64,000 nucleotides of DNA, taken from contig CADCMM010000002.1 of NCBI GenBank assembly GCA_902802515.1, positions 1 to 64,000 on the forward strand. The letters run 5' to 3'. How positions within the stretch are numbered: position 1 is the first letter of the stretch; every line of letters begins with the position of its first letter. Shown piece by piece: positions 1 to 64,000 of this stretch. Position numbers and translations under genes: made by a program. The notes beneath the pieces are model-generated. The model did not search any database and was not told where the DNA came from. It saw nothing but the letters and a program-made list of their open reading frames with translations. This DNA comes from an uncultured Lachnospiraceae bacterium (lineage in GTDB: Bacteria; Bacillota; Clostridia; Lachnospirales; Lachnospiraceae).

Positions 1-109
1 TTTTTCTATTCACTTTTCAGATGAAAGCAAAAAACTTTGTAACTACAGTAGCCATGTGGCTTTCAGCCACCTTCACCGCTGTGCGGTGAATAATTCAGGA
101 TAAATAATC

Positions 110-138
110 TTGTAAACACAGAACAACTACAGTATAAT
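110..138 (+). promoter_or_regulatory. Putative sigma-A promoter of the first surface-protein gene
   Basis: TTGTAA at 110-115 and TATAAT at 133-138 are separated by 17 bases, about 95 bases before the start codon. Small hairpins lie upstream near 54-66 and 75-89. No gene is seen in bases 1-230. Confidence 0.55.
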
Positions 139-230
139 GGCGAAGATATAAAGCTTCCTGACAGATGCAAAGGATGTCAGTGCAGCTATGATAGTAGCAT
201 AAAATGCAGAGATAGCCAGAGGAGGATATT

Positions 231-3200
231 ATGAAGAAAACATGGAAGGAACGCACAGTGTCGTTTTTGCTGGCGGTGCTCATGGTGCTTGGAAATTTTC
301 CAGGGGCCGTGGGCGCGGAAGAACCCAGCTTGGAAACGGAATTTACTGTTGCGGAGAATTTGCAGAGTAACCTGGAGGAAACTTATGATTACCAGGAGGA
401 CTTGGAGAACGGCGCCCCAGAACCATTTGGGGTACAATCGGAGACCACTGTCCAGTCGGATGTGACGGGCGAAAAGGAAGAAACGTCGACGGAACTGGCG
501 GGGGTTGATCCGCAGCAAGAGGAAGAGCTCGGGAATCAGGCGGAAACAGAGCAGGATACAGAGAAATCGGAGGACACGGAAGAAAACGGTACGGCACAGA
601 CAGATTCTGAAATTGAAGAAACGGAAGGATTCTCTATGCCGGCATTTTCGGCTGGCAGTACGGCAGAAAACGGAGTTCAGGTTTCCGCTTTTGCCCAAGA
701 GGGTGCTTTCCCGGAGGGTACCACAATGGTGGTATCTGCTGCGTCCAGGGAGACAGTTATGGAAGCTGCACAGGCCATAACGGTGCGAAAAGTGGTAGAT
801 GCTGCAGCGGTTGATATTTCTTTTTATAACCGGGAGGGAGAGGAGATTGAGCCGGCAGACAGATCCCTGGTACATGTTAACCTGAATACCACGGGTACTT
901 CCGTGGAGGGCTCCAGTTTTATGGTGGTGCATGTCAATGACTGGATGTCTGCAGAGCAAGTGACGGATGTGAATGGCATCTCAGGTGACGGAGCCGAGTT
1001 TAATGCGGCTGAGTTCAGTATTTACGCAATCATTGGCACAGATCCCTCCGATGACGAAACAGCATTGGAACGCATTACCTATAAGATTTATGATGAAGAA
1101 GAGGGAAAGCTTCTGAGTACGCAGATCGTGAAAACAGGAGATACCTTGGTGGAGCCGCAGCTTCCGGATCCGGAAGAGGGACAGACTTTCCTGGGCTGGT
1201 TTACAAAATCTGAGGAGGGATATGAGAATTTTACAGGATTTGGAGGAAGTGTTGTTGTTGAGGATACAAACAAAGATACGGTAGTTCATGTGTTTGCCAG
1301 ATATGGTCTTCTGTACACGGTTGCCTTTCATGATACTATTTGGGACGATGTGATCGTGGATACCATTTCGGGGGAATATATCCAGGGCAATACAAAAGTG
1401 TCTCTTGATGAAATTGTTAAGAGAACGGTGAAAGTAGACGCGGGCGCGGATAAAATGTGTACCGGATGGGCTTTGTCAAAACAGGATGCAGCAGATCGGA
1501 AAAAACTTGCGGAAGATTTGATGATTTCTTCAGCAGGCACAACGGATCTGTATCCGGTGATTGAGGATGGACATAGCCTTTTGTTTGATGCAAATGACAC
1601 CAGTGTGAACAGAGCATCCTATACTTCTCCCCAATATCTCTATCCGGGAGAGGAAACAGTGAAACCGGAAGATCCTAAAAGGATCGGATATGCATTCCTG
1701 GGATGGAATACTGCAGTGGACGGCTCCGGAGATGATTTTGAATTTGGTAAAGAATTAACGAAAAACACAACAGTCTATGCTCAGTGGGAGGCACAGGAAG
1801 TAACATACAATGTAGTTTACTGGACAGAGATCCTGAGTAAAGGAACCACCGGCACCCACGACGCGCTGGACGAGGACGGGAGCTTTGATGAGAGCAAAGC
1901 GCTGTGGTCAAGGTATGGAGCAGGTACTGCCACTGCGCTGACGGGATCGAAAGTTAAAGTGGCGGAAACGGATATGCCTGGCGGGATATCTGTCCCAGAG
2001 TATTATGAGTTCTATAAGTCAGCAGAGAAGGAAGTGGCCGGAGACGGGGCTACAGAAGTTAATGTATATTTCAGGCTGAGAAGCTACGAGTTTCGGTGGA
2101 TGTGGGATAACTATACATCCTCTGACGGGACGGTGGAGTTTTATATTAAGACAGAACAAGGGAATGTATATGCCGATGATGAAGGACACGGCACCTATTC
2201 GTTTAAGGCTGTATTAGGGGAAAGCGTGTCTGACAGGACGCCGGTGCTGAAACCTCTTGGTGATAATCTTGACCCTGAGGTAATCTGCTATGGTTGGAGC
2301 TGCCCTAATCGGTTGTACTATGGGTTCTATACTAACGTTGCCAGAGCAAGCATTCCCTATTACTGGATCGAGGAGATGGAAAAGGGAGGCAGCTTTTCTG
2401 CAATCTATTCCAGAGAAATGGTAAATATGCGTTTTTCTTATTGGGTAGAAAGCGTTGAGGACGATAATGTCTACAATTTATATAGCACAGCTGATAAAAT
2501 TTACGCAAAGAATACAACATATAGTCCTTCTAACACGACGAAATATACTGTTTTGGGATCGATTTCTAAACCGGAGAAACCAAGTGCGTTAATGCCTGAC
2601 GGGCAGGATTATCCGGTAGTCAATCAGCAGAATGTGGTGATTGACGGCACAACGTATGCCCAGATTTATAATTGGTACTATCAGCGCAGAAGATTTGATC
2701 TTGTATTTAAAGATGTTGAGGAAAGTCCGGAATATGTTGCAAATTATGAGGGACTTACGAAACGGGATATAAAGGTAGAAGCCCCCATTTCTGCTTACTA
2801 TCATGTGCCGGAGAAGGAAGGATATGATTTCCTGGGGTGGTATGATACAGATGGAACTCAGGTTACAGATGGAAACGGCAAGTTGATCGGAACTTTTGAA
2901 AATGAAATCATGCCGAACTTAAATACCACCAGAGAGGCGCACTGGAAAAAGAGCGGAACGGTAACAGTTACTTTTGACCCAAATGGCGGTATGTTCCAAG
3001 ACGGAACCGTAGAAGTGAAGGAATATGAAGAACCAAAGGATGAACTGTTCCCAGCTGACGATATACCAGAATTAAACGATCGGGTGGGGTATGTCTTCAA
3101 CCGATGGGTTTACGCAGACGGTGCAGAGGAAGGGAAACCCTTTGATTTTGAGAATACGAAGCTGATAGATAATGTGCATCTAAAGGCAAGATGGGTCAGT

Positions 3201-5048
3201 ATGGCCAGTGTTCAAGTGGAATATGATGCGCAGGATCATGGAGAATTCGGGGATGGCAGTAAAATTTATGCTGATCCTGAGAAGCATCTGGATGGAACAG
3301 GAATCATTCTAAGAGGAGCACCGGAAAAAGTGGAAGATGGCTGCTGCTTTATCGGCTGGCAGATGACCGGAAATTCATCAATATACAAGGCGGGCAGCAC
3401 CGTAGCCATTGAAGCAGACAGCGATGACAAATGTATTTTTACAGCAATTTATGACGAAGTGCCCACAGATGCCGAATTAACATACCATTCCAATTACCCG
3501 GAGGAGACAGGACAGGAGAATCTTGCCTCAACCATTGTCAGAGCAAATAACAAGGGTATAAATGTGGCATCTCCCAGGGACTTTGGTTTCGCCCTTAAAG
3601 GCTACACCTTCCAGGGATGGAGTGAGACTGCGGATGGAGAAGTGAGTTATCAGCCCGGAAAAGAAGCTGGTATTGATAACTTCTCAGAGAATCACCTTTA
3701 CGCGGTTTGGGCGATTAACAACTATAAGCTCACTGTCGATCCCAATGGCGGAACCTGGGAAGGGTACGAAAAACCCACGGAATATATTATGGAGTATCAG
3801 GAGACAAAGGAAATTCCGGATCCTATCTGGGAGGGATATATTTTTGCAGGGTGGACGCTTACTCCGATAGACAGTGAATCTACTTTGAATGAAAAAGTCT
3901 TTACCATGGGATTAAAGGATACTGTGTTGACTGCCCAGTGGAAGAAAGTAGTTCTAAGGAAAGAAACCATCAGCACTCCGGCTAACGGGACATCCTACGT
4001 ATTTGGAGAGGATATCCGTTATAAGATTACGATTGTCAGTGAGGGAACAGTGGCTGTCAATAATGTTGTGATCAGTGATACCCTGACCGGCGATTCTTTC
4101 TTGATTGAGAAACTTGAAGCTGGAGAAACAAAGACTTTTGAGACAAATTATACCGTAACGGAGGCAGATATTCTGGCGGGAAAAGTTGTGAATGTTGCCA
4201 CAGCCAAGGCAGAGGATGTTTCTGTAGATCCGGCAAGTACGGAGGATCCCACAGAAAATCCACGTAGTCACCTTACAGTTCACAAGACTATTGTCAGCAC
4301 CCCGGCTAAAGGAAAAACCTATGGGTTGGGGGAGACGATCCGGTACCAAATTACGGTAACCAATGACGGGAATATAACAGTAACGGATATTGTTGTGACG
4401 GATGAACTGACCGGGAACAACTGGAATGTCGGCACGCTAAGACCGGGAGAGACCAGCAGCGCGCTGGAGGACAGTTATACCGTGACTGAGAGCGACATTG
4501 CGGCTGGAGAGGTGAGAAACATTGCTACGGCCACAGGTAAAACCACAGATCCGGAGAATCCCGATGGACTGGGAGTGATATCAGGTGCGGTAAAAGCTCC
4601 TATGGCCAGGACAATGGCAAGTTTGTATGTCAGAAAAACTTCTGATGCTGTGGGGGCAGTCCAGGAAGGACAGAAAATTACTTACACGATTGTTGTCCTC
4701 AATAATGGTAATCAGACCATTTCAAACATTCGTGTGGAAGACCCGCTGACCGGAGATTCATGGACGATTAAGAAACTGCTTCCGGGTGAGAGTAAGGAAT
4801 ATGAGACCACCCATATTGTTGTGGCTCAGGAGACCAAGGCTGGAAGTGTGACTAATACTGCTAAAGCCACCGGTAAGACTTCGGAAGGCAAGAAAATTTT
4901 GGCTTCAGACAGTGTTACCGACCAGGTAACGGCCTCCGCTGATGTTCCGGCAACAGGGGATTCCGCTCCGCTTAAAGACTATGTACTGCTGGCGGCACTG
5001 GCACTGATTGTGGCAGTATTGGTGCTGCGGAAAAGATACACATGTTAA
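231..5048 (+). CDS. Giant cell-wall-anchored surface protein with InlB-type repeats and DUF11 domains
   Basis: This 1605-residue protein is exported and probably attached to peptidoglycan by sortase. An N-terminal signal peptide (about 1-29) is followed by an acidic Glu/Thr-rich stretch (about 30-135). Residues about 300-1240 hold several InlB/Listeria-Bacteroides-type repeats, each ending in motifs such as GYAFLGWNT and VYAQW. Three DUF11-like beta-sandwich domains start near residues 1241, 1349 and 1464 (SDTLTGDSF, TDELTGNNW, EDPLTGDSW). The C-terminus has the sorting signal VPATGD near 1572, a hydrophobic helix and a short basic tail. A strong RBS (GAGGAGG) precedes the ATG. Role is inferred as adhesion or host interaction; no enzymatic motif is seen. 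Confidence 0.85.
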   Translation: MKKTWKERTVSFLLAVLMVLGNFPGAVGAEEPSLETEFTVAENLQSNLEETYDYQEDLENGAPEPFGVQSETTVQSDVTGEKEETSTELAGVDPQQEEELGNQAETEQDTEKSEDTEENGTAQTDSEIEETEGFSMPAFSAGSTAENGVQVSAFAQEGAFPEGTTMVVSAASRETVMEAAQAITVRKVVDAAAVDISFYNREGEEIEPADRSLVHVNLNTTGTSVEGSSFMVVHVNDWMSAEQVTDVNGISGDGAEFNAAEFSIYAIIGTDPSDDETALERITYKIYDEEEGKLLSTQIVKTGDTLVEPQLPDPEEGQTFLGWFTKSEEGYENFTGFGGSVVVEDTNKDTVVHVFARYGLLYTVAFHDTIWDDVIVDTISGEYIQGNTKVSLDEIVKRTVKVDAGADKMCTGWALSKQDAADRKKLAEDLMISSAGTTDLYPVIEDGHSLLFDANDTSVNRASYTSPQYLYPGEETVKPEDPKRIGYAFLGWNTAVDGSGDDFEFGKELTKNTTVYAQWEAQEVTYNVVYWTEILSKGTTGTHDALDEDGSFDESKALWSRYGAGTATALTGSKVKVAETDMPGGISVPEYYEFYKSAEKEVAGDGATEVNVYFRLRSYEFRWMWDNYTSSDGTVEFYIKTEQGNVYADDEGHGTYSFKAVLGESVSDRTPVLKPLGDNLDPEVICYGWSCPNRLYYGFYTNVARASIPYYWIEEMEKGGSFSAIYSREMVNMRFSYWVESVEDDNVYNLYSTADKIYAKNTTYSPSNTTKYTVLGSISKPEKPSALMPDGQDYPVVNQQNVVIDGTTYAQIYNWYYQRRRFDLVFKDVEESPEYVANYEGLTKRDIKVEAPISAYYHVPEKEGYDFLGWYDTDGTQVTDGNGKLIGTFENEIMPNLNTTREAHWKKSGTVTVTFDPNGGMFQDGTVEVKEYEEPKDELFPADDIPELNDRVGYVFNRWVYADGAEEGKPFDFENTKLIDNVHLKARWVSMASVQVEYDAQDHGEFGDGSKIYADPEKHLDGTGIILRGAPEKVEDGCCFIGWQMTGNSSIYKAGSTVAIEADSDDKCIFTAIYDEVPTDAELTYHSNYPEETGQENLASTIVRANNKGINVASPRDFGFALKGYTFQGWSETADGEVSYQPGKEAGIDNFSENHLYAVWAINNYKLTVDPNGGTWEGYEKPTEYIMEYQETKEIPDPIWEGYIFAGWTLTPIDSESTLNEKVFTMGLKDTVLTAQWKKVVLRKETISTPANGTSYVFGEDIRYKITIVSEGTVAVNNVVISDTLTGDSFLIEKLEAGETKTFETNYTVTEADILAGKVVNVATAKAEDVSVDPASTEDPTENPRSHLTVHKTIVSTPAKGKTYGLGETIRYQITVTNDGNITVTDIVVTDELTGNNWNVGTLRPGETSSALEDSYTVTESDIAAGEVRNIATATGKTTDPENPDGLGVISGAVKAPMARTMASLYVRKTSDAVGAVQEGQKITYTIVVLNNGNQTISNIRVEDPLTGDSWTIKKLLPGESKEYETTHIVVAQETKAGSVTNTAKATGKTSEGKKILASDSVTDQVTASADVPATGDSAPLKDYVLLAALALIVAVLVLRKRYTC

Positions 5049-5094
5049 GACCTTGGTAAAAATGCATAAAAAATAAGAAAAATATGCGGATAAG

Positions 5095-5146
5095 TTGACA
5101 AATAAGCATATTGAGCCTATAATTGTTTTGTCAGTTAGTGACAAAA
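5095..5146 (+). promoter_or_regulatory. Consensus promoter plus palindromic operator of the amino-sugar transporter operon
   Basis: TTGACA (5095-5100) and TATAAT (5118-5123) are both perfect consensus hexamers with a 17-base spacer. Directly after the -10 box lies an inverted repeat, TTTTGTCA (5126-5133) and TGACAAAA (5139-5146), with a 5-base centre. A repressor bound there would cover the transcription start. No regulator gene is adjacent, so the cognate protein is unknown. Confidence 0.8.
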
Positions 5147-5171
5147 ATAATGTGAAAAGGAGAGGAAATAC

Positions 5172-6446
5172 ATGAAAAAAATCATAACAAGTTTACTTTC
5201 TCTTTCCATGGCTCTTTCCATGGTAACGGGCGCTGCAGTAACTGCGAACGCAGAGGAGGCAGGGGATATCACCCTTGACGTTATTATCTGCCAGTATGGA
5301 CCCAACACCAACGACTGGTTCCTGGGCACCGGCATGGACGGCTCCAACTTCGTGGAGAAGTTTGAAGCAGAGAACCCCGGCATCAAACTGAATCTGGATG
5401 TGGTATCATGGAATGATGTGTATACTGAGGTAGACACCAGAATAGCCAATAACAACGCTCCGGATATTCTGAACATTGACGTGTTTGCGAACTATGCCAA
5501 TGAAGGTCTGCTGCTTCCGGTATCAGATTACTGCCCGGAAGACCTTTTTGAAGATTTCTTCCCCTCCTTCATTGAACAGTCTGTGATCGATGACACTGTA
5601 TGGGCGGTTCCGGATCTGGCTTCCGCGCGTGCGCTGTTCTGCAACGTAGATATTTTTGAAGAGGTTGGCATTGATTATCCCACCACATGGGCAGAACTTG
5701 AGGATGCCTGCCAGGCGATCATCGATTACTATGACGGCGAAGTTTATCCCTGGGGCATTGATATGACCACGGATGAAGGCCAGGCGGCATTTGCTTACTA
5801 TGTATGGGGCAACGGCGGCGGCTTCGTTGACGAGAACGGTGAGTGGGCTGTGAATTCTGACGAGAACGTAGAAGCGATCAACTTTGCTCTGAGTCTGATC
5901 GACAATGGATATACGAATCCGAATCCGGCAACTCAGACCCGTTATGACCTGCAGGATATGTTTGCGGCAGGCAAACTGGCTATGGTTATCGCTCCGAACC
6001 AGCTTCCTACTTATGTGGCTGATAAGGGCGGCGATATCAATATGGTTACGGTTAATATTCCGGCAAATGACGGAAAAGCATCTTCCTCTGTTGGCGTTAT
6101 GGATCGTGTGATGGCATTTAAAGATGATACTGCCGGGGATCAGGATGCCCGCAACGAGGCAATCGGAAAATTCCTGAAATTCTTCTATGATCCGGAAAAC
6201 TATGTTGGCTGGGTAAGCATGGAAGGCTTCCTGCCGGCAGTAAACTCCGCTGTTGAGGCACTGGTTGCGGCGGATCCGTCCTTTGAGGCATGGCTGGATG
6301 TTCTGGCTGGCTGCCAGTTCTATCCCACGGCAAAGGCTGAATGGGATCAGGTAAAACAGGGCGTTATCGCTGCGGAACAGAATGCATTGACCGGTGCTGA
6401 CATTCAGGATGAACTGGATGCGCTTCAGGCAGATCTTGTCGGCTGA
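5172..6446 (+). CDS. Sugar ABC transporter substrate-binding protein (family 1)
   Basis: This 424-residue extracellular solute-binding protein captures a sugar for the two permeases downstream. The family is recognised from the layout: NTNDWFLGTGMD near the N-terminus, VYTEVDTRIANNNAPDIL, then the DMFAAGKLAMV segment and the C-terminal EWDQVKQGV region. The signal peptide ends in ANA followed by Glu, which looks like a signal peptidase I site; no lipobox cysteine is present, although Gram-positive binding proteins are normally lipoproteins. The RBS is AAGGAG. Its linkage to an N-acetylhexosamine kinase suggests an amino-sugar or HexNAc-containing disaccharide ligand; this is inference. Confidence 0.88.
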   Translation: MKKIITSLLSLSMALSMVTGAAVTANAEEAGDITLDVIICQYGPNTNDWFLGTGMDGSNFVEKFEAENPGIKLNLDVVSWNDVYTEVDTRIANNNAPDILNIDVFANYANEGLLLPVSDYCPEDLFEDFFPSFIEQSVIDDTVWAVPDLASARALFCNVDIFEEVGIDYPTTWAELEDACQAIIDYYDGEVYPWGIDMTTDEGQAAFAYYVWGNGGGFVDENGEWAVNSDENVEAINFALSLIDNGYTNPNPATQTRYDLQDMFAAGKLAMVIAPNQLPTYVADKGGDINMVTVNIPANDGKASSSVGVMDRVMAFKDDTAGDQDARNEAIGKFLKFFYDPENYVGWVSMEGFLPAVNSAVEALVAADPSFEAWLDVLAGCQFYPTAKAEWDQVKQGVIAAEQNALTGADIQDELDALQADLVG

Positions 6447-6493
6447 TTGACAGATTGATGCTGATCATGGCTGTCAAATGATGAATTTTATTA

Positions 6494-6538
6494 GGGCTGT
6501 CGCGCTAAGCAGATCTGCTTAATGTGACAGCCCCTTTT
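6494..6538 (+). terminator. Intra-operon terminator or attenuator after the binding-protein gene
   Basis: The stem GGGCTGTC / GACAGCCC (6494-6501 with 6526-6533) has an inner TAAGCAGA-TCTGCTTA hairpin and a four-T run. It sits between the binding-protein and permease genes, which would lower permease expression relative to the binding protein. Confidence 0.75.
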
Positions 6539-6555
6539 ATAAGGAGGTAGGTGCA

Positions 6556-7443
6556 GTGAACACAGTGAAAGGCAAACGAAAATGGGAGCCGTATATATGG
6601 CTTCTGCCCAGTGTACTGCTGATCTCGGTTTTTGTTGTGTTTCCCATTATTATCGTTTTCAGGCTGTCATTCAGCGAGATTTCAAAGGCTGGTGTGGTGG
6701 GAGGCTTCAATGGTTTTCAGAACTATATTGACGCAGTAAATCTGCCGGCTTTTAAGACGGTGATGCAAAATACGCTGTGGTGGGTGTTGTCAGTTGTCGG
6801 ACTTTCCACGTTGCTGGGCTTTATTATCGCACTGGTATTCAATCAGAAATTTGCCGGCCGCAAAATCGCCCGCTCAATCATGATCTTTCCCTGGGCTACT
6901 TCCCTGGTAATCCAGGCTTCCGTGTGGAATTACATTATAAAGTACGAGTATGGAAATCTTAATAATGTGCTTCTGAATCTGGGCATCATCAAGGAGGCTA
7001 TTAACTGGCGTTCTTCTTACCAGATTGAATTTGTATGGGAATGTGCCTGCGGCATTTTTGTCACGGTTCCTTTTGTGACATTCTGCGTACTTTCCGGATT
7101 GCAGTCTATAGACGAGGCTTTATATGAATCGGCAACCGTAGACGGAGCTGGTTTCTGGAAGAAACTTTTTTCTATAACCCTTCCGCTGGTGAAGCCGTCC
7201 CTCTCCGTCAGTACGGTGCTGAATATTATTTATGTATTTAATTCCTTCCCGATCGTATACACAATGACAAAGGGAGCACCGGCCAACAAGACGGATACCA
7301 TGATCACTTACCTGTATATGCTCAGTTTCTATGACAGGAAGAAGGGTCCCGCCATTGCGTTGTCGGTCATCGGATTTGTAATTTTATGCGTCTGTGCAGG
7401 GGTATATATGCTTGCTGTAATGAGAAAGGAGGAGGAACGGTGA
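6556..7443 (+). CDS. Sugar ABC transporter permease (MalF-type)
   Basis: The 295-residue protein is a six-helix inner subunit of a carbohydrate ABC importer. The EAA loop that contacts the ATPase is seen as EALYESATVDGAGFWKKLF (near residue 190), followed by the typical ITLPLVKP. The start is GTG, placed by AAGGAGG at 6541-6547. It overlaps the next permease by four bases (GTGA), implying translational coupling. No ATPase gene is in the operon; such importers often share an MsmK-type ATPase encoded elsewhere. Confidence 0.9.
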   Translation: MNTVKGKRKWEPYIWLLPSVLLISVFVVFPIIIVFRLSFSEISKAGVVGGFNGFQNYIDAVNLPAFKTVMQNTLWWVLSVVGLSTLLGFIIALVFNQKFAGRKIARSIMIFPWATSLVIQASVWNYIIKYEYGNLNNVLLNLGIIKEAINWRSSYQIEFVWECACGIFVTVPFVTFCVLSGLQSIDEALYESATVDGAGFWKKLFSITLPLVKPSLSVSTVLNIIYVFNSFPIVYTMTKGAPANKTDTMITYLYMLSFYDRKKGPAIALSVIGFVILCVCAGVYMLAVMRKEEER

Positions 7444-9032
7444 AGAAGACGGAAACCACAAAACAAAACCGCACTGCTCTGATCATTCTGCTTATTGGCC
7501 TGGCGCTTGCCTGTGTGCTGATGTGCGCTCCCCTATATACGTTCCAGGCGAGTGTTTACACGAAAAAATCATCCAACACGTTTGTGGGAGACGAGAAATA
7601 CGCGCAGACCCTGGAAGAAGTGGAGGAGGTGGCGCAGCAATACCGTGAGCAGGGATTCGAAGCACAGATTAACGAGGCGGTGACAGAGCGCACGAACTCA
7701 AAGGGAGAAAAGACTTCCCTGATCACTTTTACCATCGATCAGTCGTTTCACAAAACGGTGTGGTCTTTTTTGGGATCAGACCTTCCCTCCGGACATGTGC
7801 TGCGGATCATGGCTTGCTGCATGGTATTGGCCGTGCTTTGTACCGTCTTCGGATCCATCGGGACGATGAACACGGAGTACAAATTTCTGCCGGGAAGAAC
7901 AAGGATGCTGCGGAGCGCGGCAGGGTTATTCCTGTTGGCTGATCTGATCCTGACGCCGGTGTTTGTGCTGATGAATAATTACGCTTTTTGGAGAAAGACC
8001 AGCCTCTACTATCAGGATCTGATCACGGATGGAAAAGAAGAGTGGTTTGCGAAGATGGATGATTTCCTGTTTGGAGGGAGAATGGGGGATAACATCGAGG
8101 CGGCATTGAAAAATCTGAATGCAGATCATTCTGCTCTGGTCTGGGTGCTGCTTTTCTGCTTTCTGCTTTCTATTATTGCCGCCGTTCAGCTTCGTAACGG
8201 CACAATAAAAAATACGATGCTGAAGGGGATGCTGTATGCCTTTGTGATCGTGGTATGCGTTATTACTTTATATCCGTATTATGTCATGCTGATCACTGCG
8301 TTCCGTTCCAATGCGGAGACCCTGGATATGTATTTCCTGCATATGCTGCCTACGGAATGGATCTGGAGTAATCTGAAGGATATTGTCAGCAGAGGGGTTC
8401 CGCGCTATCTGCTGAATTCTGTTATGATCGCCGGAGGGGCGACGGTGCTGGCCATGCTTTGCGGAATTCCCGCCGCTTACGCAATGGCACGCATGAACTT
8501 CAAAGGGAAGAAAGTATTTCTGGGATTTGTCATCATGAGCCAGATGTTTTCCCCGGTGGTATTACTGATCGGTATCTCTCAGCTGATGAATATACTGCAT
8601 CTAAACGACACCATTCCCGGACTCATCTTTGTTAATGCCGCCTTTAACCAGGCATTTGCTGTGTGGCTGCTGCGGGGAACCTTTGTATCCATTTCTCCGG
8701 AGATGGAACAGGCAGCTAAGATCGATGGGTGCACTACGGTAGGATCCCTATTGCGTGTCCTGCTGCCCATGGCGGCTCCCGGTATTGTGACGACATTGAT
8801 CTTTGTCTTTATCAATGCCTGGAATGAGTATACGATCTCTACTGTCCTGATCTCTACGGCGTCGAACCGCCCGATCACAGTGGGTATTACACAGTTTTCT
8901 TCTTTTAATATGATTGAGTGGCAGTATCTGTTTGCAGCCTCGCTGCTGGCTACCATTCCGGTGGTGATCCTGTTCATGGCTATCGAGAAACATCTCACAG
9001 CCGGACTGACCTCCGGAGGCGTTAAGGGATAA
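7440..9032 (+). CDS. Sugar ABC transporter permease (MalG-type) with long N-terminal membrane extension
   Basis: This 530-residue protein is nearly twice the usual 270-300 residues of MalG-type permeases. The canonical permease occupies about residues 257-530, with the EAA loop MEQAAKIDGCTTVGSLLRV near 420 and the ITLYPYYVMLITAFRSN opening. The extra N-terminal part has one membrane helix, an extracytoplasmic segment of about 75 charged residues, two further helices, another soluble loop and a fourth helix. The GTG start at 7440 is chosen because AAAGGAGGAGG lies 4-14 bases upstream and it overlaps the previous stop; a longer frame from 7386 lacks an RBS. Function of the extension is unknown. 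Confidence 0.88.
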   Translation: MKKTETTKQNRTALIILLIGLALACVLMCAPLYTFQASVYTKKSSNTFVGDEKYAQTLEEVEEVAQQYREQGFEAQINEAVTERTNSKGEKTSLITFTIDQSFHKTVWSFLGSDLPSGHVLRIMACCMVLAVLCTVFGSIGTMNTEYKFLPGRTRMLRSAAGLFLLADLILTPVFVLMNNYAFWRKTSLYYQDLITDGKEEWFAKMDDFLFGGRMGDNIEAALKNLNADHSALVWVLLFCFLLSIIAAVQLRNGTIKNTMLKGMLYAFVIVVCVITLYPYYVMLITAFRSNAETLDMYFLHMLPTEWIWSNLKDIVSRGVPRYLLNSVMIAGGATVLAMLCGIPAAYAMARMNFKGKKVFLGFVIMSQMFSPVVLLIGISQLMNILHLNDTIPGLIFVNAAFNQAFAVWLLRGTFVSISPEMEQAAKIDGCTTVGSLLRVLLPMAAPGIVTTLIFVFINAWNEYTISTVLISTASNRPITVGITQFSSFNMIEWQYLFAASLLATIPVVILFMAIEKHLTAGLTSGGVKG

Positions 9033-9060
9033 GGCGGTGGGATATAAGGAGGAACCTTGG

Positions 9061-10122
9061 ATGAATAGCAGTTTGGAAGAAGTAGTTGCTCAATTTTGCT
9101 TTGACTGCCCTGTTATCAGCTGCAGACCATACGGGGAGGGGCACATCAATGGAACCTATCTGGCTGTAAGCAGCAGCGGACACAGGTATATACTGCAGAA
9201 GATCAACCGAAGTGTTTTCCCTGATGTCGCCGCATTGATGGAAAATATTTCTGCTGTGACTGCGTTTCTATTGAAGAAAACGCAAGATCCGAGAGGGGTA
9301 TTGAAACTGATTCCAACCACCCGGGGCGCTGCTTATGTTCAAATGCAGGGCGGGGATTGCTGGCGTGCGTTTGACTTTGTGGAGGATGCAATCTGTCTGC
9401 AAAGCCCGGAGACGAAAGAAGACTTTTATCAGAGCGCACTGGCATTTGGCAATTTTCAGAATCAGTTGGCGGATTTTCCGGCGGAAACATTGCATGAAAC
9501 CATCAAAAATTTTCATGACACAGTGGACCGTTACCGCATTTTCCATGAAGCGCTTGCACTGGATCCCTGTAATCGCAGCGGATCTGTGAAAAGAGAAATT
9601 GACTTTATCCTTGCCAGGGAAAACCAGGCGTCTGCTTTGATAGACCTGCAGCGCCAGGGTCTTCTCCCTTTGCGCGTCACGCACAATGATACAAAGCTGA
9701 ATAATGTGATGTTGGATGCAAGAACCAGAAAAGCCTTGTGTGTTATCGATCTGGACACTGTCATGCCCGGACTGAGCCTGTATGATTTCGGAGATTCCAT
9801 CCGGTTCGGAGCCGCTACTGCCAGGGAAGATGAGAAAGATCTGAGCAAAGTAGAAATGAGTCTGGAATTGTACGATATCTATACCCGGGGTTTTCTAGAA
9901 GCTTGTCCCAGCCTTACGGACATGGAGCGGCGTATGTTCCCCATGGGAGCGAAATTGATGACTCTGGAATGCGGGGTCCGTTTTTTGACGGATTATCTGG
10001 AAGGGGATCATTACTATGCGACTCATTATGAAGAGCAGAATCTCTTTCGATGCCGTACACAGCTCAAGCTGGTGGCAGATATGGAAGAAAAATGGGAAAA
10101 AATGATTGTCTGTTCCTCATAA
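9061..10122 (+). CDS. nahK: N-acetylhexosamine 1-kinase
   Basis: This enzyme phosphorylates GlcNAc or GalNAc at C1 using ATP, feeding the salvage of lacto-N-biose/galacto-N-biose sugars in the known bifidobacterial pathway. It is 353 residues, the family length, and resembles NahK throughout: YGEGHINGTYL and YILQKINRSVFPD at the N-terminus, the Brenner catalytic motif HNDTKLNNVMLD, the metal-binding IDLDTVMPG, and DFGDSIRFGAATAREDEKD. The ATG at 9061 is preferred over an upstream GTG because AAGGAGG is correctly spaced from it. It is the last gene of the transporter operon and gives the best clue to the substrate. The partner phosphorylase is not in the window. Confidence 0.88.
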   Translation: MNSSLEEVVAQFCFDCPVISCRPYGEGHINGTYLAVSSSGHRYILQKINRSVFPDVAALMENISAVTAFLLKKTQDPRGVLKLIPTTRGAAYVQMQGGDCWRAFDFVEDAICLQSPETKEDFYQSALAFGNFQNQLADFPAETLHETIKNFHDTVDRYRIFHEALALDPCNRSGSVKREIDFILARENQASALIDLQRQGLLPLRVTHNDTKLNNVMLDARTRKALCVIDLDTVMPGLSLYDFGDSIRFGAATAREDEKDLSKVEMSLELYDIYTRGFLEACPSLTDMERRMFPMGAKLMTLECGVRFLTDYLEGDHYYATHYEEQNLFRCRTQLKLVADMEEKWEKMIVCSS

Positions 10123-10160
10123 ATGATATAAGATAGATTGAAAAACAAATTTGGAGCGTA

Positions 10161-10961
10161 GTGACAGACATGGAAAGCACAGCTAACAAGAAAGAAAACA
10201 CGCAAATCATGGAAGAAAAATTTGCCGGGAAGAAAGGAAATAAGTTCTGGTATTTAAAAGGTCTGCGAGATGGGATCCCCATTGCCATGGGGTACTTCGC
10301 TGTGTCTTTCACCCTTGGCATTACTATGAAAAATACGGGTATTACACCCCTGCAGGGAGCTATCATGTCCATGACGATGCTGGCCTCTGCCGGTCAGTAC
10401 GCGGCTATCACGGTGATCGCGGCGGGTTCCGGTTATCTGGAGATGGTGATCACGACCTTGATCGTGAACCTCAGATATCTTTTGATGTCCTGCGCGCTTT
10501 CCCAGAAAGTGGACAGCAAGACGGGCATGGGGCACCGCCTCGCTATGTCCTATTGTATTACGGATGAAATTTTCGGTGCTGCTTCTCTGGTGGAGGAAAA
10601 ACTGAACCCGTTTTATTCCTATGGGATGGTAACGGTGGCTTGCCCGGGATGGACCATCGGGACATTTCTGGGGGTGGCTTTGGGAACGATCTTACCGGAT
10701 CGTCTTAGCAATGCCATGGGAGTAGCGCTTTATGGAATGTTTCTGGCGGTGATCATTCCACCTGCCAGGAAAGACAAAGTTATTGCCTGTGTTGTGGTTC
10801 TTTCGATGGCCGCCAGCTGCGTTTTTTCCATTGTTCCGGGTTTGAAAGAAATATCATCAGGGTTCCGGATCATTATATTGACTCTGATCATCGCGGGAAT
10901 TGCAGCGTATGTAAAACCAATTGCACAGACGCAAGGAGAGGAGGGAAAGGAGCATGAATAA
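10161..10961 (+). CDS. azlC: AzlC family branched-chain amino acid exporter, large subunit
   Basis: The 266-residue membrane protein has a soluble N-terminal leader of about 35 residues and then the AzlC core: GIPIAMGYFAVSFTLGI, SMTMLASAGQYAA and the NLRYLLMS motif. With AzlD it forms a two-subunit exporter for branched-chain amino acids or analogues. A GTG at 10161 and an ATG at 10170 are both possible starts; GGAG at 10152 favours the GTG. It overlaps azlD by eight bases. Confidence 0.9.
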   Translation: MTDMESTANKKENTQIMEEKFAGKKGNKFWYLKGLRDGIPIAMGYFAVSFTLGITMKNTGITPLQGAIMSMTMLASAGQYAAITVIAAGSGYLEMVITTLIVNLRYLLMSCALSQKVDSKTGMGHRLAMSYCITDEIFGAASLVEEKLNPFYSYGMVTVACPGWTIGTFLGVALGTILPDRLSNAMGVALYGMFLAVIIPPARKDKVIACVVVLSMAASCVFSIVPGLKEISSGFRIIILTLIIAGIAAYVKPIAQTQGEEGKEHE

Positions 10962-11262
10962 CCATTATTATCTGTACCTTCTGGCAGCTGTGCTGGCCAT
11001 TTATGCAGTGAGGGCTTTGCCCATGACGCTGATCCGCAGAGATATCAAAAGCCCCTTTATCCGTTCTTTTTTGCACTATGTGCCTTATGTGACGCTGGCG
11101 GTGATGACCTTTCCGGCCATCCTTTCCGCCACCGGAAGTACTCTGTCAGCTGCGGTGGGATTTGTGACGGCAGTGGTGCTGGCCTATGTGGATGGAAATC
11201 TGTTTCGGGTAGCTATCGGAGCCTGCGTGATGGTGTATCTGGCAGAGTTTTTCTGTATATAA
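10954..11262 (+). CDS. azlD: AzlD family branched-chain amino acid exporter, small subunit
   Basis: The 102-residue protein has four predicted membrane helices and the AzlD signature RALPMTLIRRDI followed by FLHYVPYVTLAVMTFPAIL. It overlaps the end of azlC, which is the usual arrangement for this obligate pair. The ATG at 10954 follows GGGAAAGGAG; a longer TTG frame from 10921 has no support. Confidence 0.9.
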   Translation: MNNHYYLYLLAAVLAIYAVRALPMTLIRRDIKSPFIRSFLHYVPYVTLAVMTFPAILSATGSTLSAAVGFVTAVVLAYVDGNLFRVAIGACVMVYLAEFFCI

Positions 11263-11314
11263 ATTTCATGGAGGATGCCCCCGACATCTGATACAATTGG
11301 AAAGAATTATATTC

Positions 11315-11352
11315 AGAACAGTTTATCTTCAGGATAGGCTGTTCTTTTTTTG
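11315..11352 (+). terminator. Rho-independent terminator after azlD
   Basis: AGAACAG (11315-11321) pairs with CTGTTCT (11339-11345), followed by a run of seven T. Confidence 0.75.
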
Positions 11353-11374
11353 GTCATAAATTTAAATTTTTCTA

Positions 11375-11424
11375 TTGACATATTCCACTTGTGAAATTAG
11401 AATATATTCAACAAGTGGAATATG
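11375..11424 (+). promoter_or_regulatory. Promoter with 14-bp inverted-repeat operator, probable PadR autoregulatory site
   Basis: TTGACA (11375-11380) and TAGAAT (11398-11403) have a 17-base spacer. Perfect 14-base arms CATATTCCACTTGT (11379-11392) and ACAAGTGGAATATG (11411-11424) surround the -10 box. PadR repressors commonly bind such dyads in their own promoters, so autorepression is the likely logic. Confidence 0.85.
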
Positions 11425-11443
11425 TAAAGTGTAGGAGGTTGAT

Positions 11444-12004
11444 ATGCTGAAACACGGAATTCTCGGGCTGCTAAGTTATGGCAGCATGACGGGATATGAC
11501 ATAACAAGAACTTTTAAGGATTCACTGAGCTACTTTTGGAATGCGCAGACCAGCCAGATTTATAGGGAACTCCAGACGCTCAAAGCAAATGGCTGGGCGA
11601 CCGACGAAACCGTAAATCAGACGGGGAAGCCCGACAAAAAGGTGTTCACGATCACTGAGAGCGGAAGAAAGGAATTAAACAAATGGCTGACGGATGATAC
11701 CGCTGAATTTAGAATGAGGAGTCCGATGCTGATGAAAATCTTTTTTCGGGGTGAGCGAAGCCTGGATGAAAATATTGAATATTTCAGAAAGCTGTATGAT
11801 GACTGTATAAATTTCGCTTTGCTTATGAAGAATTCACCGCCAAACGTTGAGGGATACAAAAATAGGGTAGACGATCCTTCGAAATCAATCTACTGGGGCA
11901 TGACGGTGGAGTTCGGAGCGATGTACGCGCAGATGTATATGAAATGGGTTGAAAATTGCATGAAAAAATTGGAGGAATTGAAAAATGAAAATACTGTTGA
12001 TTAA
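11444..12004 (+). CDS. PadR family transcriptional repressor
   Basis: The 186-residue protein has the PadR winged helix at the N-terminus (HGILGLLSYGSMTGYDI, then QTSQIYRELQTLKANGW and KKVFTITESGRKELNKWL) and a C-terminal helical dimerisation region (PadR_C / Vir-type). A GTAGGAGG RBS precedes the ATG. The gene overlaps the following flavoprotein gene by 20 bases, so the pair is co-expressed. PadR proteins usually sense small toxic or phenolic ligands; the ligand here is unknown. Confidence 0.92.
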   Translation: MLKHGILGLLSYGSMTGYDITRTFKDSLSYFWNAQTSQIYRELQTLKANGWATDETVNQTGKPDKKVFTITESGRKELNKWLTDDTAEFRMRSPMLMKIFFRGERSLDENIEYFRKLYDDCINFALLMKNSPPNVEGYKNRVDDPSKSIYWGMTVEFGAMYAQMYMKWVENCMKKLEELKNENTVD

Positions 12005-13598
12005 TGGCAGCCCCAGGGGCAAGAGAAGCAACACCTACAAGCTTTCTCAGGCGTTTGTAAAAGGACTTTCAGGAAATGGGCAGCCGGAGTATGAGGAGAT
12101 TATCGTAAAAGACAGAGATATTAAAACCTGTCTGGGCTGTTTTTCCTGCTGGAACAAAACTCCCGGTGAATGTGTCGTGAAGGATGACATGCAGGAGATT
12201 CTTCAGAAGTATCTATGGGCGGATGTTGTGATATGGTCGTTTGGCCTTTACTATTTCAATGTTCCCGGCAGACTGAAGCTGCTGATCGACCGCCAGCTTC
12301 CGTTTGCGCTTCCTTTTATGGTGAGCGACAGCGAGAGTGGCAGTCATCCCATGAGATATGATATGACAGGAAAGCGGAATGTAATTATTTCTACCTGTGG
12401 TTTTTACACTGCAAAGGGAAACTATGAATCCGTCAATGCGATGTTTGACCACTTTCTGGGCAAAGGCAATTATGAAACCATTTATTGCGGCCAGGGCGAA
12501 CTGTTCCGAGTGCCAGAGCTTCACGGCAGGACGGATGAGTACTTAAGCTATGTTCAAAAAGCGGGAGAGGAATTTGCAGCAGGAAAAATAACACAGCAGA
12601 CAAGAGAAAAGCTTGACACCCTGCTGTTTCCGAGGGAAACCTTTGAATCGATGGCGGATGCCAGCTGGGGCATAGAGAAAGGAAGCGGTGAGAAAGAAGA
12701 GCCAGCCTACGTTTTCACGAAGCAAATGGCTGCTTTATATAATAAGAATTCCTACAAGGGCAAAGATCTTGTCCTGGAGATGGACTATACAGATGTCGGA
12801 AAACAATATCAGATCATCATGAAAAAGGACGGTTATGAGGTTCGTAAAGACAATTTCGCGAGTTATACGACACGCATAGAAACACCGCTCAGCGTATGGA
12901 AAGATGTCGCTGCTGGAAAGATAAGCGGATCTGCGGCAATGGCAAAAAAGCTTTATCGGGTACAGGGTGATTTTGACCTTATGCTGCATTGGGATGAGTA
13001 TTTAGGCTCCAGCGGAAATAAAGCGAAGAGAAGCCAGACCCAAACAGCATCAAAGGGGAAGGGAACCTCTTTGATGCTGACGCTGATCCCCTGGATCGCG
13101 TTTTGGGTAGCCGCGGCCATCGACAATTTTGTCGGACCGATGATCGCCATAGGCGTATGCGCACTCACAAGCCTCATATTCTTTAATTTCAGAAAAACCA
13201 TATATGATGTGATATCGTCAGCGGCGGTAACTGTGCTTTCCATTTTAGTTCTGCTGTTTCCGGATTCCACAGGCATTTTGATCCCTGGCGCCTATCTGTT
13301 TTTTGGATTAATGTGGAGCCTTTCCTGCCTGGCCAAAATACCGCTGACAGCATGGTATTCCATGAAGGACTACAATGGCGACAGTGCCCTTGAAAATCCT
13401 CTGTTTATCAGAACAAACCGTATACTGACCCTCGCATGGGGAGTGCTGTATATCATCACAAGTATCTGGACATTCTTTTTAATGTCCACTCCGATGGCAT
13501 CCTATACCGCGATCATCAATAATATTATGCCGATCGTTATGGGCATTTTTACAGCCTGGTTCCAGAAATGGTATCCGCCGCACTACGCATCAAAATAA
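11985..13598 (+). CDS. Fusion: iron-sulfur flavoprotein-like FMN reductase, SCP2-like domain and multi-pass membrane domain
   Basis: This 537-residue protein joins three parts. Residues 1-185 form an FMN-binding reductase domain (INGSPRGKRSNTYKL phosphate loop) with a compact cysteine motif C-x2-C-x2-C-x7-C (CLGCFSCWNKTPGEC), as in iron-sulfur flavoproteins. Residues about 240-345 resemble an SCP2/sterol-carrier-type fold (YKGKDLVLEMDYTDVGK, then VWKDVAAGKISGSAAMAKK). Residues about 360-537 are hydrophobic with roughly six or seven membrane helices. It is coupled to the PadR repressor gene. A membrane-tethered, repressor-controlled reductase of a hydrophobic compound is a reasonable inference, but the substrate is not known. 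Confidence 0.75.
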   Translation: MKILLINGSPRGKRSNTYKLSQAFVKGLSGNGQPEYEEIIVKDRDIKTCLGCFSCWNKTPGECVVKDDMQEILQKYLWADVVIWSFGLYYFNVPGRLKLLIDRQLPFALPFMVSDSESGSHPMRYDMTGKRNVIISTCGFYTAKGNYESVNAMFDHFLGKGNYETIYCGQGELFRVPELHGRTDEYLSYVQKAGEEFAAGKITQQTREKLDTLLFPRETFESMADASWGIEKGSGEKEEPAYVFTKQMAALYNKNSYKGKDLVLEMDYTDVGKQYQIIMKKDGYEVRKDNFASYTTRIETPLSVWKDVAAGKISGSAAMAKKLYRVQGDFDLMLHWDEYLGSSGNKAKRSQTQTASKGKGTSLMLTLIPWIAFWVAAAIDNFVGPMIAIGVCALTSLIFFNFRKTIYDVISSAAVTVLSILVLLFPDSTGILIPGAYLFFGLMWSLSCLAKIPLTAWYSMKDYNGDSALENPLFIRTNRILTLAWGVLYIITSIWTFFLMSTPMASYTAIINNIMPIVMGIFTAWFQKWYPPHYASK

Positions 13599-13665
13599 AT
13601 ATTCATCCACCGAAGAGAGATTTTTCCAGGAAAAGAATAAAAAGATAGACTAGCGGGAAATCGAA

Positions 13666-13674
13666 TGATATAAT
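13666..13674 (+). promoter_or_regulatory. Extended -10 promoter before the flavodiiron gene
   Basis: TGATATAAT at 13666-13674 is an extended -10 element; no good -35 box is visible. The RBS AAAGGAGG follows. Confidence 0.45.
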
Positions 13675-13698
13675 GGGGCGGAAAGGAGGTAAATCGAA

Positions 13699-15543
13699 AT
13701 GCATTGTTATAGAAAAGTGAAAGAAGACCTTTACTGGGTAGGCGGCAATGACAGACGCCTGGCGATGTTCGAGGGCGTGTATTCCGTCCCTGACGGTGTA
13801 TCCTATAACTCCTATTTATTGCTGGATGAAAAGACCGTACTGTTTGATACGGTGGATAAGGCGGTTTCCGAGACATTCTTTGAGAATGTAGCAGCAGTGC
13901 TGGGAGAGAGGACTCTGGATTATGTGGTGGTTCACCATATGGAACCGGATCATTCTGCCACTTTGGACGGGCTGATTCGCCGTTATCCGGGCGTGAAGCT
14001 GATCTGCAACGCGAAGATTGCGGCCATGATAAAGCAGTACTTCGAATTTGATGTGGATTCCAGGGCTGTTCTGGTGAAAGAGGGAGATACTTTTGAGACC
14101 GGAAAACACCATCTGACTTTTGTGATGGCGCCTATGGTACATTGGCCGGAGGTCATGGTTTCCTATGATATGACAGACAAGATCCTCTTCTCCGCCGATG
14201 CGTTCGGCTGCTTTGGCGCGCTGAACGGCGCTCTGTTTGCGGACGAAGTGGACTTTATGAGGGATTATCTGGATGAAGCCAGAAGATATTACACCAACAT
14301 TGTAGGAAAGTACGGCACTCAGGTGCAGACGCTCCTGAAGAAAGCATCTGCGCTGGAAATCGATATGATCTGTCCGCTCCATGGCTTTGTGTGGAGGAAG
14401 GGACACGGAGAGTTTATCCAGAAGTATGCCCAGTGGAGTTCCTATACCGCGGAGGAGTACGGTGTGGTGATCGCCTATGCTTCAGTGTATGGACATACGG
14501 AAAATGCCGCGGAGGTGCTGGCTTGCAAGCTGAGAGAGGCGGGAGTGAAGACTGTAATGTACGATGTCTCTGTGACTCCGGCGTCCGATATTATTGCGGC
14601 ATGTTTCAAGTACAGTCACCTGGTATTTGCATCCACTACCTATAATGCAGGTATCTTTGTCAATATGGAAGCATTGCTCCATGATCTGGCAGCGCACAAT
14701 ATCCAGAACCGGACGGTAGCGCTTATCGAAAACGGATCCTGGGCGCCCACCAGTGGAAAACTGATGAAGGAATTGCTTTCCGGATGCAAGAATATGACGT
14801 TTATCGAGAACAGTCTGAGTGTGAAATCTGCTCTTAAGGCAGATCAGCTGGCGGTGATCGACGCCATGGCAGAAGAACTTGCGAGTACTCTGCCAAAGAA
14901 GACCGAGGTCAGCGAGGCGGCGGCAGGGGAAGTGGACGATAGGGCAATGTTCAAACTTTCCTACGGCCTGTATGTGCTGACGGCAAAAGAAGGAGACAAG
15001 GATAACGGGTGCATCATTAATACGGCGCTGCAGCTCACCAGTTCCCCGAAGCGTATCACTATCGCAGTGAATAAAGCCAATGCGACCCATGATATGATCA
15101 AAAATACGGGTGTATTTAACGTGTCCATTCTCTCTACAGATGTGCCGTTTACAGTATTCAAGCATTTCGGGTTCCAGAGCGGACGCAATGTAGATAAGTT
15201 TGTCGGATACGAGGCAGCCCAGAGAGCAGCCAACGGTCTGTACTATATTACAGAGGCTGTCAATGGCATGATTTCCGCCAAAGTAGTAGAGATGAAAGAC
15301 TACGGCACCCACACTCTGTTTGTGGCAGAAGTAACGGAGGCGAGAATCCTCTCCGATGTGCCCAGTGTCACCTACCAGTATTACTTTGATCATATCAAGC
15401 CGAAGCCCCAGGCTACCCAGGAGAAAAAGACTGGTTATGTCTGCAAGATCTGCGGCTACGTATATGAGGGCGAGGAGCTTCCGGCAGATTTTATCTGCCC
15501 GCTGTGTAAGCACGGCGCGGAAGACTTTGAAAAACTGCAGTAA
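13699..15543 (+). CDS. Four-module flavodiiron protein (FprA) fused to flavin reductase and rubredoxin
   Basis: The enzyme reduces O2 to water and/or NO to N2O in anaerobes. The 614 residues contain, in order: a metallo-beta-lactamase-like diiron domain (ligand motifs HHMEPDHSATL, MVHWPEVMV, DAFGCFGAL, CPLHGFVW), a flavodoxin domain (IAYASVYGHTENAAEVL, about 255-400), a flavin-reductase split barrel (about 415-565), and a short C-terminal rubredoxin-type knuckle with two CxxC motifs (CKICGY and CPLCKH). Fusing the electron donors onto the core lets one polypeptide carry electrons from NAD(P)H to the diiron site. A separate rubredoxin gene follows. Confidence 0.93.
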   Translation: MHCYRKVKEDLYWVGGNDRRLAMFEGVYSVPDGVSYNSYLLLDEKTVLFDTVDKAVSETFFENVAAVLGERTLDYVVVHHMEPDHSATLDGLIRRYPGVKLICNAKIAAMIKQYFEFDVDSRAVLVKEGDTFETGKHHLTFVMAPMVHWPEVMVSYDMTDKILFSADAFGCFGALNGALFADEVDFMRDYLDEARRYYTNIVGKYGTQVQTLLKKASALEIDMICPLHGFVWRKGHGEFIQKYAQWSSYTAEEYGVVIAYASVYGHTENAAEVLACKLREAGVKTVMYDVSVTPASDIIAACFKYSHLVFASTTYNAGIFVNMEALLHDLAAHNIQNRTVALIENGSWAPTSGKLMKELLSGCKNMTFIENSLSVKSALKADQLAVIDAMAEELASTLPKKTEVSEAAAGEVDDRAMFKLSYGLYVLTAKEGDKDNGCIINTALQLTSSPKRITIAVNKANATHDMIKNTGVFNVSILSTDVPFTVFKHFGFQSGRNVDKFVGYEAAQRAANGLYYITEAVNGMISAKVVEMKDYGTHTLFVAEVTEARILSDVPSVTYQYYFDHIKPKPQATQEKKTGYVCKICGYVYEGEELPADFICPLCKHGAEDFEKLQ

Positions 15544-15552
15544 AGCCATTCA

Positions 15553-15608
15553 AAAAATGAAAAGATAGACCGTGCAGGCTTGCCTGCAAAGGGCTATGTT
15601 TTCATTTT
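15553..15608 (+). terminator. Probable terminator hairpin after the flavodiiron gene
   Basis: AAAATGAAAA-GATAG pairs with CTAT-G-TTTTCATTTT across an inner GCAGG/CCTGC hairpin; the 3' arm is T-rich. Confidence 0.55.
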
Positions 15609-15610
15609 GA

Positions 15611-15780
15611 GATGTGCGGTACGCACATCAGTCACAGGCAGGAGCTGCTATATTAATAGCAGCGGATAGTCGGCATGTGGTACACATGCTGACGGCCTGT
15701 GGCATGAATGACGTCTATATAATAAAGCATGCTGACGTTCTGTGGCATGAGCGGCGTTTCGTGGCATGAGCGGCTTATAA
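15611..15780. repeat. Hairpin array and short imperfect direct repeats between flavodiiron and rubredoxin genes
   Basis: Three perfect or near-perfect hairpins follow one another: GATGTGCG/CGCACATC (15611-15629), GCTGCTAT/ATAGCAGC (15644-15663) and CGGCATGTG/CACATGCTG (15671-15691). Then the phrase GCTGACGNNCTGTGGCATGA occurs twice, with a third partial copy (CGTGGCATGAGCGGC). No open frame is seen. The role is unknown. Confidence 0.6.
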
Positions 15781-15817
15781 CTGATGAATATCTATTTATA
15801 TCAAGGAGGAAAAATCA

Positions 15818-15973
15818 ATGAAGTATGTATGTGAAGTTTGCGGTTGGGAATATGATGAGGAAGCCGGATACCCGGAAGGCGGCATTGCACCGGGAACCAA
15901 GTGGGAAGATGTTCCGGAAGATTTTGAGTGCCCGCTTTGCAGCGTAGGAAAAGATCAGTTTGCAGAGGCATAA
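15818..15973 (+). CDS. Rubredoxin
   Basis: The 51-residue protein is a complete classical rubredoxin, a small electron carrier with one Fe bound by four cysteines. The two knuckles are CEVCGW and CPLCSV, with the family sequence GIAPGTKWEDVPEDF between them. RBS AAGGAGG precedes the ATG by eight bases. It probably donates electrons to the upstream flavodiiron protein or to rubrerythrins. Confidence 0.96.
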   Translation: MKYVCEVCGWEYDEEAGYPEGGIAPGTKWEDVPEDFECPLCSVGKDQFAEA

Positions 15974-16007
15974 GATTTCATCGTAATAATCGGGAGGTTT
16001 TTAGCCT

Positions 16008-16379
16008 ATGAAGATCAAAGTCCTGAAACGAGAATTTACTATCTGTAAAGTGACGGATGTGAGTCAGGTTGATTTTTCTGACAAGTACTGTTTTGTCGGA
16101 AAGACCGATGAGGAACTCTCCCTGATCTGCAGTACGAAACACGCACCGGAGGAGACCATTTCCCGAAGTGATGGCTGGAGAGCATTCCGGTTGGAGGGCA
16201 CTCTGGATTTCTCATTGGTTGGGATCTTATCCGAACTTACGGAGGTACTGGCAACCAATAAGATTCCGGTGATGGCAGTGAGTACCTACAACACAGATTA
16301 CATTTTAGTAAAGAAAGAAAATCTGGAAAAGGCGCTGCTGCTGTTAGAAGACGAAGATTACAAGATCATTCGCCCATAA
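16008..16379 (+). CDS. ACT domain-containing protein
   Basis: The 123-residue protein matches small stand-alone ACT proteins with tandem aspartokinase/CASTOR-type ACT folds: SDGWRAFRLEGTLDFSLVG, then ILSELTEVLATNKIPVMAVSTYNTDYILV. ACT domains bind amino acids; this one likely acts as a sensor or regulatory partner, target unknown. GGGAGG precedes the ATG. It may be transcribed with rubredoxin and ends at a strong hairpin. Confidence 0.85.
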   Translation: MKIKVLKREFTICKVTDVSQVDFSDKYCFVGKTDEELSLICSTKHAPEETISRSDGWRAFRLEGTLDFSLVGILSELTEVLATNKIPVMAVSTYNTDYILVKKENLEKALLLLEDEDYKIIRP

Positions 16380-16388
16380 GTGGTAAGA

Positions 16389-16421
16389 GGCTGCTGCACT
16401 AAACGCTTAGTGCAGCAGCCC
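16389..16421. terminator. Bidirectional terminator hairpin between convergent genes
   Basis: A perfect 14-bp stem GGCTGCTGCACTAA / TTAGTGCAGCAGCC (16389-16402 with 16407-16420) separates the ACT gene from the convergent ABC operon. Confidence 0.7.
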
Positions 16422-16438
16422 CTTGCGGTATCCGTTGG

Positions 16439-17092
16439 TTACAACGCATCTCTGCTGTTATTTCGTACAACAGCAATCTCCATGAAGATCAGAAAAATAA
16501 TCGCGGAGAGGAAAAACAGAATATAACTTCTGAGCGGGTTGATCCATGTGACGAACCATAACACTATATTTGGCAGGCTGTCCGCGAAAAATATGCCTCC
16601 AAAGAAGAACAGCATACCTGGCAGAAGACGCAGGAGATTAGCTGTTTGTGGTGCATAGTCTGTGGGGATCAGATAATAAATCAGATTTTCAATGCCGGAA
16701 AAAACTAAGGCGGCGCCCAGAACTAGCACATAGTAGTGGAATGGACCAAAATCAAGCTGCGGACGCAGCAAGGCAGCAACTCCGATGATAATCCATGACA
16801 GAAGCAGAGAGAACAGCAGGAGACAGAAAGCAAACAAAAAATGACCTTTCACATCTTCTCCGCTTTTGGAGGGGAGCATTTTCGAAAAACCGCTCTCCGT
16901 TTGATGCTGAGACATTCTCGGGCTGGAAGACAGTATGATTCCGATAAACAAACAGTATATGCTGGCAAAAAGCGGTGTGCTGTCCGTATCTTTAAGGACA
17001 ATAATGAATGCCAGGATGGGAAATAATAGCATAAACAGAACGAATCGTTTCGACATAATAAAATCAATTTTTGCATATTTGAATATTCTCAT
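16439..17092 (-). CDS. ABC-2 type permease (ABC2_membrane family)
   Basis: The 217-residue protein has about six membrane helices and resembles small ABC-2 permeases paired with YtrA-type regulators. It starts with MRIFKYAKIDFIMSKRFVL and carries the SSPRMSQHQTESGFSKMLPS loop after the second helix. It lies four bases after the ATPase gene in the same operon. Such modules export antimicrobial peptides or cell-wall antibiotics in other Firmicutes; here this is inferred from context only. Confidence 0.8.
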   Translation of the reverse strand: MRIFKYAKIDFIMSKRFVLFMLLFPILAFIIVLKDTDSTPLFASIYCLFIGIILSSSPRMSQHQTESGFSKMLPSKSGEDVKGHFLFAFCLLLFSLLLSWIIIGVAALLRPQLDFGPFHYYVLVLGAALVFSGIENLIYYLIPTDYAPQTANLLRLLPGMLFFFGGIFFADSLPNIVLWFVTWINPLRSYILFFLSAIIFLIFMEIAVVRNNSRDAL

Positions 17093-17096
17093 GGGA

Positions 17097-17948
17097 TCAC
17101 CTCATTTCCTGTATCATGTGCACGACGATCTGATCAATGGTAGGCTTGGCGGTCAGAATTCCTGCAGGCAGAATGATATCGCTTTTCGCAGAGTACAGGG
17201 CCTCAAATCCAAATTTGTTTCTTTCAATACCGATCAATGCGTGGGAGAGAGCGGGTGTGAGATCATCATTGCCCCCTCTTACCAGGAGATAGCGGTCGGT
17301 CAATTCTTCTCTTGCGTCGCAGAAAATCTTTTTTCCGTTGTCGATAAAAAAGATATAGTCAGCGATCTGCTCCAGATCCTCCAGAATGTGGGTAGAGAAG
17401 AGCACGCTTTTTTGCCCGTCACTGATGTACTCCTGCAGCAAGGTCAGGACTTCCTTTCTGACCATAGGATCCAGTCCGTTGGTGGCCTCATCCAGTATCA
17501 GCAGCTTTGTATCTCTGGAAAGAACGGAGGCGAACATCAGCTTTACCTTCATACCGCGGCTGTAGGTCCTGATCTGTTTTTTTAAGGGAAGATTCCAACG
17601 GTTTACATAATGGTCGAATTCCTGTGGACGGAAAGAAGGATAAAAGTCCTTTAAAATCTCGCGGATGTTTTGCAGAGTCAACATTTCCGGGAAGTAAGAG
17701 GTATCTCCGATATAACCGATCATCTCCCGGTATTTGACTGGATCATCTTCAAATCGAATGCCGTCGATACTTACGGAACCTGAGACCGTATGGGCAAGGT
17801 GAGTAATAATATTGAGGGTAGTAGTCTTCCCGGCGCCGTTCTGACCAATGTACCCCATGATATATCCCGCAGGCAGGGAAAAACTGATGTCCTGCAGGGA
17901 AAAATCCCGATATTGTTTTTGAATATTTCTCACTTCTAATAGATTCAT
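17097..17948 (-). CDS. ABC transporter ATP-binding protein
   Basis: The 283-residue ATPase has Walker A GQNGAGKTT near residue 35, a signature motif YSRGMKVKLMFAS, Walker B LLILDEATNGLD and the H-loop STHILEDLE. The C-terminal extension of about 65 residues is typical of drug/peptide exporters. It sits between the GntR repressor and the permease gene. Confidence 0.92.
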   Translation of the reverse strand: MNLLEVRNIQKQYRDFSLQDISFSLPAGYIMGYIGQNGAGKTTTLNIITHLAHTVSGSVSIDGIRFEDDPVKYREMIGYIGDTSYFPEMLTLQNIREILKDFYPSFRPQEFDHYVNRWNLPLKKQIRTYSRGMKVKLMFASVLSRDTKLLILDEATNGLDPMVRKEVLTLLQEYISDGQKSVLFSTHILEDLEQIADYIFFIDNGKKIFCDAREELTDRYLLVRGGNDDLTPALSHALIGIERNKFGFEALYSAKSDIILPAGILTAKPTIDQIVVHMIQEMR

Positions 17949-17960
17949 ATTGATTGCTCC

Positions 17961-18338
17961 TTAATCTTGACTATCCCAGAGGGTTTCCGCCATCTGTAAC
18001 AATTCCTCCCGTTTTAAGCGGATAATTCGGGAAGTCTGGATGGCGGTGGTGAGTCCCTCCTCAATGCGTTTCAGATACTGTTCCCGCAGCAGTTCATTGT
18101 TTTGTGAGAGGACGATGCTGCCGCGCCCCTGAGCGGAGGCAATAAAACCTTCCGCCTCCAGGTCATTGTAAGCCCGGGAAGTAGTGATGACACTGACGCT
18201 AAGTTCCTTTGCCAGACTGCGGATGGAGGGAAGGGTACTCCCTTCCGATATCTGACCGTTTAATATCTGTTCTTTGATCTGTTCCTTGATCTGAGCATAG
18301 ATGGGAAGCTCAGACTGGTTTGATATGATTACTTTCAA
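17961..18338 (-). CDS. GntR family (YtrA subfamily) transcriptional repressor
   Basis: The 125-residue protein has an N-terminal winged helix (PIYAQIKEQIKEQIL, STLPSIRSLAKELSVS, TSRAYNDLEAEGFI) and a short C-terminal dimerisation helix, the YtrA layout. The start is the TTG at 18338, preceded by AAGGAG; this gives the family length, whereas an ATG at 18404 would add an unrelated Cys-rich leader. YtrA-type repressors control the ABC operon they head. Confidence 0.9.
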   Translation of the reverse strand: MKVIISNQSELPIYAQIKEQIKEQILNGQISEGSTLPSIRSLAKELSVSVITTSRAYNDLEAEGFIASAQGRGSIVLSQNNELLREQYLKRIEEGLTTAIQTSRIIRLKREELLQMAETLWDSQD

Positions 18339-18434
18339 AATGTTTCTCCTTTGCGCGCAATAAATGCAATGATACGAAGAGCTGCTGCAGACAACTCTGA
18401 ACATTGACTATAAAGTATATACTGTACATATATC

Positions 18435-18462
18435 ATTATATACGGTTGAATGGATTTGTCAA
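18435..18462 (-). promoter_or_regulatory. Promoter of the GntR-ABC operon with TA-rich palindromes
   Basis: On the minus strand TTGACA (18462-18457) and TATAAT (18440-18435) are 16 bases apart. Just downstream the self-complementary GTATATAC (18415-18422) and the near-copy TTATATAC (18436-18443) may form the repressor site. Confidence 0.75.
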
Positions 18463-18482
18463 CAGAGAAATAGAAATTTTCC

Positions 18483-18511
18483 TTGACATGCGAAGGGTGG
18501 TAAAATATGAT
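18483..18511 (+). promoter_or_regulatory. Promoter of the HAD hydrolase gene
   Basis: TTGACA (18483-18488), a 17-base spacer and TATGAT (18506-18511). Confidence 0.7.
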
Positions 18512-18564
18512 GTTCGTGGTTAAGCATAAATGATTGGAATGTGACATAGGGAAAGGACGAGAAG

Positions 18565-19203
18565 ATGAAAAAGGGCATTATTTTCGATGTGGACGGTACT
18601 CTGTGGGATTCCTGCGGGGTGGTGGCAGATTCCTGGAATGAGTATCTGGAACTTTATGAGAAAGATATGACGGTACGTTTCACGGATGCTGACATGAGAC
18701 GGGTAATGGGAATGACCATGTCGGATATCGGAGATAACCTGTTTTGGATGCTCCCCCAGGAACGAAGAAGCAAGGTGACACAAAACTGCTGTGTCTATGA
18801 AGTGGAGTATATGAAGACCCGGGGTGGTATCCTATATCCGGATCTGGAAGAAACGCTGGAGAAATTATCTAAGCAATATCACCTTTATATTGTCAGCAAT
18901 TGCCAGACAGGATATATTGAGGACTTTATTTCCTGTTCCGGAACCTGGAGTTTCTTTGAGGATTTTGAGTGTTTTGGCAATACTGGAAAGGCAAAAGGCG
19001 AGAACATCCGGCTTCTCGTACGGCGCAGCGGCCTGGATAGCGCGGTGTATGTGGGGGATACCCAGGGAGATTACAACAGCACCTGCGAGGCAGGCATTCC
19101 ATTTATTCATGCGCGCTATGGATTTGGGTCTGTGGACGCGAAAGTTCCCTATATTAATGGATTAAAAGAATTGCCGGAGGTAGTTAGAAAGGTACTTGGA
19201 TGA
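18565..19203 (+). CDS. HAD family hydrolase (phosphoglycolate phosphatase-like)
   Basis: The 212-residue protein has the HAD catalytic motif FDVDGTLWDS at residues 7-16, motif II in IVSNCQTGY, a conserved Lys in TGKAKGENI and motif IV VYVGDTQGDYN. The cap between residues 20 and 90 is the small helical type of the Gph/PgmB group. It is a cytosolic phosphatase of a small phosphorylated metabolite; the substrate cannot be read from sequence. It appears to be monocistronic. Confidence 0.88.
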   Translation: MKKGIIFDVDGTLWDSCGVVADSWNEYLELYEKDMTVRFTDADMRRVMGMTMSDIGDNLFWMLPQERRSKVTQNCCVYEVEYMKTRGGILYPDLEETLEKLSKQYHLYIVSNCQTGYIEDFISCSGTWSFFEDFECFGNTGKAKGENIRLLVRRSGLDSAVYVGDTQGDYNSTCEAGIPFIHARYGFGSVDAKVPYINGLKELPEVVRKVLG

Positions 19204-19237
19204 TTAAATAACAGGGAGACCGCTGAACAAAGCATAG

Positions 19238-19314
19238 ATTAGGAAACACATCAAGTGTTTCCTAATCGTACTCGCCTAGGCCCGAAGGGGCGTATCCTCC
19301 GATAGGCGGATTTT
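19238..19314 (-). repeat. Structured intergenic repeat, family D copy 1
   Basis: On the minus strand this segment aligns with 24692-24768: AATCCGCCT, GGATACGC, GCTAGGC-AGTACG (GCCTAGGCGAGTACG here), and a final hairpin with loop TTGAT. The terminal stem is TAGGAAACAC/GTGTTTCCTA here and TTCGAAAACAC/GTGTTTTCGAA in the other copy, so pairing is kept while bases differ. A further hairpin TTGGGACGAC/GTCGTTCCAA lies alongside at 19313-19341. Confidence 0.7.
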
Positions 19315-19346
19315 GGGACGACTTCCTTAGTCGTTCCAAAAGGCAT

Positions 19347-19660
19347 GATTTATGGAACACCCACTACATAATGACGGCTTGTAAGGAATACTGTCTGATG
19401 AAAACACAGTTTCCTACCTTCACTTTGCTGCGTTACATTTGCCCGGACATCGTTCGCGATAAAAGCATTTGCTCCTCGTCCAGGCACATAACTTGCAAAG
19501 TTCAGTCAGAAACCGATCTTTTTCATCAGACAGTATTCCTTCACAAGCCGCACCGTAACGCTTTGGATTGCAGACAGTATGCTTGTACACAAAACGATCG
19601 TCGTGCGAGTGAACTCTTGCCAAAACCTTGCCCTGTAAGGTAGTGGGTGTTCCAGAAATC
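19347..19660. repeat. 314-bp foldback element with nested inverted repeats
   Basis: The outer arms are 21 bases (19347-19367 and 19640-19660) with one mismatch, core GGAACACCCACTAC. The inner arms are 29-30 bases (19376-19404 and 19520-19549) with a single one-base indel, core GGAATACTGTCTGATGAAAA. Weaker complementarity continues inward around ACTTTGC. About 90 unpaired bases lie between the right arms. Overlapping open frames of about 90 codons on both strands have no recognisable domain. It could be a MITE remnant or a structured RNA. Together with repeat D1 it fills most of the gap 19204-19695. Confidence 0.7.
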
Positions 19661-19695
19661 ATATTCTGCAACGGCCCCCTAATACCCAAAGGGCG

Positions 19696-20553
19696 TTATC
19701 TTTCCCATCTTCCGGAAGCTCCGCAAGGCAAAATCAGTCCGCACTCGGTGACCGGAAGTCCGATCTCCTGCGAGTCTATGCGTCCGCCGTATTTTTTGAG
19801 TTCTGTGGATATCATATATGTTAATACAGCCGGCGCCAGCCCGGTGGTATAGGAGTTGACCAGGAAGAACAGCGGATCATCTGAGAGCAGTTGAGCAGCA
19901 ATCTGGATAAATGGATGGATAGAATCCTCGATTTTCCAGATTTCACCTTTGGGACCGCGCCCGTAGGAGGGGGGATCCATGATGATGCCGTCATAGTGAT
20001 TGCCGCGGCGGATCTCTCGCTCCACAAACTTGGTGCAGTCATCTACCAGCCAGCGGATCGGTGCGTCTTTCAACCCGGAGGAAATGGCATTTTCTTTGGC
20101 CCACCCCACCATGCCTTTGGATGCATCTACATGGGTGACGGCGGCCCCGGCGGCAGCGGCGGCGAGAGTGGCTCCTCCGGTGTAGGCAAACAGATTCAGA
20201 ACTTTCACCGGTCGGCCTGCATTTATTATTTTTTCAGAAAACCAATCCCAGTTCGTGGCCTGTTCCGGGAACAGCCCGGTGTGCTTGAAACTGAAGGGTT
20301 TCAGATTAAAAGTCAATTCTTTATACTGGATGCTCCACTGCTGGGGAAGATCAAAAAACTCCCATTCACCGCCGCCCCGCTGGCTGCGATGATAGTGGCC
20401 GTTTCTCTTTTTCCAGCCTTTGTTGGTTCTTGGCGTGTTCCAGATGACCTGGGGATCCGGACGAACCAATAGATAGTCTCCCCAGCGCTCCAGTTTTTCT
20501 CCTCTGGAAGTATCAATGACCTCATAGTCTTTCCAATTATCTGCAATCCACAT
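19696..20553 (-). CDS. Class I SAM-dependent methyltransferase (RlmI/RlmK-like)
   Basis: The 285-residue protein has SAM motif I VLNLFAYTGGATLAAAAAG, an acidic motif VTHVDASKGMVGWAKEN and the catalytic-type motif IIMDPPSYGRGPKGE. Together with the FEHTG-like start of the domain (FKHTGLFPEQATNWDW) this fits the RlmI/RlmK-type rRNA cytosine methyltransferase family, although the N-terminal PUA domain of RlmI is absent and replaced by a shorter beta-rich lead. The ATG at 20553 is used because a GAAAGGA RBS lies upstream. Target RNA is inferred from family. Confidence 0.82.
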   Translation of the reverse strand: MWIADNWKDYEVIDTSRGEKLERWGDYLLVRPDPQVIWNTPRTNKGWKKRNGHYHRSQRGGGEWEFFDLPQQWSIQYKELTFNLKPFSFKHTGLFPEQATNWDWFSEKIINAGRPVKVLNLFAYTGGATLAAAAAGAAVTHVDASKGMVGWAKENAISSGLKDAPIRWLVDDCTKFVEREIRRGNHYDGIIMDPPSYGRGPKGEIWKIEDSIHPFIQIAAQLLSDDPLFFLVNSYTTGLAPAVLTYMISTELKKYGGRIDSQEIGLPVTECGLILPCGASGRWER

Positions 20554-20816
20554 AGATGGTAAATTCCTTTCAGGTATTCCGTACTTTTTGCCGGTGTGAT
20601 AACAGCACATATCTGACCTAAGTCTAACACACAGATAAAATAATTTCTACCCCAATATAGGGAAACACAAAGGAACACAAAGCAAGACGTTTACCGAACA
20701 TATGTGGTGGACAGGGTAGAAAGAATGTGTAATAATAGGTGGTAACAGCGCCATTGAAGAGAAAAGTGAGTGATATAAAGAATAAAATTGAAATGCCGAT
20801 CATAAGGGAGAATGCT

Positions 20817-21386
20817 ATGTCAAAGAAAAATGATACGAAAAATAGATATTTATCAAGCGGCACAGTGATTGCGCAGGGTGTCTATTCGAAATTAATGATC
20901 TTGGTGGGAGGGATAAACACCGGTCTGTTTGCAATTGCGGTGGTTATGTCATTCACTATGAAAGATGAAGAATTAAAGGAAGGGATGCCGGTATATGTAT
21001 CCCTCATGCTTCTGTTTGCCATCCCGCTGATTCTTGGGATTCGAAAAGGACGGCTGACCGATGCGGCCAGACGGTATGAGACAATCTTTGCCAGCGACCG
21101 TGACGGTGTTGTGACGCTGGAAGAATTGGCCACGCAGACGGGAAAGAACGGCAAAAAAGTATTTGCGGAACTTGAGAAACTTTTTCGTAAGGGATATTTC
21201 CGGGGCTGCACCCTGCAGCGGGGAGGAGAACCCTGCGTCATTATCAAAGATGCCATGGAAGGAGAGAGCGGTGTGGGGTTTGCCTCGGTCACTTGCAGGA
21301 ATTGCGGAGCGGTGACCCGGATCCGCGCTGGAAGCAGAGGAAAATGTAATTTCTGCGGAGCGCCCATCGCGGACAGCGTGGAGTAA
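20817..21386 (+). CDS. Two-helix membrane protein with winged-helix-like segment and C-terminal zinc ribbon
   Basis: This 189-residue protein is not recognised as a named family. Two membrane helices (about 22-48 and 58-75) are followed by a charged helical stretch resembling a winged helix (VVTLEELATQTGKNGKKVFAE, then LEKLFRKGYFRG) and a C-terminal Cys4 ribbon (CRNCGA and CNFCGA). The combination suggests a membrane-attached regulator or a protein-interaction module. The ATG at 20817 follows AAGGGAG; an upstream ATG at 20739 lacks an RBS. It converges on the GNAT gene seven bases away. Confidence 0.7.
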   Translation: MSKKNDTKNRYLSSGTVIAQGVYSKLMILVGGINTGLFAIAVVMSFTMKDEELKEGMPVYVSLMLLFAIPLILGIRKGRLTDAARRYETIFASDRDGVVTLEELATQTGKNGKKVFAELEKLFRKGYFRGCTLQRGGEPCVIIKDAMEGESGVGFASVTCRNCGAVTRIRAGSRGKCNFCGAPIADSVE

Positions 21387-21392
21387 ACAGGT

Positions 21393-22226
21393 TCATTTGC
21401 TGCGGAACCAGTAGGTATAAAAATCTTCAAAGCCAAGGGAAGTATAGAGGTTTTTTGCAGAAGAATTTCCTTTTACTACCTGAAGATAGGCTTTTTTTGC
21501 GCCGCGCTGCCCGGCTTCCCGCAGGATGGTACTGCAGATGGCGCGGGCGTAATGCCTCCTGCGGCAGCTTGGCGCTACATAAATCGCATAGAGTCCCACA
21601 TAATCCCGGTCCCGAATCCCCAGTCCGGAGGCTACCATTCTGCCTTCGATTTCGATGGAAACTACAATGGTCTCTTTTGGTATGGCTTTAAACATAGAAG
21701 GGACAATTCTTCGAAGTGTCGGTTCGCAGGTTCCATTCAGATGGAATAAGCCCTGGATCCATTCGTCCGTAATTACGGGGGAGAGCAGTACAGTCAGGTC
21801 CTCCGGATAATGCACAAAGGATGGCAATCCAAGTCGGTTTTCGAATTCAAATTCTTCTGATAAAAGCGGGTAAAGATTTAAGTTTGACATGTCTGCGGTC
21901 ATTACCTCTGTGGTATGCCGGATTGCATATCCTTTTTCCGCAAGGAGCTGATCGAAATCAGGATCCAGCAACGGATTGATCTTAAAATTTGTCGGAGTCT
22001 GAAATTTCCGGTAAATCTCCTCGCAGTACGCAATTTTTTCCTCCACAGGGATTGTAGAGGCTCCCACCTGCTCAACACTGTTTGTCCGGTAGGTATAATT
22101 GTGAGAAAACCGGATCAGCCATCCGTCATACAGCTCGATCATGTGCGACGGCCAGGCGTTCAGCGACAATTCTTCAATGTATTTGATATCGTGTTTCTTC
22201 CTATTATATAATAAATCATTTTCCAT
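21393..22226 (-). CDS. GNAT family N-acetyltransferase
   Basis: The 277-residue protein has a C-terminal GNAT domain with the acetyl-CoA-binding loop CRRRHYARAI and the final AKNLYTSLGFEDFYTYWF. The N-terminal half (LNAWPSHMIELYDGWLIRFS, then NSVEQVG) is the companion fold seen in two-domain GNAT proteins of Firmicutes. The start at 22226 is supported by GGGAG eight bases upstream. The acyl acceptor is unknown. Confidence 0.85.
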   Translation of the reverse strand: MENDLLYNRKKHDIKYIEELSLNAWPSHMIELYDGWLIRFSHNYTYRTNSVEQVGASTIPVEEKIAYCEEIYRKFQTPTNFKINPLLDPDFDQLLAEKGYAIRHTTEVMTADMSNLNLYPLLSEEFEFENRLGLPSFVHYPEDLTVLLSPVITDEWIQGLFHLNGTCEPTLRRIVPSMFKAIPKETIVVSIEIEGRMVASGLGIRDRDYVGLYAIYVAPSCRRRHYARAICSTILREAGQRGAKKAYLQVVKGNSSAKNLYTSLGFEDFYTYWFRSK

Positions 22227-22357
22227 GATTACATCTCCCTCTGTAATTTTGTCTTTTGACTTTGACATCATTTTATAATACCCTCGCGTATTTTCCAATG
22301 ATATTTCGATTGTACTAAAAAAAATACAATCTATTTATCGGATTTTTTGTAAAAAGC

Positions 22358-22386
22358 TTGCAAATAAGGAAAATATCATGTAAAAT
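22358..22386 (+). promoter_or_regulatory. Promoter of the S10 ribosomal protein operon
   Basis: TTGCAA (22358-22363), a 17-base spacer, and TAAAAT (22381-22386). Transcription would start about 225 bases before rpsJ. Confidence 0.65.
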
Positions 22387-22618
22387 GCAAATGTTGTGAC
22401 CTTGATAGCGTAGAAGCGTGAGGTTGCTGTGGGAATACCGCAGGTTTTCCGTGGAGCGAATGTCAAGTTATGAAAACTGGCGACAAGTCACTGTACAAAT
22501 GGTTAACGTCCACCTGAGAGTGGAAACACCGTGTGAGCATCTGCGATACACGCGGGAGTGTGTACAGTCACCGCTTGTCGTACTGAAATCAAGTGCGAAT
22601 AAGGAGGCGACTTTTTTT
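22387..22618 (+). ncRNA. Structured 5' leader of the S10 operon (candidate autoregulatory element)
   Basis: The leader is about 225 bases without a convincing gene. A long-range stem pairs CGACAAG...ACTGTACA (22481-22497) with TGTACAGT...CTTGTCG (22561-22580), enclosing further short hairpins. Leaders that bind a ribosomal protein (often L4) occur in this position in many bacteria; membership of a named leader family was not tested. Confidence 0.45.
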
Positions 22619-22936
22619 ATGGCAAGTCAAGTAATGAGAATCACACTGAAAGCATATGATCACCAGCTGGTTGATGCATCTGCGAAGAAAATCATCGAAA
22701 CTGTAAAGAAAACCGGATCACAGGTGAGCGGACCGGTGCCCCTTCCTACTAAGAAAGAGGTTGTTACTATTCTGAGAGCTGTTCATAAGTATAAAGATTC
22801 CAGAGAACAGTTCGAACAGAGAACTCACAAGAGACTGATCGATATCATCGCGCCGACCCAGAAGACAGTAGATGCGCTGTCAAGACTGGAAATGCCGGCA
22901 GGTGTTTATATTGATATCAAAATGAAAACCAAATAA
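22619..22936 (+). CDS. rpsJ: 30S ribosomal protein S10
   Basis: At 105 residues it has the full S10 length and the motifs [13 protein letters not shown] and [17 protein letters not shown]10 sits in the 30S head and, as NusE, joins NusB in antitermination. The ATG at 22619 follows AAGGAGG; the open frame continues upstream into the leader but has no other RBS. First gene of the S10-spc-alpha supercluster. Confidence 0.98.
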
Positions 22937-23037
22937 TTCATTCAGAGCAAATCCTACCAGGTTGATACTTAGATATCTTCTCTGTTACTAGGATGATCGC
23001 TAAGGCGATCCGCTGTAGAACAACAGGAGGTAAAGAA

Positions 23038-23673
23038 ATGAAGAAAGCGATTTTAGCAACAAAAGTCGGAATGACACAGATCTTCAATGAAGACGGAGTC
23101 CTCACGCCGGTAACGGTTCTTCAGGCTGGCCCCTGTGTAGTTACACAGGTTAAGACCGTGGAGAATGACGGTTACAGCGCAGTTCAGGTTGGTTTTGTAG
23201 ACAAGAGAGAAAAACTTGTCGCTAAACCGCAGAAGGGTGCTTTTGACAAGGCTGGCGTAGCTTACAAGAGATACGTTAGAGAATTCCGCTTTGAGGATGC
23301 AGAAAGCTATGAAGTGAAGCAGGAGATCAAAGCCGATATCTTTGCAGCGGGGGAAAAAGTAGACGCTACCGCAATTTCCAAAGGTAAAGGTTTTCAGGGC
23401 GCCATCAAGAGACATGGACAGTCCAGAGGACCCATGGCTCATGGTTCCAAGTATCATCGTCATGCCGGTTCCAACGGTGCCTGCTCTGATCCGAGCAAGG
23501 TATTCAAAGGAAAGAAGATGGCAGGACGCATGGGCGGAAAACAGGTTACTGTTCAGAACCTGGAAGTGGTAAGAGTGGATGCTGCAAGCAATCTGATCTT
23601 AGTGAAAGGAGCTGTACCGGGACCGAAGAAATCTCTGGTGACTCTGAAAGAGACCACTAAGGTTGGTAAGTAA
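23038..23673 (+). CDS. rplC: 50S ribosomal protein L3
   Basis: The 211-residue protein begins [19 protein letters not shown], the L3 signature, and keeps the loop [20 protein letters not shown] that reaches toward the peptidyl-transferase centre. The ATG at 23038 is set by AGGAGG; a longer GTG/ATG frame from 22993 is unsupported. An approximately 100-base spacer separates it from rpsJ. Confidence 0.98.
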
Positions 23674-23704
23674 GTTCTGAGTATAGGAAAGGAGGAACAC
23701 ACAG

Positions 23705-24325
23705 ATGGCAAACGTATCTGTTTACAATATGGAAGGCAAAGAAGTTGGAACGCTGGAACTGAACGATGCTGTATTTGGCGTTGAAGTGAACGAGCATCTG
23801 GTGCATCTGGCCGTGGTTCAGCAGCTTGCGAACAACCGTCAGGGAACCCAGAAAGCAAAGACCCGTTCCGAAGTATCCGGTGGTGGAAAGAAACCGTGGA
23901 GACAGAAAGGAACCGGTCATGCAAGACAGGGCTCAACCAGATCTCCGCAGTGGACCGGCGGTGGAGTGGTATTTGCTCCGACTCCGAGGGATTACTCTTT
24001 CAAGATAAACAAGAAAGAAAAGAGACTGGCGCTGAAGTCGGTATTGACTTCCAGAGTTCAGGAGAACAAACTGGTAGTTCTTGACGAGTTGAAATTTGAC
24101 GAGATCAAGACTAAGAATATGAAAGCGGTTTTGGATAACCTGAATGTTTCCAAAGCATTGATCGTGCTGAATGACAATGATCAGAACGTAGTTCTTTCCG
24201 CAAGAAATATTGATGGCGTAAAGACTGCGCTGACCAATACCATCAACGTATTTGACATTCTGAAATATAACACAGTAGTAGTTACCAAAGCTGCTGTTGC
24301 AACAATTGAGGAGGTGTACGCATAA
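23705..24325 (+). CDS. rplD: 50S ribosomal protein L4
   Basis: The 206-residue L4 has the globular body with a long extended loop ([34 protein letters not shown]) that lines the nascent-peptide tunnel, the region where macrolide resistance mutations arise. In many bacteria L4 represses its own operon. AAAGGAGG precedes the ATG. Its stop overlaps rplW by one base. Confidence 0.98.
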
Positions 24326-24624
24326 TGGCAGACATTAAATACTATGACGTAATCCTTAAACCGGTTGTTACAGAGAAAAGTATGAATGCGATGGCTGAGA
24401 AGAAATATACCTTCCTGGTTCATCCGGATGCAACAAAGGGTCAGATTAAAGAAGCGGTTGAGAAAATGTTCGAAGGAACCAAAGTCAAAAAGGTCAACAC
24501 TATGAACATTGACGGCAAGACCAAGAGACGCGGAATGACCTTTGGAAAGACTTCCAAGACAAAGAAAGCAATCGTTGCTTTGACGGAAGACAGCAAAGAG
24601 ATTGAAATCTTTGAGGGCCTATAA
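24325..24624 (+). CDS. rplW: 50S ribosomal protein L23
   Basis: The 99-residue protein has the L23 features [14 protein letters not shown] and the C-terminal [16 protein letters not shown]23 sits at the tunnel exit and docks trigger factor and SRP. The TAATG overlap with rplD implies coupled translation. Confidence 0.97.
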
Positions 24625-24636
24625 GTCTTGATTGAA

Positions 24637-24790
24637 ATAGAAACACCGGATGTGTTTCAGCCTTATGAGCCGCATAAGGAGTGCGTCTCATAATCCGCCT
24701 GGCGGCGGATACGCTCCTGATGGAGCTAGGCAAGTACGTTTCGAAAACACTTGATGTGTTTTCGAATCTATACGCAGCTAAGCGTGACAA
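24637..24790 (+). repeat. Array of six hairpins between rplW and rplB, containing repeat family D copy 2
   Basis: Consecutive stems are GAAACAC/GTGTTTC, CCTTATG/CATAAGG, ATCCGCC/GGCGGAT, GCTCC/GGAGC, an 11-bp TTCGAAAACAC/GTGTTTTCGAA and ACGC/GCGT. Bases 24692-24768 match the reverse complement of 19238-19314. No T-run terminator follows, and the operon continues. Confidence 0.7.
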
Positions 24791-24817
24791 TAAATAGTTT
24801 GAAAGGAGATACATGTC

Positions 24818-25663
24818 ATGGGAATTAAGACATATAAACCATATACACCTTCCAGAAGACACATGACAGGTTCTGATTTCGCAGAAATCACTAAGAAAGA
24901 ACCGGAGAAATCTCTTCTGGTTTCCCTGCAGAAAAACGCTGGTCGTAATAATCAGGGTAAAATCACCGTAAGACATCAGGGCGGTGGTTCCAGAAGAAAG
25001 TACAGAATTATTGATTTTAAGAGATACAAGGACGGTATTCCTGCAACGGTGATCGGCATTGAGTATGATCCGAACAGAACGGCTAACATCGCGCTGATCT
25101 GTTATGCAGATGGTGAGAAAGCATACATCCTGGCTCCTCAAGGGCTGAAGGATGGTATGAAAGTCATGAATGGACCGGAAGCGGAAGTTCGCATCGGTAA
25201 CTGTCTGCCGCTGTCTGAGATTCCGGTAGGTACTATGGTACACAATATTGAGCTGTATCCGAAACATGGCGGTCAGTTAGTCCGCTCTGCCGGAAATGCT
25301 GCACAGCTGATGGCTAAGGAAGGAAAATATGCTACTTTGAGACTTCCGTCCGGCGAGATGAGAATGGTTCCGCTGGTATGCCGCGCGACAGTCGGTGTTG
25401 TAGGAAATGCGGAACACAACCTGATCAACATTGGTAAAGCAGGAAGAAAACGCCACATGGGTATCAGACCTACCGTTCGCGGTTCTGTTATGAACCCGAA
25501 TGACCATCCGCATGGTGGTGGTGAAGGTAAGACCGGTATCGGTCGTCCAGGGCCTTCCACACCGTGGGGCAAACCTGCACTTGGCTTGAAGACCAGAAAG
25601 AAAAATAAGGCGTCTAACAAGCTTATCGTAAGAAGAAGAGATGGTAAGGCCATCAACAACTAG
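24818..25663 (+). CDS. rplB: 50S ribosomal protein L2
   Basis: The 281-residue protein shows the L2 signatures [22 protein letters not shown] and, near the C-terminus, [18 protein letters not shown] containing the conserved His of the peptidyl-transferase neighbourhood. It binds domain IV of 23S rRNA and is needed for subunit association. GAAAGGAG precedes the ATG. Confidence 0.98.
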
Positions 25664-25689
25664 TTACAGAATATTGAGGAGGTAAACCA

Positions 25690-25971
25690 ATGGCTCGATC
25701 ACTGAAAAAAGGTCCGTTTGCAGATGAAAGCTTACTGAAAAAAGTAGACGCTATGAATGCAGCAGGTGACAAACAGGTTATCAAGACCTGGTCCCGCCGT
25801 TCTACGATTTTCCCGCAGATGGTTGGACATACCATTGCTGTTCATGACGGCAGAAGACATGTGCCGGTATACATCACTGAGGATATGGTAGGACATAAGC
25901 TGGGCGAATTTGTAGCTACCAGAACCTACAGAGGACACGGCAAAGACGAGAAGAGATCCGGCGTTAGATAA
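25690..25971 (+). CDS. rpsS: 30S ribosomal protein S19
   Basis: The 93-residue S19 has the family start [19 protein letters not shown] and the [21 protein letters not shown] core. It forms part of the 30S head near the A site together with S13. AGGAGG precedes the ATG. Confidence 0.98.
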
Positions 25972-26137
25972 GATGCCGATGCATGCGGCCACTACGGAAA
26001 GGTAGTGGCAGCGCATGGGCAGTCCGCAAAAGGTTGGCAGTCATGCCACAGACCTGCCTGGAATTTTTAAATCATCTAGTCCGCCCGGGGAGGGCGTTGC
26101 GGGGCATTAGCCCTGAGAACGAAAGGAGGCTATATCT

Positions 26138-26524
26138 ATGGCAAAGGGACATAGATCGCAGATTAAAAGAGAGAGAAATGCTCAGAAAGACACCAGACCG
26201 TCCGCTAAATTATCTTACGCTAGAGTGTCTGTTCAGAAAGCATGCTTTATATTAGACGCTATCAGAGGAAAAGATGTGCAGACCGCACTTGGTATTGTTA
26301 CCTACAATCCCAGATACGCTTCCGAACTGATCGCAAAACTGTTGAAATCAGCAATCGCAAATGCTGAGAACAATAATGGACTGAATCCGGAAAACCTGTA
26401 TGTTGAAGAGTGCTACGCCAACAAAGGGCCGACGATGAAGAGAATCAGACCGAGGGCACAGGGTAGAGCTTATCGTATTGAAAAGAGAATGAGCCACATC
26501 ACCATCGTGCTGAATGAGAGATAA
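26138..26524 (+). CDS. rplV: 50S ribosomal protein L22
   Basis: The 128-residue L22 has [20 protein letters not shown] and the tunnel-lining hairpin region [17 protein letters not shown]. It is separated from rpsS by a 166-base spacer that contains the hairpin GCCACTAC/GTAGTGGC (25988-26010) and a longer, unsupported frame. GAAAGGAGG precedes the ATG. Confidence 0.97.
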
Positions 26525-26535
26525 GGAGGACAATC

Positions 26536-27186
26536 ATGGGACAGAAAGTTAATCCACACGGATTGAGAGTCGGTATCATCAAAGACTGGGACTCAAAATG
26601 GTATGCAGAAGCTGACTTTGCTGATTACCTTGAAGAAGACCATAAGATCAGAGTGTTTCTGAAAAAGAAATTGTACAGCGCGGGTGTTTCCAAGATTGAA
26701 ATCGAGAGAGCATCTGATCGTGTAAAAGTGATCATCCACACCGCAAAGCCGGGTGTTGTCATTGGTAAAGGCGGCGCGGAGATTGAAAAAGTAAAAGCTG
26801 AACTTCAGAAATTCACTGACAAGAAAGTCATTGTTGACATTAAAGAAGTGAAAAGACCGGATGCGGACGCTCAGCTGGTAGCGGAGAATATTGCACAGCA
26901 GCTGGAAAACCGTGTATCTTTCCGCCGTGCTATGAAGTCAACCATGGGAAGAACCATGAAGAGCGGCGCAAAAGGTATCAAGACCGCGGTAGCCGGACGT
27001 CTGGGCGGCGCTGACATTGCGCGCACTGAGTTTTACAGTGAGGGAACCATTCCGCTTCAGACTTTGAGAGCGGATATTGATTATGGCTTTGCAGAGGCAG
27101 ATACCACCTATGGCAAATTAGGCGTAAAGGTTTGGATCTACAAAGGCGAAGTACTTCCATCTAAAAAAGAAGGGAGAGATAAATAA
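26536..27186 (+). CDS. rpsC: 30S ribosomal protein S3
   Basis: The 216-residue S3 has the start [19 protein letters not shown], the type II KH domain loop [14 protein letters not shown] and the C-terminal [19 protein letters not shown]. It lines the mRNA entry channel and contributes to helicase activity. AAGGAGG precedes the ATG; the stop overlaps rplP by one base. Confidence 0.98.
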
Positions 27187-27623
27187 TGTTAATGCCGAAA
27201 AGAGTAAAACGTCGTAAACAGTTCCGTGGAACCATGGCTGGTAAAGCCCTGAGAGGAAATACTATCAGCTATGGTGAGTACGGTCTTGTTGCAACCGAGC
27301 CCTGCTGGATCAAATCCAACCAGATTGAGGCGGCCCGTGTGGCTATGACCCGTTATATCAAGCGTGGCGGTAAAGTATGGATCAAGATTTTCCCCGATAA
27401 GCCAGTTACTGCGAAACCGGCAGAAACACGTATGGGTTCCGGTAAAGGAACGCTGGAGTACTGGGTAGCGGTAGTAAAACCCGGCCGTGTTATGTTTGAG
27501 CTTGCAGGTGTCCCCGAAGAAACAGCCCGCGAAGCATTACGTCTTGCTATGCACAAGTTACCATGCAAATGCAAAATCGTTTCTCGCGCAGATTTAGAAG
27601 GCGGTGATAACAGTGAAAATTAA
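27186..27623 (+). CDS. rplP: 50S ribosomal protein L16
   Basis: The 145-residue L16 begins [15 protein letters not shown] and contains the [19 protein letters not shown] and RMGSGKG segments that contact the A-site tRNA. It starts in a TAATG overlap with rpsC and overlaps rpmC by 11 bases. Confidence 0.98.
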
Positions 27624-27822
27624 TAAGTATGTAGAAGATTTAAAGGCAAAATCAGCTGCAGAATTGAATGAAGAATTAGTAGCTGCTAAAAAGGAACTTT
27701 TCAATTTGAGATTCCAGAACGCGACTAACCAGCTGGATAACACGAGCAGAATCAAAGAAGTTCGCAGGAACATCGCCAGAATTCAGACTGTTATCACAGA
27801 AAAGGCAAACGCTGCAGAATAA
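27613..27822 (+). CDS. rpmC: 50S ribosomal protein L29
   Basis: The 69-residue two-helix protein has [19 protein letters not shown] and the [15 protein letters not shown] helix typical of L29, located beside L23 at the tunnel exit. The GTG at 27613 is chosen because GAAGG lies about 11 bases upstream; a GTG at 27604 would be too close to it. Confidence 0.95.
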
Positions 27823-27863
27823 TGTTCTGGTGACCGCTCAGATTGAGAGAAAGGAGAATTTCC

Positions 27864-28118
27864 GTGGAGAGAAATCTTAGAAAAACCCGTACAGGGAAAG
27901 TCGTTAGTAATAAAATGGATAAAACCATCGTTGTTGCAGTAGAAGATCACGTAAAACATCCTCTTTACAAGAAAATCGTGAAAAGAACCTACAAGCTGAA
28001 AGCTCATGATGAGAACAACGAATGCAACATCGGTGATACCGTTAAAGTGATGGAGACAAGACCGCTGTCCAAAGACAAGAGATGGAGACTTGTTGAGATC
28101 GTCGAGAAAGTCAAATAA
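27864..28118 (+). CDS. rpsQ: 30S ribosomal protein S17
   Basis: The 84-residue OB-fold protein has [19 protein letters not shown] and [19 protein letters not shown]. It is an early 16S rRNA-binding assembly protein. The GTG at 27864 follows AAGGAG by seven bases; the upstream ATG at 27843 would overlap this RBS. Confidence 0.96.
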
Positions 28119-28139
28119 GATATTAGGAGGGATATCAGC

Positions 28140-28508
28140 ATGGTACAACAGGAAACTAGACTGAAAGTTGCTGATAACACTGGCGCCAAAGAATTGCTTT
28201 GCATCAGAGTTATGGGCGGTTCTACTAGAAGATATGCAAACATTGGTGATATTATCGTTGCTTCTGTCAAAGATGCAACGCCAGGCGGTGTTGTTAAAAA
28301 AGGTGATGTTGTAAAAGCTGTTGTGGTTCGTACCGTAAAAGGTGTTCGCCGCAAAGACGGTTCTTACATTAAATTTGACGAAAATGCTGCTGTTATCATC
28401 AAAGAGGATTTGAATCCGAGAGGAACCCGTATTTTTGGACCGGTTGCAAGAGAACTTCGTGATAAGAAATTCATGAAGATCGTTTCCTTAGCTCCGGAAG
28501 TATTATAG
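28140..28508 (+). CDS. rplN: 50S ribosomal protein L14
   Basis: The 122-residue L14 has [19 protein letters not shown] and the C-terminal [16 protein letters not shown]. It forms part of intersubunit bridges B5 and B8 and is the docking site of RsfS. TAGGAGG precedes the ATG. Confidence 0.98.
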
Positions 28509-28521
28509 GAGGGTCAAGATC

Positions 28522-28821
28522 ATGATGAAGATCAAAACTGGCGACACAGTCAAGGTTATCGCAGGTAAAGATAAAGATAAAGAAGGCAAGGTTCTGGCTG
28601 TGAAGAACGGTAAGGTTCTCGTTGAGGGCGTTGGCATGGTGACAAAGCATACCAAACCGTCAGCAGCAAATCAGCAGGGCGGCATTGTAAATAAAGAGTC
28701 CTATATTGACATTTCCAATGTAATGTATCTCCATAAGGGAAAAGCAACAAGAGTTGGCTTTAAGATAGATGGAGACAAAAAAGTCCGTGTGGCTAAGGCT
28801 ACTGGCGAAGTAATCGATTAA
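28522..28821 (+). CDS. rplX: 50S ribosomal protein L24
   Basis: The 99-residue protein has the KOW motif [20 protein letters not shown] and the conserved [16 protein letters not shown]24 initiates 50S assembly at the 5' end of 23S rRNA. Two adjacent ATGs (28522, 28525) follow TAGGAGG; the first is listed. Confidence 0.97.
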
Positions 28822-28843
28822 TTGAGAGAGGAGGTCGCACAAG

Positions 28844-29383
28844 TTGAGTAGATTAAAAGAAACTTATCAGAATGAAATCGTAGATGCTATGATTAAGAAA
28901 TTCGGATATAAAAATATCATGGAAGTTCCGAAGCTGGACAAAGTAGTAGTCAACATGGGTGTTGGCGAGGCAAAAGAAAACGCAAAGGTTCTGGAGTCTG
29001 CCGTGAAAGATATGGAAACCATCACTGGACAGAAAGCAGTTTTGACCAAGGCGAAAAATTCCGTGGCTAACTTCAAAATCCGTGAGGGTATGGCGATCGG
29101 CTGCAAGACCACTCTTCGTGGGGAGAAGATGTATGAGTTCGTTGACCGTCTTATCAATCTGGCACTGCCGCGAGTTCGTGACTTTAGAGGCGTAAACCCG
29201 AACGCGTTCGATGGAAGAGGAAATTATGCTCTTGGCATCAGAGAACAGCTGATTTTCCCGGAAATCGAGTACGATAAAGTTGACAAGGTAAGGGGTATGG
29301 ACGTAATTTTCGTAACTACCGCTAAGACCGATGAAGAAGCCCGCGAGTTATTGACATTATTCAATATGCCGTTTGCGAAATAA
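28844..29383 (+). CDS. rplE: 50S ribosomal protein L5
   Basis: The 179-residue L5 has [19 protein letters not shown], the 5S-rRNA-contacting [19 protein letters not shown] and [17 protein letters not shown]. It carries 5S rRNA into the 50S subunit with L18. The start is TTG, preceded by GAGGAGG. Confidence 0.98.
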
Positions 29384-29398
29384 TAGGAGGTAAATTTC

Positions 29399-29584
29399 AT
29401 GGCTAAGACAGCAATGAAAATAAAACAGCAGCGCACACCAAAATTCTCCACAAGAGCATATACTCGCTGCCGTATCTGCGGACGTCCGCATTCTGTTTTA
29501 AGAAAATATGGCATTTGCCGTGTCTGCTTCCGTGAATTAGCTTATAAGGGCGAGATCCCGGGAGTGAAAAAGGCTAGTTGGTAG
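29399..29584 (+). CDS. rpsN: 30S ribosomal protein S14, type Z (zinc-binding)
   Basis: The 61-residue protein is the short zinc-containing S14 form, with [20 protein letters not shown] giving the two CxxC pairs. It sits in the 30S head. Its stop codon touches the start of the structured repeat at 29584. TAGGAGG precedes the ATG. Confidence 0.98.
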
Positions 29585-29707
29585 GCCGAAAGCAACTTAG
29601 TGAATGCAAGCTGACAGGCGAAGCATGAACTTAGTGCGAGGCCGTTCGCGAACCTAAGCGAGCCCAAACCGATAGGTGCGGCGCGAGCATAGTTGAGCGA
29701 ACGTACC
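29584..29707 (+). repeat. Structured intergenic repeat, family A copy 1 (rpsN-rpsH)
   Basis: This 124-base element aligns end to end with 30180-30302. Conserved blocks include GGCCGAAAGCAA, TTAGTGAATGC, GCGAGG-CGTTCG-GAACCT and GTTGA-CGAAC-TACC. Here CTTAG...CTAAG can pair around GTTCGCGAAC; in the other copy the same positions read CTAAG...CTTAG, so both bases of each pair have changed together. Confidence 0.85.
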
Positions 29708-29775
29708 CCCAATTTGCCTAGACCTAAATTTACTGTTTAACCGAACATGTCAAGTCTTTAAAGGAGGATACTAAC

Positions 29776-30177
29776 ATGACAACAAACGATCCAATTGCAG
29801 ATATGCTTACAAGAATCCGTAATGCAAATACTGCGAAACATGATACTGTGGATGTTCCGGCATCCAAGATGAAGATTGCTATCGCAAACATTTTGCTGGA
29901 CGAAGGATATATTGAAAAATATGATCTGATCGAAGATGGCGCATTCAAGACCATCCACATTACACTGAAATATGGCAAGGACAAGAACGAAAAGATTATC
30001 ACTGGCCTGAAGAGAATCTCCAAACCGGGTCTTCGTGTTTACGCAGGCAAGGATGATATGCCGAGAGTACTTGGCGGTCTGGGTATCGCGATCGTATCCA
30101 CAAACCAGGGTGTCATCACTGACAAACAGGCAAGAAAGCTGCATGTGGGCGGCGAGGTATTAGCTTTTGTATGGTGA
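29776..30177 (+). CDS. rpsH: 30S ribosomal protein S8
   Basis: The 133-residue S8 has the start [20 protein letters not shown] and the C-terminal [19 protein letters not shown]. It is a primary 16S rRNA-binding protein and the autogenous repressor of the spc operon in E. coli. Unusually, a copy of repeat family A lies directly on each side of it. AAAGGAGG precedes the ATG. Confidence 0.98.
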
Positions 30178-30179
30178 CC

Positions 30180-30302
30180 GGCCGAAAGCAAATTAGTGAA
30201 TGCGAGCCGAAAGGTGAAGTATGAACTAAGCGCGAGGTCGTTCGTGAACCTTAGTGAGCACAAGACGTAGGCGCAGGGCGAACTAAGTTGAACGAACATA
30301 CC
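30180..30302 (+). repeat. Structured intergenic repeat, family A copy 2 (rpsH-rplF)
   Basis: Direct repeat of 29584-29707 in the same orientation, starting three bases after the rpsH stop. Differences are concentrated in predicted stems and are largely compensatory (see copy 1). A separate hairpin AAAAGTC/GACTTTT follows at 30326-30342. Confidence 0.85.
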
Positions 30303-30371
30303 ATTTTATATTCACTGAAAACAGAAAAGTCACGGACTTTTCCGAAAATCTAAGTAAGGAGGAAAATAGGC

Positions 30372-30911
30372 ATGTCACGTATCGGAAGAATGCCGGTTGC
30401 GATCCCCGCAGGTGTAACGGTTGAGATCGCTGAGGGTAACAAGGTTACCGTAAAAGGACCAAAAGGAACTCTGGAAAGAGAACTTCCTAAGGAAATGGAT
30501 ATTAAGCTGGAAGACGGCCATGTGGTTGTTTCCAGACCGAATGATTTAAAGAAAATGAAATCTCTCCATGGTTTGACCAGAACACTGATTCACAATATGG
30601 TTGTTGGAGTCAGTGAAGGTTATACTAAGACTCTGGAAGTAAATGGTGTTGGTTACAGAGCTGCAAAAGCTGGAAAGAAACTGACTCTGACTCTGGGTTA
30701 TTCCCATCCGGTAGAGATGGAAGACCCTGAAGGAATTGAAACCAAAGTCGATGGAAACAAGATCATTGTTTCCGGTATCAGCAAAGAAAAAGTAGGCCAG
30801 TATGCGGCTGAGATCAGAGAGAAGAGAAAACCGGAACCATATAAGGGCAAGGGTATCAAATACGATTACGAAGTGATCAGACGCAAAGTTGGTAAGACTG
30901 GTAAGAAATAA
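30372..30911 (+). CDS. rplF: 50S ribosomal protein L6
   Basis: The 179-residue L6 has [35 protein letters not shown] and the C-terminal [19 protein letters not shown]. It stabilises the GTPase-associated region of the 50S subunit. AAGGAGG precedes the ATG. Confidence 0.98.
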
Positions 30912-30928
30912 GTAAGGAGAGTGCGAGA

Positions 30929-31297
30929 ATGGTTAGCAAAGAATCAAGAACTAAAGTTCGTGTAAATAAACATAGAAAAATTCGTAACCGTTTCAGCGGC
31001 ACTGCCCAGAGGCCGCGTTTGGCTGTGTTTAGAAGTAACAATCATATGTATGCGCAGATCATTGATGACACCATTGGAAATACTCTGGTATCTGCCAGCA
31101 CCCTGCAGAAGGATGTAAAGGCTGAATTAGAAAAAACCAACAATGTTGACGCAGCAGCATACCTGGGGACAGTAATCGCTAAGAAAGCTCTGGAAAAGGG
31201 AATCACTACCGTTGTATTTGACAGAGGAGGATTCATCTATCAGGGTAAGATCAAAGCTTTAGCAGACGCAGCCAGAGAAGCTGGACTGGAATTCTAG
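30929..31297 (+). CDS. rplR: 50S ribosomal protein L18
   Basis: The 122-residue L18 has [19 protein letters not shown] and [19 protein letters not shown]. It binds 5S rRNA together with L5. It lies 17 bases after rplF; AAGGAG precedes the ATG. Confidence 0.98.
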
Positions 31298-31316
31298 GAA
31301 AGGAAGGAAAAGACAC

Positions 31317-31826
31317 ATGAGACATGAAATCATTGATGCTAGTCAGTTTGAACTGAACGACAAAGTAGTGTCAATCAAACGCGTAACCAAGGTTGTTAAA
31401 GGCGGACGTAACATGCGTTTCACAGCTCTGGTTGTAGTAGGCGATGGCAATGGACATGTAGGTGCTGGTCTTGGAAAAGCCACTGAAATTCCGGAAGCGA
31501 TCCGCAAAGGCAAAGAAGATGCAATGAAAAAACTGATCAATGTGGCAATGGATGAGTATGCCAGTGTACCCCATGACTTTATCGGAAAATTTGGCGGTGC
31601 GTCCGTGTTGCTGAAGAGAGCACCGGAAGGTACAGGTATCATTGCAGGCGGTCCGGCTCGTACCGTGCTGGAGTTAGCTGGCATTAAGAACATCCGTACA
31701 AAATCCTTAGGCTCCAACAACAAGCAGAACGTTGTCCTGGCTACTCTGGATGCTTTGAAACAGCTGAAGAGCCCGGAAGAGGTTGCAAGACTTCGCGGCA
31801 AATCTGTTGAAGAGATTCTGGGTTAA
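31317..31826 (+). CDS. rpsE: 30S ribosomal protein S5
   Basis: The 169-residue S5 has the dsRBD-like N-terminal part ([37 protein letters not shown]) and the C-terminal [19 protein letters not shown]. It contributes to decoding fidelity near S4. GGAAAGGAAGG precedes the ATG. Confidence 0.98.
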
Positions 31827-31839
31827 GGAGGAATTGGAA

Positions 31840-32022
31840 ATGGCAGATAAATTAAAGATCACATTAGTAAAATCCACGATCGGCGCTATACCAAAGCATC
31901 GGGCAACGGTTGCTGCTCTTGGATTAAAGAAGCTGAACAAGACAGTTGAATTACCGGATAATGCTGCAGTGAGAGGAATGGTTGCCCAGGTACAGCATTT
32001 AGTAAAAGTTGAAGAAGTTTAA
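31840..32022 (+). CDS. rpmD: 50S ribosomal protein L30
   Basis: The 60-residue protein has [19 protein letters not shown] and [19 protein letters not shown], the bacterial short L30. The ATG at 31840 follows AAGGAGG; an upstream frame runs into rpsE. Confidence 0.97.
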
Positions 32023-32047
32023 TTATCACAGATAAGGAGGTGTCACG

Positions 32048-32488
32048 ATGGATTTATCAAATTTAAGCCCTGCTGCAGGTTCCGTGCAGAGCGATAATTT
32101 CAGAAGAGGACGTGGACACGGTTCAGGAAACGGCAAGACAGCCGGCAAGGGACATAAGGGTCAGAAGGCACGTTCCGGAGCACCAAGAATTGGTTTTGAA
32201 GGTGGACAGATGCCTTTGTATAGGAGACTTCCTAAGAGAGGATTCAAGAACAGAAACAGACTGGAAATCGAAGCAATCAATCTGGGAGCACTGGAAGTAT
32301 TCGAGGACGGAGCAGAAGTTACTGTAGAGGCTCTTCTGGAGAACGGCATCATCAAGGATTCCAAAGATGGTGTAAAAATCCTTGGAAACGGCACATTGAC
32401 CAAGAAACTGAATGTCAAAGTGAACGCGTACAGCGAGAGCGCTAAGGCTAAGATTGAGGAACTTGGTGGAAAAGCAGAGGTGATCTAA
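32048..32488 (+). CDS. rplO: 50S ribosomal protein L15
   Basis: The 146-residue L15 has the glycine/lysine-rich N-terminus ([20 protein letters not shown]) and [17 protein letters not shown]. It is a late assembly protein. It overlaps secY by one base (TAATG). Confidence 0.98.
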
Positions 32489-33804
32489 TGTTAGAGACAC
32501 TGCGTAATGCATTTAAAATCAAAGACATCAGAAAAAAGCTGTTTTTTACTTTCTTTATGCTGATAGTGGTGAGATTTGGTTCACAGCTTCCGGTACCCGG
32601 TGTGAACAGGGAGTATTTCAGCAATTGGTTTGCAAGTCAGCAGACCAATGGAGCATTTAACTTTTTCTCCGCTTTTACGGGTGGATCTTTTGAGAAAATG
32701 TCTATCTTCGCGCTGAACATCACACCGTACATCACTTCATCTATTATTATGCAGCTTCTCACCATCGCTATTCCCAAGCTGGAGGAGATGCATCGAGATG
32801 GAGAGGACGGCAGAAAGAAAATCCAGACCATTACCCGTTATTTGACGGTGGGTTTGGCTCTGTTTGAGAGTATTGCCATGACCATCGGTTTTGGCAGATC
32901 CGGGTTGATCCAGAATGTAAATTTCCTGAACAGTCTGACCGTAGTTGTGGCGTTGACGGCTGGTTCTGCTTTTCTGATGTGGGTTGGTGAGAGAATTACG
33001 GAGAAAGGCGTTGGAAATGGTATTTCCATCGTCCTGATGATCAACATTCTCTCCCGGGTACCGCAGGATATCGCGTCATTGTTTGAGACTTTTGTAAAGG
33101 GAAAAACAGTTGCAAAAGGTCTGTTGGCAGCACTGATCATCATTGGTGTTATTCTTCTGACTATCGTTCTCGTAATCGTGCTGAACGATGCCACAAGAAG
33201 GATCCCGGTTCAATATGCAAAGAAGATGCAGGGAAGGAAGCTGGTTGGCGGACAATCTACGTTTATTCCCCTGAAGGTAAACACAGCAGGTGTCATCCCG
33301 GTTATCTTTGCTTCTTCACTGATGTCGATACCGCAGATTATTCTTTCCTTTACAGGGAAGTCTGCCAGCGGTGTTGGAGCCACAATTCTTGGAATGCTGA
33401 ACCAGAATAACTGGTTTAAGTTCAAAGAACCGGTATATTCCGTAGGATTGGTATTATATATTGTATTGATCATTTTCTTTGCTTATTTCTATACTTCCAT
33501 TACATTCAATCCGATTGAAGTGGCAGATAATATGAAAAAGCAGGGAGGATTTATCCCGGGTATTCGTCCTGGTAAGCCTACTACGGATTATCTGAATAAG
33601 ATTCTCGGATATATCGTGTTTATTGGTGCCGCAGGGCTAACGATTGTGGTGTTGATTCCAATTTTCTTTAACGGCGTATTCGGCGCATATGTTTCTTTTG
33701 GAGGTACTTCCATTATCATTATCGTGGGCGTAATCCTGGAGACATTAAAACAGATCGAATCTCAGATGGTAGTAAGAAACTACAAGGGATTCCTCAGCGA
33801 ATAG
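32488..33804 (+). CDS. secY: Preprotein translocase subunit SecY
   Basis: The 438-residue protein is the channel subunit of the Sec translocon in the cytoplasmic membrane, with ten predicted helices. Visible signatures are FGSQLPVPGVN, the ALNITPYITSSIIMQLL segment of helix 2, the cytosolic loop RRIPVQYAKKMQGRK, and NPIEVADNMKKQGGFIPGIRPG. Its position after rplO is the usual one, coupling translocon synthesis to ribosome synthesis. Confidence 0.98.
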   Translation: MLETLRNAFKIKDIRKKLFFTFFMLIVVRFGSQLPVPGVNREYFSNWFASQQTNGAFNFFSAFTGGSFEKMSIFALNITPYITSSIIMQLLTIAIPKLEEMHRDGEDGRKKIQTITRYLTVGLALFESIAMTIGFGRSGLIQNVNFLNSLTVVVALTAGSAFLMWVGERITEKGVGNGISIVLMINILSRVPQDIASLFETFVKGKTVAKGLLAALIIIGVILLTIVLVIVLNDATRRIPVQYAKKMQGRKLVGGQSTFIPLKVNTAGVIPVIFASSLMSIPQIILSFTGKSASGVGATILGMLNQNNWFKFKEPVYSVGLVLYIVLIIFFAYFYTSITFNPIEVADNMKKQGGFIPGIRPGKPTTDYLNKILGYIVFIGAAGLTIVVLIPIFFNGVFGAYVSFGGTSIIIIVGVILETLKQIESQMVVRNYKGFLSE

Positions 33805-33814
33805 TAATTTTACT

Positions 33815-33848
33815 GGGGCTGTTGCATATAGCGCGACAGCCCCATCTT
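33815..33848 (+). terminator. Hairpin (attenuator-like) between secY and adk
   Basis: GGGGCTGT (33815-33822) pairs with ACAGCCCC (33836-33843), followed by a weak T-containing tail (ATCTTTC). Partial termination inside the operon is plausible. The stem base recurs at 54043 and, in part, at 6494 and 40910. Confidence 0.6.
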
Positions 33849-33867
33849 TCAAAGAAAGGCTAATGAC

Positions 33868-34512
33868 ATGAGAATTATTATGCTTGGAGCACCCGGCGCA
33901 GGAAAGGGAACACAGGCAAAAATGCTTGCTGTGAAGTATTCTATTCCGCACATTTCAACGGGTGATATTTTCAGGGCCAACATCAAAAATGGAACAGAGC
34001 TGGGAAAGAAAGCGAAAGCATTTATGGATCAGGGTTTATTGGTACCAGATGAACTCACCTGTGATCTTGTGGTGGACCGCATCGCTCAGGAGGACTGTAA
34101 GAACGGTTATATTCTGGATGGTTTTCCAAGGACGATCCCACAGGCAGAAGCTTTGGATGCGGCATTGAAAATTATGGGAACTGCGATTGATTACGCTATA
34201 AATGTAGATGTTCCGGACGAAAATATTGTAAATCGTATGGGTGGAAGAAGAGCCTGTGTGGGCTGCGGAGCTACCTACCATATTGTTTATAATACGCCGA
34301 AGACAGCAGACATCTGTGATGCCTGTGGAGAAAAGCTGATTTTGCGAGATGATGATCAGCCGGAAACGGTACAGAAGCGCTTAACGGTATATCATGACCA
34401 GACACAGCCGTTGATTGACTACTATGAGAAAGCCGGAGTGCTCAGAACTGTGGATGGCACTGTGGATATGGAAGATGTATTTGCAGCCATTGTTAAGATT
34501 TTAGGAGAGTAA
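33868..34512 (+). CDS. adk: Adenylate kinase (zinc-containing LID)
   Basis: The 214-residue enzyme interconverts ATP + AMP and 2 ADP. The P-loop is [14 protein letters not shown] at residues 7-20, with STGDIFRA in the NMP-binding part and GFPRTIPQA after it. The LID domain carries four cysteines in two CxxC pairs (CVGC and CDAC), the zinc-stabilised Gram-positive form. Typical position between secY and map. Confidence 0.98.
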
Positions 34513-34516
34513 TCAT

Positions 34517-35272
34517 ATGTCAGTAACAGTAAAATCTGCATCAGAAATAGCACTGATGAGAGAAGCGGGAAGGCTTCTTGAAATTGTACATGATGAACTG
34601 GCTAACATGATCAGACCGGGGATATCTACATTAGATATTGACCGGGAGGGTGAGCGGCTGATCCGAAGTTTCGGTTGCATTCCCAACTTTTTGAATTACA
34701 ATGGTTATCCGGCTTCTATTTGTGTTTCTGTTAATGACGAGGTCGTACATGGTATCCCGAAAAAAAAACGTATTTTGCAGGAGGGCGATATCGTAAGCCT
34801 GGATGCGGGGCTGATCTACAAGGGATGGCATTCCGACGCAGCCCGCACCTATGGTGTTGGCAGGATTTCGCCGGAAGCCCAGAAACTGATTGACGTCACG
34901 AAGGAGTGTTTCTTCCGGGGTATTGAGTTTGCCAGAGCGGGGCATCATCTGCATGAGATATCTGCAGCCATCGGATCTTACGCAGAATCCTTTGGCTATG
35001 GAGTTGTACGGGATATGGTAGGCCATGGTATCGGAACTGCGCTTCATGAAGACCCCCAGATACCGAATTTTGCTCAGAAACGAAGAGGTATCCGCCTCGT
35101 GCCGGGAATGACATTGGCTATCGAGCCGATGATCGACGCTGGAACCTGGGAAGTAGAGTGGCTGGATGACGATTGGACGGTTGTGACAGCAGACGGTTCC
35201 TTGTCTGCTCATTACGAAAATACGGTTCTCATTACAGATGGCGATCCGGAAATACTGACGTTGAGTAAGTAG
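34517..35272 (+). CDS. map: Methionine aminopeptidase, type I
   Basis: The 251-residue metalloprotease removes N-terminal Met from nascent proteins. The pita-bread ligands are visible: Asp in SLDAGLIYKGWHSDAARTYG (two Asp), His in GHGIGTALHEDPQ, Glu in AIEPM and Glu in HYENTVLI. The length is that of the short type I enzyme without a zinc-finger leader. It lies four bases after adk. Confidence 0.97.
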   Translation: MSVTVKSASEIALMREAGRLLEIVHDELANMIRPGISTLDIDREGERLIRSFGCIPNFLNYNGYPASICVSVNDEVVHGIPKKKRILQEGDIVSLDAGLIYKGWHSDAARTYGVGRISPEAQKLIDVTKECFFRGIEFARAGHHLHEISAAIGSYAESFGYGVVRDMVGHGIGTALHEDPQIPNFAQKRRGIRLVPGMTLAIEPMIDAGTWEVEWLDDDWTVVTADGSLSAHYENTVLITDGDPEILTLSK

Positions 35273-35281
35273 GTGGCCGTT

Positions 35282-35557
35282 ATGGAATTATATCAGGCAA
35301 AGCTGCTGGCAACGTCTCTTGCAGGCCATGATAAAGGAAAATGTTACGTGGTGCTGCGACAGGATAATGATGGGTATTACCTGGTTGACGGAACAAACAA
35401 ATTGCTGGCTCGTCCCAAAAAGAAAAATCAGAAACACGTGCAGCTGATCAAACATCTTCCTGAGGAATTGACGGAACCCATGGAAAATATACGGGAAGAC
35501 GCAGACGTCAGAAAGATTTTGAAACTATATGATGACACAAGGAACATTAGTGGCTAA
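35282..35557 (+). CDS. KOW domain RNA-binding protein
   Basis: This 91-residue protein matches the L14e/KOW-type small RNA-binding proteins often found between map and infA in Clostridia: [23 protein letters not shown], then [20 protein letters not shown]. The role is not established; location implies ribosome or translation work. The ATG at 35282 follows AGTAGGTGG; a GTG at 35273 overlaps the map stop. Confidence 0.85.
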
Positions 35558-35580
35558 TAATAGAACAAGGAGGTTCATGC

Positions 35581-35799
35581 ATGTCAAAGGCAGACGTGAT
35601 TGAAGTAGAAGGTACTGTGCTGGAGAAGCTTCCCAACGCGATGTTTAAAGTAGAACTGGAGAACAAACATGTGGTTCTGGCGCACATCAGCGGTAAGCTT
35701 CGCATGAATTTCATCCGGATTCTTCCGGGTGATAAAGTGACTATAGAATTATCTCCTTACGATCTTTCCAAAGGAAGGATCATCTGGAGAGACAAATAA
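35581..35799 (+). CDS. infA: Translation initiation factor IF-1
   Basis: The 72-residue OB-fold protein has the full-length match [36 protein letters not shown] and [11 protein letters not shown]. It occupies the 30S A site during initiation. AAGGAGG precedes the ATG. Confidence 0.98.
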
Positions 35800-35809
35800 A
35801 AAAGCGTAG

Positions 35810-35840
35810 GGACTGTTCCGGAAGACGGGCGGTCCTTTTT
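35810..35840 (+). terminator. Terminator after infA
   Basis: GGACTGTTC (35810-35818) pairs with GGGCGGTCC (35827-35835) with G-T wobbles, followed by five T. It separates the spc operon from rpmJ-rplQ. Confidence 0.65.
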
Positions 35841-35853
35841 AAATGATAATTAG

Positions 35854-36047
35854 TTACTATTCACAGCCTGTTTGGAATCGGGTTCTGGCTTGTTATGCTT
35901 GCATGGACAAGTCAGATTCTGATTTCAAACAAGGCATGCGAAGCAGGAACCTGCCCCACAACATCAGACATAAGCGTCGTAAGACGCGGCAGATGTGCGC
36001 GGCACGAATGGTCTGAGGTCTGTTGGCGGAGGGGCTGTGAATAGTAA
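35854..36047. repeat. Structured intergenic element, family C copy 1, with 15-bp terminal inverted repeats
   Basis: Perfect 15-base ends TTACTATTCACAGCC (35854-35868) and GGCTGTGAATAGTAA (36033-36047) enclose a long imperfect hairpin (TTTGGAATC... with ...GATTTCAAA) and a conserved module at 35954-36049 (CAGACATAAGCGTCGTAAG, GTGCGCGGCAC, ATGGTCTGA). The module recurs at 55377-55473. Small-MITE or structured-RNA origin are both possible. Confidence 0.8.
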
Positions 36048-36076
36048 TGACAGTTACAAGGATTTTTAAAAATTGC

Positions 36077-36105
36077 TTGCATTTTCCAGAATACCGTAAT
36101 ATAAT
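36077..36105 (+). promoter_or_regulatory. Promoter of rpmJ and the alpha operon
   Basis: TTGCAT (36077-36082), a 17-base spacer and TATAAT (36100-36105), after the infA terminator and repeat C1. Confidence 0.7.
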
Positions 36106-36188
36106 GTTATCTGTACTTTTGTGAGCAGGGGACAAGTGTGTCTTTTTGTGCCCAAAATACAACAGCAAAGGTGAAAGGAGGATTAACC

Positions 36189-36302
36189 ATGAAGGTTAGA
36201 TCATCAGTGAAACCCATCTGTGAAAAGTGCAAAGTTATCAAGAGAAAGGGAAGCATCCGGATTATCTGTGAGAATCCCAAGCACAAACAGAGACAGGGTT
36301 AA
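36189..36302 (+). CDS. rpmJ: 50S ribosomal protein L36 (zinc-binding form)
   Basis: The 37-residue protein is complete: [20 protein letters not shown], then the second half with Cys27 and His32 completing the C-x2-C-x12-C-x4-H zinc site. AAAGGAGG precedes the ATG. Confidence 0.98.
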
Positions 36303-36649
36303 GCGACATTAAAAGTAGCGGCAACAGTGGAGACTGCCCGGGAGGGCTGTGACACTGTATACAATATAAGATGGAATTATGGGATTTTAATAATTTCTGT
36401 TATTTCGTTGAGATATTGGCTTTTAATACCAACTCAGGATGTACTGCATTGGATGAAGTATTCATCCCCATTTTACGCCAAATCCGCTATAGACGTAAGA
36501 TCGGTGAATGCGTTGCAAGAGTTTCAGACTCACGGCTTAATGGGTTGGAAAGGCTGCGGAAGCGGCTGGGTGTCTATGTTACACCCCAATTAGAGACAAT
36601 AAACGGACGCTTCTTGGCATAGCGTCCCAGGAAAATGGAGGAAAATTAC
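36303..36649 (+). other. 347-base rpmJ-rpsM spacer without a convincing gene
   Basis: In most relatives rpmJ and rpsM are nearly adjacent. Here a GCCC/GGGC hairpin near 36337-36349 is the only clear structure. Two overlapping frames of 83-88 codons lack an RBS and any recognisable motif. A leader controlling rpsM or a decayed insertion are possibilities. Confidence 0.5.
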
Positions 36650-37021
36650 ATGGCTCGTATTGCTGGTGTAGACTTACCAAGAGAAAAACGTGTAGAGATC
36701 GGTTTGACGTACATCTACGGTATCGGTAGAGCAACCTCAAACAAGATTCTCGAGGCAGCTAATGTAAATCCTGACACCCGTGTCAGAGATTTGACAGACG
36801 AAGAAGTTGATAAGATCCGTGTCGCCATTGAGGACCAGGGCGTCATGGTAGAGGGTGATCTTCGTCGTGACATCGCGATGAACATCAAGAGACTTCAGGA
36901 GATCGGATGCTATAGAGGTATCCGTCACAGAAAAGGTCTTCCGGTTCGTGGACAGAAGACCAAGACAAACGCAAGAACCCGCAAGGGACCGAAGAGAACA
37001 GTAGCAAATAAGAAGAAATAA
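36650..37021 (+). CDS. rpsM: 30S ribosomal protein S13
   Basis: The 123-residue S13 has [20 protein letters not shown], the helix-hairpin-helix part and the C-terminal [19 protein letters not shown] that reaches the tRNAs. The ATG at 36650 follows GGAGG; an ATG five codons earlier overlaps the RBS. Confidence 0.98.
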
Positions 37022-37050
37022 TCGATCATCGAGAAAGTAGGTTAGTTTAA

Positions 37051-37446
37051 ATGGCAAAAAAAGTTACGAAAAAAGTGACCAAAAAACGTGTCAAAAAGAA
37101 CGTTGAACGGGGACAGGCACATATCCAGTCATCCTTTAATAACACGATCGTTACTCTGACGGATGCGCAGGGAAATGCTTTATCATGGGCAAGTGCCGGT
37201 GGTCTTGGCTTTAGAGGTTCAAGGAAATCTACTCCTTATGCAGCACAGATGGCTGCAGAGACTGCTACAAAAGCAGCGTTAGTTCATGGTTTAAAAACAG
37301 TTGATGTGTTCGTGAAAGGACCGGGCTCAGGAAGAGAAGCTGCAATCCGTGCGCTTTCCGCAAACGGACTGGAAGTAGTTAGTATCAGAGACGTAACCCC
37401 GGTGCCGCATAACGGATGCCGTCCGCCAAAACGCAGAAGAGTCTAA
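37051..37446 (+). CDS. rpsK: 30S ribosomal protein S11
   Basis: The 131-residue S11 has a lysine-rich N-terminus, [20 protein letters not shown] and the C-terminal [19 protein letters not shown]. It forms the 30S platform near the Shine-Dalgarno helix. Confidence 0.98.
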
Positions 37447-37465
37447 TTAGGAGGTGCTATAGGAT

Positions 37466-38059
37466 ATGGCAGTTAACAGAGTTCCTGTACTTAAAAGATG
37501 CAGATCACTTGGTCTTGATCCGGTATATTTAGGAATTGATAAAAAATCAAACAGAGAGTTAAAGCGTGCGAACCGTAAAGTAAGTGAGTATGGTCTGCAG
37601 CTGAGAGAAAAACAGAAAGCAAAATTCATCTACGGAGTGCTGGAAAAACCATTCCGGAACTACTATAAGAAAGCAGATAAGATGCCGGGCATGACCGGTC
37701 CGAATCTGATGATCATGCTGGAGAGCAGACTGGACAACGTGATCTTTCGCCTTGGCTTTGCAAGAACCAGAAAAGAAGCCCGTCAGATCGTTGACCATAA
37801 GCATGTGCTGGTAAATGGTAAGCAGGTGAATATCCCGTCCTACCTGGTAAAAGCCGGAGATACCATCGAGATTAAAGAGAAATGCAAGGGTTCCCAGAGA
37901 TACAAAGATATCCTGGAAGTAACCGGCGGCAGATTGGTTCCGGAGTGGCTGGAGGCCGATCAGGAGGCTCTGAAAGGTACTGTAAAAGAACTTCCTACCA
38001 GAGATGCCATCGACGTTCCGGTAAACGAAGTGCTGATCGTCGAGCTGTACTCTAAGTAA
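37466..38059 (+). CDS. rpsD: 30S ribosomal protein S4
   Basis: The 197-residue S4 lacks the N-terminal zinc-finger cysteines (C- form) and has [19 protein letters not shown] and the S4 RNA-binding domain ([34 protein letters not shown]). Its presence between rpsK and rpoA is the alpha-operon arrangement of clostridia and proteobacteria, unlike Bacillus subtilis. Confidence 0.98.
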
Positions 38060-38110
38060 TAGCAATTCGTCACCCTCAAAAATATTAATACCCATAAGGA
38101 GGGGCTAAGA

Positions 38111-39070
38111 TTGTTCGATTTCAACAAACCAAAAATTGAGATAGCTGAGATGTCTGAGGACAAGAGATACGGAAGATTTGTAGTAGAACCGTTGGAACGC
38201 GGCTATGGCACCACGCTGGGAAATTCTCTGAGAAGGATCATGCTTTCTTCTCTGCCGGGGGCTGCAGTGAGTCAGGTTAAGATTGACGGTGTATTACATG
38301 AGTTCAGCTCCATACCAGGAGTGAAAGAAGATGTCACAGAAATTATCATGAACATTAAATCGCTGGCTATTAAAAATTCCAGCGAGACGAATGAGGCAAA
38401 GACTGCTTATATAGAGTTTGAAGGCGAAGGCACAGTGACTGGGGCGGATATCCAGGTGGATCAGGATATTGAGATCATGAATCCGGGTCAGGTGATCGCT
38501 ACATTAAATGGCGGCTCTGACAGCAAACTTTATATGGAACTCACTATAACGAATGGAAGAGGTTATGTGAGTGCTGATAAGGGTAAAAAGGATGATATGC
38601 CGATTGGTGTGATCGCGGTTGACGCGATTTATACGCCGGTAGAACGTGTAAACATGACGGTAGAGAACACTCGTGTCGGACAGGTGACTGACTACGATAA
38701 GCTTACCCTCGATGTATTTACAAACGGCACGTTGACTCCGGATGACGCTGTCAGCCTTGCGGCAAAAGTTCTCAGTGAACATCTGAGCCTGTTCGTAGAT
38801 TTGTCAGAAAACGCAAAATCTGTGGAGGTTATGAGCGTTCAGGAAGACAATGAAAAGGAAAAAGTGATGGAGATGAACATCGACGAACTGGAGTTGTCTG
38901 TTCGTTCCTATAATTGTCTGAAGAGGGCCGGTATTAATACGGTAGAAGAACTGTGTAACAAGACTCCGGAGGATATGATGAAGGTTCGCAACCTCGGGCG
39001 TAAGTCATTGGAGGAAGTACTGGCGAAGTTAAAAGAGCTTGGCCTACAATTAAATCCGAGCGAAGAATGA
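38111..39070 (+). CDS. rpoA: DNA-directed RNA polymerase subunit alpha
   Basis: The 319-residue alpha subunit has the N-terminal assembly domain ([33 protein letters not shown]) and the C-terminal domain ([36 protein letters not shown]) that contacts UP elements and activators. The start is TTG after AAGGAGG. The last codons form one arm of a hairpin that is duplicated 67 bases downstream. Confidence 0.98.
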
Positions 39071-39290
39071 GCTCGGATGCTACTTCGCAAACTGCAAATG
39101 TTTGCGAAGGTACCTCTTTTTTCCGAGCGAAGAATGAGCTCGGATGCTACTTCACGAACAGGTTCGTGAAGGTATATCGCTACGCGATATAGCCGTTGGC
39201 AAAATCACAGTCGTGCGCAGTGGAGTATATCATGCTACCGCATGATGCGCACGACGCGTCAAGAATGTATAGACATTCTTGATCAGATAC
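39055..39290 (+). repeat. rpoA 3'-end duplication and hairpin array before rplQ
   Basis: A 32-base unit beginning TCCGAGCGAAGAATGAGCTC occurs at 39055-39086 and again at 39122-39153. Each copy is followed by a perfect hairpin with different bases: TTCGCAAAC/GTTTGCGAA and TTCACGAAC/GTTCGTGAA, both then GGTA. Downstream are TATATCGC/GCGATATA, a compound GTCGTGCGCA/TGCGCACGAC with inner TCATGC/GCATGA, and CAAGAATGT/ACATTCTTG. Confidence 0.85.
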
Positions 39291-39367
39291 CTATATGGAA
39301 ACAGACAGCATTCGCGCAGTAAGACCGATGAGCGTGCGGGGATGTTCCAGAATGGAGGAGAATTATA

Positions 39368-39904
39368 ATGTCAGGTTATAGAAAACTTAGCAGACCGGCA
39401 GACCAGAGAAAGGCTCTGCTCAGAAACCAGGTAACTGCTCTGATCTACAGAGGCAAGATTGTTACCACAGAGGCGAAGGCAAAGGAAGTTCGTAAGATTG
39501 CTGAAGGACTGATTGCCTTGGCTGTCAAAGAGAAAGATAACTACGAGACTGTTACTGTTACCGCAAAAGTTCCGCGTAAGGATAAAGATGGTAAGAGAGT
39601 AAAAGAAGTAGTAAACGGCAAGAAAGAAACACAGTACGATCTTGTCCAGAAGGAAATCAAGAAGGATAAGCCCAGCAGACTGCATGCAAGACGTCAAATG
39701 CTGAAGGTTCTCTATCCGGTGAAAGAGGTTCCGGCTGAGGCTGCAGGAAGAAAGAAAAACACAAAACAGATAGATCTTCCGGCAAAGCTGTTTGATGAGA
39801 TTGCGCCGAAGTATGCTGGACGCAACGGTGGTTATACCCGTATCGTAAAACTTGGCCAGCGTCGCGGAGATGGCGCTATGGAAGTAGTTCTGGAGCTGGT
39901 TTAA
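39368..39904 (+). CDS. rplQ: 50S ribosomal protein L17 with internal insertion
   Basis: The usual bacterial L17 is about 115-130 residues; this one is 178. The standard parts are [20 protein letters not shown] at the N-terminus, [13 protein letters not shown] in the middle and [17 protein letters not shown] at the end. A charged insertion of about 40 residues ([20 protein letters not shown] and following) precedes the LHARRQ helix, with a smaller one ([15 protein letters not shown]) after it. L17 lies near the tunnel exit. Enlarged L17 is my recollection for Lachnospiraceae and was not checked. Confidence 0.95.
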
Positions 39905-39919
39905 TAGAACAATAATGAG

Positions 39920-39966
39920 AGGGTTTCTGGTATCTTTCCTTTGGGGAAAATCCGGAAACCCTTTTT
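39920..39966 (+). terminator. Terminator after rplQ
   Basis: AGGGTTTCTGG pairs with CCGGAAACCCT, followed by five T. It ends the alpha operon. Confidence 0.8.
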
Positions 39967-40022
39967 GGTCTTTATTTGTTATCCTGATGGTGTAATAGGA
40001 TTTCATTGTTGGAGAGATAGAA

Positions 40023-40901
40023 ATGGATGTTTTGTTTTGCATGAAAGGTATGGAAAAACACGAATTTATGATGTTGCCTGGGGTAGAACAACTATTACGT
40101 GGCTTTCGGGCAGATAATGTGTGGTGGGTGTTTAAAAAAATAGAAAGAAACGATCAGAGGGGCAGGGCAAAGCGGGTTATTTATGCAGACAATCTCCTGG
40201 CAGTTACAGACTGCCCGGAAACGGTAAACAGATTAAGCTCGAAGGGAATCTGCTGTATTGGATATCAGAAAATAGGTAACGCTGATTACTTTGATGGGGT
40301 GGAGTTGGTGTTGAATTCTTTTGAGGGGCTGGATACAGCATTTTTTCTTGGGATCCACCACCGCTTTCGTGGCCTTGCTGTAGTGATCCGGGAGACGGAG
40401 CGCCTTATTATCCGGGAGAGTCTGAAAGGAGACTTTGAGCAGCTTTACCAGATATCACGGGAAACAGACAGCGATACCTATACTGAGACGATGACAGAAG
40501 ATTATAATGAAGCCAAGGAAGGATTCTTTGCGTATATTGCCTGCCAATATCGTTATTACGGTTTTGGCTTATGGTCGGTAGTGAAAAAGGAGACAGGGGA
40601 GATCATAGGACGATGCGGACTCTCTCCCGTAGTTGATGATATTTCGCCTCAGGGCAGAGTCGAAATTGGCTATCTGATTAGTACGAACCATCGTCATTCA
40701 GGGTATGGATACGAGGCGTGCCGATCAATACTAAACTATGCTTTTGAGGTGTTGGGTTGCCCAGAAGTTATGGCTGTGATTCATCAGGATAACTATCCAT
40801 CGCAGAAATTAGCTGAAAAACTGGGATTTGTCAGGATAAGGAAAGAGATAGCCAGCATCCCGAACGAATTGTGGAGGGTATTTAAGATAAGCGCGGAATG
40901 A
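40023..40901 (+). CDS. GNAT family N-acetyltransferase with N-terminal accessory domain
   Basis: The 292-residue protein has a C-terminal RimJ/RimL-type GNAT domain from about residue 125 (ETERLIIRESLKGDFEQLYQ, EIGYLISTNHRHSGYGYEAC with the acetyl-CoA loop, QDNYPSQKLAEKLGFVRI). The first 120 residues (YADNLLAVTDCPETVNRLSS) resemble a degenerate HAD/Rossmann-like lead seen in some clostridial GNAT proteins, without catalytic residues I can identify. The substrate is unknown. It is the first gene of the block separating rplQ from the ECF genes. Confidence 0.82.
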   Translation: MDVLFCMKGMEKHEFMMLPGVEQLLRGFRADNVWWVFKKIERNDQRGRAKRVIYADNLLAVTDCPETVNRLSSKGICCIGYQKIGNADYFDGVELVLNSFEGLDTAFFLGIHHRFRGLAVVIRETERLIIRESLKGDFEQLYQISRETDSDTYTETMTEDYNEAKEGFFAYIACQYRYYGFGLWSVVKKETGEIIGRCGLSPVVDDISPQGRVEIGYLISTNHRHSGYGYEACRSILNYAFEVLGCPEVMAVIHQDNYPSQKLAEKLGFVRIRKEIASIPNELWRVFKISAE

Positions 40902-40909
40902 TCAAACAA

Positions 40910-40951
40910 GGGGCTGCTGCAAACGATGTGATAAAGGTTTCTCACAGCCCC
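40910..40951. terminator. Bidirectional terminator between GNAT and cyclophilin genes
   Basis: GGGGCTG (40910-40916) pairs with CAGCCCC (40945-40951), with inner TGTGA/TCACA. Convergent genes end on both sides. Confidence 0.65.
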
Positions 40952-40967
40952 CTTCTGTACAGAATGT

Positions 40968-41489
40968 TTACATTTTCTCCGGTTCCGGATAATCTACCCC
41001 GAAGGTATCCGCCGTCATAGACTTTATTTTCTGTTCTTCCATGGGGCGGTCGCTGTAGTCAGTGTCCACCTCAGCGATTCTGTTGACTACATCCATTCCT
41101 TCTATGATCTTGCCGAAAGCCGCATAGGAGCCATCCAGATGAGGAGCGGTTTTATGCATGATAAAGAACTGCGAACCTGCGGAATTGGGGCTCATAGCCC
41201 GGGCCATGGAGAGTACACCTGGGGTATGTTTCAGCTCGTTTACCACGCCGTTACGGGCAAATTCTCCTCTGATACAGTAACCTGGTCCGCCCATGCCGGT
41301 TCCGTCCGGGCACCCGCCCTGAATCATAAAGCCGTTAATAACACGGTGAAAAATCAGACCGTCATAGAAACCATTGCTGGCCAGGCTGATGAAGTTGTTT
41401 ACCGAAATCGGAGCGATATCCGGATAAAGTTCCGCTTTCATAATATCTCCGTTTTCCATAGTGATCGTAATGATTGGATTCTGTGCCAT
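40968..41489 (-). CDS. Peptidyl-prolyl cis-trans isomerase, cyclophilin type
   Basis: The 173-residue cytosolic cyclophilin has the active-site segments FHRVINGFMIQGGCPDGTGM, GVLSMARAMSPNSAGSQFFI and LDGSYAAFGKIIEGMDVV. There is no signal peptide, so it acts in the cytoplasm as a protein-folding catalyst. Its own promoter lies just upstream. Confidence 0.96.
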   Translation of the reverse strand: MAQNPIITITMENGDIMKAELYPDIAPISVNNFISLASNGFYDGLIFHRVINGFMIQGGCPDGTGMGGPGYCIRGEFARNGVVNELKHTPGVLSMARAMSPNSAGSQFFIMHKTAPHLDGSYAAFGKIIEGMDVVNRIAEVDTDYSDRPMEEQKIKSMTADTFGVDYPEPEKM

Positions 41490-41521
41490 AGTAATTCGTC
41501 CTTTCTTTGTATTATCACGAT

Positions 41522-41550
41522 ATTATACCTTGATTCGGGGTTTTGGGCAA
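41522..41550 (-). promoter_or_regulatory. Promoter of the cyclophilin gene
   Basis: On the minus strand TTGCCC (41550-41545) and TATAAT (41527-41522) are 17 bases apart. Confidence 0.7.
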
Positions 41551-41660
41551 GTGCTTAGTGATACCAGAAAGGAATTCTTATTATTTCAGAAAAAATGCAC
41601 AAAATTAAAGAGATAAAATTGTGAATACTAAATGAATTGGTGGAGAAATGAAAATAACAA

Positions 41661-41747
41661 TTGCACAACCGTAAAAAATGTGCTAATATAAAAACATGAG
41701 TTGGAAACGTTACCGAAAACGGTGCCATTACCGTTGGAAACGTATCC
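41661..41747 (+). promoter_or_regulatory. Maltodextrin operon promoter with three LacI-type operators
   Basis: TTGCAC (41661-41666) and TAATAT (41684-41689) are 17 bases apart, with TG before the -10 box. Just downstream are GGAAACGTTACC (41703-41714), ACCGAAAACGGT (41712-41723) and GGAAACGTATCC (41736-41747). The first and third are imperfect dyads centred on CG, 33 bases apart, as expected for a LacI/CcpA-family repressor acting as a roadblock. The LacI gene at 46614 is the likely binder; CcpA is an alternative. Confidence 0.75.
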
Positions 41748-41798
41748 TATGTAAGAAAATTCATCAACAAAACATCAGGAAAGGAAGAGAAAGATAGT

Positions 41799-43058
41799 AT
41801 GAAGAAATTAGCAAAATGTATCGCGTTAACAGCAGCAGCAGCCACCGTTATATCCAGCGCAGCTATGGCAGAGGGCGTTTATTACCTCAACTTTAAGCCG
41901 GAAGCAAACGATGCATGGCAGGCACTTGCGGCAGCTTACACCGAGGAAACTGGTGTTCCGGTAACCGTAGTTACTGCAGCATCCGGCGAGTATGAAACTA
42001 CTCTGCAGGCAGAGATGGCAAAGAGCGATGCTCCGACTCTGTTCCAGGTAAACGGACCGGTTGGTCTGAAGAACTGGGTGGACTACTGCTACGATCTGAG
42101 CGGTTCTGCTATTGAGGAGAAATTGACCAGCGATGCATTTGAACTGAAGACAGAAGATGGCGCAGTTGCAGGTATTGCGTACGTTATTGAGTCCTATGGT
42201 ATCATTGCTAACAAGACTCTGCTGGAAAAAGCAGGATACACGGTTGATGATATCCAGAGCTTTGACGATCTGAAAGCAGTTGCAGATGATATTCAGGCAA
42301 GAAAAGACGAGCTTGGTGTGAAGGGCGCATTTGCTTCCACAGGTATGGATGGTTCCTCCGACTGGAGATTTAAGACACATCTGGCAAACCTGCCGATCTA
42401 CTATGAGTATCAGGCAGACGGCATCTCTGATACCGACGCGATCAAAGGCGATTACCTGGACAACTACAAAGCAGTATTTGATCTGTATATCACAGATTCT
42501 ACCTGCGATCCTTCAGAACTGGCTGCAAAGACCGGTGATGACGCTAGAAATGAATTCCTGAATGGCGAAGCAGTATTCTATCAGAATGGTTCCTGGGAGT
42601 ACTCCAGCCTTTCTGAGCAGTTCGGCGATGATGAGATCGCTATGATCCCGATCTACTTTGGCGTTGACGATGCCGCTGAAGGTCTTTGCACAGGTACCGA
42701 GAATTTCTGGTGTGTAAATGCTGAGGCTTCTGATGAAGATATCGAAGCTACATTGGCATTCATTGACTGGGTTGTATCTTCTGAGACAGGTACCAAGGCT
42801 ATGGCTGAAGATATGGGCTTTGTAATTCCGTTCACCACTGCTCAGGAGTCCCCGAACGTATTCGTAAAACAGGATGCTGAGTACACTGCAAACGGCAAGA
42901 CTCCGGTATCATGGAACTTCACCACTATGCCTTCTGAAGAGTGGAAGAATGGTGTTGGTTCTGCACTGACTGCATATGCAGCAGGCCAGGGCGACTGGGA
43001 TGCAGTGGTTACCGCATTTGTTGATGGCTGGGCAGAGGAAGTTGCACTGAACCAGTAA
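41799..43058 (+). CDS. Maltodextrin-type ABC transporter substrate-binding protein
   Basis: The 419-residue binding protein belongs to family 1 solute-binding proteins. Typical segments are EANDAWQALAAAYTEETGV, APTLFQVNGPVGLKNWVDYC, and ARNEFLNGEAVFYQNGSWE. The linked malQ-type enzyme and LacI regulator suggest maltose/maltodextrin as ligand, by context. The signal peptide ends AMA before Glu, a signal peptidase I type site with no lipobox cysteine. RBS is AAGGAAGAG. Confidence 0.88.
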   Translation: MKKLAKCIALTAAAATVISSAAMAEGVYYLNFKPEANDAWQALAAAYTEETGVPVTVVTAASGEYETTLQAEMAKSDAPTLFQVNGPVGLKNWVDYCYDLSGSAIEEKLTSDAFELKTEDGAVAGIAYVIESYGIIANKTLLEKAGYTVDDIQSFDDLKAVADDIQARKDELGVKGAFASTGMDGSSDWRFKTHLANLPIYYEYQADGISDTDAIKGDYLDNYKAVFDLYITDSTCDPSELAAKTGDDARNEFLNGEAVFYQNGSWEYSSLSEQFGDDEIAMIPIYFGVDDAAEGLCTGTENFWCVNAEASDEDIEATLAFIDWVVSSETGTKAMAEDMGFVIPFTTAQESPNVFVKQDAEYTANGKTPVSWNFTTMPSEEWKNGVGSALTAYAAGQGDWDAVVTAFVDGWAEEVALNQ

Positions 43059-43089
43059 TATTAATTATATGTAAAGTGGTATAAAAAGA

Positions 43090-43130
43090 AGAGGCGAGCA
43101 ATTCTCGTGACTGGATTGCCCGCCTCTTTT
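43090..43130 (+). terminator. Attenuating terminator after the binding-protein gene
   Basis: AGAGGCGAGCAAT pairs with ATTGCCCGCCTCT (one wobble), followed by TTTT. As in the first transporter operon, it separates the abundant binding protein from the permeases. Confidence 0.8.
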
Positions 43131-43202
43131 GTCAAGTAAGCGGGAAATACGAAAAGCGTGTTTCTTGCTTATGGCGCAAAAGATGTTTTGAAAGGGGCCG
43201 TT

Positions 43203-44054
43203 ATGGAAAAATCAATTAAAAAATATTGGCCGGTTTTTGTGGCGCCGACTTTGGTTGCCTTTACGATCGGCTTCATCTGGCCGTTTATCTGGGGCATTTA
43301 CCTTTCCTTTACGAAATTTCAGACTTTGAAGAAGATTACATGGGTTGGTCTTGATAATTACTTAAGAGTTTTTCAAGATTCCACCTTTGTACATGCATTT
43401 GTGTTCACAGCATTGTTTACCATCGTTTCCACATTGACCATTAATGTGCTGGCTTTTCTGATCGCGACCCTGCTGACCAGAGGCATCAAGGGAACGAATG
43501 TGTTTCGTACAATCTTCTTCATGCCCAACCTAATAGGCGGTATCGTGCTGGGTTATATCTGGCAGAGCCTGTTAAACGGATTGTTGTATAAATTCGGCAT
43601 GCCGCTTCTGGCATTGTCCACAACGGAAGGTTTTTGGGGTCTGGTTATTCTGATGGGATGGCAGCAGATTGGATATATGATGATCATCTACATTGCCGGC
43701 CTGCAGAATGTGTCGCCTGATCTGATCGAGGCGGCGCAGATCGATGGCGCTACCCGCTGGCAGGTATTAAAGCATGTGAAGATCCCGATGGTGATGCCGA
43801 GTATTACCATCTGCATGTTCCTGACCCTGACGAATTCCTTTAAACTCTTTGACCAGAACCTTTCACTGACGGGCGGAGATCCGGCCAAGAGTACACAGAT
43901 GCTGGCGCTGAATATCTATGAGACTTATTACATGAGAAGCGGCCAGCAGTGGAAGGGTATCGGACAGGCTAAGGCCGTGGTATTCTTCCTTATCGTAGTG
44001 ATCATCTCTATGGTTCAGCTGCGGACAACAAAGAAGAGGGAGGTGCAGGCATGA
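43203..44054 (+). CDS. Sugar ABC transporter permease (MalF-type)
   Basis: The 283-residue permease has six helices and the EAA loop LIEAAQIDGATRWQVLKHV followed by KIPMVMPS. The ATG at 43203 follows GAAAGGGG; the longer frame from 43158 lacks an RBS. It overlaps the next permease by four bases (ATGA). Confidence 0.93.
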   Translation: MEKSIKKYWPVFVAPTLVAFTIGFIWPFIWGIYLSFTKFQTLKKITWVGLDNYLRVFQDSTFVHAFVFTALFTIVSTLTINVLAFLIATLLTRGIKGTNVFRTIFFMPNLIGGIVLGYIWQSLLNGLLYKFGMPLLALSTTEGFWGLVILMGWQQIGYMMIIYIAGLQNVSPDLIEAAQIDGATRWQVLKHVKIPMVMPSITICMFLTLTNSFKLFDQNLSLTGGDPAKSTQMLALNIYETYYMRSGQQWKGIGQAKAVVFFLIVVIISMVQLRTTKKREVQA

Positions 44055-44926
44055 TGGATAAATCAGCTGCTGTGGGAAAATCCATGGGCGAAAAAAAGAA
44101 AATTGCCAACACGATCATGACGGTGGTCTTTTCCATTCTGAGTGTGCTTTGGATCTATCCGATCATCATGATCCTCTTTAATTCTCTGAAGGTAGAATCG
44201 GCAATCTCTACCAACCGTATTTTTGAGCTTCCCATAGGGGACGCATTTAATGGAATTAAAAACTTTGTATACGGTATATCCGAGATGGATTTTTTGTCTT
44301 CCTTTTGGTACAGCTTATTCATCACGGTATCCAGCGTTGTGCTGATCATTCTGTGCTGTTCCATGTGCGCATGGTACATCTGCCGTGTAAACAGTAAAGC
44401 AGCGAAGGCGATTTATTATCTGTGCGTGTTCTCTATGGTAGTGCCGTTCCAGATGGTAATGTTTACCCTTTCTAAAACGGCAGACACACTCAAGCTGAAT
44501 ACACCGTACAATATCTGCATTATCTACCTGGGATTTGGAGCAGGCTTGGCTGTATTTATGTTTACGGGATTTATGAAATCGATTCCTCTGGAGATAGAAG
44601 AAGCGGCAATGATCGATGGCTGCAGTCCGCTGCAGATCTTCTTTAAGGTCGTGATGCCCATTACAAAGCCCACTACTATTTCTACCGCAATTTTGGAAAC
44701 CATGTGGGTGTGGAACGATTACCTTCTGCCTACCCTGGTGCTTGATATTAAAAATTACCGCACGATTCCCATGAATATCCAGTATTTCAGGGGGAGCTTT
44801 GGATCGGTGCAGATGGGCCCCATGATGGCATGTATTTTGATCACTGTGCTTCCGATCATTATTCTGTATCTGATCTGCCAGAAATATATCATTGAAGGTG
44901 TCGTGGCTGGCGCTGTTAAGGGATAG
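44051..44926 (+). CDS. Sugar ABC transporter permease (MalG-type)
   Basis: The 291-residue permease has the normal MalG length, in contrast to its 530-residue counterpart at 7440. The EAA loop is EIEEAAMIDGCSPLQIFFKV followed by VMPITKPT. The start ATG overlaps the MalF stop. The shared ATPase is not encoded here. Confidence 0.93.
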   Translation: MMDKSAAVGKSMGEKKKIANTIMTVVFSILSVLWIYPIIMILFNSLKVESAISTNRIFELPIGDAFNGIKNFVYGISEMDFLSSFWYSLFITVSSVVLIILCCSMCAWYICRVNSKAAKAIYYLCVFSMVVPFQMVMFTLSKTADTLKLNTPYNICIIYLGFGAGLAVFMFTGFMKSIPLEIEEAAMIDGCSPLQIFFKVVMPITKPTTISTAILETMWVWNDYLLPTLVLDIKNYRTIPMNIQYFRGSFGSVQMGPMMACILITVLPIIILYLICQKYIIEGVVAGAVKG

Positions 44927-44945
44927 ACAATAGGAGGATACATAT

Positions 44946-46439
44946 ATGAGAAGAAGTGGAATACTGATGGCAATATCCAGCCTTCCCTCTGCGCATGGCA
45001 TTGGCTGTTTTTCAAAGAATGCGTATGCTTTTGTAGACAGTCTGAAGGAAGCTGGTCAGACTTATTGGCAGATACTTCCTCTTGGCCCTACCGGGTACGG
45101 CGATTCTCCTTATCAGCCATTCTCTGCATTTGCGGGAAATCCATATTTTGTAGATTTGGATCAGCTTGCCCAGGAGGGACTGCTGCAGCCGGAAGAGTAT
45201 CGGCGGTTGGACTTTGGTACCGATCCGCAGCAGGTGGATTACAACAAGATCTATCAGAACCGTCTGCCGGTGCTGAAAAAAGCTTACCACGCATTCCTGG
45301 AACTGAATCAGGATAAGAGCGAAGAGTATCGTACTTTCTGTGAGAAACAGAAGGACTGGTTGGAGGATTACAGTCTGTACATGGCGGTTAAGTATCAGTT
45401 TGGCCAGAAAAGCTGGGCTGACTGGGAGGATGATATCCGTCTGCGCAAGCCGGAAGCGATACGAAAATATCAGGAACTGTGTGAAAAAGAGATTGGTTTC
45501 TATCGTTTCGTTCAATATGAGTTCATGAAGCAATGGATCGAGCTAAAATCGTATGCCAATAAAAAAGGCATACAGATTGTTGGAGATATCCCAATCTATG
45601 TAGCCTTTGACAGTTCAGACAGCTGGGCGATGCCGGAACTTTTTCAGTATAATGAAGACAGACAGCCAACGCGTATCGCAGGTTGTCCGCCGGATGCGTT
45701 TGCTGCGGATGGACAGTTATGGGGAAATCCTCTTTACGACTGGGAATATCATGAAAACACCGGGTATGCATGGTGGATCAAACGTTTGGAGCGCTGCTAT
45801 GAACTATACGACGTGGTTCGTGTTGATCATTTCCGTGGTTTTGATGAGTATTACGCGATTCCCTTCGGGGCGCAGACAGCAGCGGGTGGCTGCTGGCAGC
45901 CTGGACCGGGGATGAAGTTATTCACCGCTTTGGCAGAGCACTTTGGCAAGGTGCCGATCATCGCGGAAGATCTCGGCTATCTGACGGACACTGTGATCAA
46001 GTTGGTGAAAGATACTGGCTATCCTGGAATGAAAGTGATCGAATTCGCCTTTGATTCCAGAGAGTCCGGGGATTACATGCCTTATCGTTATGATCATAAC
46101 TGTGTGGTTTATACGGGAACCCACGATAATCAGACTCTTGCGGCCTGGTATGATGAACTGTCTGCACAGGACAGAGCGTTTCTGGATGATTATCTGGATT
46201 TGAAAGGGATGCAGAAGGAAGGTATTGTGTGGAGTTTGATACGCTGTGCCCTGGAGACGGTGGCCGATACGGTTATTGTGCCGATGCAGGATTATCTTTG
46301 CCTTGGGGCAGAGTGCCGCATGAACCAGCCATCTACTCAGGGCAGAAACTGGAAATGGCGTATGAAGGAAGACGCATTTACGCAGGAGTTGGCCGCTAAG
46401 ATCAGGCATTTGACTAAGATTTACGGAAGAATTGAATAA
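44946..46439 (+). CDS. malQ: 4-alpha-glucanotransferase (amylomaltase, GH77)
   Basis: The 497-residue enzyme transfers alpha-1,4-glucan segments between maltodextrins, releasing glucose. GH77 landmarks are RRSGILMAISSLPSAHGIG at the start, IPIYVAFDSSDSWAMPELF, the nucleophile region VVRVDHFRGFDEYYAIP, the acid/base segment PIIAEDLGYL and the YTGTHDNQTLAAWY substrate-binding motif. It lies 19 bases after the permease gene and ends at a strong terminator. Confidence 0.97.
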   Translation: MRRSGILMAISSLPSAHGIGCFSKNAYAFVDSLKEAGQTYWQILPLGPTGYGDSPYQPFSAFAGNPYFVDLDQLAQEGLLQPEEYRRLDFGTDPQQVDYNKIYQNRLPVLKKAYHAFLELNQDKSEEYRTFCEKQKDWLEDYSLYMAVKYQFGQKSWADWEDDIRLRKPEAIRKYQELCEKEIGFYRFVQYEFMKQWIELKSYANKKGIQIVGDIPIYVAFDSSDSWAMPELFQYNEDRQPTRIAGCPPDAFAADGQLWGNPLYDWEYHENTGYAWWIKRLERCYELYDVVRVDHFRGFDEYYAIPFGAQTAAGGCWQPGPGMKLFTALAEHFGKVPIIAEDLGYLTDTVIKLVKDTGYPGMKVIEFAFDSRESGDYMPYRYDHNCVVYTGTHDNQTLAAWYDELSAQDRAFLDDYLDLKGMQKEGIVWSLIRCALETVADTVIVPMQDYLCLGAECRMNQPSTQGRNWKWRMKEDAFTQELAAKIRHLTKIYGRIE

Positions 46440-46453
46440 AAAGATATGATAAG

Positions 46454-46498
46454 GCCGCAGGATGACATACTTTCTATGGGAGATTCCTGCGGCTTTTT
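46454..46498 (+). terminator. Terminator after malQ
   Basis: GCCGCAGGA (46454-46462) pairs with TCCTGCGGC (46485-46493), followed by five T. Confidence 0.85.
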
Positions 46499-46545
46499 GG
46501 TGCTGAGACGCGAAGGGTATTTTTACATTATTAAGTGTTGTTTCC

Positions 46546-46574
46546 TTGCTTTTTTAGGTTAATGTTGCTATAAT
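46546..46574 (+). promoter_or_regulatory. Promoter of the LacI-ECF transcription unit
   Basis: TTGCTT (46546-46551) and TATAAT (46569-46574) are 17 bases apart, with TGC immediately before the -10 box (extended -10). Confidence 0.7.
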
Positions 46575-46613
46575 TGGGCAGGATTGTGAGGGAATAACTG
46601 GGAGAAAGCGAGC

Positions 46614-47648
46614 ATGGAACAGATTACGATAAAAGAAATCGCTAAGTTATGCGGTGTTGGGGTCAGCACAGTGTCAAGAGCGATGAACAATCATCCGGAT
46701 ATTAATCAGGAGACAAAACTAAAAGTGCTGGAAATTATCAAGGAATATAATTATGTGCCAAACAACAGTGCGAGAAACCTGAAACGCACGGATTCTAACA
46801 CGATAGCAGTGCTTGTGAAGGGTATTACCAATCCGTTCTTCAGTCCGATGATTGGAGTTTTGGCGCGGGAAGTAAAGAAAAAGAGATATTCCTTTGTCCT
46901 TCAGCAGGTGGAAGAGGATGAGGATGAAATCGATGTGGCGATACAACTGGAAAAAGAAAAGCGGCTGAAAGGCATTGTCTTTCTGGGAGGTATGTATATC
47001 CACAAGGAAGAGAAGCTGAACCAGTTAACGGTTCCTTTTGCCATCAGTACGGTAAACATGGGACTTCCGGAGTCTATGAAAAAGGGCGCGGTTATTTCTA
47101 TTGATGATGAACTGGAAAGTTACCGCATGGTGAATTTTCTGTGTGATTGCGGACATAAAGAGATTGCCATATTGGCTGCCTCCAGAGAGGACGCCAGCGT
47201 GGGAAAATGCCGTCTGGACGGGTATCAGAGAGCGTTGCAGGATCACGGTATCCAATATGATGATGAACTTGTGGTGTGTACAAAAAAAGATGTAAACACT
47301 TATTCCATGGAGAATGGATATGAGATGACGAAGGAATTACTGGATTCCGGAAAAAAGTTTACCTGCATCTATGCAGTGGCCGACGCATTGGCTATAGGAG
47401 CCTGCAAGGCAATCTTTGATGCAGGAAAGAGTATCCCTGGGGATTACTCTGTGGCAGGTTTTGATGGACAGGAGACGGCGGCCTATTACCACCCATCCAT
47501 TACGACTGTGTATCAGCCAAGAGAAGAGATGGCAGAGGCTACCATAAATATCCTGTTCCATTTAATAAAAAAGGAACCGGTGGAGACGAAACGTATTTTT
47601 AATGCACGACTGGTGCTGGGAGGATCCACCAGAAAAATAGAAAAGTAA
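46614..47648 (+). CDS. LacI family transcriptional regulator
   Basis: The 344-residue regulator has the LacI helix-turn-helix ([20 protein letters not shown]) and hinge at the N-terminus and a periplasmic-binding-protein-like sensor domain ([52 protein letters not shown]). It follows the maltodextrin genes and probably controls them through the operators at 41703-41747. It has its own promoter, and its stop is one base before the ecfA1 start. Confidence 0.93.
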
Positions 47649-47649
47649 A

Positions 47650-48519
47650 ATGAAGATTATTGATGGAAAGAATCTAAAATTTGAATATGTTAAATGGAAT
47701 GAAGAGGGTCAGGTAGAGTCTTCCATGAAAGCGGTAGACGGAGTGGATCTTGATATTGAGGCAGGAGACTTTATCGCAGTTCTTGGTCACAACGGTTCAG
47801 GAAAATCTACCTTGGCAAAGCATATCAACGCCATTTTGCTGCCCACGGAGGGTTCGCTGTATGTGGACGGGAAGGACACGCGGGACGAATCTAAACTTTG
47901 GGAGATCCGGCAGACGGCTGGTATGGTTTTCCAAAATCCGGACAATCAGATCATCGGAACCATTGTGGATGAGGATGTTGGCTTTGGACCGGAGAATATG
48001 GGCATTCCCAAGGAAGAGATCTGGCAGCGGGTGGAAAAGAGCCTAAAAGCGGTAGGTATGTGGGAATATCGCTCACACTCTCCAAATAAATTGTCAGGTG
48101 GCCAAAAACAGCGGGTGGCAATTGCGGGAGTAGTGGCGATGCAGCCAAAATGCATTGTGTTGGATGAACCCACCGCCATGTTGGATCCGAATGGAAGAAA
48201 AGAAGTGATACAGACAGTCCGGGAGTTAAACCGACAGGAAAAGGTAACGGTTATTCTGATCACCCATTATATGGAAGAAGTGATTCATGCTGACAAAGTC
48301 ATCGTTATGGATAAAGGGAAGGTGGTGATGCAGGGAACACCCCGGGAAATATTTTCCGAGGTAGAGACTCTGAAACACTATCGGTTGGATGTCCCGCAGG
48401 TTACCTTGCTGGCTCATGAATTGAAGCAGTCAGGAGTAGATCTTCCAGAGGGGATCTTGACAATCGAAGAACTGACACAGGCGTTGGAGAAATGCCGGAG
48501 CGGTAAGAAATTGCGGTGA
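47650..48519 (+). CDS. ecfA1: ECF transporter ATPase EcfA1
   Basis: The 289-residue ATPase powers energy-coupling-factor vitamin and metal uptake with EcfA2 and EcfT. It has Walker [11 protein letters not shown], the Q-loop [20 protein letters not shown], the signature [13 protein letters not shown] and Walker [14 protein letters not shown]. No good Shine-Dalgarno sequence precedes the ATG, which begins one base after the LacI stop, so translation probably depends on coupling. Confidence 0.96.
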
Positions 48520-48545
48520 TGCAGCAGTGGAGAGCAGGGAAAAGT

Positions 48546-49394
48546 ATGGTTTTGAAAACAGAACATTTAAATTATATATACGGTGCCGGAACTGCTTTTG
48601 AAAAACAGGCTCTGAAGGATATCAATCTGGTCATACCAGAGAATCAGTTCATAGGGATCATCGGTCATACCGGTTCTGGAAAATCTACGCTGATCCAGCA
48701 CCTGAACGGCCTGATACGGGCGACGTCAGGCGCGATCTATGCAGATGGCAAGAATATTTATGAGGATGGATATGATAAGAAAACTCTGCGCAGCAAAGTT
48801 GGACTGGTATTCCAGTACCCGGAGCATCAGCTGTTTGAGACAGATGTTTTTTCTGACGTTTGTTTCGGACCTAAGAATCTGGGATTGTGCACAGAGGAGA
48901 TAGAAGAGCGGGCCAGGGAGGCGTTATCTCAGGTGGGGCTGGATCATTCTTATTACCGAAAATCTCCTTTTGAACTGTCTGGCGGGCAGAAACGTCGTGT
49001 GGCGATTGCAGGCATCCTGGCGATGCACCCGGAAGTGTTGATCCTGGATGAACCGACGGCGGGATTGGATCCAAGAGGAAGGGATGAGATCCTGGATCAG
49101 GTGGCCAGGCTGCGGGAGGAACAGAAGATCACAGTGCTCTTGGTGTCCCATAGTATGGAAGATGTGGCCAACTATGTGAGCCGGATCATTGTTATGAATA
49201 GAGGACAGGTGCTTTATGATGATGTGCCGTCCAGAGTGTTTGAGTACTATCAGGAGCTAGAAAAGGTTGGATTGGCTGCACCGCAGGTTACCTATGTGAT
49301 ACAGACCCTGAAAAGCCAGGGGTGGGATATTGATACCTCCGTCACCACAATTGAACAGGCCAAGCAGGCAATCCTTAAGGCACTGAATTCATAG
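48546..49394 (+). CDS. ecfA2: ECF transporter ATPase EcfA2
   Basis: The 282-residue second ATPase has Walker A IGHTGSGKSTLIQHLNG, FQYPEHQLFETDVFSDVCFG, ELSGGQKRRVAIAGIL and LILDEPTAGLDPRG. EcfA1 and EcfA2 form a heterodimer under EcfT. The ATG at 48546 is preceded by AGCAGGGA; a longer GTG/ATG frame at 48516 overlaps ecfA1 and lacks an RBS. Confidence 0.95.
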   Translation: MVLKTEHLNYIYGAGTAFEKQALKDINLVIPENQFIGIIGHTGSGKSTLIQHLNGLIRATSGAIYADGKNIYEDGYDKKTLRSKVGLVFQYPEHQLFETDVFSDVCFGPKNLGLCTEEIEERAREALSQVGLDHSYYRKSPFELSGGQKRRVAIAGILAMHPEVLILDEPTAGLDPRGRDEILDQVARLREEQKITVLLVSHSMEDVANYVSRIIVMNRGQVLYDDVPSRVFEYYQELEKVGLAAPQVTYVIQTLKSQGWDIDTSVTTIEQAKQAILKALNS

Positions 49395-49408
49395 AGGAAT
49401 AATAAAAG

Positions 49409-50224
49409 ATGTTAAGAGATATTACGTTAGGCCAGTATTATCCAGCAGGTTCCGTGATTCATAAGATGGACCCGAGAGTCAAGCTGGTGGCAACACTGGC
49501 ATTTATTGCGTCCCTGTTCGCGTTTGGTTCGGTCAGCAGCTATTTTGTGGCCACGATTGCGCTGGCAGCAGTGATTAAGTTGTCCAGGGTTCCTTTTCGA
49601 TTTATCACAAAAGGGCTGAAAGCGATTATTATTCTGATGCTCATTACTGTGATTTTTAATCTGTTTTTGACCCCAGGAACGCCGGTAGCTAAGCTGTGGA
49701 AGTTCACTATCACGATAGAAGGCATCCGCACAGCGGCCTTCATGGCGATACGCCTGATCTATCTGATCATCGGTTCTTCTGTCATGACCCTGACCACCAC
49801 GCCCAATGATCTTACGGATGGCATGGAGCAGGGCTTGGGCTTTTTGAACGTTTTCCATGTTCCGGTACATGAGATTGCCATGATGATGTCCATCGCTCTT
49901 CGGTTTATTCCTATACTAATGGAGGAGACTGACAAAATCATGAAGGCGCAAATGGCAAGGGGCGCGGATTTTGAGAGCGGCAATCTGATCCAGAAAGCGA
50001 AAAATATGGTTCCGCTGTTGGTTCCCCTGTTTATTTCCGCTTTTCGCAGAGCGAATGACCTGGCTATGGCTATGGAGGCTAGAGGTTATCATGGCGGTGA
50101 GGGCAGGACAAAGATGCATCCGTTGGAGTACAAGAAAACAGATAAGATTGCTTACCTGGTGTTGCTTGTGTATCTGGCACTGATGTTTTTGGTAAGCCGA
50201 TATATGAAGATAGAAACCTGGTAA
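49409..50224 (+). CDS. ecfT: ECF transporter transmembrane protein EcfT
   Basis: The 271-residue membrane scaffold links the ATPases to interchangeable S components. The two cytosolic coupling helices carry the Ala-Arg-Gly motifs MKAQMARGADFES and MAMEARGYHGGEGRT. The opening SVIHKMDPRVKLVATLAF is characteristic. S components would be encoded elsewhere. Confidence 0.96.
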   Translation: MLRDITLGQYYPAGSVIHKMDPRVKLVATLAFIASLFAFGSVSSYFVATIALAAVIKLSRVPFRFITKGLKAIIILMLITVIFNLFLTPGTPVAKLWKFTITIEGIRTAAFMAIRLIYLIIGSSVMTLTTTPNDLTDGMEQGLGFLNVFHVPVHEIAMMMSIALRFIPILMEETDKIMKAQMARGADFESGNLIQKAKNMVPLLVPLFISAFRRANDLAMAMEARGYHGGEGRTKMHPLEYKKTDKIAYLVLLVYLALMFLVSRYMKIETW

Positions 50225-50239
50225 CGAAGTGCAGACGCA

Positions 50240-50325
50240 CGGATTTCCAGAGGAAATTGCTGCTTTGCAGCTGAAATCCGGCGAGGGAAACGCACTAATC
50301 AGCGTTTCCCTAATACCGGAGCAGC
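50240..50325. repeat. Hairpin pair between ecfT and truA
   Basis: CGGATTTC/GAAATCCG and GGGAAACGC/GCGTTTCCC are consecutive stems. The second shares its stem base and GCTGATTA segment (opposite strand) with the hairpin at 56672-56712. Both copies lie next to a second stem rich in GATTTTC/GAAATC-type sequence. Confidence 0.55.
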
Positions 50326-50358
50326 AGTGATGTGACGTGTGGGAGAAATGTTGGAAAT

Positions 50359-51096
50359 ATGCAGCGTGTTAAGTTAATAGTAGCTTACGATGGCACCAAT
50401 TATTGCGGGTGGCAGATACAGTCCAATGGAAATACCATCGAGGCAGAAATAAATCATCATTTATCCGAATTGCTGGGAGAGGAAATACGGGTCATCGGTG
50501 CCAGCCGAACAGACTCAGGGGTGCATGCAATGGGAAATGTGGCGGTTTTTGATACAAACTCCCACATGCCCGCAGATAAAATTTCGTATGCCATGAATAC
50601 CAGACTTCCCTCGGATATCCGCATCCAGAAATCCGAAGAGGTTTCTCTGGATTTCCATCCGCGCTTCTGTGATACCAGAAAGACCTATGAATATAAGATA
50701 TGGAATAATAAATTTCCGAATCCCTGCGTACGTCTCTATTCTCTGTTCTATTATTGGAACCTGGACGAAGCAAAAATGCAGCGTGCAGCGGATTATCTGG
50801 TGGGAACCCACGATTTCACCAGCTTTTGCACGAACCGTCCGGAAGTTTCAAACCGGGTTCGAAGGATTTATTCTCTGGAAGTAAAAAGACAGGGGGATAT
50901 GATCACTATACGGGTTACTGGCAGTGGTTTCCTTTACAATATGGTGCGGATCATCGCTGGTACGCTGCTGCGGGTGGGTAGTGGACAGATGGAACCGGAA
51001 GAGATACCGAAGATTCTTGAGGCAAAAGATCGGGAACGGGCAGGAGAGACTGCCCGGCCGGAAGGATTGACGCTGGTGGAAATAGAGTATTTGTAA
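50359..51096 (+). CDS. truA: tRNA pseudouridine synthase A
   Basis: The 245-residue enzyme makes pseudouridine at positions 38-40 of tRNA anticodon stems. The catalytic Asp lies in IGASRTDSGVHAMGNV; other landmarks are VAYDGTNYCGWQIQ at the start and VTGSGFLYNMVRIIAG. The ATG at 50359 gives the family N-terminus; its RBS is weak. It follows the ECF genes as in other Firmicutes, but rplM-rpsI do not follow. Confidence 0.95.
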   Translation: MQRVKLIVAYDGTNYCGWQIQSNGNTIEAEINHHLSELLGEEIRVIGASRTDSGVHAMGNVAVFDTNSHMPADKISYAMNTRLPSDIRIQKSEEVSLDFHPRFCDTRKTYEYKIWNNKFPNPCVRLYSLFYYWNLDEAKMQRAADYLVGTHDFTSFCTNRPEVSNRVRRIYSLEVKRQGDMITIRVTGSGFLYNMVRIIAGTLLRVGSGQMEPEEIPKILEAKDRERAGETARPEGLTLVEIEYL

Positions 51097-51260
51097 TTAG
51101 TAACGATTCAAATATAAATAATAGTAAAAGTGCATAAAAATATATAGTTTAATATAGAATATATAGCGAATATACCCATTGGGATGATTGGATTGTTATA
51201 AAAATAACGATTAAATCAACAAATGACAGGAAAAAAATACAAAAAAATTGGCTAAATTTC

Positions 51261-51360
51261 TTGACGATATCTGTAATTATGTTTATTATAATATTAGGAT
51301 TGACCCGTCAAAAGATCGCTTCGCCGGATTTTGCCTGGGGGAGCGATTTTTTGATGGGTC
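51261..51360 (+). promoter_or_regulatory. ppdK promoter and long leader hairpin
   Basis: TTGACG (51261-51266) and TATTAT (51284-51289) are 17 bases apart. Immediately after the expected start site, 51302-51320 pairs with 51342-51360 over 19 bp with only two G-T wobbles (GACCCGTCAAAAGATCGCT with AGCGATTTTTTGATGGGTC), loop of 21 bases. No T-run follows the hairpin. The preceding 51097-51240 is AT-rich with nothing recognisable. Confidence 0.75.
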
Positions 51361-51398
51361 GATTGCAAAAAGACTATGATATAGGAGGTAAGTGAAAC

Positions 51399-54023
51399 AT
51401 GGCAAAATGGGTTTATATGTTCACGGAAGGCAACGCGGGTATGCGTAATCTGCTTGGCGGCAAAGGGGCCAATCTCGCGGAAATGACCAGCCTTGGACTC
51501 CCGGTACCACAGGGTTTTACTATCACAACGGAAGCTTGTACACAGTATTACGAGGACGGAAGAAAAATTAATGATGAGATTATGGCTCAGATTATGGTAG
51601 CCATCGAGAAAATGGAGGGTATCACCGGAAAGAAATTCGGTGACAAGGAGAACCCTCTTTTAGTTTCGGTTCGTTCCGGTGCAAGAGCCTCTATGCCGGG
51701 CATGATGGATACGATTTTGAATTTGGGACTGAATGAGGATGTTGTAGAGGTCCTGGCTGCGAAATCCGGTAATCCCCGGTGGGCATGGGACTGCTACAGA
51801 AGATTTATCCAGATGTTCTCCGATGTTGTTATGGAAGTAGGCAAAAAATACTTCGAAGAACTGATCGATAAAATGAAAGCGGAAAAAGGCGTGACGCAGG
51901 ATGTGGAATTGACTGCCGAAGATCTGAAAGAGCTGGCGAATCAGTTTAAGGCGGAGTACAAGGAAAAGATTGGGGAGGACTTCCCCACGGATCCGAAGGT
52001 ACAGCTGATGGAGGCCATCAAAGCTGTATTCCGTTCCTGGGACAACCCCAGAGCTAATGTATATCGCCGTGACAATGATATTCCGTATTCCTGGGGAACC
52101 GCAGTAAACGTACAGATGATGGCGTTTGGCAACATGGGTAATACCTCTGGTACCGGCGTTGCATTTACCCGTGATCCGGCTACCGGCGAAAAACATCTGA
52201 TGGGCGAGTTCCTGCTGAATGCCCAGGGCGAGGACGTGGTAGCGGGCGTTCGCACTCCCCAGAAAATTGCTCAGTTGGAAGAAATCATGCCGGAGGTTTT
52301 CCAGCAGTTTACAAAGATCTGCAGCACTCTGGAAGATCACTACAGAGACATGCAGGATATGGAATTTACCATTGAAGACAGAAAGCTGTATATGCTTCAG
52401 ACCCGTAACGGAAAGAGAACGGCAAAAGCAGCGCTGAAAATTGCCTGCGATCTGGTGGATGAGGGCATGATCACAGAAGAAAAGGCAGTTGCTATGATCG
52501 ATCCCCGTAACCTGGACACATTGCTTCATCCGCAGTTCGATGCGGCTGCCCTGAAAGCAGCTGTGCCGGCAGGAAGAGCCCTGGGAGCATCCCCGGGAGC
52601 GGCTTGCGGTAAGATCGTATTCACCGCAGAGGACGCGAAAGCATGGGCCGCCAGAGGCGAAAAGGTCGTTCTGGTTCGCCTGGAGACTTCTCCGGAGGAT
52701 ATCGAAGGTATGAAAGCGGCGCAGGGTATCCTGACGGTGCGCGGCGGTATGACCAGTCATGCGGCGGTGGTTGCCCGGGGCATGGGCGAGTGCTGCGTAT
52801 CCGGATGCGGCGAAATCGTGATGGATGAGGCAAACAAGAAATTTACGTTGGCTGGAAAAGAGTATCATGAGGGCGACTGGCTGTCTCTGGACGGCTCCAC
52901 GGGATGCATCTATGATGGCGTTATCCCGACTGTGGATGCCACCATTGCCGGTGAATTCGGAAGAATCATGGGATGGGCAGACAAATATCGCAAACTGAAA
53001 GTACGCACGAATGCGGATACTCCTGCTGACGCGAAGAAGGCAAGAGAACTGGGAGCAGAAGGTATCGGACTTTGCCGCACGGAGCATATGTTCTTCGAGA
53101 GCGACCGTATTGATGCGTTCCGGGAAATGATCTGTTCCGAGACTCCGGAAGAGAGAGAGGCAGCTCTTGCCAAGATCCTGCCGCAGCAGCAGGGTGATTT
53201 CGAGAAACTCTATGAGGCAATGGAAGGAAATCCGGTTACCATCCGTTTCCTGGATCCGCCTCTGCATGAGTTTGTTCCCACTGAGGAAGCGGATATCCAG
53301 AAACTGGCGGATGCTCAGGGTAAGAGCGTGGATGTGATCAAAGCCATCATTGATTCGCTGCACGAGTTCAACCCGATGATGGGACACCGCGGCTGCCGTC
53401 TTGCGGTTACCTATCCGGAAATCGCTAAGATGCAGACTCAGGCAGTGATACGCGCGGCTATCAACGTGCAGAAGAATCATCCGGAATGGATCATTTGTCC
53501 GGAGATCATGATCCCGTTGGTAGGCGATGATAAAGAATTGAAATATGTGAAAAAGACAGTAGTAGAGACTGCGGATGCGGAAATTGCTGCGGCAGGCACG
53601 GATCTGAAATATCAGGTAGGTACCATGATCGAGATCCCGCGCGCGGCTCTGACAGCTGACGCCATCGCAAAAGAGGCAGATTTCTTCTGCTTTGGAACCA
53701 ATGACTTGACCCAGATGTGCTATGGTTTCTCACGCGATGACGCAGGCAAGTTCCTGAACGCATACTACGACGCCAAGATTTTTGAAAATGATCCATTTGC
53801 GAAACTGGATCAGACAGGCGTAGGAAAACTGATGGAAATGGCCATCAAGCTGGGCAGACCGGTTAATCCGAATCTTCATTTCGGTATCTGCGGCGAACAT
53901 GGCGGAGATCCGTCTTCCGTAGAGTTCTGTCACAAGCTGGGTCTGGATTATGTATCTTGTTCTCCGTTCCGCGTACCCATCGCAAGATTGGCAGCGGCTC
54001 AGGCAGCTATCGCAGAAAAGTAA
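51399..54023 (+). CDS. ppdK: Pyruvate, phosphate dikinase
   Basis: The 874-residue enzyme interconverts pyruvate + ATP + Pi and PEP + AMP + PPi, working in PPi-dependent glycolysis or gluconeogenesis of anaerobes. The N-terminal ATP-grasp domain begins VYMFTEGNAGMRNLLGGKGA. The swivelling domain has the phosphorylated His in TVRGGMTSHAAVVARGMGE (near residue 455). The C-terminal TIM barrel has EGIGLCRTEHMFF, GTNDLTQM and the catalytic Cys in FGICGEHGGDP. AGGAGG precedes the ATG. Confidence 0.98.
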   Translation: MAKWVYMFTEGNAGMRNLLGGKGANLAEMTSLGLPVPQGFTITTEACTQYYEDGRKINDEIMAQIMVAIEKMEGITGKKFGDKENPLLVSVRSGARASMPGMMDTILNLGLNEDVVEVLAAKSGNPRWAWDCYRRFIQMFSDVVMEVGKKYFEELIDKMKAEKGVTQDVELTAEDLKELANQFKAEYKEKIGEDFPTDPKVQLMEAIKAVFRSWDNPRANVYRRDNDIPYSWGTAVNVQMMAFGNMGNTSGTGVAFTRDPATGEKHLMGEFLLNAQGEDVVAGVRTPQKIAQLEEIMPEVFQQFTKICSTLEDHYRDMQDMEFTIEDRKLYMLQTRNGKRTAKAALKIACDLVDEGMITEEKAVAMIDPRNLDTLLHPQFDAAALKAAVPAGRALGASPGAACGKIVFTAEDAKAWAARGEKVVLVRLETSPEDIEGMKAAQGILTVRGGMTSHAAVVARGMGECCVSGCGEIVMDEANKKFTLAGKEYHEGDWLSLDGSTGCIYDGVIPTVDATIAGEFGRIMGWADKYRKLKVRTNADTPADAKKARELGAEGIGLCRTEHMFFESDRIDAFREMICSETPEEREAALAKILPQQQGDFEKLYEAMEGNPVTIRFLDPPLHEFVPTEEADIQKLADAQGKSVDVIKAIIDSLHEFNPMMGHRGCRLAVTYPEIAKMQTQAVIRAAINVQKNHPEWIICPEIMIPLVGDDKELKYVKKTVVETADAEIAAAGTDLKYQVGTMIEIPRAALTADAIAKEADFFCFGTNDLTQMCYGFSRDDAGKFLNAYYDAKIFENDPFAKLDQTGVGKLMEMAIKLGRPVNPNLHFGICGEHGGDPSSVEFCHKLGLDYVSCSPFRVPIARLAAAQAAIAEK

Positions 54024-54036
54024 TAAGGAAAATTGA

Positions 54037-54071
54037 AAAAAGGGGCTGTTGCTAAAACAGCCCCTTTTTTG
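54037..54071 (+). terminator. Terminator after ppdK
   Basis: A perfect 15-bp stem AAAAAAGGGGCTGTT / AACAGCCCCTTTTTT with a five-base loop. Confidence 0.9.
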
Positions 54072-54075
54072 AACT

Positions 54076-54113
54076 TGACAAATAGATATTAAAATGATAT
54101 CATTTAGATATTC
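54076..54113 (+). promoter_or_regulatory. SPFH-operon promoter with palindrome and flanking direct repeats
   Basis: TTGACA (54076-54081) and TATCAT (54099-54104) are 17 bases apart, with TGA before the -10 box. The perfect 14-bp palindrome AAATGATATCATTT (54093-54106) covers the -10 box and is flanked by AGATATT at 54085-54091 and 54107-54113. This fits an operator for the ribbon-helix-helix protein encoded in the same operon. Confidence 0.7.
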
Positions 54114-54133
54114 AAAAAAGGAGGAGACAGGAA

Positions 54134-55156
54134 ATGAAAGAAAAAGTGTTAAATAACAAAAAGAATGGCATGTTGATGCTGTTTTTGTTTATTGCTCTGT
54201 ATGCAGCGGCTGTTGTATTGTGTGTGTTTGGCGCGATCATGGTAGACCATGAGGGAAATCCTCTGCTATTGGTCGTGAGCATCATCTGGCTGTCGGCAGG
54301 GTGGCTGCCGTTTTTGGGGTTAAAAGTATTGAAACCTCAGGAGGCGCTGGTACTGACTCTCTTTGGTAAGTATGTCGGTACAATAAAAGACAGCGGCTTT
54401 TATTATGTAAATCCATTCTGTACAGCAGTAAATCCTGCTGCTAAAACGAAGCTGAATCAAAGCGGAGATGTGGACAGCGGCGCTAAGAAATCAATATTTC
54501 AGATTTCTTCCGGTACATCTGTGGATGTGACGGAGATGACAAATAAGAAAATTTCTTTGAAGATCATGACGCTGAATAATAACCGGCAGAAGATCAATGA
54601 CTGCCTGGGCAATCCGATAGAGATCGGTATTGCTGTGATGTGGAGAGTGGTAGATACAGCAAAGGCAGTGTTTAACGTAGATAATTATAAGGAATATCTT
54701 TCCCTGCAGTGTGACAGCGCTTTGAGAAACATTGTACGTATCTATCCCTATGATGTGGCTCCGAATGTGGATACTACGGGGGATGGTGTGGCAGATGAGG
54801 GAAGTTTGCGGGGATCCAGTGAGATCGTGGCTGCCAGGATCCGGGATGAGATCCAGCAGAAAGTGAAAGAAGCAGGACTGGAGATCATCGAGGCGCGGAT
54901 CACCTACCTGGCCTATGCGCCTGAGATTGCTGCAGTGATGCTGCAGAGACAGCAGGCATCGGCTATCATTGATGCGAGAAAAATGATCGTAGACGGCGCG
55001 GTTGGCATGGTGGAGATGGCTCTGGAACGATTAAATGAGAATGACGTGGTTACTCTGGATGAGGAACGCAAAGCAGCCATGGTATCGAATCTTCTGGTGG
55101 TACTCTGCGGAAATCATGATGCCCAGCCTGTGGTGAATTCGGGAAGTCTGTATTGA
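54134..55156 (+). CDS. SPFH/Band 7 domain membrane protein
   Basis: The 340-residue protein has two N-terminal membrane helices (about 12-36 and 43-60) and then a stomatin/prohibitin-type domain starting [20 protein letters not shown]. The segment [20 protein letters not shown] and the helical [20 protein letters not shown] are typical. SPFH proteins oligomerise into membrane rings or scaffolds. It is followed after one base by a ribbon-helix-helix gene. Confidence 0.9.
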
Positions 55157-55157
55157 T

Positions 55158-55358
55158 ATGGCGGACGCTCCGAAAAAGCAGATTCCCCTGAGACTTTCCG
55201 CAAAGCTGTATGATGCCATCGCTGCATGGGCAGAGGATGATTTCCGTTCGGTGAATGGGCAGATAGAGTATTTGCTGACGGAATGCGTACGACAGCGGAA
55301 GAAAAATGGTAAGTATGTTTCGGAGGAATTAGATATTCCTCCGAAGCTGGACTTATGA
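55158..55358 (+). CDS. Arc-like ribbon-helix-helix protein
   Basis: The 66-residue protein has the Arc/MetJ fold pattern: a beta strand [15 protein letters not shown], helix [20 protein letters not shown] and a basic tail. Proteins of this type bind palindromic operators as dimers. The gene starts one base after the SPFH stop, so the two are coupled; autoregulation through 54085-54113 is inferred. No toxin-like gene is adjacent, so a toxin-antitoxin role is not supported. Confidence 0.82.
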
Positions 55359-55376
55359 CGAGCTTCTCAAGAACCA

Positions 55377-55473
55377 CCCCCGCAACCTCAGACATAAGCG
55401 TCGTAAGCGCGGCAGACGTGCGCAGCACAGATGGTCTGATGTCTGTTGACTGAGGGGTCGCGAATAGTAACGA
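55377..55473 (+). repeat. Structured intergenic element, family C copy 2
   Basis: This 97-base copy matches 35954-36049: CTCAGACATAAGCGTCGTAAG, GTGCGC-GCAC hairpin, ATGGTCTGATGTCTGTTG, GAGGGG and a GAATAGTAA end. The GCGTC/GACGC hairpin of copy 1 is shortened to GCG/CGC here by loss of an A and base changes. The left half and left terminal repeat of copy 1 are missing. Confidence 0.8.
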
Positions 55474-55501
55474 TTTTTGCACAGGAAATGTAACCTTTTC
55501 G

Positions 55502-55530
55502 TTGACCTCGCCAAAAAGATGTGTTAGTAT
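55502..55530 (+). promoter_or_regulatory. Promoter of the HPr-like gene
   Basis: TTGACC (55502-55507), a 17-base spacer and TAGTAT (55525-55530), with TGT before the -10 box. Confidence 0.65.
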
Positions 55531-55592
55531 GGGTATTGTGCGAACAAGGTGCTTGCATAAAGTTTTCTTTAGGAGTAGTGGGAGGCTAGATT

Positions 55593-55838
55593 ATGATCAG
55601 TCAAAAGATAACCAGTAATGGCGGCGCTGAGATTGGCGAGATGATTCCTCATATAGTTCAAACGGCATGTGCTTATAAGAGCGCCATCACGTTTGAAGTG
55701 GAGTATAAGCGTGTCAATGCAAAAAGCATCATGGGTGTTATGGCTTTGGCCAGTCAGAAAGCATCCGCAATCAATGTTTGCGTCGACGGCGTGGATGAGG
55801 AGGAAGCTCTGAAAGCTATGACTGGACTTCTGGAGTAA
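55593..55838 (+). CDS. HPr-like protein lacking the active-site histidine (Crh-like)
   Basis: The 81-residue protein has the HPr fold pattern and the regulatory-site segment VNAKSIMGVMAL, in which Ser45 corresponds to HPr Ser46. In ungapped alignment with HPr the active-site segment G-I/L-H15-A-R17-P is replaced by A-E-I14-G-E-M, so neither His15 nor Arg17 is present. It therefore should not carry phosphate in the sugar PTS but could be phosphorylated by HPr kinase and act with CcpA, like Bacillus Crh (which has Gln15). It is monocistronic, with its own promoter and terminator. Confidence 0.85.
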   Translation: MISQKITSNGGAEIGEMIPHIVQTACAYKSAITFEVEYKRVNAKSIMGVMALASQKASAINVCVDGVDEEEALKAMTGLLE

Positions 55839-55854
55839 AGATGATACTAAATGG

Positions 55855-55899
55855 AAAGCACCGCAAGGAATGGAGAACCTGTGCAGTGCTTTTCTTTTA
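55855..55899 (+). terminator. Terminator after the HPr-like gene
   Basis: AAAGCAC (55855-55861) pairs with GTGCTTT (55886-55892), followed by a T-rich tail. Confidence 0.65.
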
Positions 55900-55945
55900 C
55901 ACAAAACAGGATTCATTAATGAAGTGATACTCAAAGGGGAAATGT

Positions 55946-56344
55946 ATGTATACAAAAAGAAGTGTGATGGTTTGTTTGTTGCTGGCGGTGTCTGCAGCTT
56001 TGTGCGGATGCAGCCCGGTGCCGGATAGCCTGGTACAGACTACGTGGAAACTGACATCGTTGATAACCCCGTCAGGAACAGAGTATGATGAAAAAGCATA
56101 TGATGCTATTATCGGTGAGACATTCTACCGTTTTGAGACGGAGGGCAGAATGGTCAGCAGCGTGGGTGGCCAGGAAGATGAGGTTTCTTATACATATACA
56201 TATGAAGATGGGGTGTTGAAAATATCTTCAGAGGATTTGGAATGTACCGGTACGGTAAAACGCGGTGAGATCCGACTGAAGCTTGGCGAAGAGGGGGAAG
56301 CGATTCTTACGGAACAGACGATGGGCGGAGAAGAAAAACGTTGA
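55946..56344 (+). CDS. Small lipoprotein of unknown function
   Basis: The 132-residue protein has a lipoprotein signal peptide with lipobox ALCGC (Cys at about residue 22), so it is membrane-anchored outside the cell. The remaining 110 residues are beta-rich with alternating motifs (TTWKLTSLITPSGTEYDE, YTYTYEDGVLKISSEDLE), reminiscent of the lipocalin-like proteins common in Firmicutes. AAGGGGAA precedes the ATG. No function can be assigned. Confidence 0.75.
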   Translation: MYTKRSVMVCLLLAVSAALCGCSPVPDSLVQTTWKLTSLITPSGTEYDEKAYDAIIGETFYRFETEGRMVSSVGGQEDEVSYTYTYEDGVLKISSEDLECTGTVKRGEIRLKLGEEGEAILTEQTMGGEEKR

Positions 56345-56478
56345 GCGCCTTCAGCCAGTATTTATGGTGTGATCATGGAGATTTAGATAAGAACAAAAGT
56401 GTGCTTTGCGCGCGAAGCTGCGCATCCTTTGCCCGAAGGGCTTTCTCGTATAGGAGACAAAGTTTCCTATACGAGAAC

Positions 56479-56518
56479 AAAAACCAGAAACTTCACTTCT
56501 GCAAAGTTTCCGGTTTTT
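56479..56518 (-). terminator. Terminator of tRNA-Arg
   Basis: On the minus strand AAAACCGGAAACTT pairs with AAGTTTCTGGTTTT and ends in T residues, just downstream of the tRNA. A second perfect hairpin CTCGTATAGGA/TCCTATACGAG lies at 56444-56475. Confidence 0.75.
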
Positions 56519-56522
56519 CTGC

Positions 56523-56596
56523 CGTGTGCTAGAGGATTCGAACCCCCGACCTTTTGGTCCGTAGCCAAACGCTCTATCCAGCTGAGCTAAGCACAC
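56523..56596 (-). tRNA. tRNA-Arg (anticodon ACG)
   Basis: The minus strand folds as a complete cloverleaf: acceptor GTGTGCT/AGCACAC, D arm GCTCAGCTGGATAGAGC, anticodon stem TTTGG/CCAAA with loop CTACGGA (anticodon ACG, read as ICG), and the T arm with loop TTCGAAT. The discriminator base is G and CCA is not encoded. It lies alone, not in a tRNA cluster. Confidence 0.95.
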
Positions 56597-56659
56597 AATT
56601 AGTTATCAAATATCCACCTGACAACAGACTAAATCATACAATATCTTTTATTCTTTGTC

Positions 56660-56795
56660 AAGTACTTTTTTAGGGAAGCGCTGATTAAACGCTGATTAAA
56701 GCGCTTCCCTCGCGAAAATCGCGGCACGGAGTGCCATTCTACTGCGATTTTCTGCAATCCTGCGGACACATATTTCACTTGGCGAAGTATGAGCC
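56660..56795. repeat. Hairpin array between tRNA-Arg and the kinase gene
   Basis: Stems in order: AGGGAAGCGCT/AGCGCTTCCCT (56672-56712, containing two GCTGATTAAA units), GCGAAAATCGC/GCGATTTTC with inner GGCAC/GTGCC, and ATTTCACT/AGTGAAAT (56769-56804), which reaches the 3' end of the kinase gene. The last may serve as its terminator. Confidence 0.55.
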
Positions 56796-57653
56796 TTAGT
56801 GAAATGGCGTACAAAGAAGAAGATCTTGGAGAAGTTCCTTTGCGGTCTGATAGCGCTCATTGGGGACTTTCCTAGTGCATTTTTCTATGATCCTGCGCAC
56901 GTTTGGAGAGAATTCACATAGGCTGTCCGGTGAAATATCATACTCTCCGGTAACGCAATAATGCAGCAGGATGCCAACGGAGTAAAGATCACTGCGGACA
57001 TCTGCGGTTTGCTTGTAAAAAAACTCCGGCGGAGCGGTGGCCTGTGTACCCATGACCGGTGTATCCGATCTTTTCCTCTTTGGAATATGACATGAAATGC
57101 CAAGATCAATAAGGTGGCAAATGCCGCCGGCATCTACCACGACATTTTGCGGCTTGACATCACGATGGATCACGGGAGGGGTTAGCGAGTGGAGAAAATG
57201 GAGCAGCTTTACTACCTGAGTGATATAAAGAAGGGCTTGCCCTTCAGGCAGCCCTGTTTTTTTATAATTTGACTCGCACAATTCTTCCAAAGTATGTCCC
57301 TGAATGTAACTGCGTATAAAGTAATAGGTTCCATTCAGCTCGCCTAATTTTAAGGCTACCGGAAAAACTGCGGTATCCGGCTTGCATTGACGGTTTATCA
57401 GGTTCAGAATATAATTTTCATTGGTCAGAGCTTCTGTAAATATCGGATCGCAAGCTGTCTTTAACAGAACTTTCTGCCTGGAGGATTTTTGATATAACAG
57501 GTAGGCGGCCGTCTGATCCGAATATTTGAGGCAGGAAAGTATTTTGTAGTCGAAAGAAAGAGAAACGGGAAGGGAAAGAGAAACTTTCTCAAATTCTTTG
57601 GAAAATTCTGATGAAAGATGCTCTGTCAAAATGGCTCCCGTTTTATGACTCAT
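56796..57653 (-). CDS. Cytosolic Ser/Thr protein kinase
   Basis: The 285-residue protein is a eukaryotic-like (Hanks) kinase domain with no membrane segment or extracellular sensor. Lys65 (VLLKTA), the catalytic loop HRDVKPQN (163-170), DLG (183-185, in place of DFG), APPE (207-210) and SDLYSVGILL are present. The glycine-rich loop is not recognisable (SCLKYSDQTAAY), so ATP binding may be atypical. The start overlaps the HTH gene by four bases. Co-expression and the divergent giant surface protein suggest a local regulatory unit, by inference. Confidence 0.9.
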   Translation of the reverse strand: MSHKTGAILTEHLSSEFSKEFEKVSLSLPVSLSFDYKILSCLKYSDQTAAYLLYQKSSRQKVLLKTACDPIFTEALTNENYILNLINRQCKPDTAVFPVALKLGELNGTYYFIRSYIQGHTLEELCESNYKKTGLPEGQALLYITQVVKLLHFLHSLTPPVIHRDVKPQNVVVDAGGICHLIDLGISCHIPKRKRSDTPVMGTQATAPPEFFYKQTADVRSDLYSVGILLHYCVTGEYDISPDSLCEFSPNVRRIIEKCTRKVPNERYQTAKELLQDLLLCTPFH

Positions 57654-58108
57654 GTAGATTCCTCCCGATATAAGGGTGCTTCGTTGAGACTCAGCAGAAA
57701 ATCGTTCGTCTGCTGCATAGTGTATTTTTTTTCAATCGCGAAAATAATGGCGGCATCCCTTCGCACTTTTGCGTAGAGTGTGCCCTGATTTGACAGCCTC
57801 AGAAGTTGGTTTGTTTCTGCCAGAGTGGCTTTCATGCACAGACTGATACGAAGTATCATATTCCGCCCGGGCATTTTCTGACCGCTGAGAATGTGATAAA
57901 AGTAGGAACGCTCGATGCCGCTGGCGCTGATGATGCCTTTGGCGGAAAAATGATGTTTTTCCATAGCATCATAAAGATAATGACAGAAGACCGGATCGTT
58001 TGTTACATCGTGATAAAATTTTGTGACATCCGAAAACTGATCGGACTTTTTAATGGCAGATAAAAGCTGTGATGTTGTTATATTGCTCTTTACTGAAGCA
58101 TCACTCAA
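57650..58108 (-). CDS. XRE-like helix-turn-helix regulator paired with the kinase
   Basis: The 152-residue protein has a helical N-terminal part and a central XRE/Cro-like segment (FSAKGIISASGIERSYFYHI, LSGQKMPGRNMILRISLCM), followed by helices with LRLSNQGTLYAKVRRDAAI. The TTG at 58108 is preferred because GGAGG lies eight bases upstream; a GTG at 58117 would overlap that RBS. It is translated just before the kinase, which may phosphorylate it; this is inference. Confidence 0.8.
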   Translation of the reverse strand: MSDASVKSNITTSQLLSAIKKSDQFSDVTKFYHDVTNDPVFCHYLYDAMEKHHFSAKGIISASGIERSYFYHILSGQKMPGRNMILRISLCMKATLAETNQLLRLSNQGTLYAKVRRDAAIIFAIEKKYTMQQTNDFLLSLNEAPLYREEST

Positions 58109-58162
58109 AATGATCACCTCCTATTTAATCAGTAAGAAACAGAATAAATCGGGGTTAAAACC

Positions 58163-58192
58163 AGTATAACACATGCTGTAAGACTGTGGCAA
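58163..58192 (-). promoter_or_regulatory. Promoter of the HTH-kinase operon
   Basis: On the minus strand TTGCCA (58192-58187) and TATACT (58168-58163) are 18 bases apart, with TGT before the -10 box. Confidence 0.6.
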
Positions 58193-58251
58193 TCTGTTCA
58201 TTTTTGCGAAATTAAAAGTCTTCTGTTAGGACACCAATAATTCAGACCGGA

Positions 58252-58260
58252 TGGTATAAT
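58252..58260 (+). promoter_or_regulatory. Extended -10 promoter of the giant secreted protein
   Basis: TGGTATAAT at 58252-58260 is an extended -10 element without a clear -35 box, which is typical of activator-dependent promoters. It diverges from the HTH-kinase promoter about 60 bases away. Confidence 0.5.
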
Positions 58261-58325
58261 CTTCATATATATTACCTTTTGTTCTGAAACTTGACGAGGA
58301 ATATGCTAAAAGGAGGAAGATGGTT

Positions 58326-61300
58326 ATGAAGAACAGGAAAATGCCGATGTTTATGGCTATGGTCATAACCTGTACGGAGGTGATGGGGTCAGGACTTCCC
58401 GTGTTTGCCAGCGATGAATGGGCATACCAGGAAGAAACATCGGAGATTTCTCTGGAAGACGAGCTGCTGCTGGACGAGGAAGAGGAAACAGAAGAATTTG
58501 AAACGTCTGCGGAGGAGGCTGCTCCTTCGTATACGGAGGAAGCTGTTCAGGATGATGATTCTGCGTTGGCGTGGGACGAGGTTATCATTGATGAGGAATC
58601 GTTTGAAGAAACGAAAGAGGAAGGTGTGCAGTATCTGGCTGCAGGAGAGTACGTGATTTCATTCAAAGATCTGCGCGGAGATGGGGAAAGCTGGATCTAC
58701 ACAGATGGGAAACAGACCCTAAGTCTGGATACGCAGGCTCTGGCTGAGGCGGGAGATTATAAGCTGGAGTGGAAATTCGGATATGCAATAGAAGACGGCT
58801 TTCAGGAACTGGAGCAAGAAGCATTCCTTTCTGTCAGCGAAGATGGCAGTGAGGCTGTTATTGACGGAGCCGGTCTGAAAGAGGCTCTTCCGGAAGGGCA
58901 GGAAGTGATTGAGGTACGCGTCGCCGCTATAGTGGAGGAGGAAGAGGTAGGAAACGCGGCAGTTCAGCTGGAGATGCGTGAGCCGATCTGTGAATATCAG
59001 TTCCCCGAACAGAGTATCACTGTGAATGCCGGGGACAGCTGGGAGTTCAGCGCTTCCCTGACCTGCCATGTGGAAAATGCAGATCATCCTTCCGGTGAGG
59101 ATGTTGAAGTGGCTGTTACTGCTGTTTCGACAGAAACAGTAGATGGAGCTGAGGATGCTCTTGTGTGCGAACAGAAGGAGGACGAAAGCGGATGGATCCT
59201 TCGGGCCAATAGCTATGGACATGCGGTTGTTGCTTTGACGTACAACCTTATAGATGACACGCAGAGTGAGGAACCGTACCAGGTTGACGTTTGGATCAAT
59301 GACGATATTTGGAATATGGAACTGGAGAGCAGCTCAGGAAGTTCTTATCTGCTCCAGGCTTCTTCTCTGGATTTGACGGCGAAAATTGATCATAAAGTTT
59401 ATGATGAAAGCAACGGTCTTCAGGATGCCGACGCCAATGTGGTATGTGAATGGGAGAGCGACAGTGACGGTTGGGCGGATGCCATTACACTTTTGCAGGA
59501 TGAGGAAAACGGGAATATTTGCCATATAGCAGCAAAGGCTGATCTGGAAAACGACAAGGATGTACACATTTTGGTGACAGCCTATCTCCTTGGCGAAGAT
59601 GGAGAAAAACTGTTCAATGAAGAGACCGGCAATTACATTTCAGTGACGACTGGCGATATCCTGCTGCATGTAAGAAAAACATCCTTCAAACTGCAGCCTG
59701 ACGAATTAGAAACGTATAGCCTTGAACCAGGCGCAGAAATAGTGGTTTCACCCAAACTTGAGATTACTTATTCCGGGGAAGAAGGCGAAGAAATCACTGA
59801 ACCAATGGAGGAAGAGAATATACGTTACCGTTGGGAATGGGATCCGACCGCGGTTGAGATCAAAGATGTCGAGGAGACAGTACTTGGTCAGGAAGAAGAT
59901 GGATCTGATACATATGGAAGCGCCCCGTTTATATTAAAAAAACTGGAGAATGTGCAGACGGTTGTTAAACTGATCGCTGAAGTGCAGGATTCGGAAGGTA
60001 CATATAGGGAAGCTGACAGCAAAGAATGGACGCTGGAAGAGTTGGAATACAACATCAGCTTCGAAAATCTGCGGGGAGAAAATTCAACTTGGATATATAC
60101 GAACGAAACGCAGATTCTTTGTGTGAATACGGAAGAGTTAGCGGATCGGGACAATTATACCCTGGAATGGAAGTTCGGATATTGGAACGATAGTGTTTTT
60201 CAGGAGCTTGATACAGAGAAGGAATTTTATGAAGTAAAAGAGGATCCAAGCGAAGCCATTATTTATGGCAGTATTTTGAAAGAAGCTCTTACCGAAGACA
60301 ACGATGGAATTGATGTGTCTGTGACTGTCAAAGTAAACGGGATCGAAGTCGGCGGAACTTCAACATGGCTCAGCTTGAGAGAACCGGAATATAAATATTC
60401 TTATGTTCTGAGTCAGCCCGGCGATAATGAAATGCTCTTAGGAGACAGTATCTGGGTCGGAAAATGGGATGCATCCTGTTGGGTAAAAGACCAGTATGAA
60501 CCTGAAGGAGCGGATGTAGACCTTGAGATCCAGGGCATTGAGATTACCGGCTTTGAGCGATGGAATGAAGAAGATGGTGCATGGGAAGCAACAGACGATG
60601 CCATCATCCGACTGGAAGAAGACGAAGATGGAAAAGGCTGGAACCTGGCAGGTCAGGAATATGGGCGAGCGATTGTAACGGTTACTTATAGTCCGATCAG
60701 AGAGGGCATGGATCCGGAAGTTCAGGAAAATCTGTATGTTTTCGTCAACGCAGATGCCTATGATCTGAGTCTGTATTATCAGAATAACTCGGATCAGATG
60801 CTGCCGGAGAGCCTGATGATGGTAACTACCGGTCTATCACACAGCTGGAAATACAGCGAGTATGATCAGGGCGAAGAGACTGTATATGATTACCGTTTAC
60901 AAATAGAAACAGATGATCAGGGTAATCCCTGTTACGATACGGATGTCATTCGCGCTTCTGTATCAGAGGATGAGCAGGGACTTGTGATCGAATCGCTGAC
61001 CCAGGAAGGCGATACGGATATTCTTGTGAGTTTCAGCTGCCCTGAAATTGATGAGGAAGGAAATCTGACTTACATATCAAAGGGAACCAAAAACGTACAT
61101 GTTCATGTGACAAATTGTTATTACGTATGGGATCCTGAAGAACTTTTGACAGAAACCGGTGAAATTGTGAACCCGTCTCTGGGGGAACAGCTGAATCTCG
61201 CAGACTATGATCTGCAGGTGTACCGTATTGAAGCGGGAGCGGAAGGACGTGTTCCGGAAGAGAACATCCGTATATGCATTGATTTAAAGAGCCTGGATCA

Positions 61301-63899
61301 GGATGCATGGAGTGTTTTGGAAGGAACCGAAGATCAGGATATACCTGTACTTTTGCGGACAGGAAACTGGGATACCGATGTGAGAGTGTACGCTGAGAAA
61401 AATGAGGCAGATGAAAATGAGGCGGAGAACTGGGTAGAGTTCACGGACTGGCAGTATCATATTCCTTCAGTAGATTATTATACGGATTTAGAGGTTTCCT
61501 ATGGAAGCCGTTGGAATATGTGGATGTTCACAAATGCGCCGCTGACTTTAGCTATGGTTGCGGATGAGCGATTGAAAGATCTTGCCTATAAGACTGAGTG
61601 GGATGTAAAAGTTTATCGGGAAGATGAACTTGTGGATCCGGCAGAGTATGTTTTGTCAGAAGTGAGCGATGACGAAAAGACAATTACATTGACTGCTTTA
61701 GATGGAGATCAGTCTATTCATTTTGAAGTACAGGCTGTGATAAGCTATAATAATCATGAACTTGGACGTCAGGATATTACAATCAACGTGCAGGAACCTC
61801 AATATTTCTATAATTATATTCTTAGCCAGCCCGGCGATAACGAGATGTTGGTTGGGAATAGTATTCTGGTAGGCAGCTCAGATGCTGATTGCTGGGTACA
61901 GGATCGGTACAACACATGGGGAGGATACGAGCAAGCGGAAATCCAAAGCATCGAAATTGAGGAACAACAAAAATGGAATGAGAAAGAGGGCATTTGGGAA
62001 GCTGCGGATGATGTGATTGTTGCTCTTAACGAGAACGAGAGTGAAACAGGGAAAAGCTGGAACCTGAAAGGGGAAGCGGTTGGACGTGCTTTGTTAAAAG
62101 TAACCTACGCTCCTATCAGAGAAGGCATGGATCCTGTTATCCAAGATGATTTGGAAATTTATGTAAGCAGTGATGTTTACTATTTGACAGTTAATTATCC
62201 GAATAATTCCGACCAGATGCTGCCGGAAAGTGAAATGGTCGTTACTACCAGTCTGCAGCATAAGTGGAAAGGTGACGATGAAGATGGCGAGGAAGCGGTT
62301 CAGGATTACCGCCTGGAGATTGCCACGGATGAGCTGTATCAAGAACCGTTCTATGACACAAATCTCATTTCAGCTGAAGTGACGGAGGACGGCAAAGGTA
62401 TCCAGATCAACTCTTTCAGCAATGGGTGGGATACTACGATCACAGTGAATTATAAGATACCTCAGATGGATCGGGCAGGAAACTATGTGACGGATGAAAC
62501 GGGAGAGATTGTATACCAGCAGGTCGGATCCTATGATGTTTATGTCAATGTGAATTATAATTATAAGAACATCCTGGCAGATCAGATGCTTCTGGGCGAA
62601 GGTGATACGGCTTCTGCCGATGAGATCGGGGCAGTGCTGATGCAGTACGACGCAGAGGAAGGCCAAGACGGCACCGAGATTGAGGCGAAGTTTTATTTCA
62701 GAGGCCTGAGCACTCTTGCATTAGAGTATGGTATTTCTATATCGGAAGACGGAAAAACCCTTACGGTTCCGGAAAATATTTTTGAAACCATGGAAGAAGA
62801 TCCGCCGCTGGTTCTTGGATTGACATTGGGAGCCAGATATAACAATAACTGGGACGAAGAAGAAACCTTCGAAGTTTCGTATCCGTTTATTTTGCATCAG
62901 CATCAGTGGACGGACACCAGAACGGAACCGACCTGTACGAAAGCCGGGAGTCATGTTCATACCTGTGAAATCTGCGGAAAGACAGAGACAGAAGTATTGC
63001 CGGCAAAAGGTCATACCCCGGGTGCATGGAAGGTGACAAAAGCAGCTACATGCAGCACAGCCGGCACGCAGACACAGTACTGCAGCGTTTGTAATGTGGT
63101 TCTTGCAACAAAAGCAATTCCGGCTACTGGAAATCACTCCTGGAGCGCATGGAAAGTGACAAAGGCTGCTACGACTACCCAGGGAGGTACCGAGACCAGA
63201 AAATGCTCTGTCTGCGGTAAGATTGAGACAAGAGCCACAGCAAAGCTTCCTTATGATGAGAAGGGTGATCCCAACGATACTACTTCTGTGGCGGGCACAG
63301 AAAACGCGATCATGAACACCTCCAGTAAAGATGAGGATATCAAAGATTCATCCTACGGTATGCTGCAGGCACAGGCCAAGAAAGTTACCAAGACTGCAAT
63401 CACTATCAAGTGGAATAAGGTCAGCGGTGCTTCCGGATATATCGTATATGGCGCACAATGCGGGCAGAAATCAACGCAGTTGTACAAAGGTACCAAACTT
63501 ACTTACAAGCAGTCAAAGCTTAAAAAGGGCACTTACTATAAGTATACGGTAGTAGCATACAAGGTGGCGAATGGACAGCAGAAGGTGATTGCGTCTTCCA
63601 AGACGCTCCATATCGCTACTGCTGGCGGAAAAGTAGGAAACTATAGTTCCGTTAAGGTAAATAAAAAGAATGTTACGCTCAAAACAAAGAAGACCTTTAA
63701 GATTAAGGCAACAGCAGTGAAATCTTCTGCTAAGCTGAAAGTGAAGAAGCACAGGGCGCTCAAGTACGAATCCTCGAATCCGGCCGTTGCTACGGTCAGC
63801 TCAAAAGGAGTCATCAAAGCCAAGAGCAAGGGTACCTGCACCATCTATGTATATACACAGAATGGTAAATGTGCGAAAATCAAGGTGAAGGTGAAATAG
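58326..63899 (+). CDS. Giant secreted repeat protein with Cys-pair repeats, FN3-like and Big_2-like C-terminus
   Basis: The 1857-residue protein has a signal peptide (about 1-29, ending VFA) and an acidic Glu-rich stretch (30-100). A module seen at about residues 110, 575 and 1056 shares (V/I)SF-(D/N)LRG and TLEWKFGY-type motifs. A second module at 690 and 1161 begins LSQPGDNEML and includes CWV and W-N-E-EGxWEA. Residues about 1523-1643 hold three repeats with CEIC, CSVC and CSVC pairs. An FN3-like domain (about 1683-1765) and a Lys-rich Big_2 domain (about 1771-1857) end the protein. No LPxTG or membrane anchor is present; the basic end may bind the wall. ATG at 58326 is best spaced from AGGAGG. 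Confidence 0.85.
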   Translation: MKNRKMPMFMAMVITCTEVMGSGLPVFASDEWAYQEETSEISLEDELLLDEEEETEEFETSAEEAAPSYTEEAVQDDDSALAWDEVIIDEESFEETKEEGVQYLAAGEYVISFKDLRGDGESWIYTDGKQTLSLDTQALAEAGDYKLEWKFGYAIEDGFQELEQEAFLSVSEDGSEAVIDGAGLKEALPEGQEVIEVRVAAIVEEEEVGNAAVQLEMREPICEYQFPEQSITVNAGDSWEFSASLTCHVENADHPSGEDVEVAVTAVSTETVDGAEDALVCEQKEDESGWILRANSYGHAVVALTYNLIDDTQSEEPYQVDVWINDDIWNMELESSSGSSYLLQASSLDLTAKIDHKVYDESNGLQDADANVVCEWESDSDGWADAITLLQDEENGNICHIAAKADLENDKDVHILVTAYLLGEDGEKLFNEETGNYISVTTGDILLHVRKTSFKLQPDELETYSLEPGAEIVVSPKLEITYSGEEGEEITEPMEEENIRYRWEWDPTAVEIKDVEETVLGQEEDGSDTYGSAPFILKKLENVQTVVKLIAEVQDSEGTYREADSKEWTLEELEYNISFENLRGENSTWIYTNETQILCVNTEELADRDNYTLEWKFGYWNDSVFQELDTEKEFYEVKEDPSEAIIYGSILKEALTEDNDGIDVSVTVKVNGIEVGGTSTWLSLREPEYKYSYVLSQPGDNEMLLGDSIWVGKWDASCWVKDQYEPEGADVDLEIQGIEITGFERWNEEDGAWEATDDAIIRLEEDEDGKGWNLAGQEYGRAIVTVTYSPIREGMDPEVQENLYVFVNADAYDLSLYYQNNSDQMLPESLMMVTTGLSHSWKYSEYDQGEETVYDYRLQIETDDQGNPCYDTDVIRASVSEDEQGLVIESLTQEGDTDILVSFSCPEIDEEGNLTYISKGTKNVHVHVTNCYYVWDPEELLTETGEIVNPSLGEQLNLADYDLQVYRIEAGAEGRVPEENIRICIDLKSLDQDAWSVLEGTEDQDIPVLLRTGNWDTDVRVYAEKNEADENEAENWVEFTDWQYHIPSVDYYTDLEVSYGSRWNMWMFTNAPLTLAMVADERLKDLAYKTEWDVKVYREDELVDPAEYVLSEVSDDEKTITLTALDGDQSIHFEVQAVISYNNHELGRQDITINVQEPQYFYNYILSQPGDNEMLVGNSILVGSSDADCWVQDRYNTWGGYEQAEIQSIEIEEQQKWNEKEGIWEAADDVIVALNENESETGKSWNLKGEAVGRALLKVTYAPIREGMDPVIQDDLEIYVSSDVYYLTVNYPNNSDQMLPESEMVVTTSLQHKWKGDDEDGEEAVQDYRLEIATDELYQEPFYDTNLISAEVTEDGKGIQINSFSNGWDTTITVNYKIPQMDRAGNYVTDETGEIVYQQVGSYDVYVNVNYNYKNILADQMLLGEGDTASADEIGAVLMQYDAEEGQDGTEIEAKFYFRGLSTLALEYGISISEDGKTLTVPENIFETMEEDPPLVLGLTLGARYNNNWDEEETFEVSYPFILHQHQWTDTRTEPTCTKAGSHVHTCEICGKTETEVLPAKGHTPGAWKVTKAATCSTAGTQTQYCSVCNVVLATKAIPATGNHSWSAWKVTKAATTTQGGTETRKCSVCGKIETRATAKLPYDEKGDPNDTTSVAGTENAIMNTSSKDEDIKDSSYGMLQAQAKKVTKTAITIKWNKVSGASGYIVYGAQCGQKSTQLYKGTKLTYKQSKLKKGTYYKYTVVAYKVANGQQKVIASSKTLHIATAGGKVGNYSSVKVNKKNVTLKTKKTFKIKATAVKSSAKLKVKKHRALKYESSNPAVATVSSKGVIKAKSKGTCTIYVYTQNGKCAKIKVKVK

Positions 63900-63920
63900 T
63901 CTTCTGAAACAAAAGGTTAG

Positions 63921-63959
63921 GGAATCCCCGGACGCCGGAAACGGTGTGCCGGGGATTCC
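63921..63959 (+). terminator. Hairpin after the giant secreted protein gene
   Basis: GGAATCCCCGG pairs perfectly with CCGGGGATTCC; the following bases are only weakly T-rich. Confidence 0.6.
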
Positions 63960-64000
63960 TGATGTTCACACATTTTAGTTGCGAAAACCAAAGGAGAATG

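Follow-up and report, generated by a model that had tools for sequence, protein, structure and literature searches.

A PadR-linked gene of gut and rumen anaerobes encodes a fusion of flavodoxin-like, SCP2 and six-helix membrane domains

A PadR-type repressor gene and the gene for a 537-residue fusion protein form a self-contained two-gene unit in the window analyzed here, a 64,000-nucleotide stretch from an uncultured Lachnospiraceae bacterium. The protein joins a flavodoxin-like redox domain, an SCP2 domain and a six-helix membrane domain, and the family to which it belongs is common in gut bacteria. Reduction of a hydrophobic small molecule can soundly be inferred as the function of the protein, all the more because another redox domain, unrelated to the first, is also found joined to this membrane module. 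We consider it fairly probable that the protein is a membrane-anchored, NAD(P)H/FMN-dependent reductase of an exogenous hydrophobic compound delivered by the SCP2 domain, and that it is repressed by PadR and induced by its substrate. Numerous hydrophobic molecules from the diet, the host and drugs are reduced by gut and rumen anaerobes through enzymes that are still unidentified, and the fusion family is common in those habitats. The parts of the protein are of known kinds. Their assembly with a regulator of its own was, as far as we found, not previously described: no paper was found on the fusion, on the VC0807 family or on SCP2 fusions in gut bacteria, and no curated NCBIfam model covers the 537-aa protein.

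The fusion gene (11985..13598, forward strand, as are all genes, domains and promoter elements below) was defined from the list of open reading frames, Pfam matches, alignments and a predicted model. Pfam searches with its product matched Flavodoxin_2 (2.6e-18), FMN_red (1.7e-15) and SCP2 (1.3e-5), and a model of the whole protein, built with 64 sequences, had a pLDDT of 88 and a pTM of 0.73. A sequence-only reading of this DNA had proposed a 537-residue protein with redox, SCP2 and membrane parts; this protein is present at 11985-13598, and all the proposed structural elements held. The gene for the regulator, a PadR-1 type protein of 186 aa (11444..12004), lies directly upstream, and the two open reading frames share an overlap of 20 bp. 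An AzlC/AzlD-type branched-chain amino acid exporter pair (10161-11262) comes next on the upstream side of the PadR promoter. Between them is an intrinsic terminator-like hairpin with a T run (11315..11352; a 14-pair stem at 11315-11345, then TTTTTTGG), which ends the upstream azlCD-type unit. When 91 loci were compared for a wider gene cluster, PadR was the sole conserved neighbor of the fusion. The gene downstream in the window (13699-15543) encodes a 614-aa flavodiiron-type protein that carries ODP metallo-beta-lactamase, flavodoxin, flavin reductase and rubredoxin-like domains in a single chain. It was ruled out as a member of the unit, since this neighbor is not conserved across the 91 loci.

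Relatives of the fusion were encoded at 312 loci in a GTDB scan that used one genome per species. Rumen and gut are the main sources of the best 80 of these 312 loci, which belong to Lachnospiraceae, Oscillospiraceae, further Clostridia and, in some cases, Coriobacteriia. The Coriobacterial members nest within the Clostridia in the tree, a branching pattern that suggests transfer. The same architecture was seen in 63 relatives that are 29-99% identical to the window protein (64 sequences in the alignment), and eight full-length sequences, with relatives at 48-99% identity, aligned from end to end. Split or shortened forms were rare in the class sample (G165, G503 and G292); the split form in G165 (locus L126), with an overlap of about 70 bp between its two frames, resembles a recent frameshift. 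Mobility on plasmids was discounted, as no plasmid record covers 80% of the fusion protein.

Residues 1-205 (11985..12599) form a flavodoxin-like redox domain with predicted FMN binding, of the AzoR fold, as indicated by Pfam, Foldseek and a PDB profile search. Foldseek matched the domain to azoreductases, indigo reductase and quinone reductases (AzoR E 2e-8 to 1e-5). The PDB profile search returned FLR, AzoR, Trp-repressor-binding-protein-like and NQO proteins, and no entry named Isf. A WSFxLYYFxVP loop in the fusion also aligns with the PMYNFSVP loop of AzoR. The part had earlier been labeled a flavin reductase; the fold is nearer to azoreductase/quinone reductase (AzoR) than that label implies. 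The compact C-x2-C-x2-C-x7-C motif that had been noted corresponds to Cys49, Cys52, Cys55 and Cys63 (12129..12173). These residues and C138 are unchanged in all 64 aligned sequences, even at 29% identity. The four invariant cysteines possibly hold a putative Fe-S cluster.

The FMN-dependent azo- and quinone reductases (AzoR; PF02525) resemble the fusion in the fold of residues 1-205 and in the Flavodoxin_2 match, but they lack SCP2 and membrane domains and, in the alignment, the four-cysteine motif. Iron-sulfur flavoproteins (Isf) have a compact C-x2-C-x2-C-x(n)-C motif within a flavodoxin-like domain, like the fusion, in which the cluster is putative. To our knowledge, Isf proteins are soluble and have no SCP2 or membrane domains. 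The nearest characterized enzyme is the flavone ene-reductase FLR from the gut anaerobe Flavonifractor plautii (PDB 7D38-7D3B, PMC7862272). FLR is also the profile-nearest solved structure (E 2e-10, residues 2-107), with a likeness that ends at residue 107. The two proteins share an FMN flavodoxin-like N-domain, a cysteine cluster that appears similar in the alignment, and a gut anaerobe as host. The substrate of FLR is a hydrophobic plant compound, and the main text of the FLR paper names neither iron nor Fe-S (PMC7862272). The C-terminal part of FLR consists of a four-strand subdomain and a bent helix that completes the active site, with no membrane domain reported (PMC7862272). This type of tail is absent from the fusion, where residues 240-340 are an SCP2 domain instead.

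The SCP2 hydrophobic-ligand domain (12702..13004) was recognized by PF02036 and by its predicted fold. The window protein scored 25.9 bits with PF02036 against a cut-off of 21.3 (E 1.3e-5), and relatives reached 47.7 bits. An AlphaFold (AF2) model of the SCP2 and membrane parts had a pLDDT of 92 and a pTM of 0.83, and the first 46 PDB matches listed by Foldseek for this model were SCP2 proteins or SCP2-containing alkylsulfatases. Among the listed SCP2 fold matches were AF1534, UbiJ, human SCP2 and 1pz4 with a C16 fatty acid. The sequence-only reading was to fall if a structure prediction of the middle part showed no SCP2 fold; the fold was found. The SCP2 domain is genuine, and its role in holding a hydrophobic ligand is putative. 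Members of the SCP2 family (PF02036), such as the C-terminal domain of the SdsA1/PisA1 alkylsulfatases, AF1534, UbiJ and human SCP2, share the fold and the Pfam match; unlike these examples, the SCP2 domain of the fusion is flanked by an FMN domain on one side and a membrane domain on the other. An SCP2-like protein of Blautia has been reported to act on cholesterol (PMC13029680). It was not equated with the fusion, since it is described without a flavodoxin or oxidoreductase part.

Residues 363-537 (13071..13595) were identified as a VC0807-like, six-helix membrane domain with a predicted N-in/C-in topology from the model, the profiles and the charge pattern. Six hydrophobic segments lie within residues 361-526, and the predicted cytoplasmic loops are positively charged. 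The multi-helix membrane anchor that had been claimed is present as six predicted transmembrane helices. In this domain, 30 positions are conserved at 95% or more, polar and aromatic residues included. The Foldseek search of the PDB gave it no match among the solved structures listed. By profile, the domain resembles the uncharacterized VC0807 family (NF041646) and, more distantly, the IspA/IspZ septation protein, a kinship that is drawn through intermediate relatives. The window protein itself scored 10.4 bits on the VC0807 model, far under the curated cut-off of 65, and stand-alone relatives of the 220-aa type (L155 and L157) scored 103.8 and 110.5 bits. Profile comparison tied the versions of the membrane domain together at E 5e-17 to 2.5e-7, values that come from single comparisons of hydrophobic sequence and call for caution.

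The membrane module was also found with other partners. In L011 and L127, the SCP2/membrane part follows, on the C-terminal side, a carotenoid isomerase/CrtI-like FAD oxidoreductase; the 798-aa protein of L127 (4370-6766) consists of a carotenoid isomerase-like FAD domain, then SCP2, then a like membrane domain. About a dozen loci have the membrane part without SCP2, placed at the N-terminus of CrtI-like oxidoreductases. In L140-L149, L153 and L159, from diverse Firmicutes, a VC0807-like domain precedes CrtI/carotenoid-isomerase-like FAD oxidoreductases of about 680-750 aa, with a shorter match in L145. Carotenoid isomerases and desaturases (CrtI-like) act on lipids and polyenes. The joining of a lipid-facing part to two unrelated flavoenzyme folds hints, more strongly than any other finding, at a substrate located in the membrane. 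It also provides a functional hypothesis for the uncharacterized VC0807-like domain. We tentatively suggest that SCP2 and the VC0807-like domain may serve as a general module for substrate extraction, by which unrelated soluble flavoenzymes are enabled to act on membrane-dissolved molecules, and that these proteins may form an unrecognized class of membrane reductases, PadR-controlled in this case and widespread in gut anaerobes. In L124, the SCP2 and membrane parts make up a separate 316-aa protein (3307-4257), and the next genes are MarR-type regulator-like and MATE-type transporter-like. A TM1586-type nitroreductase gene lies immediately downstream of a membrane/CrtI-like fusion in two genomes (L161:3727-4542 and L164:8065-8880), which suggests that the two proteins share a pathway.

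The upstream PadR gene that had been claimed was confirmed by Pfam. Its 186-aa product matched PF03551 (1.9e-15) and Vir_act_alpha_C (PF10400; 3e-7) and fits the PadR-1 architecture. The nearest solved structure is PadR of Bacillus subtilis (5x11, E 8e-21), with which the signature GYD and QIY tyrosines align. The two regulators share the PadR-1 architecture, the wHTH tyrosines and a gene that adjoins the presumed target enzyme; the target in B. subtilis is phenolic acid decarboxylase, whereas the presumed target in the window is a membrane flavoenzyme. PadR proteins typically detect toxic compounds and switch on detoxifying enzymes or pumps (PMC6457526). PadR was found at position -1 in 68 of the 91 loci, and the other 23 have no recognized adjacent PadR, some of them because the contig stops there. 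A distant relative, L166, has PadR upstream as well. Distances between PadR proteins were strongly correlated with those between fusions (r=0.91, 67 loci; 0 of 2000 permutations were as high), a correlation to which common descent contributes.

A sigma-70-type promoter, TTGACA-17-TAGAAT (11375..11403), precedes padR; with 11 of 12 matches it is the best in the region, and the sequence-only reading had called it excellent. The same reading had enclosed the promoter in a 14-bp perfect inverted repeat. The repeat is perfect, but it is 15 bp long and is better read as a 20-bp palindrome in two copies, for which no strand is assigned. Putative operator copy 1 (11380..11399) lies in the -35/-10 spacer and matches at 13 of 16 fixed positions. 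Putative operator copy 2 (11404..11423) adjoins the downstream end of the -10 box, matches at 16 of 16 and is the genome's only intact copy. The palindrome, ATATTCNACWWGTNGAATAT, precedes the PadR gene in 65 of 66 loci and is seen in 10.6% of shuffled sequences. At least two copies occur in 38 of the 66 upstream regions, mostly spaced by 24 or 27 bp, and in 64 of 66 the predicted operator and the promoter share sequence. In a genome scan, the sole perfect match was the padR upstream region. Given this single intact operator, the regulon appears to be limited to the padR/fusion unit; a wider regulon was discounted, as the single other site in the genome has 3 mismatches. The operator site is mostly absent from loci that lack PadR. 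The Coriobacteria L079 and L087 carry weaker operator-like sites (14/16 and 13/16) that precede the fusion ORF by about 54 bp. With the window PadR as query, no PadR homolog was found in the genomes of four Coriobacteria without an adjacent PadR, these two included. Control by a dedicated PadR, as had been proposed, is well supported at the sequence level by adjacency, co-inheritance and the operator. A presumed sensor of its own, with a recognizable operator, makes the inducer of the unit accessible by a simple reporter and, hence, the class of substrate.

In the mechanism we propose, PadR dimers on the two adjacent palindromes would occlude the promoter and keep RNA polymerase out when inducer is absent, as expected from binding in the PadR family. 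A hydrophobic compound would bind PadR and free the operator, and padR and the fusion gene, which overlap, would be co-transcribed. The fusion protein is predicted to be anchored at the inner side of the membrane, from which its two soluble domains face the cytoplasm. There, SCP2 and the six-helix domain would draw the hydrophobic substrate from the membrane and offer it to the AzoR-like FMN site. The redox domain would use FMN and NAD(P)H, and a cluster held by the four invariant cysteines may relay the electrons. Gut and rumen anaerobes probably employ the protein to detoxify the compound or to exploit it as an electron sink. Some points count against this explanation. The 23 loci without a recognized adjacent PadR indicate that induction is not obligatory, and the many invariant polar and aromatic residues of the membrane domain suggest that it may do more than anchor and deliver. 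AzoR-fold proteins also serve as redox regulators, for example KefF/KefG.

The protein could instead be a biohydrogenation-type enzyme that saturates or isomerizes lipid C=C bonds, such as those of toxic polyunsaturated fatty acids, with SCP2 gripping the fatty chain. The carriers among the best 80 of 312 loci, mainly rumen and hindgut Lachnospiraceae/Oscillospiraceae, would suit this activity, as would the joining of the SCP2/membrane module to enzymes of polyene lipids, the ene-reductase activity of FLR, and the binding of fatty acids by SCP2 proteins, seen in 1pz4. However, the fusion is also carried by Coriobacteriia and Faecalibacterium, and we know of no fatty-acid reductase with a flavodoxin-type domain. 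A purified rumenate reductase is, moreover, already on record in Butyrivibrio, according to references within PMC4478896. We regard this activity as unlikely. A redox sensor, in which the flavodoxin-like domain gates a membrane effector of transport or membrane remodeling as KefF/KefG do with KefB/KefC, is decidedly unlikely. It would account for weak KefF matches in 12 of 64 members and weak KefG matches in 2 of 64, for the 30 conserved positions of the membrane domain, polar ones included, and for VC0807-like domains that occur alone. However, KefF/KefG act as separate subunits, the channel to which they belong has no match to the membrane domain of the fusion, and both SCP2 and the replacement of the redox domain by a CrtI-like enzyme indicate substrate chemistry.

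A dehydrogenase of a self-made respiratory quinone is very improbable, even though the fold is of the AzoR/NQO type, the solved relatives include quinone reductases, and UbiJ, an SCP2 protein of ubiquinone synthesis, is among the fold matches. Neither a UbiA-family prenyltransferase nor MqnA/D was found in the genome, which is 94% complete, and UbiA was present in 14 of 14 control genomes; this makes a self-made quinone substrate unlikely. Dedicated PadR control is also ill-suited to a housekeeping enzyme. A frameshift or assembly artefact that merged separate genes, which the sequence-only reading had named as its possible undoing and which the few split or shortened relatives might recall, is refuted by the same full-length frame in dozens of independent genomes, with a 99% identical copy in a second genome of the same genus. 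Elsewhere in the window, Rfam ribosomal protein leaders of the S10-Clostridia (22403-22486) and S4-Clostridia (36548-36594) types were also detected.
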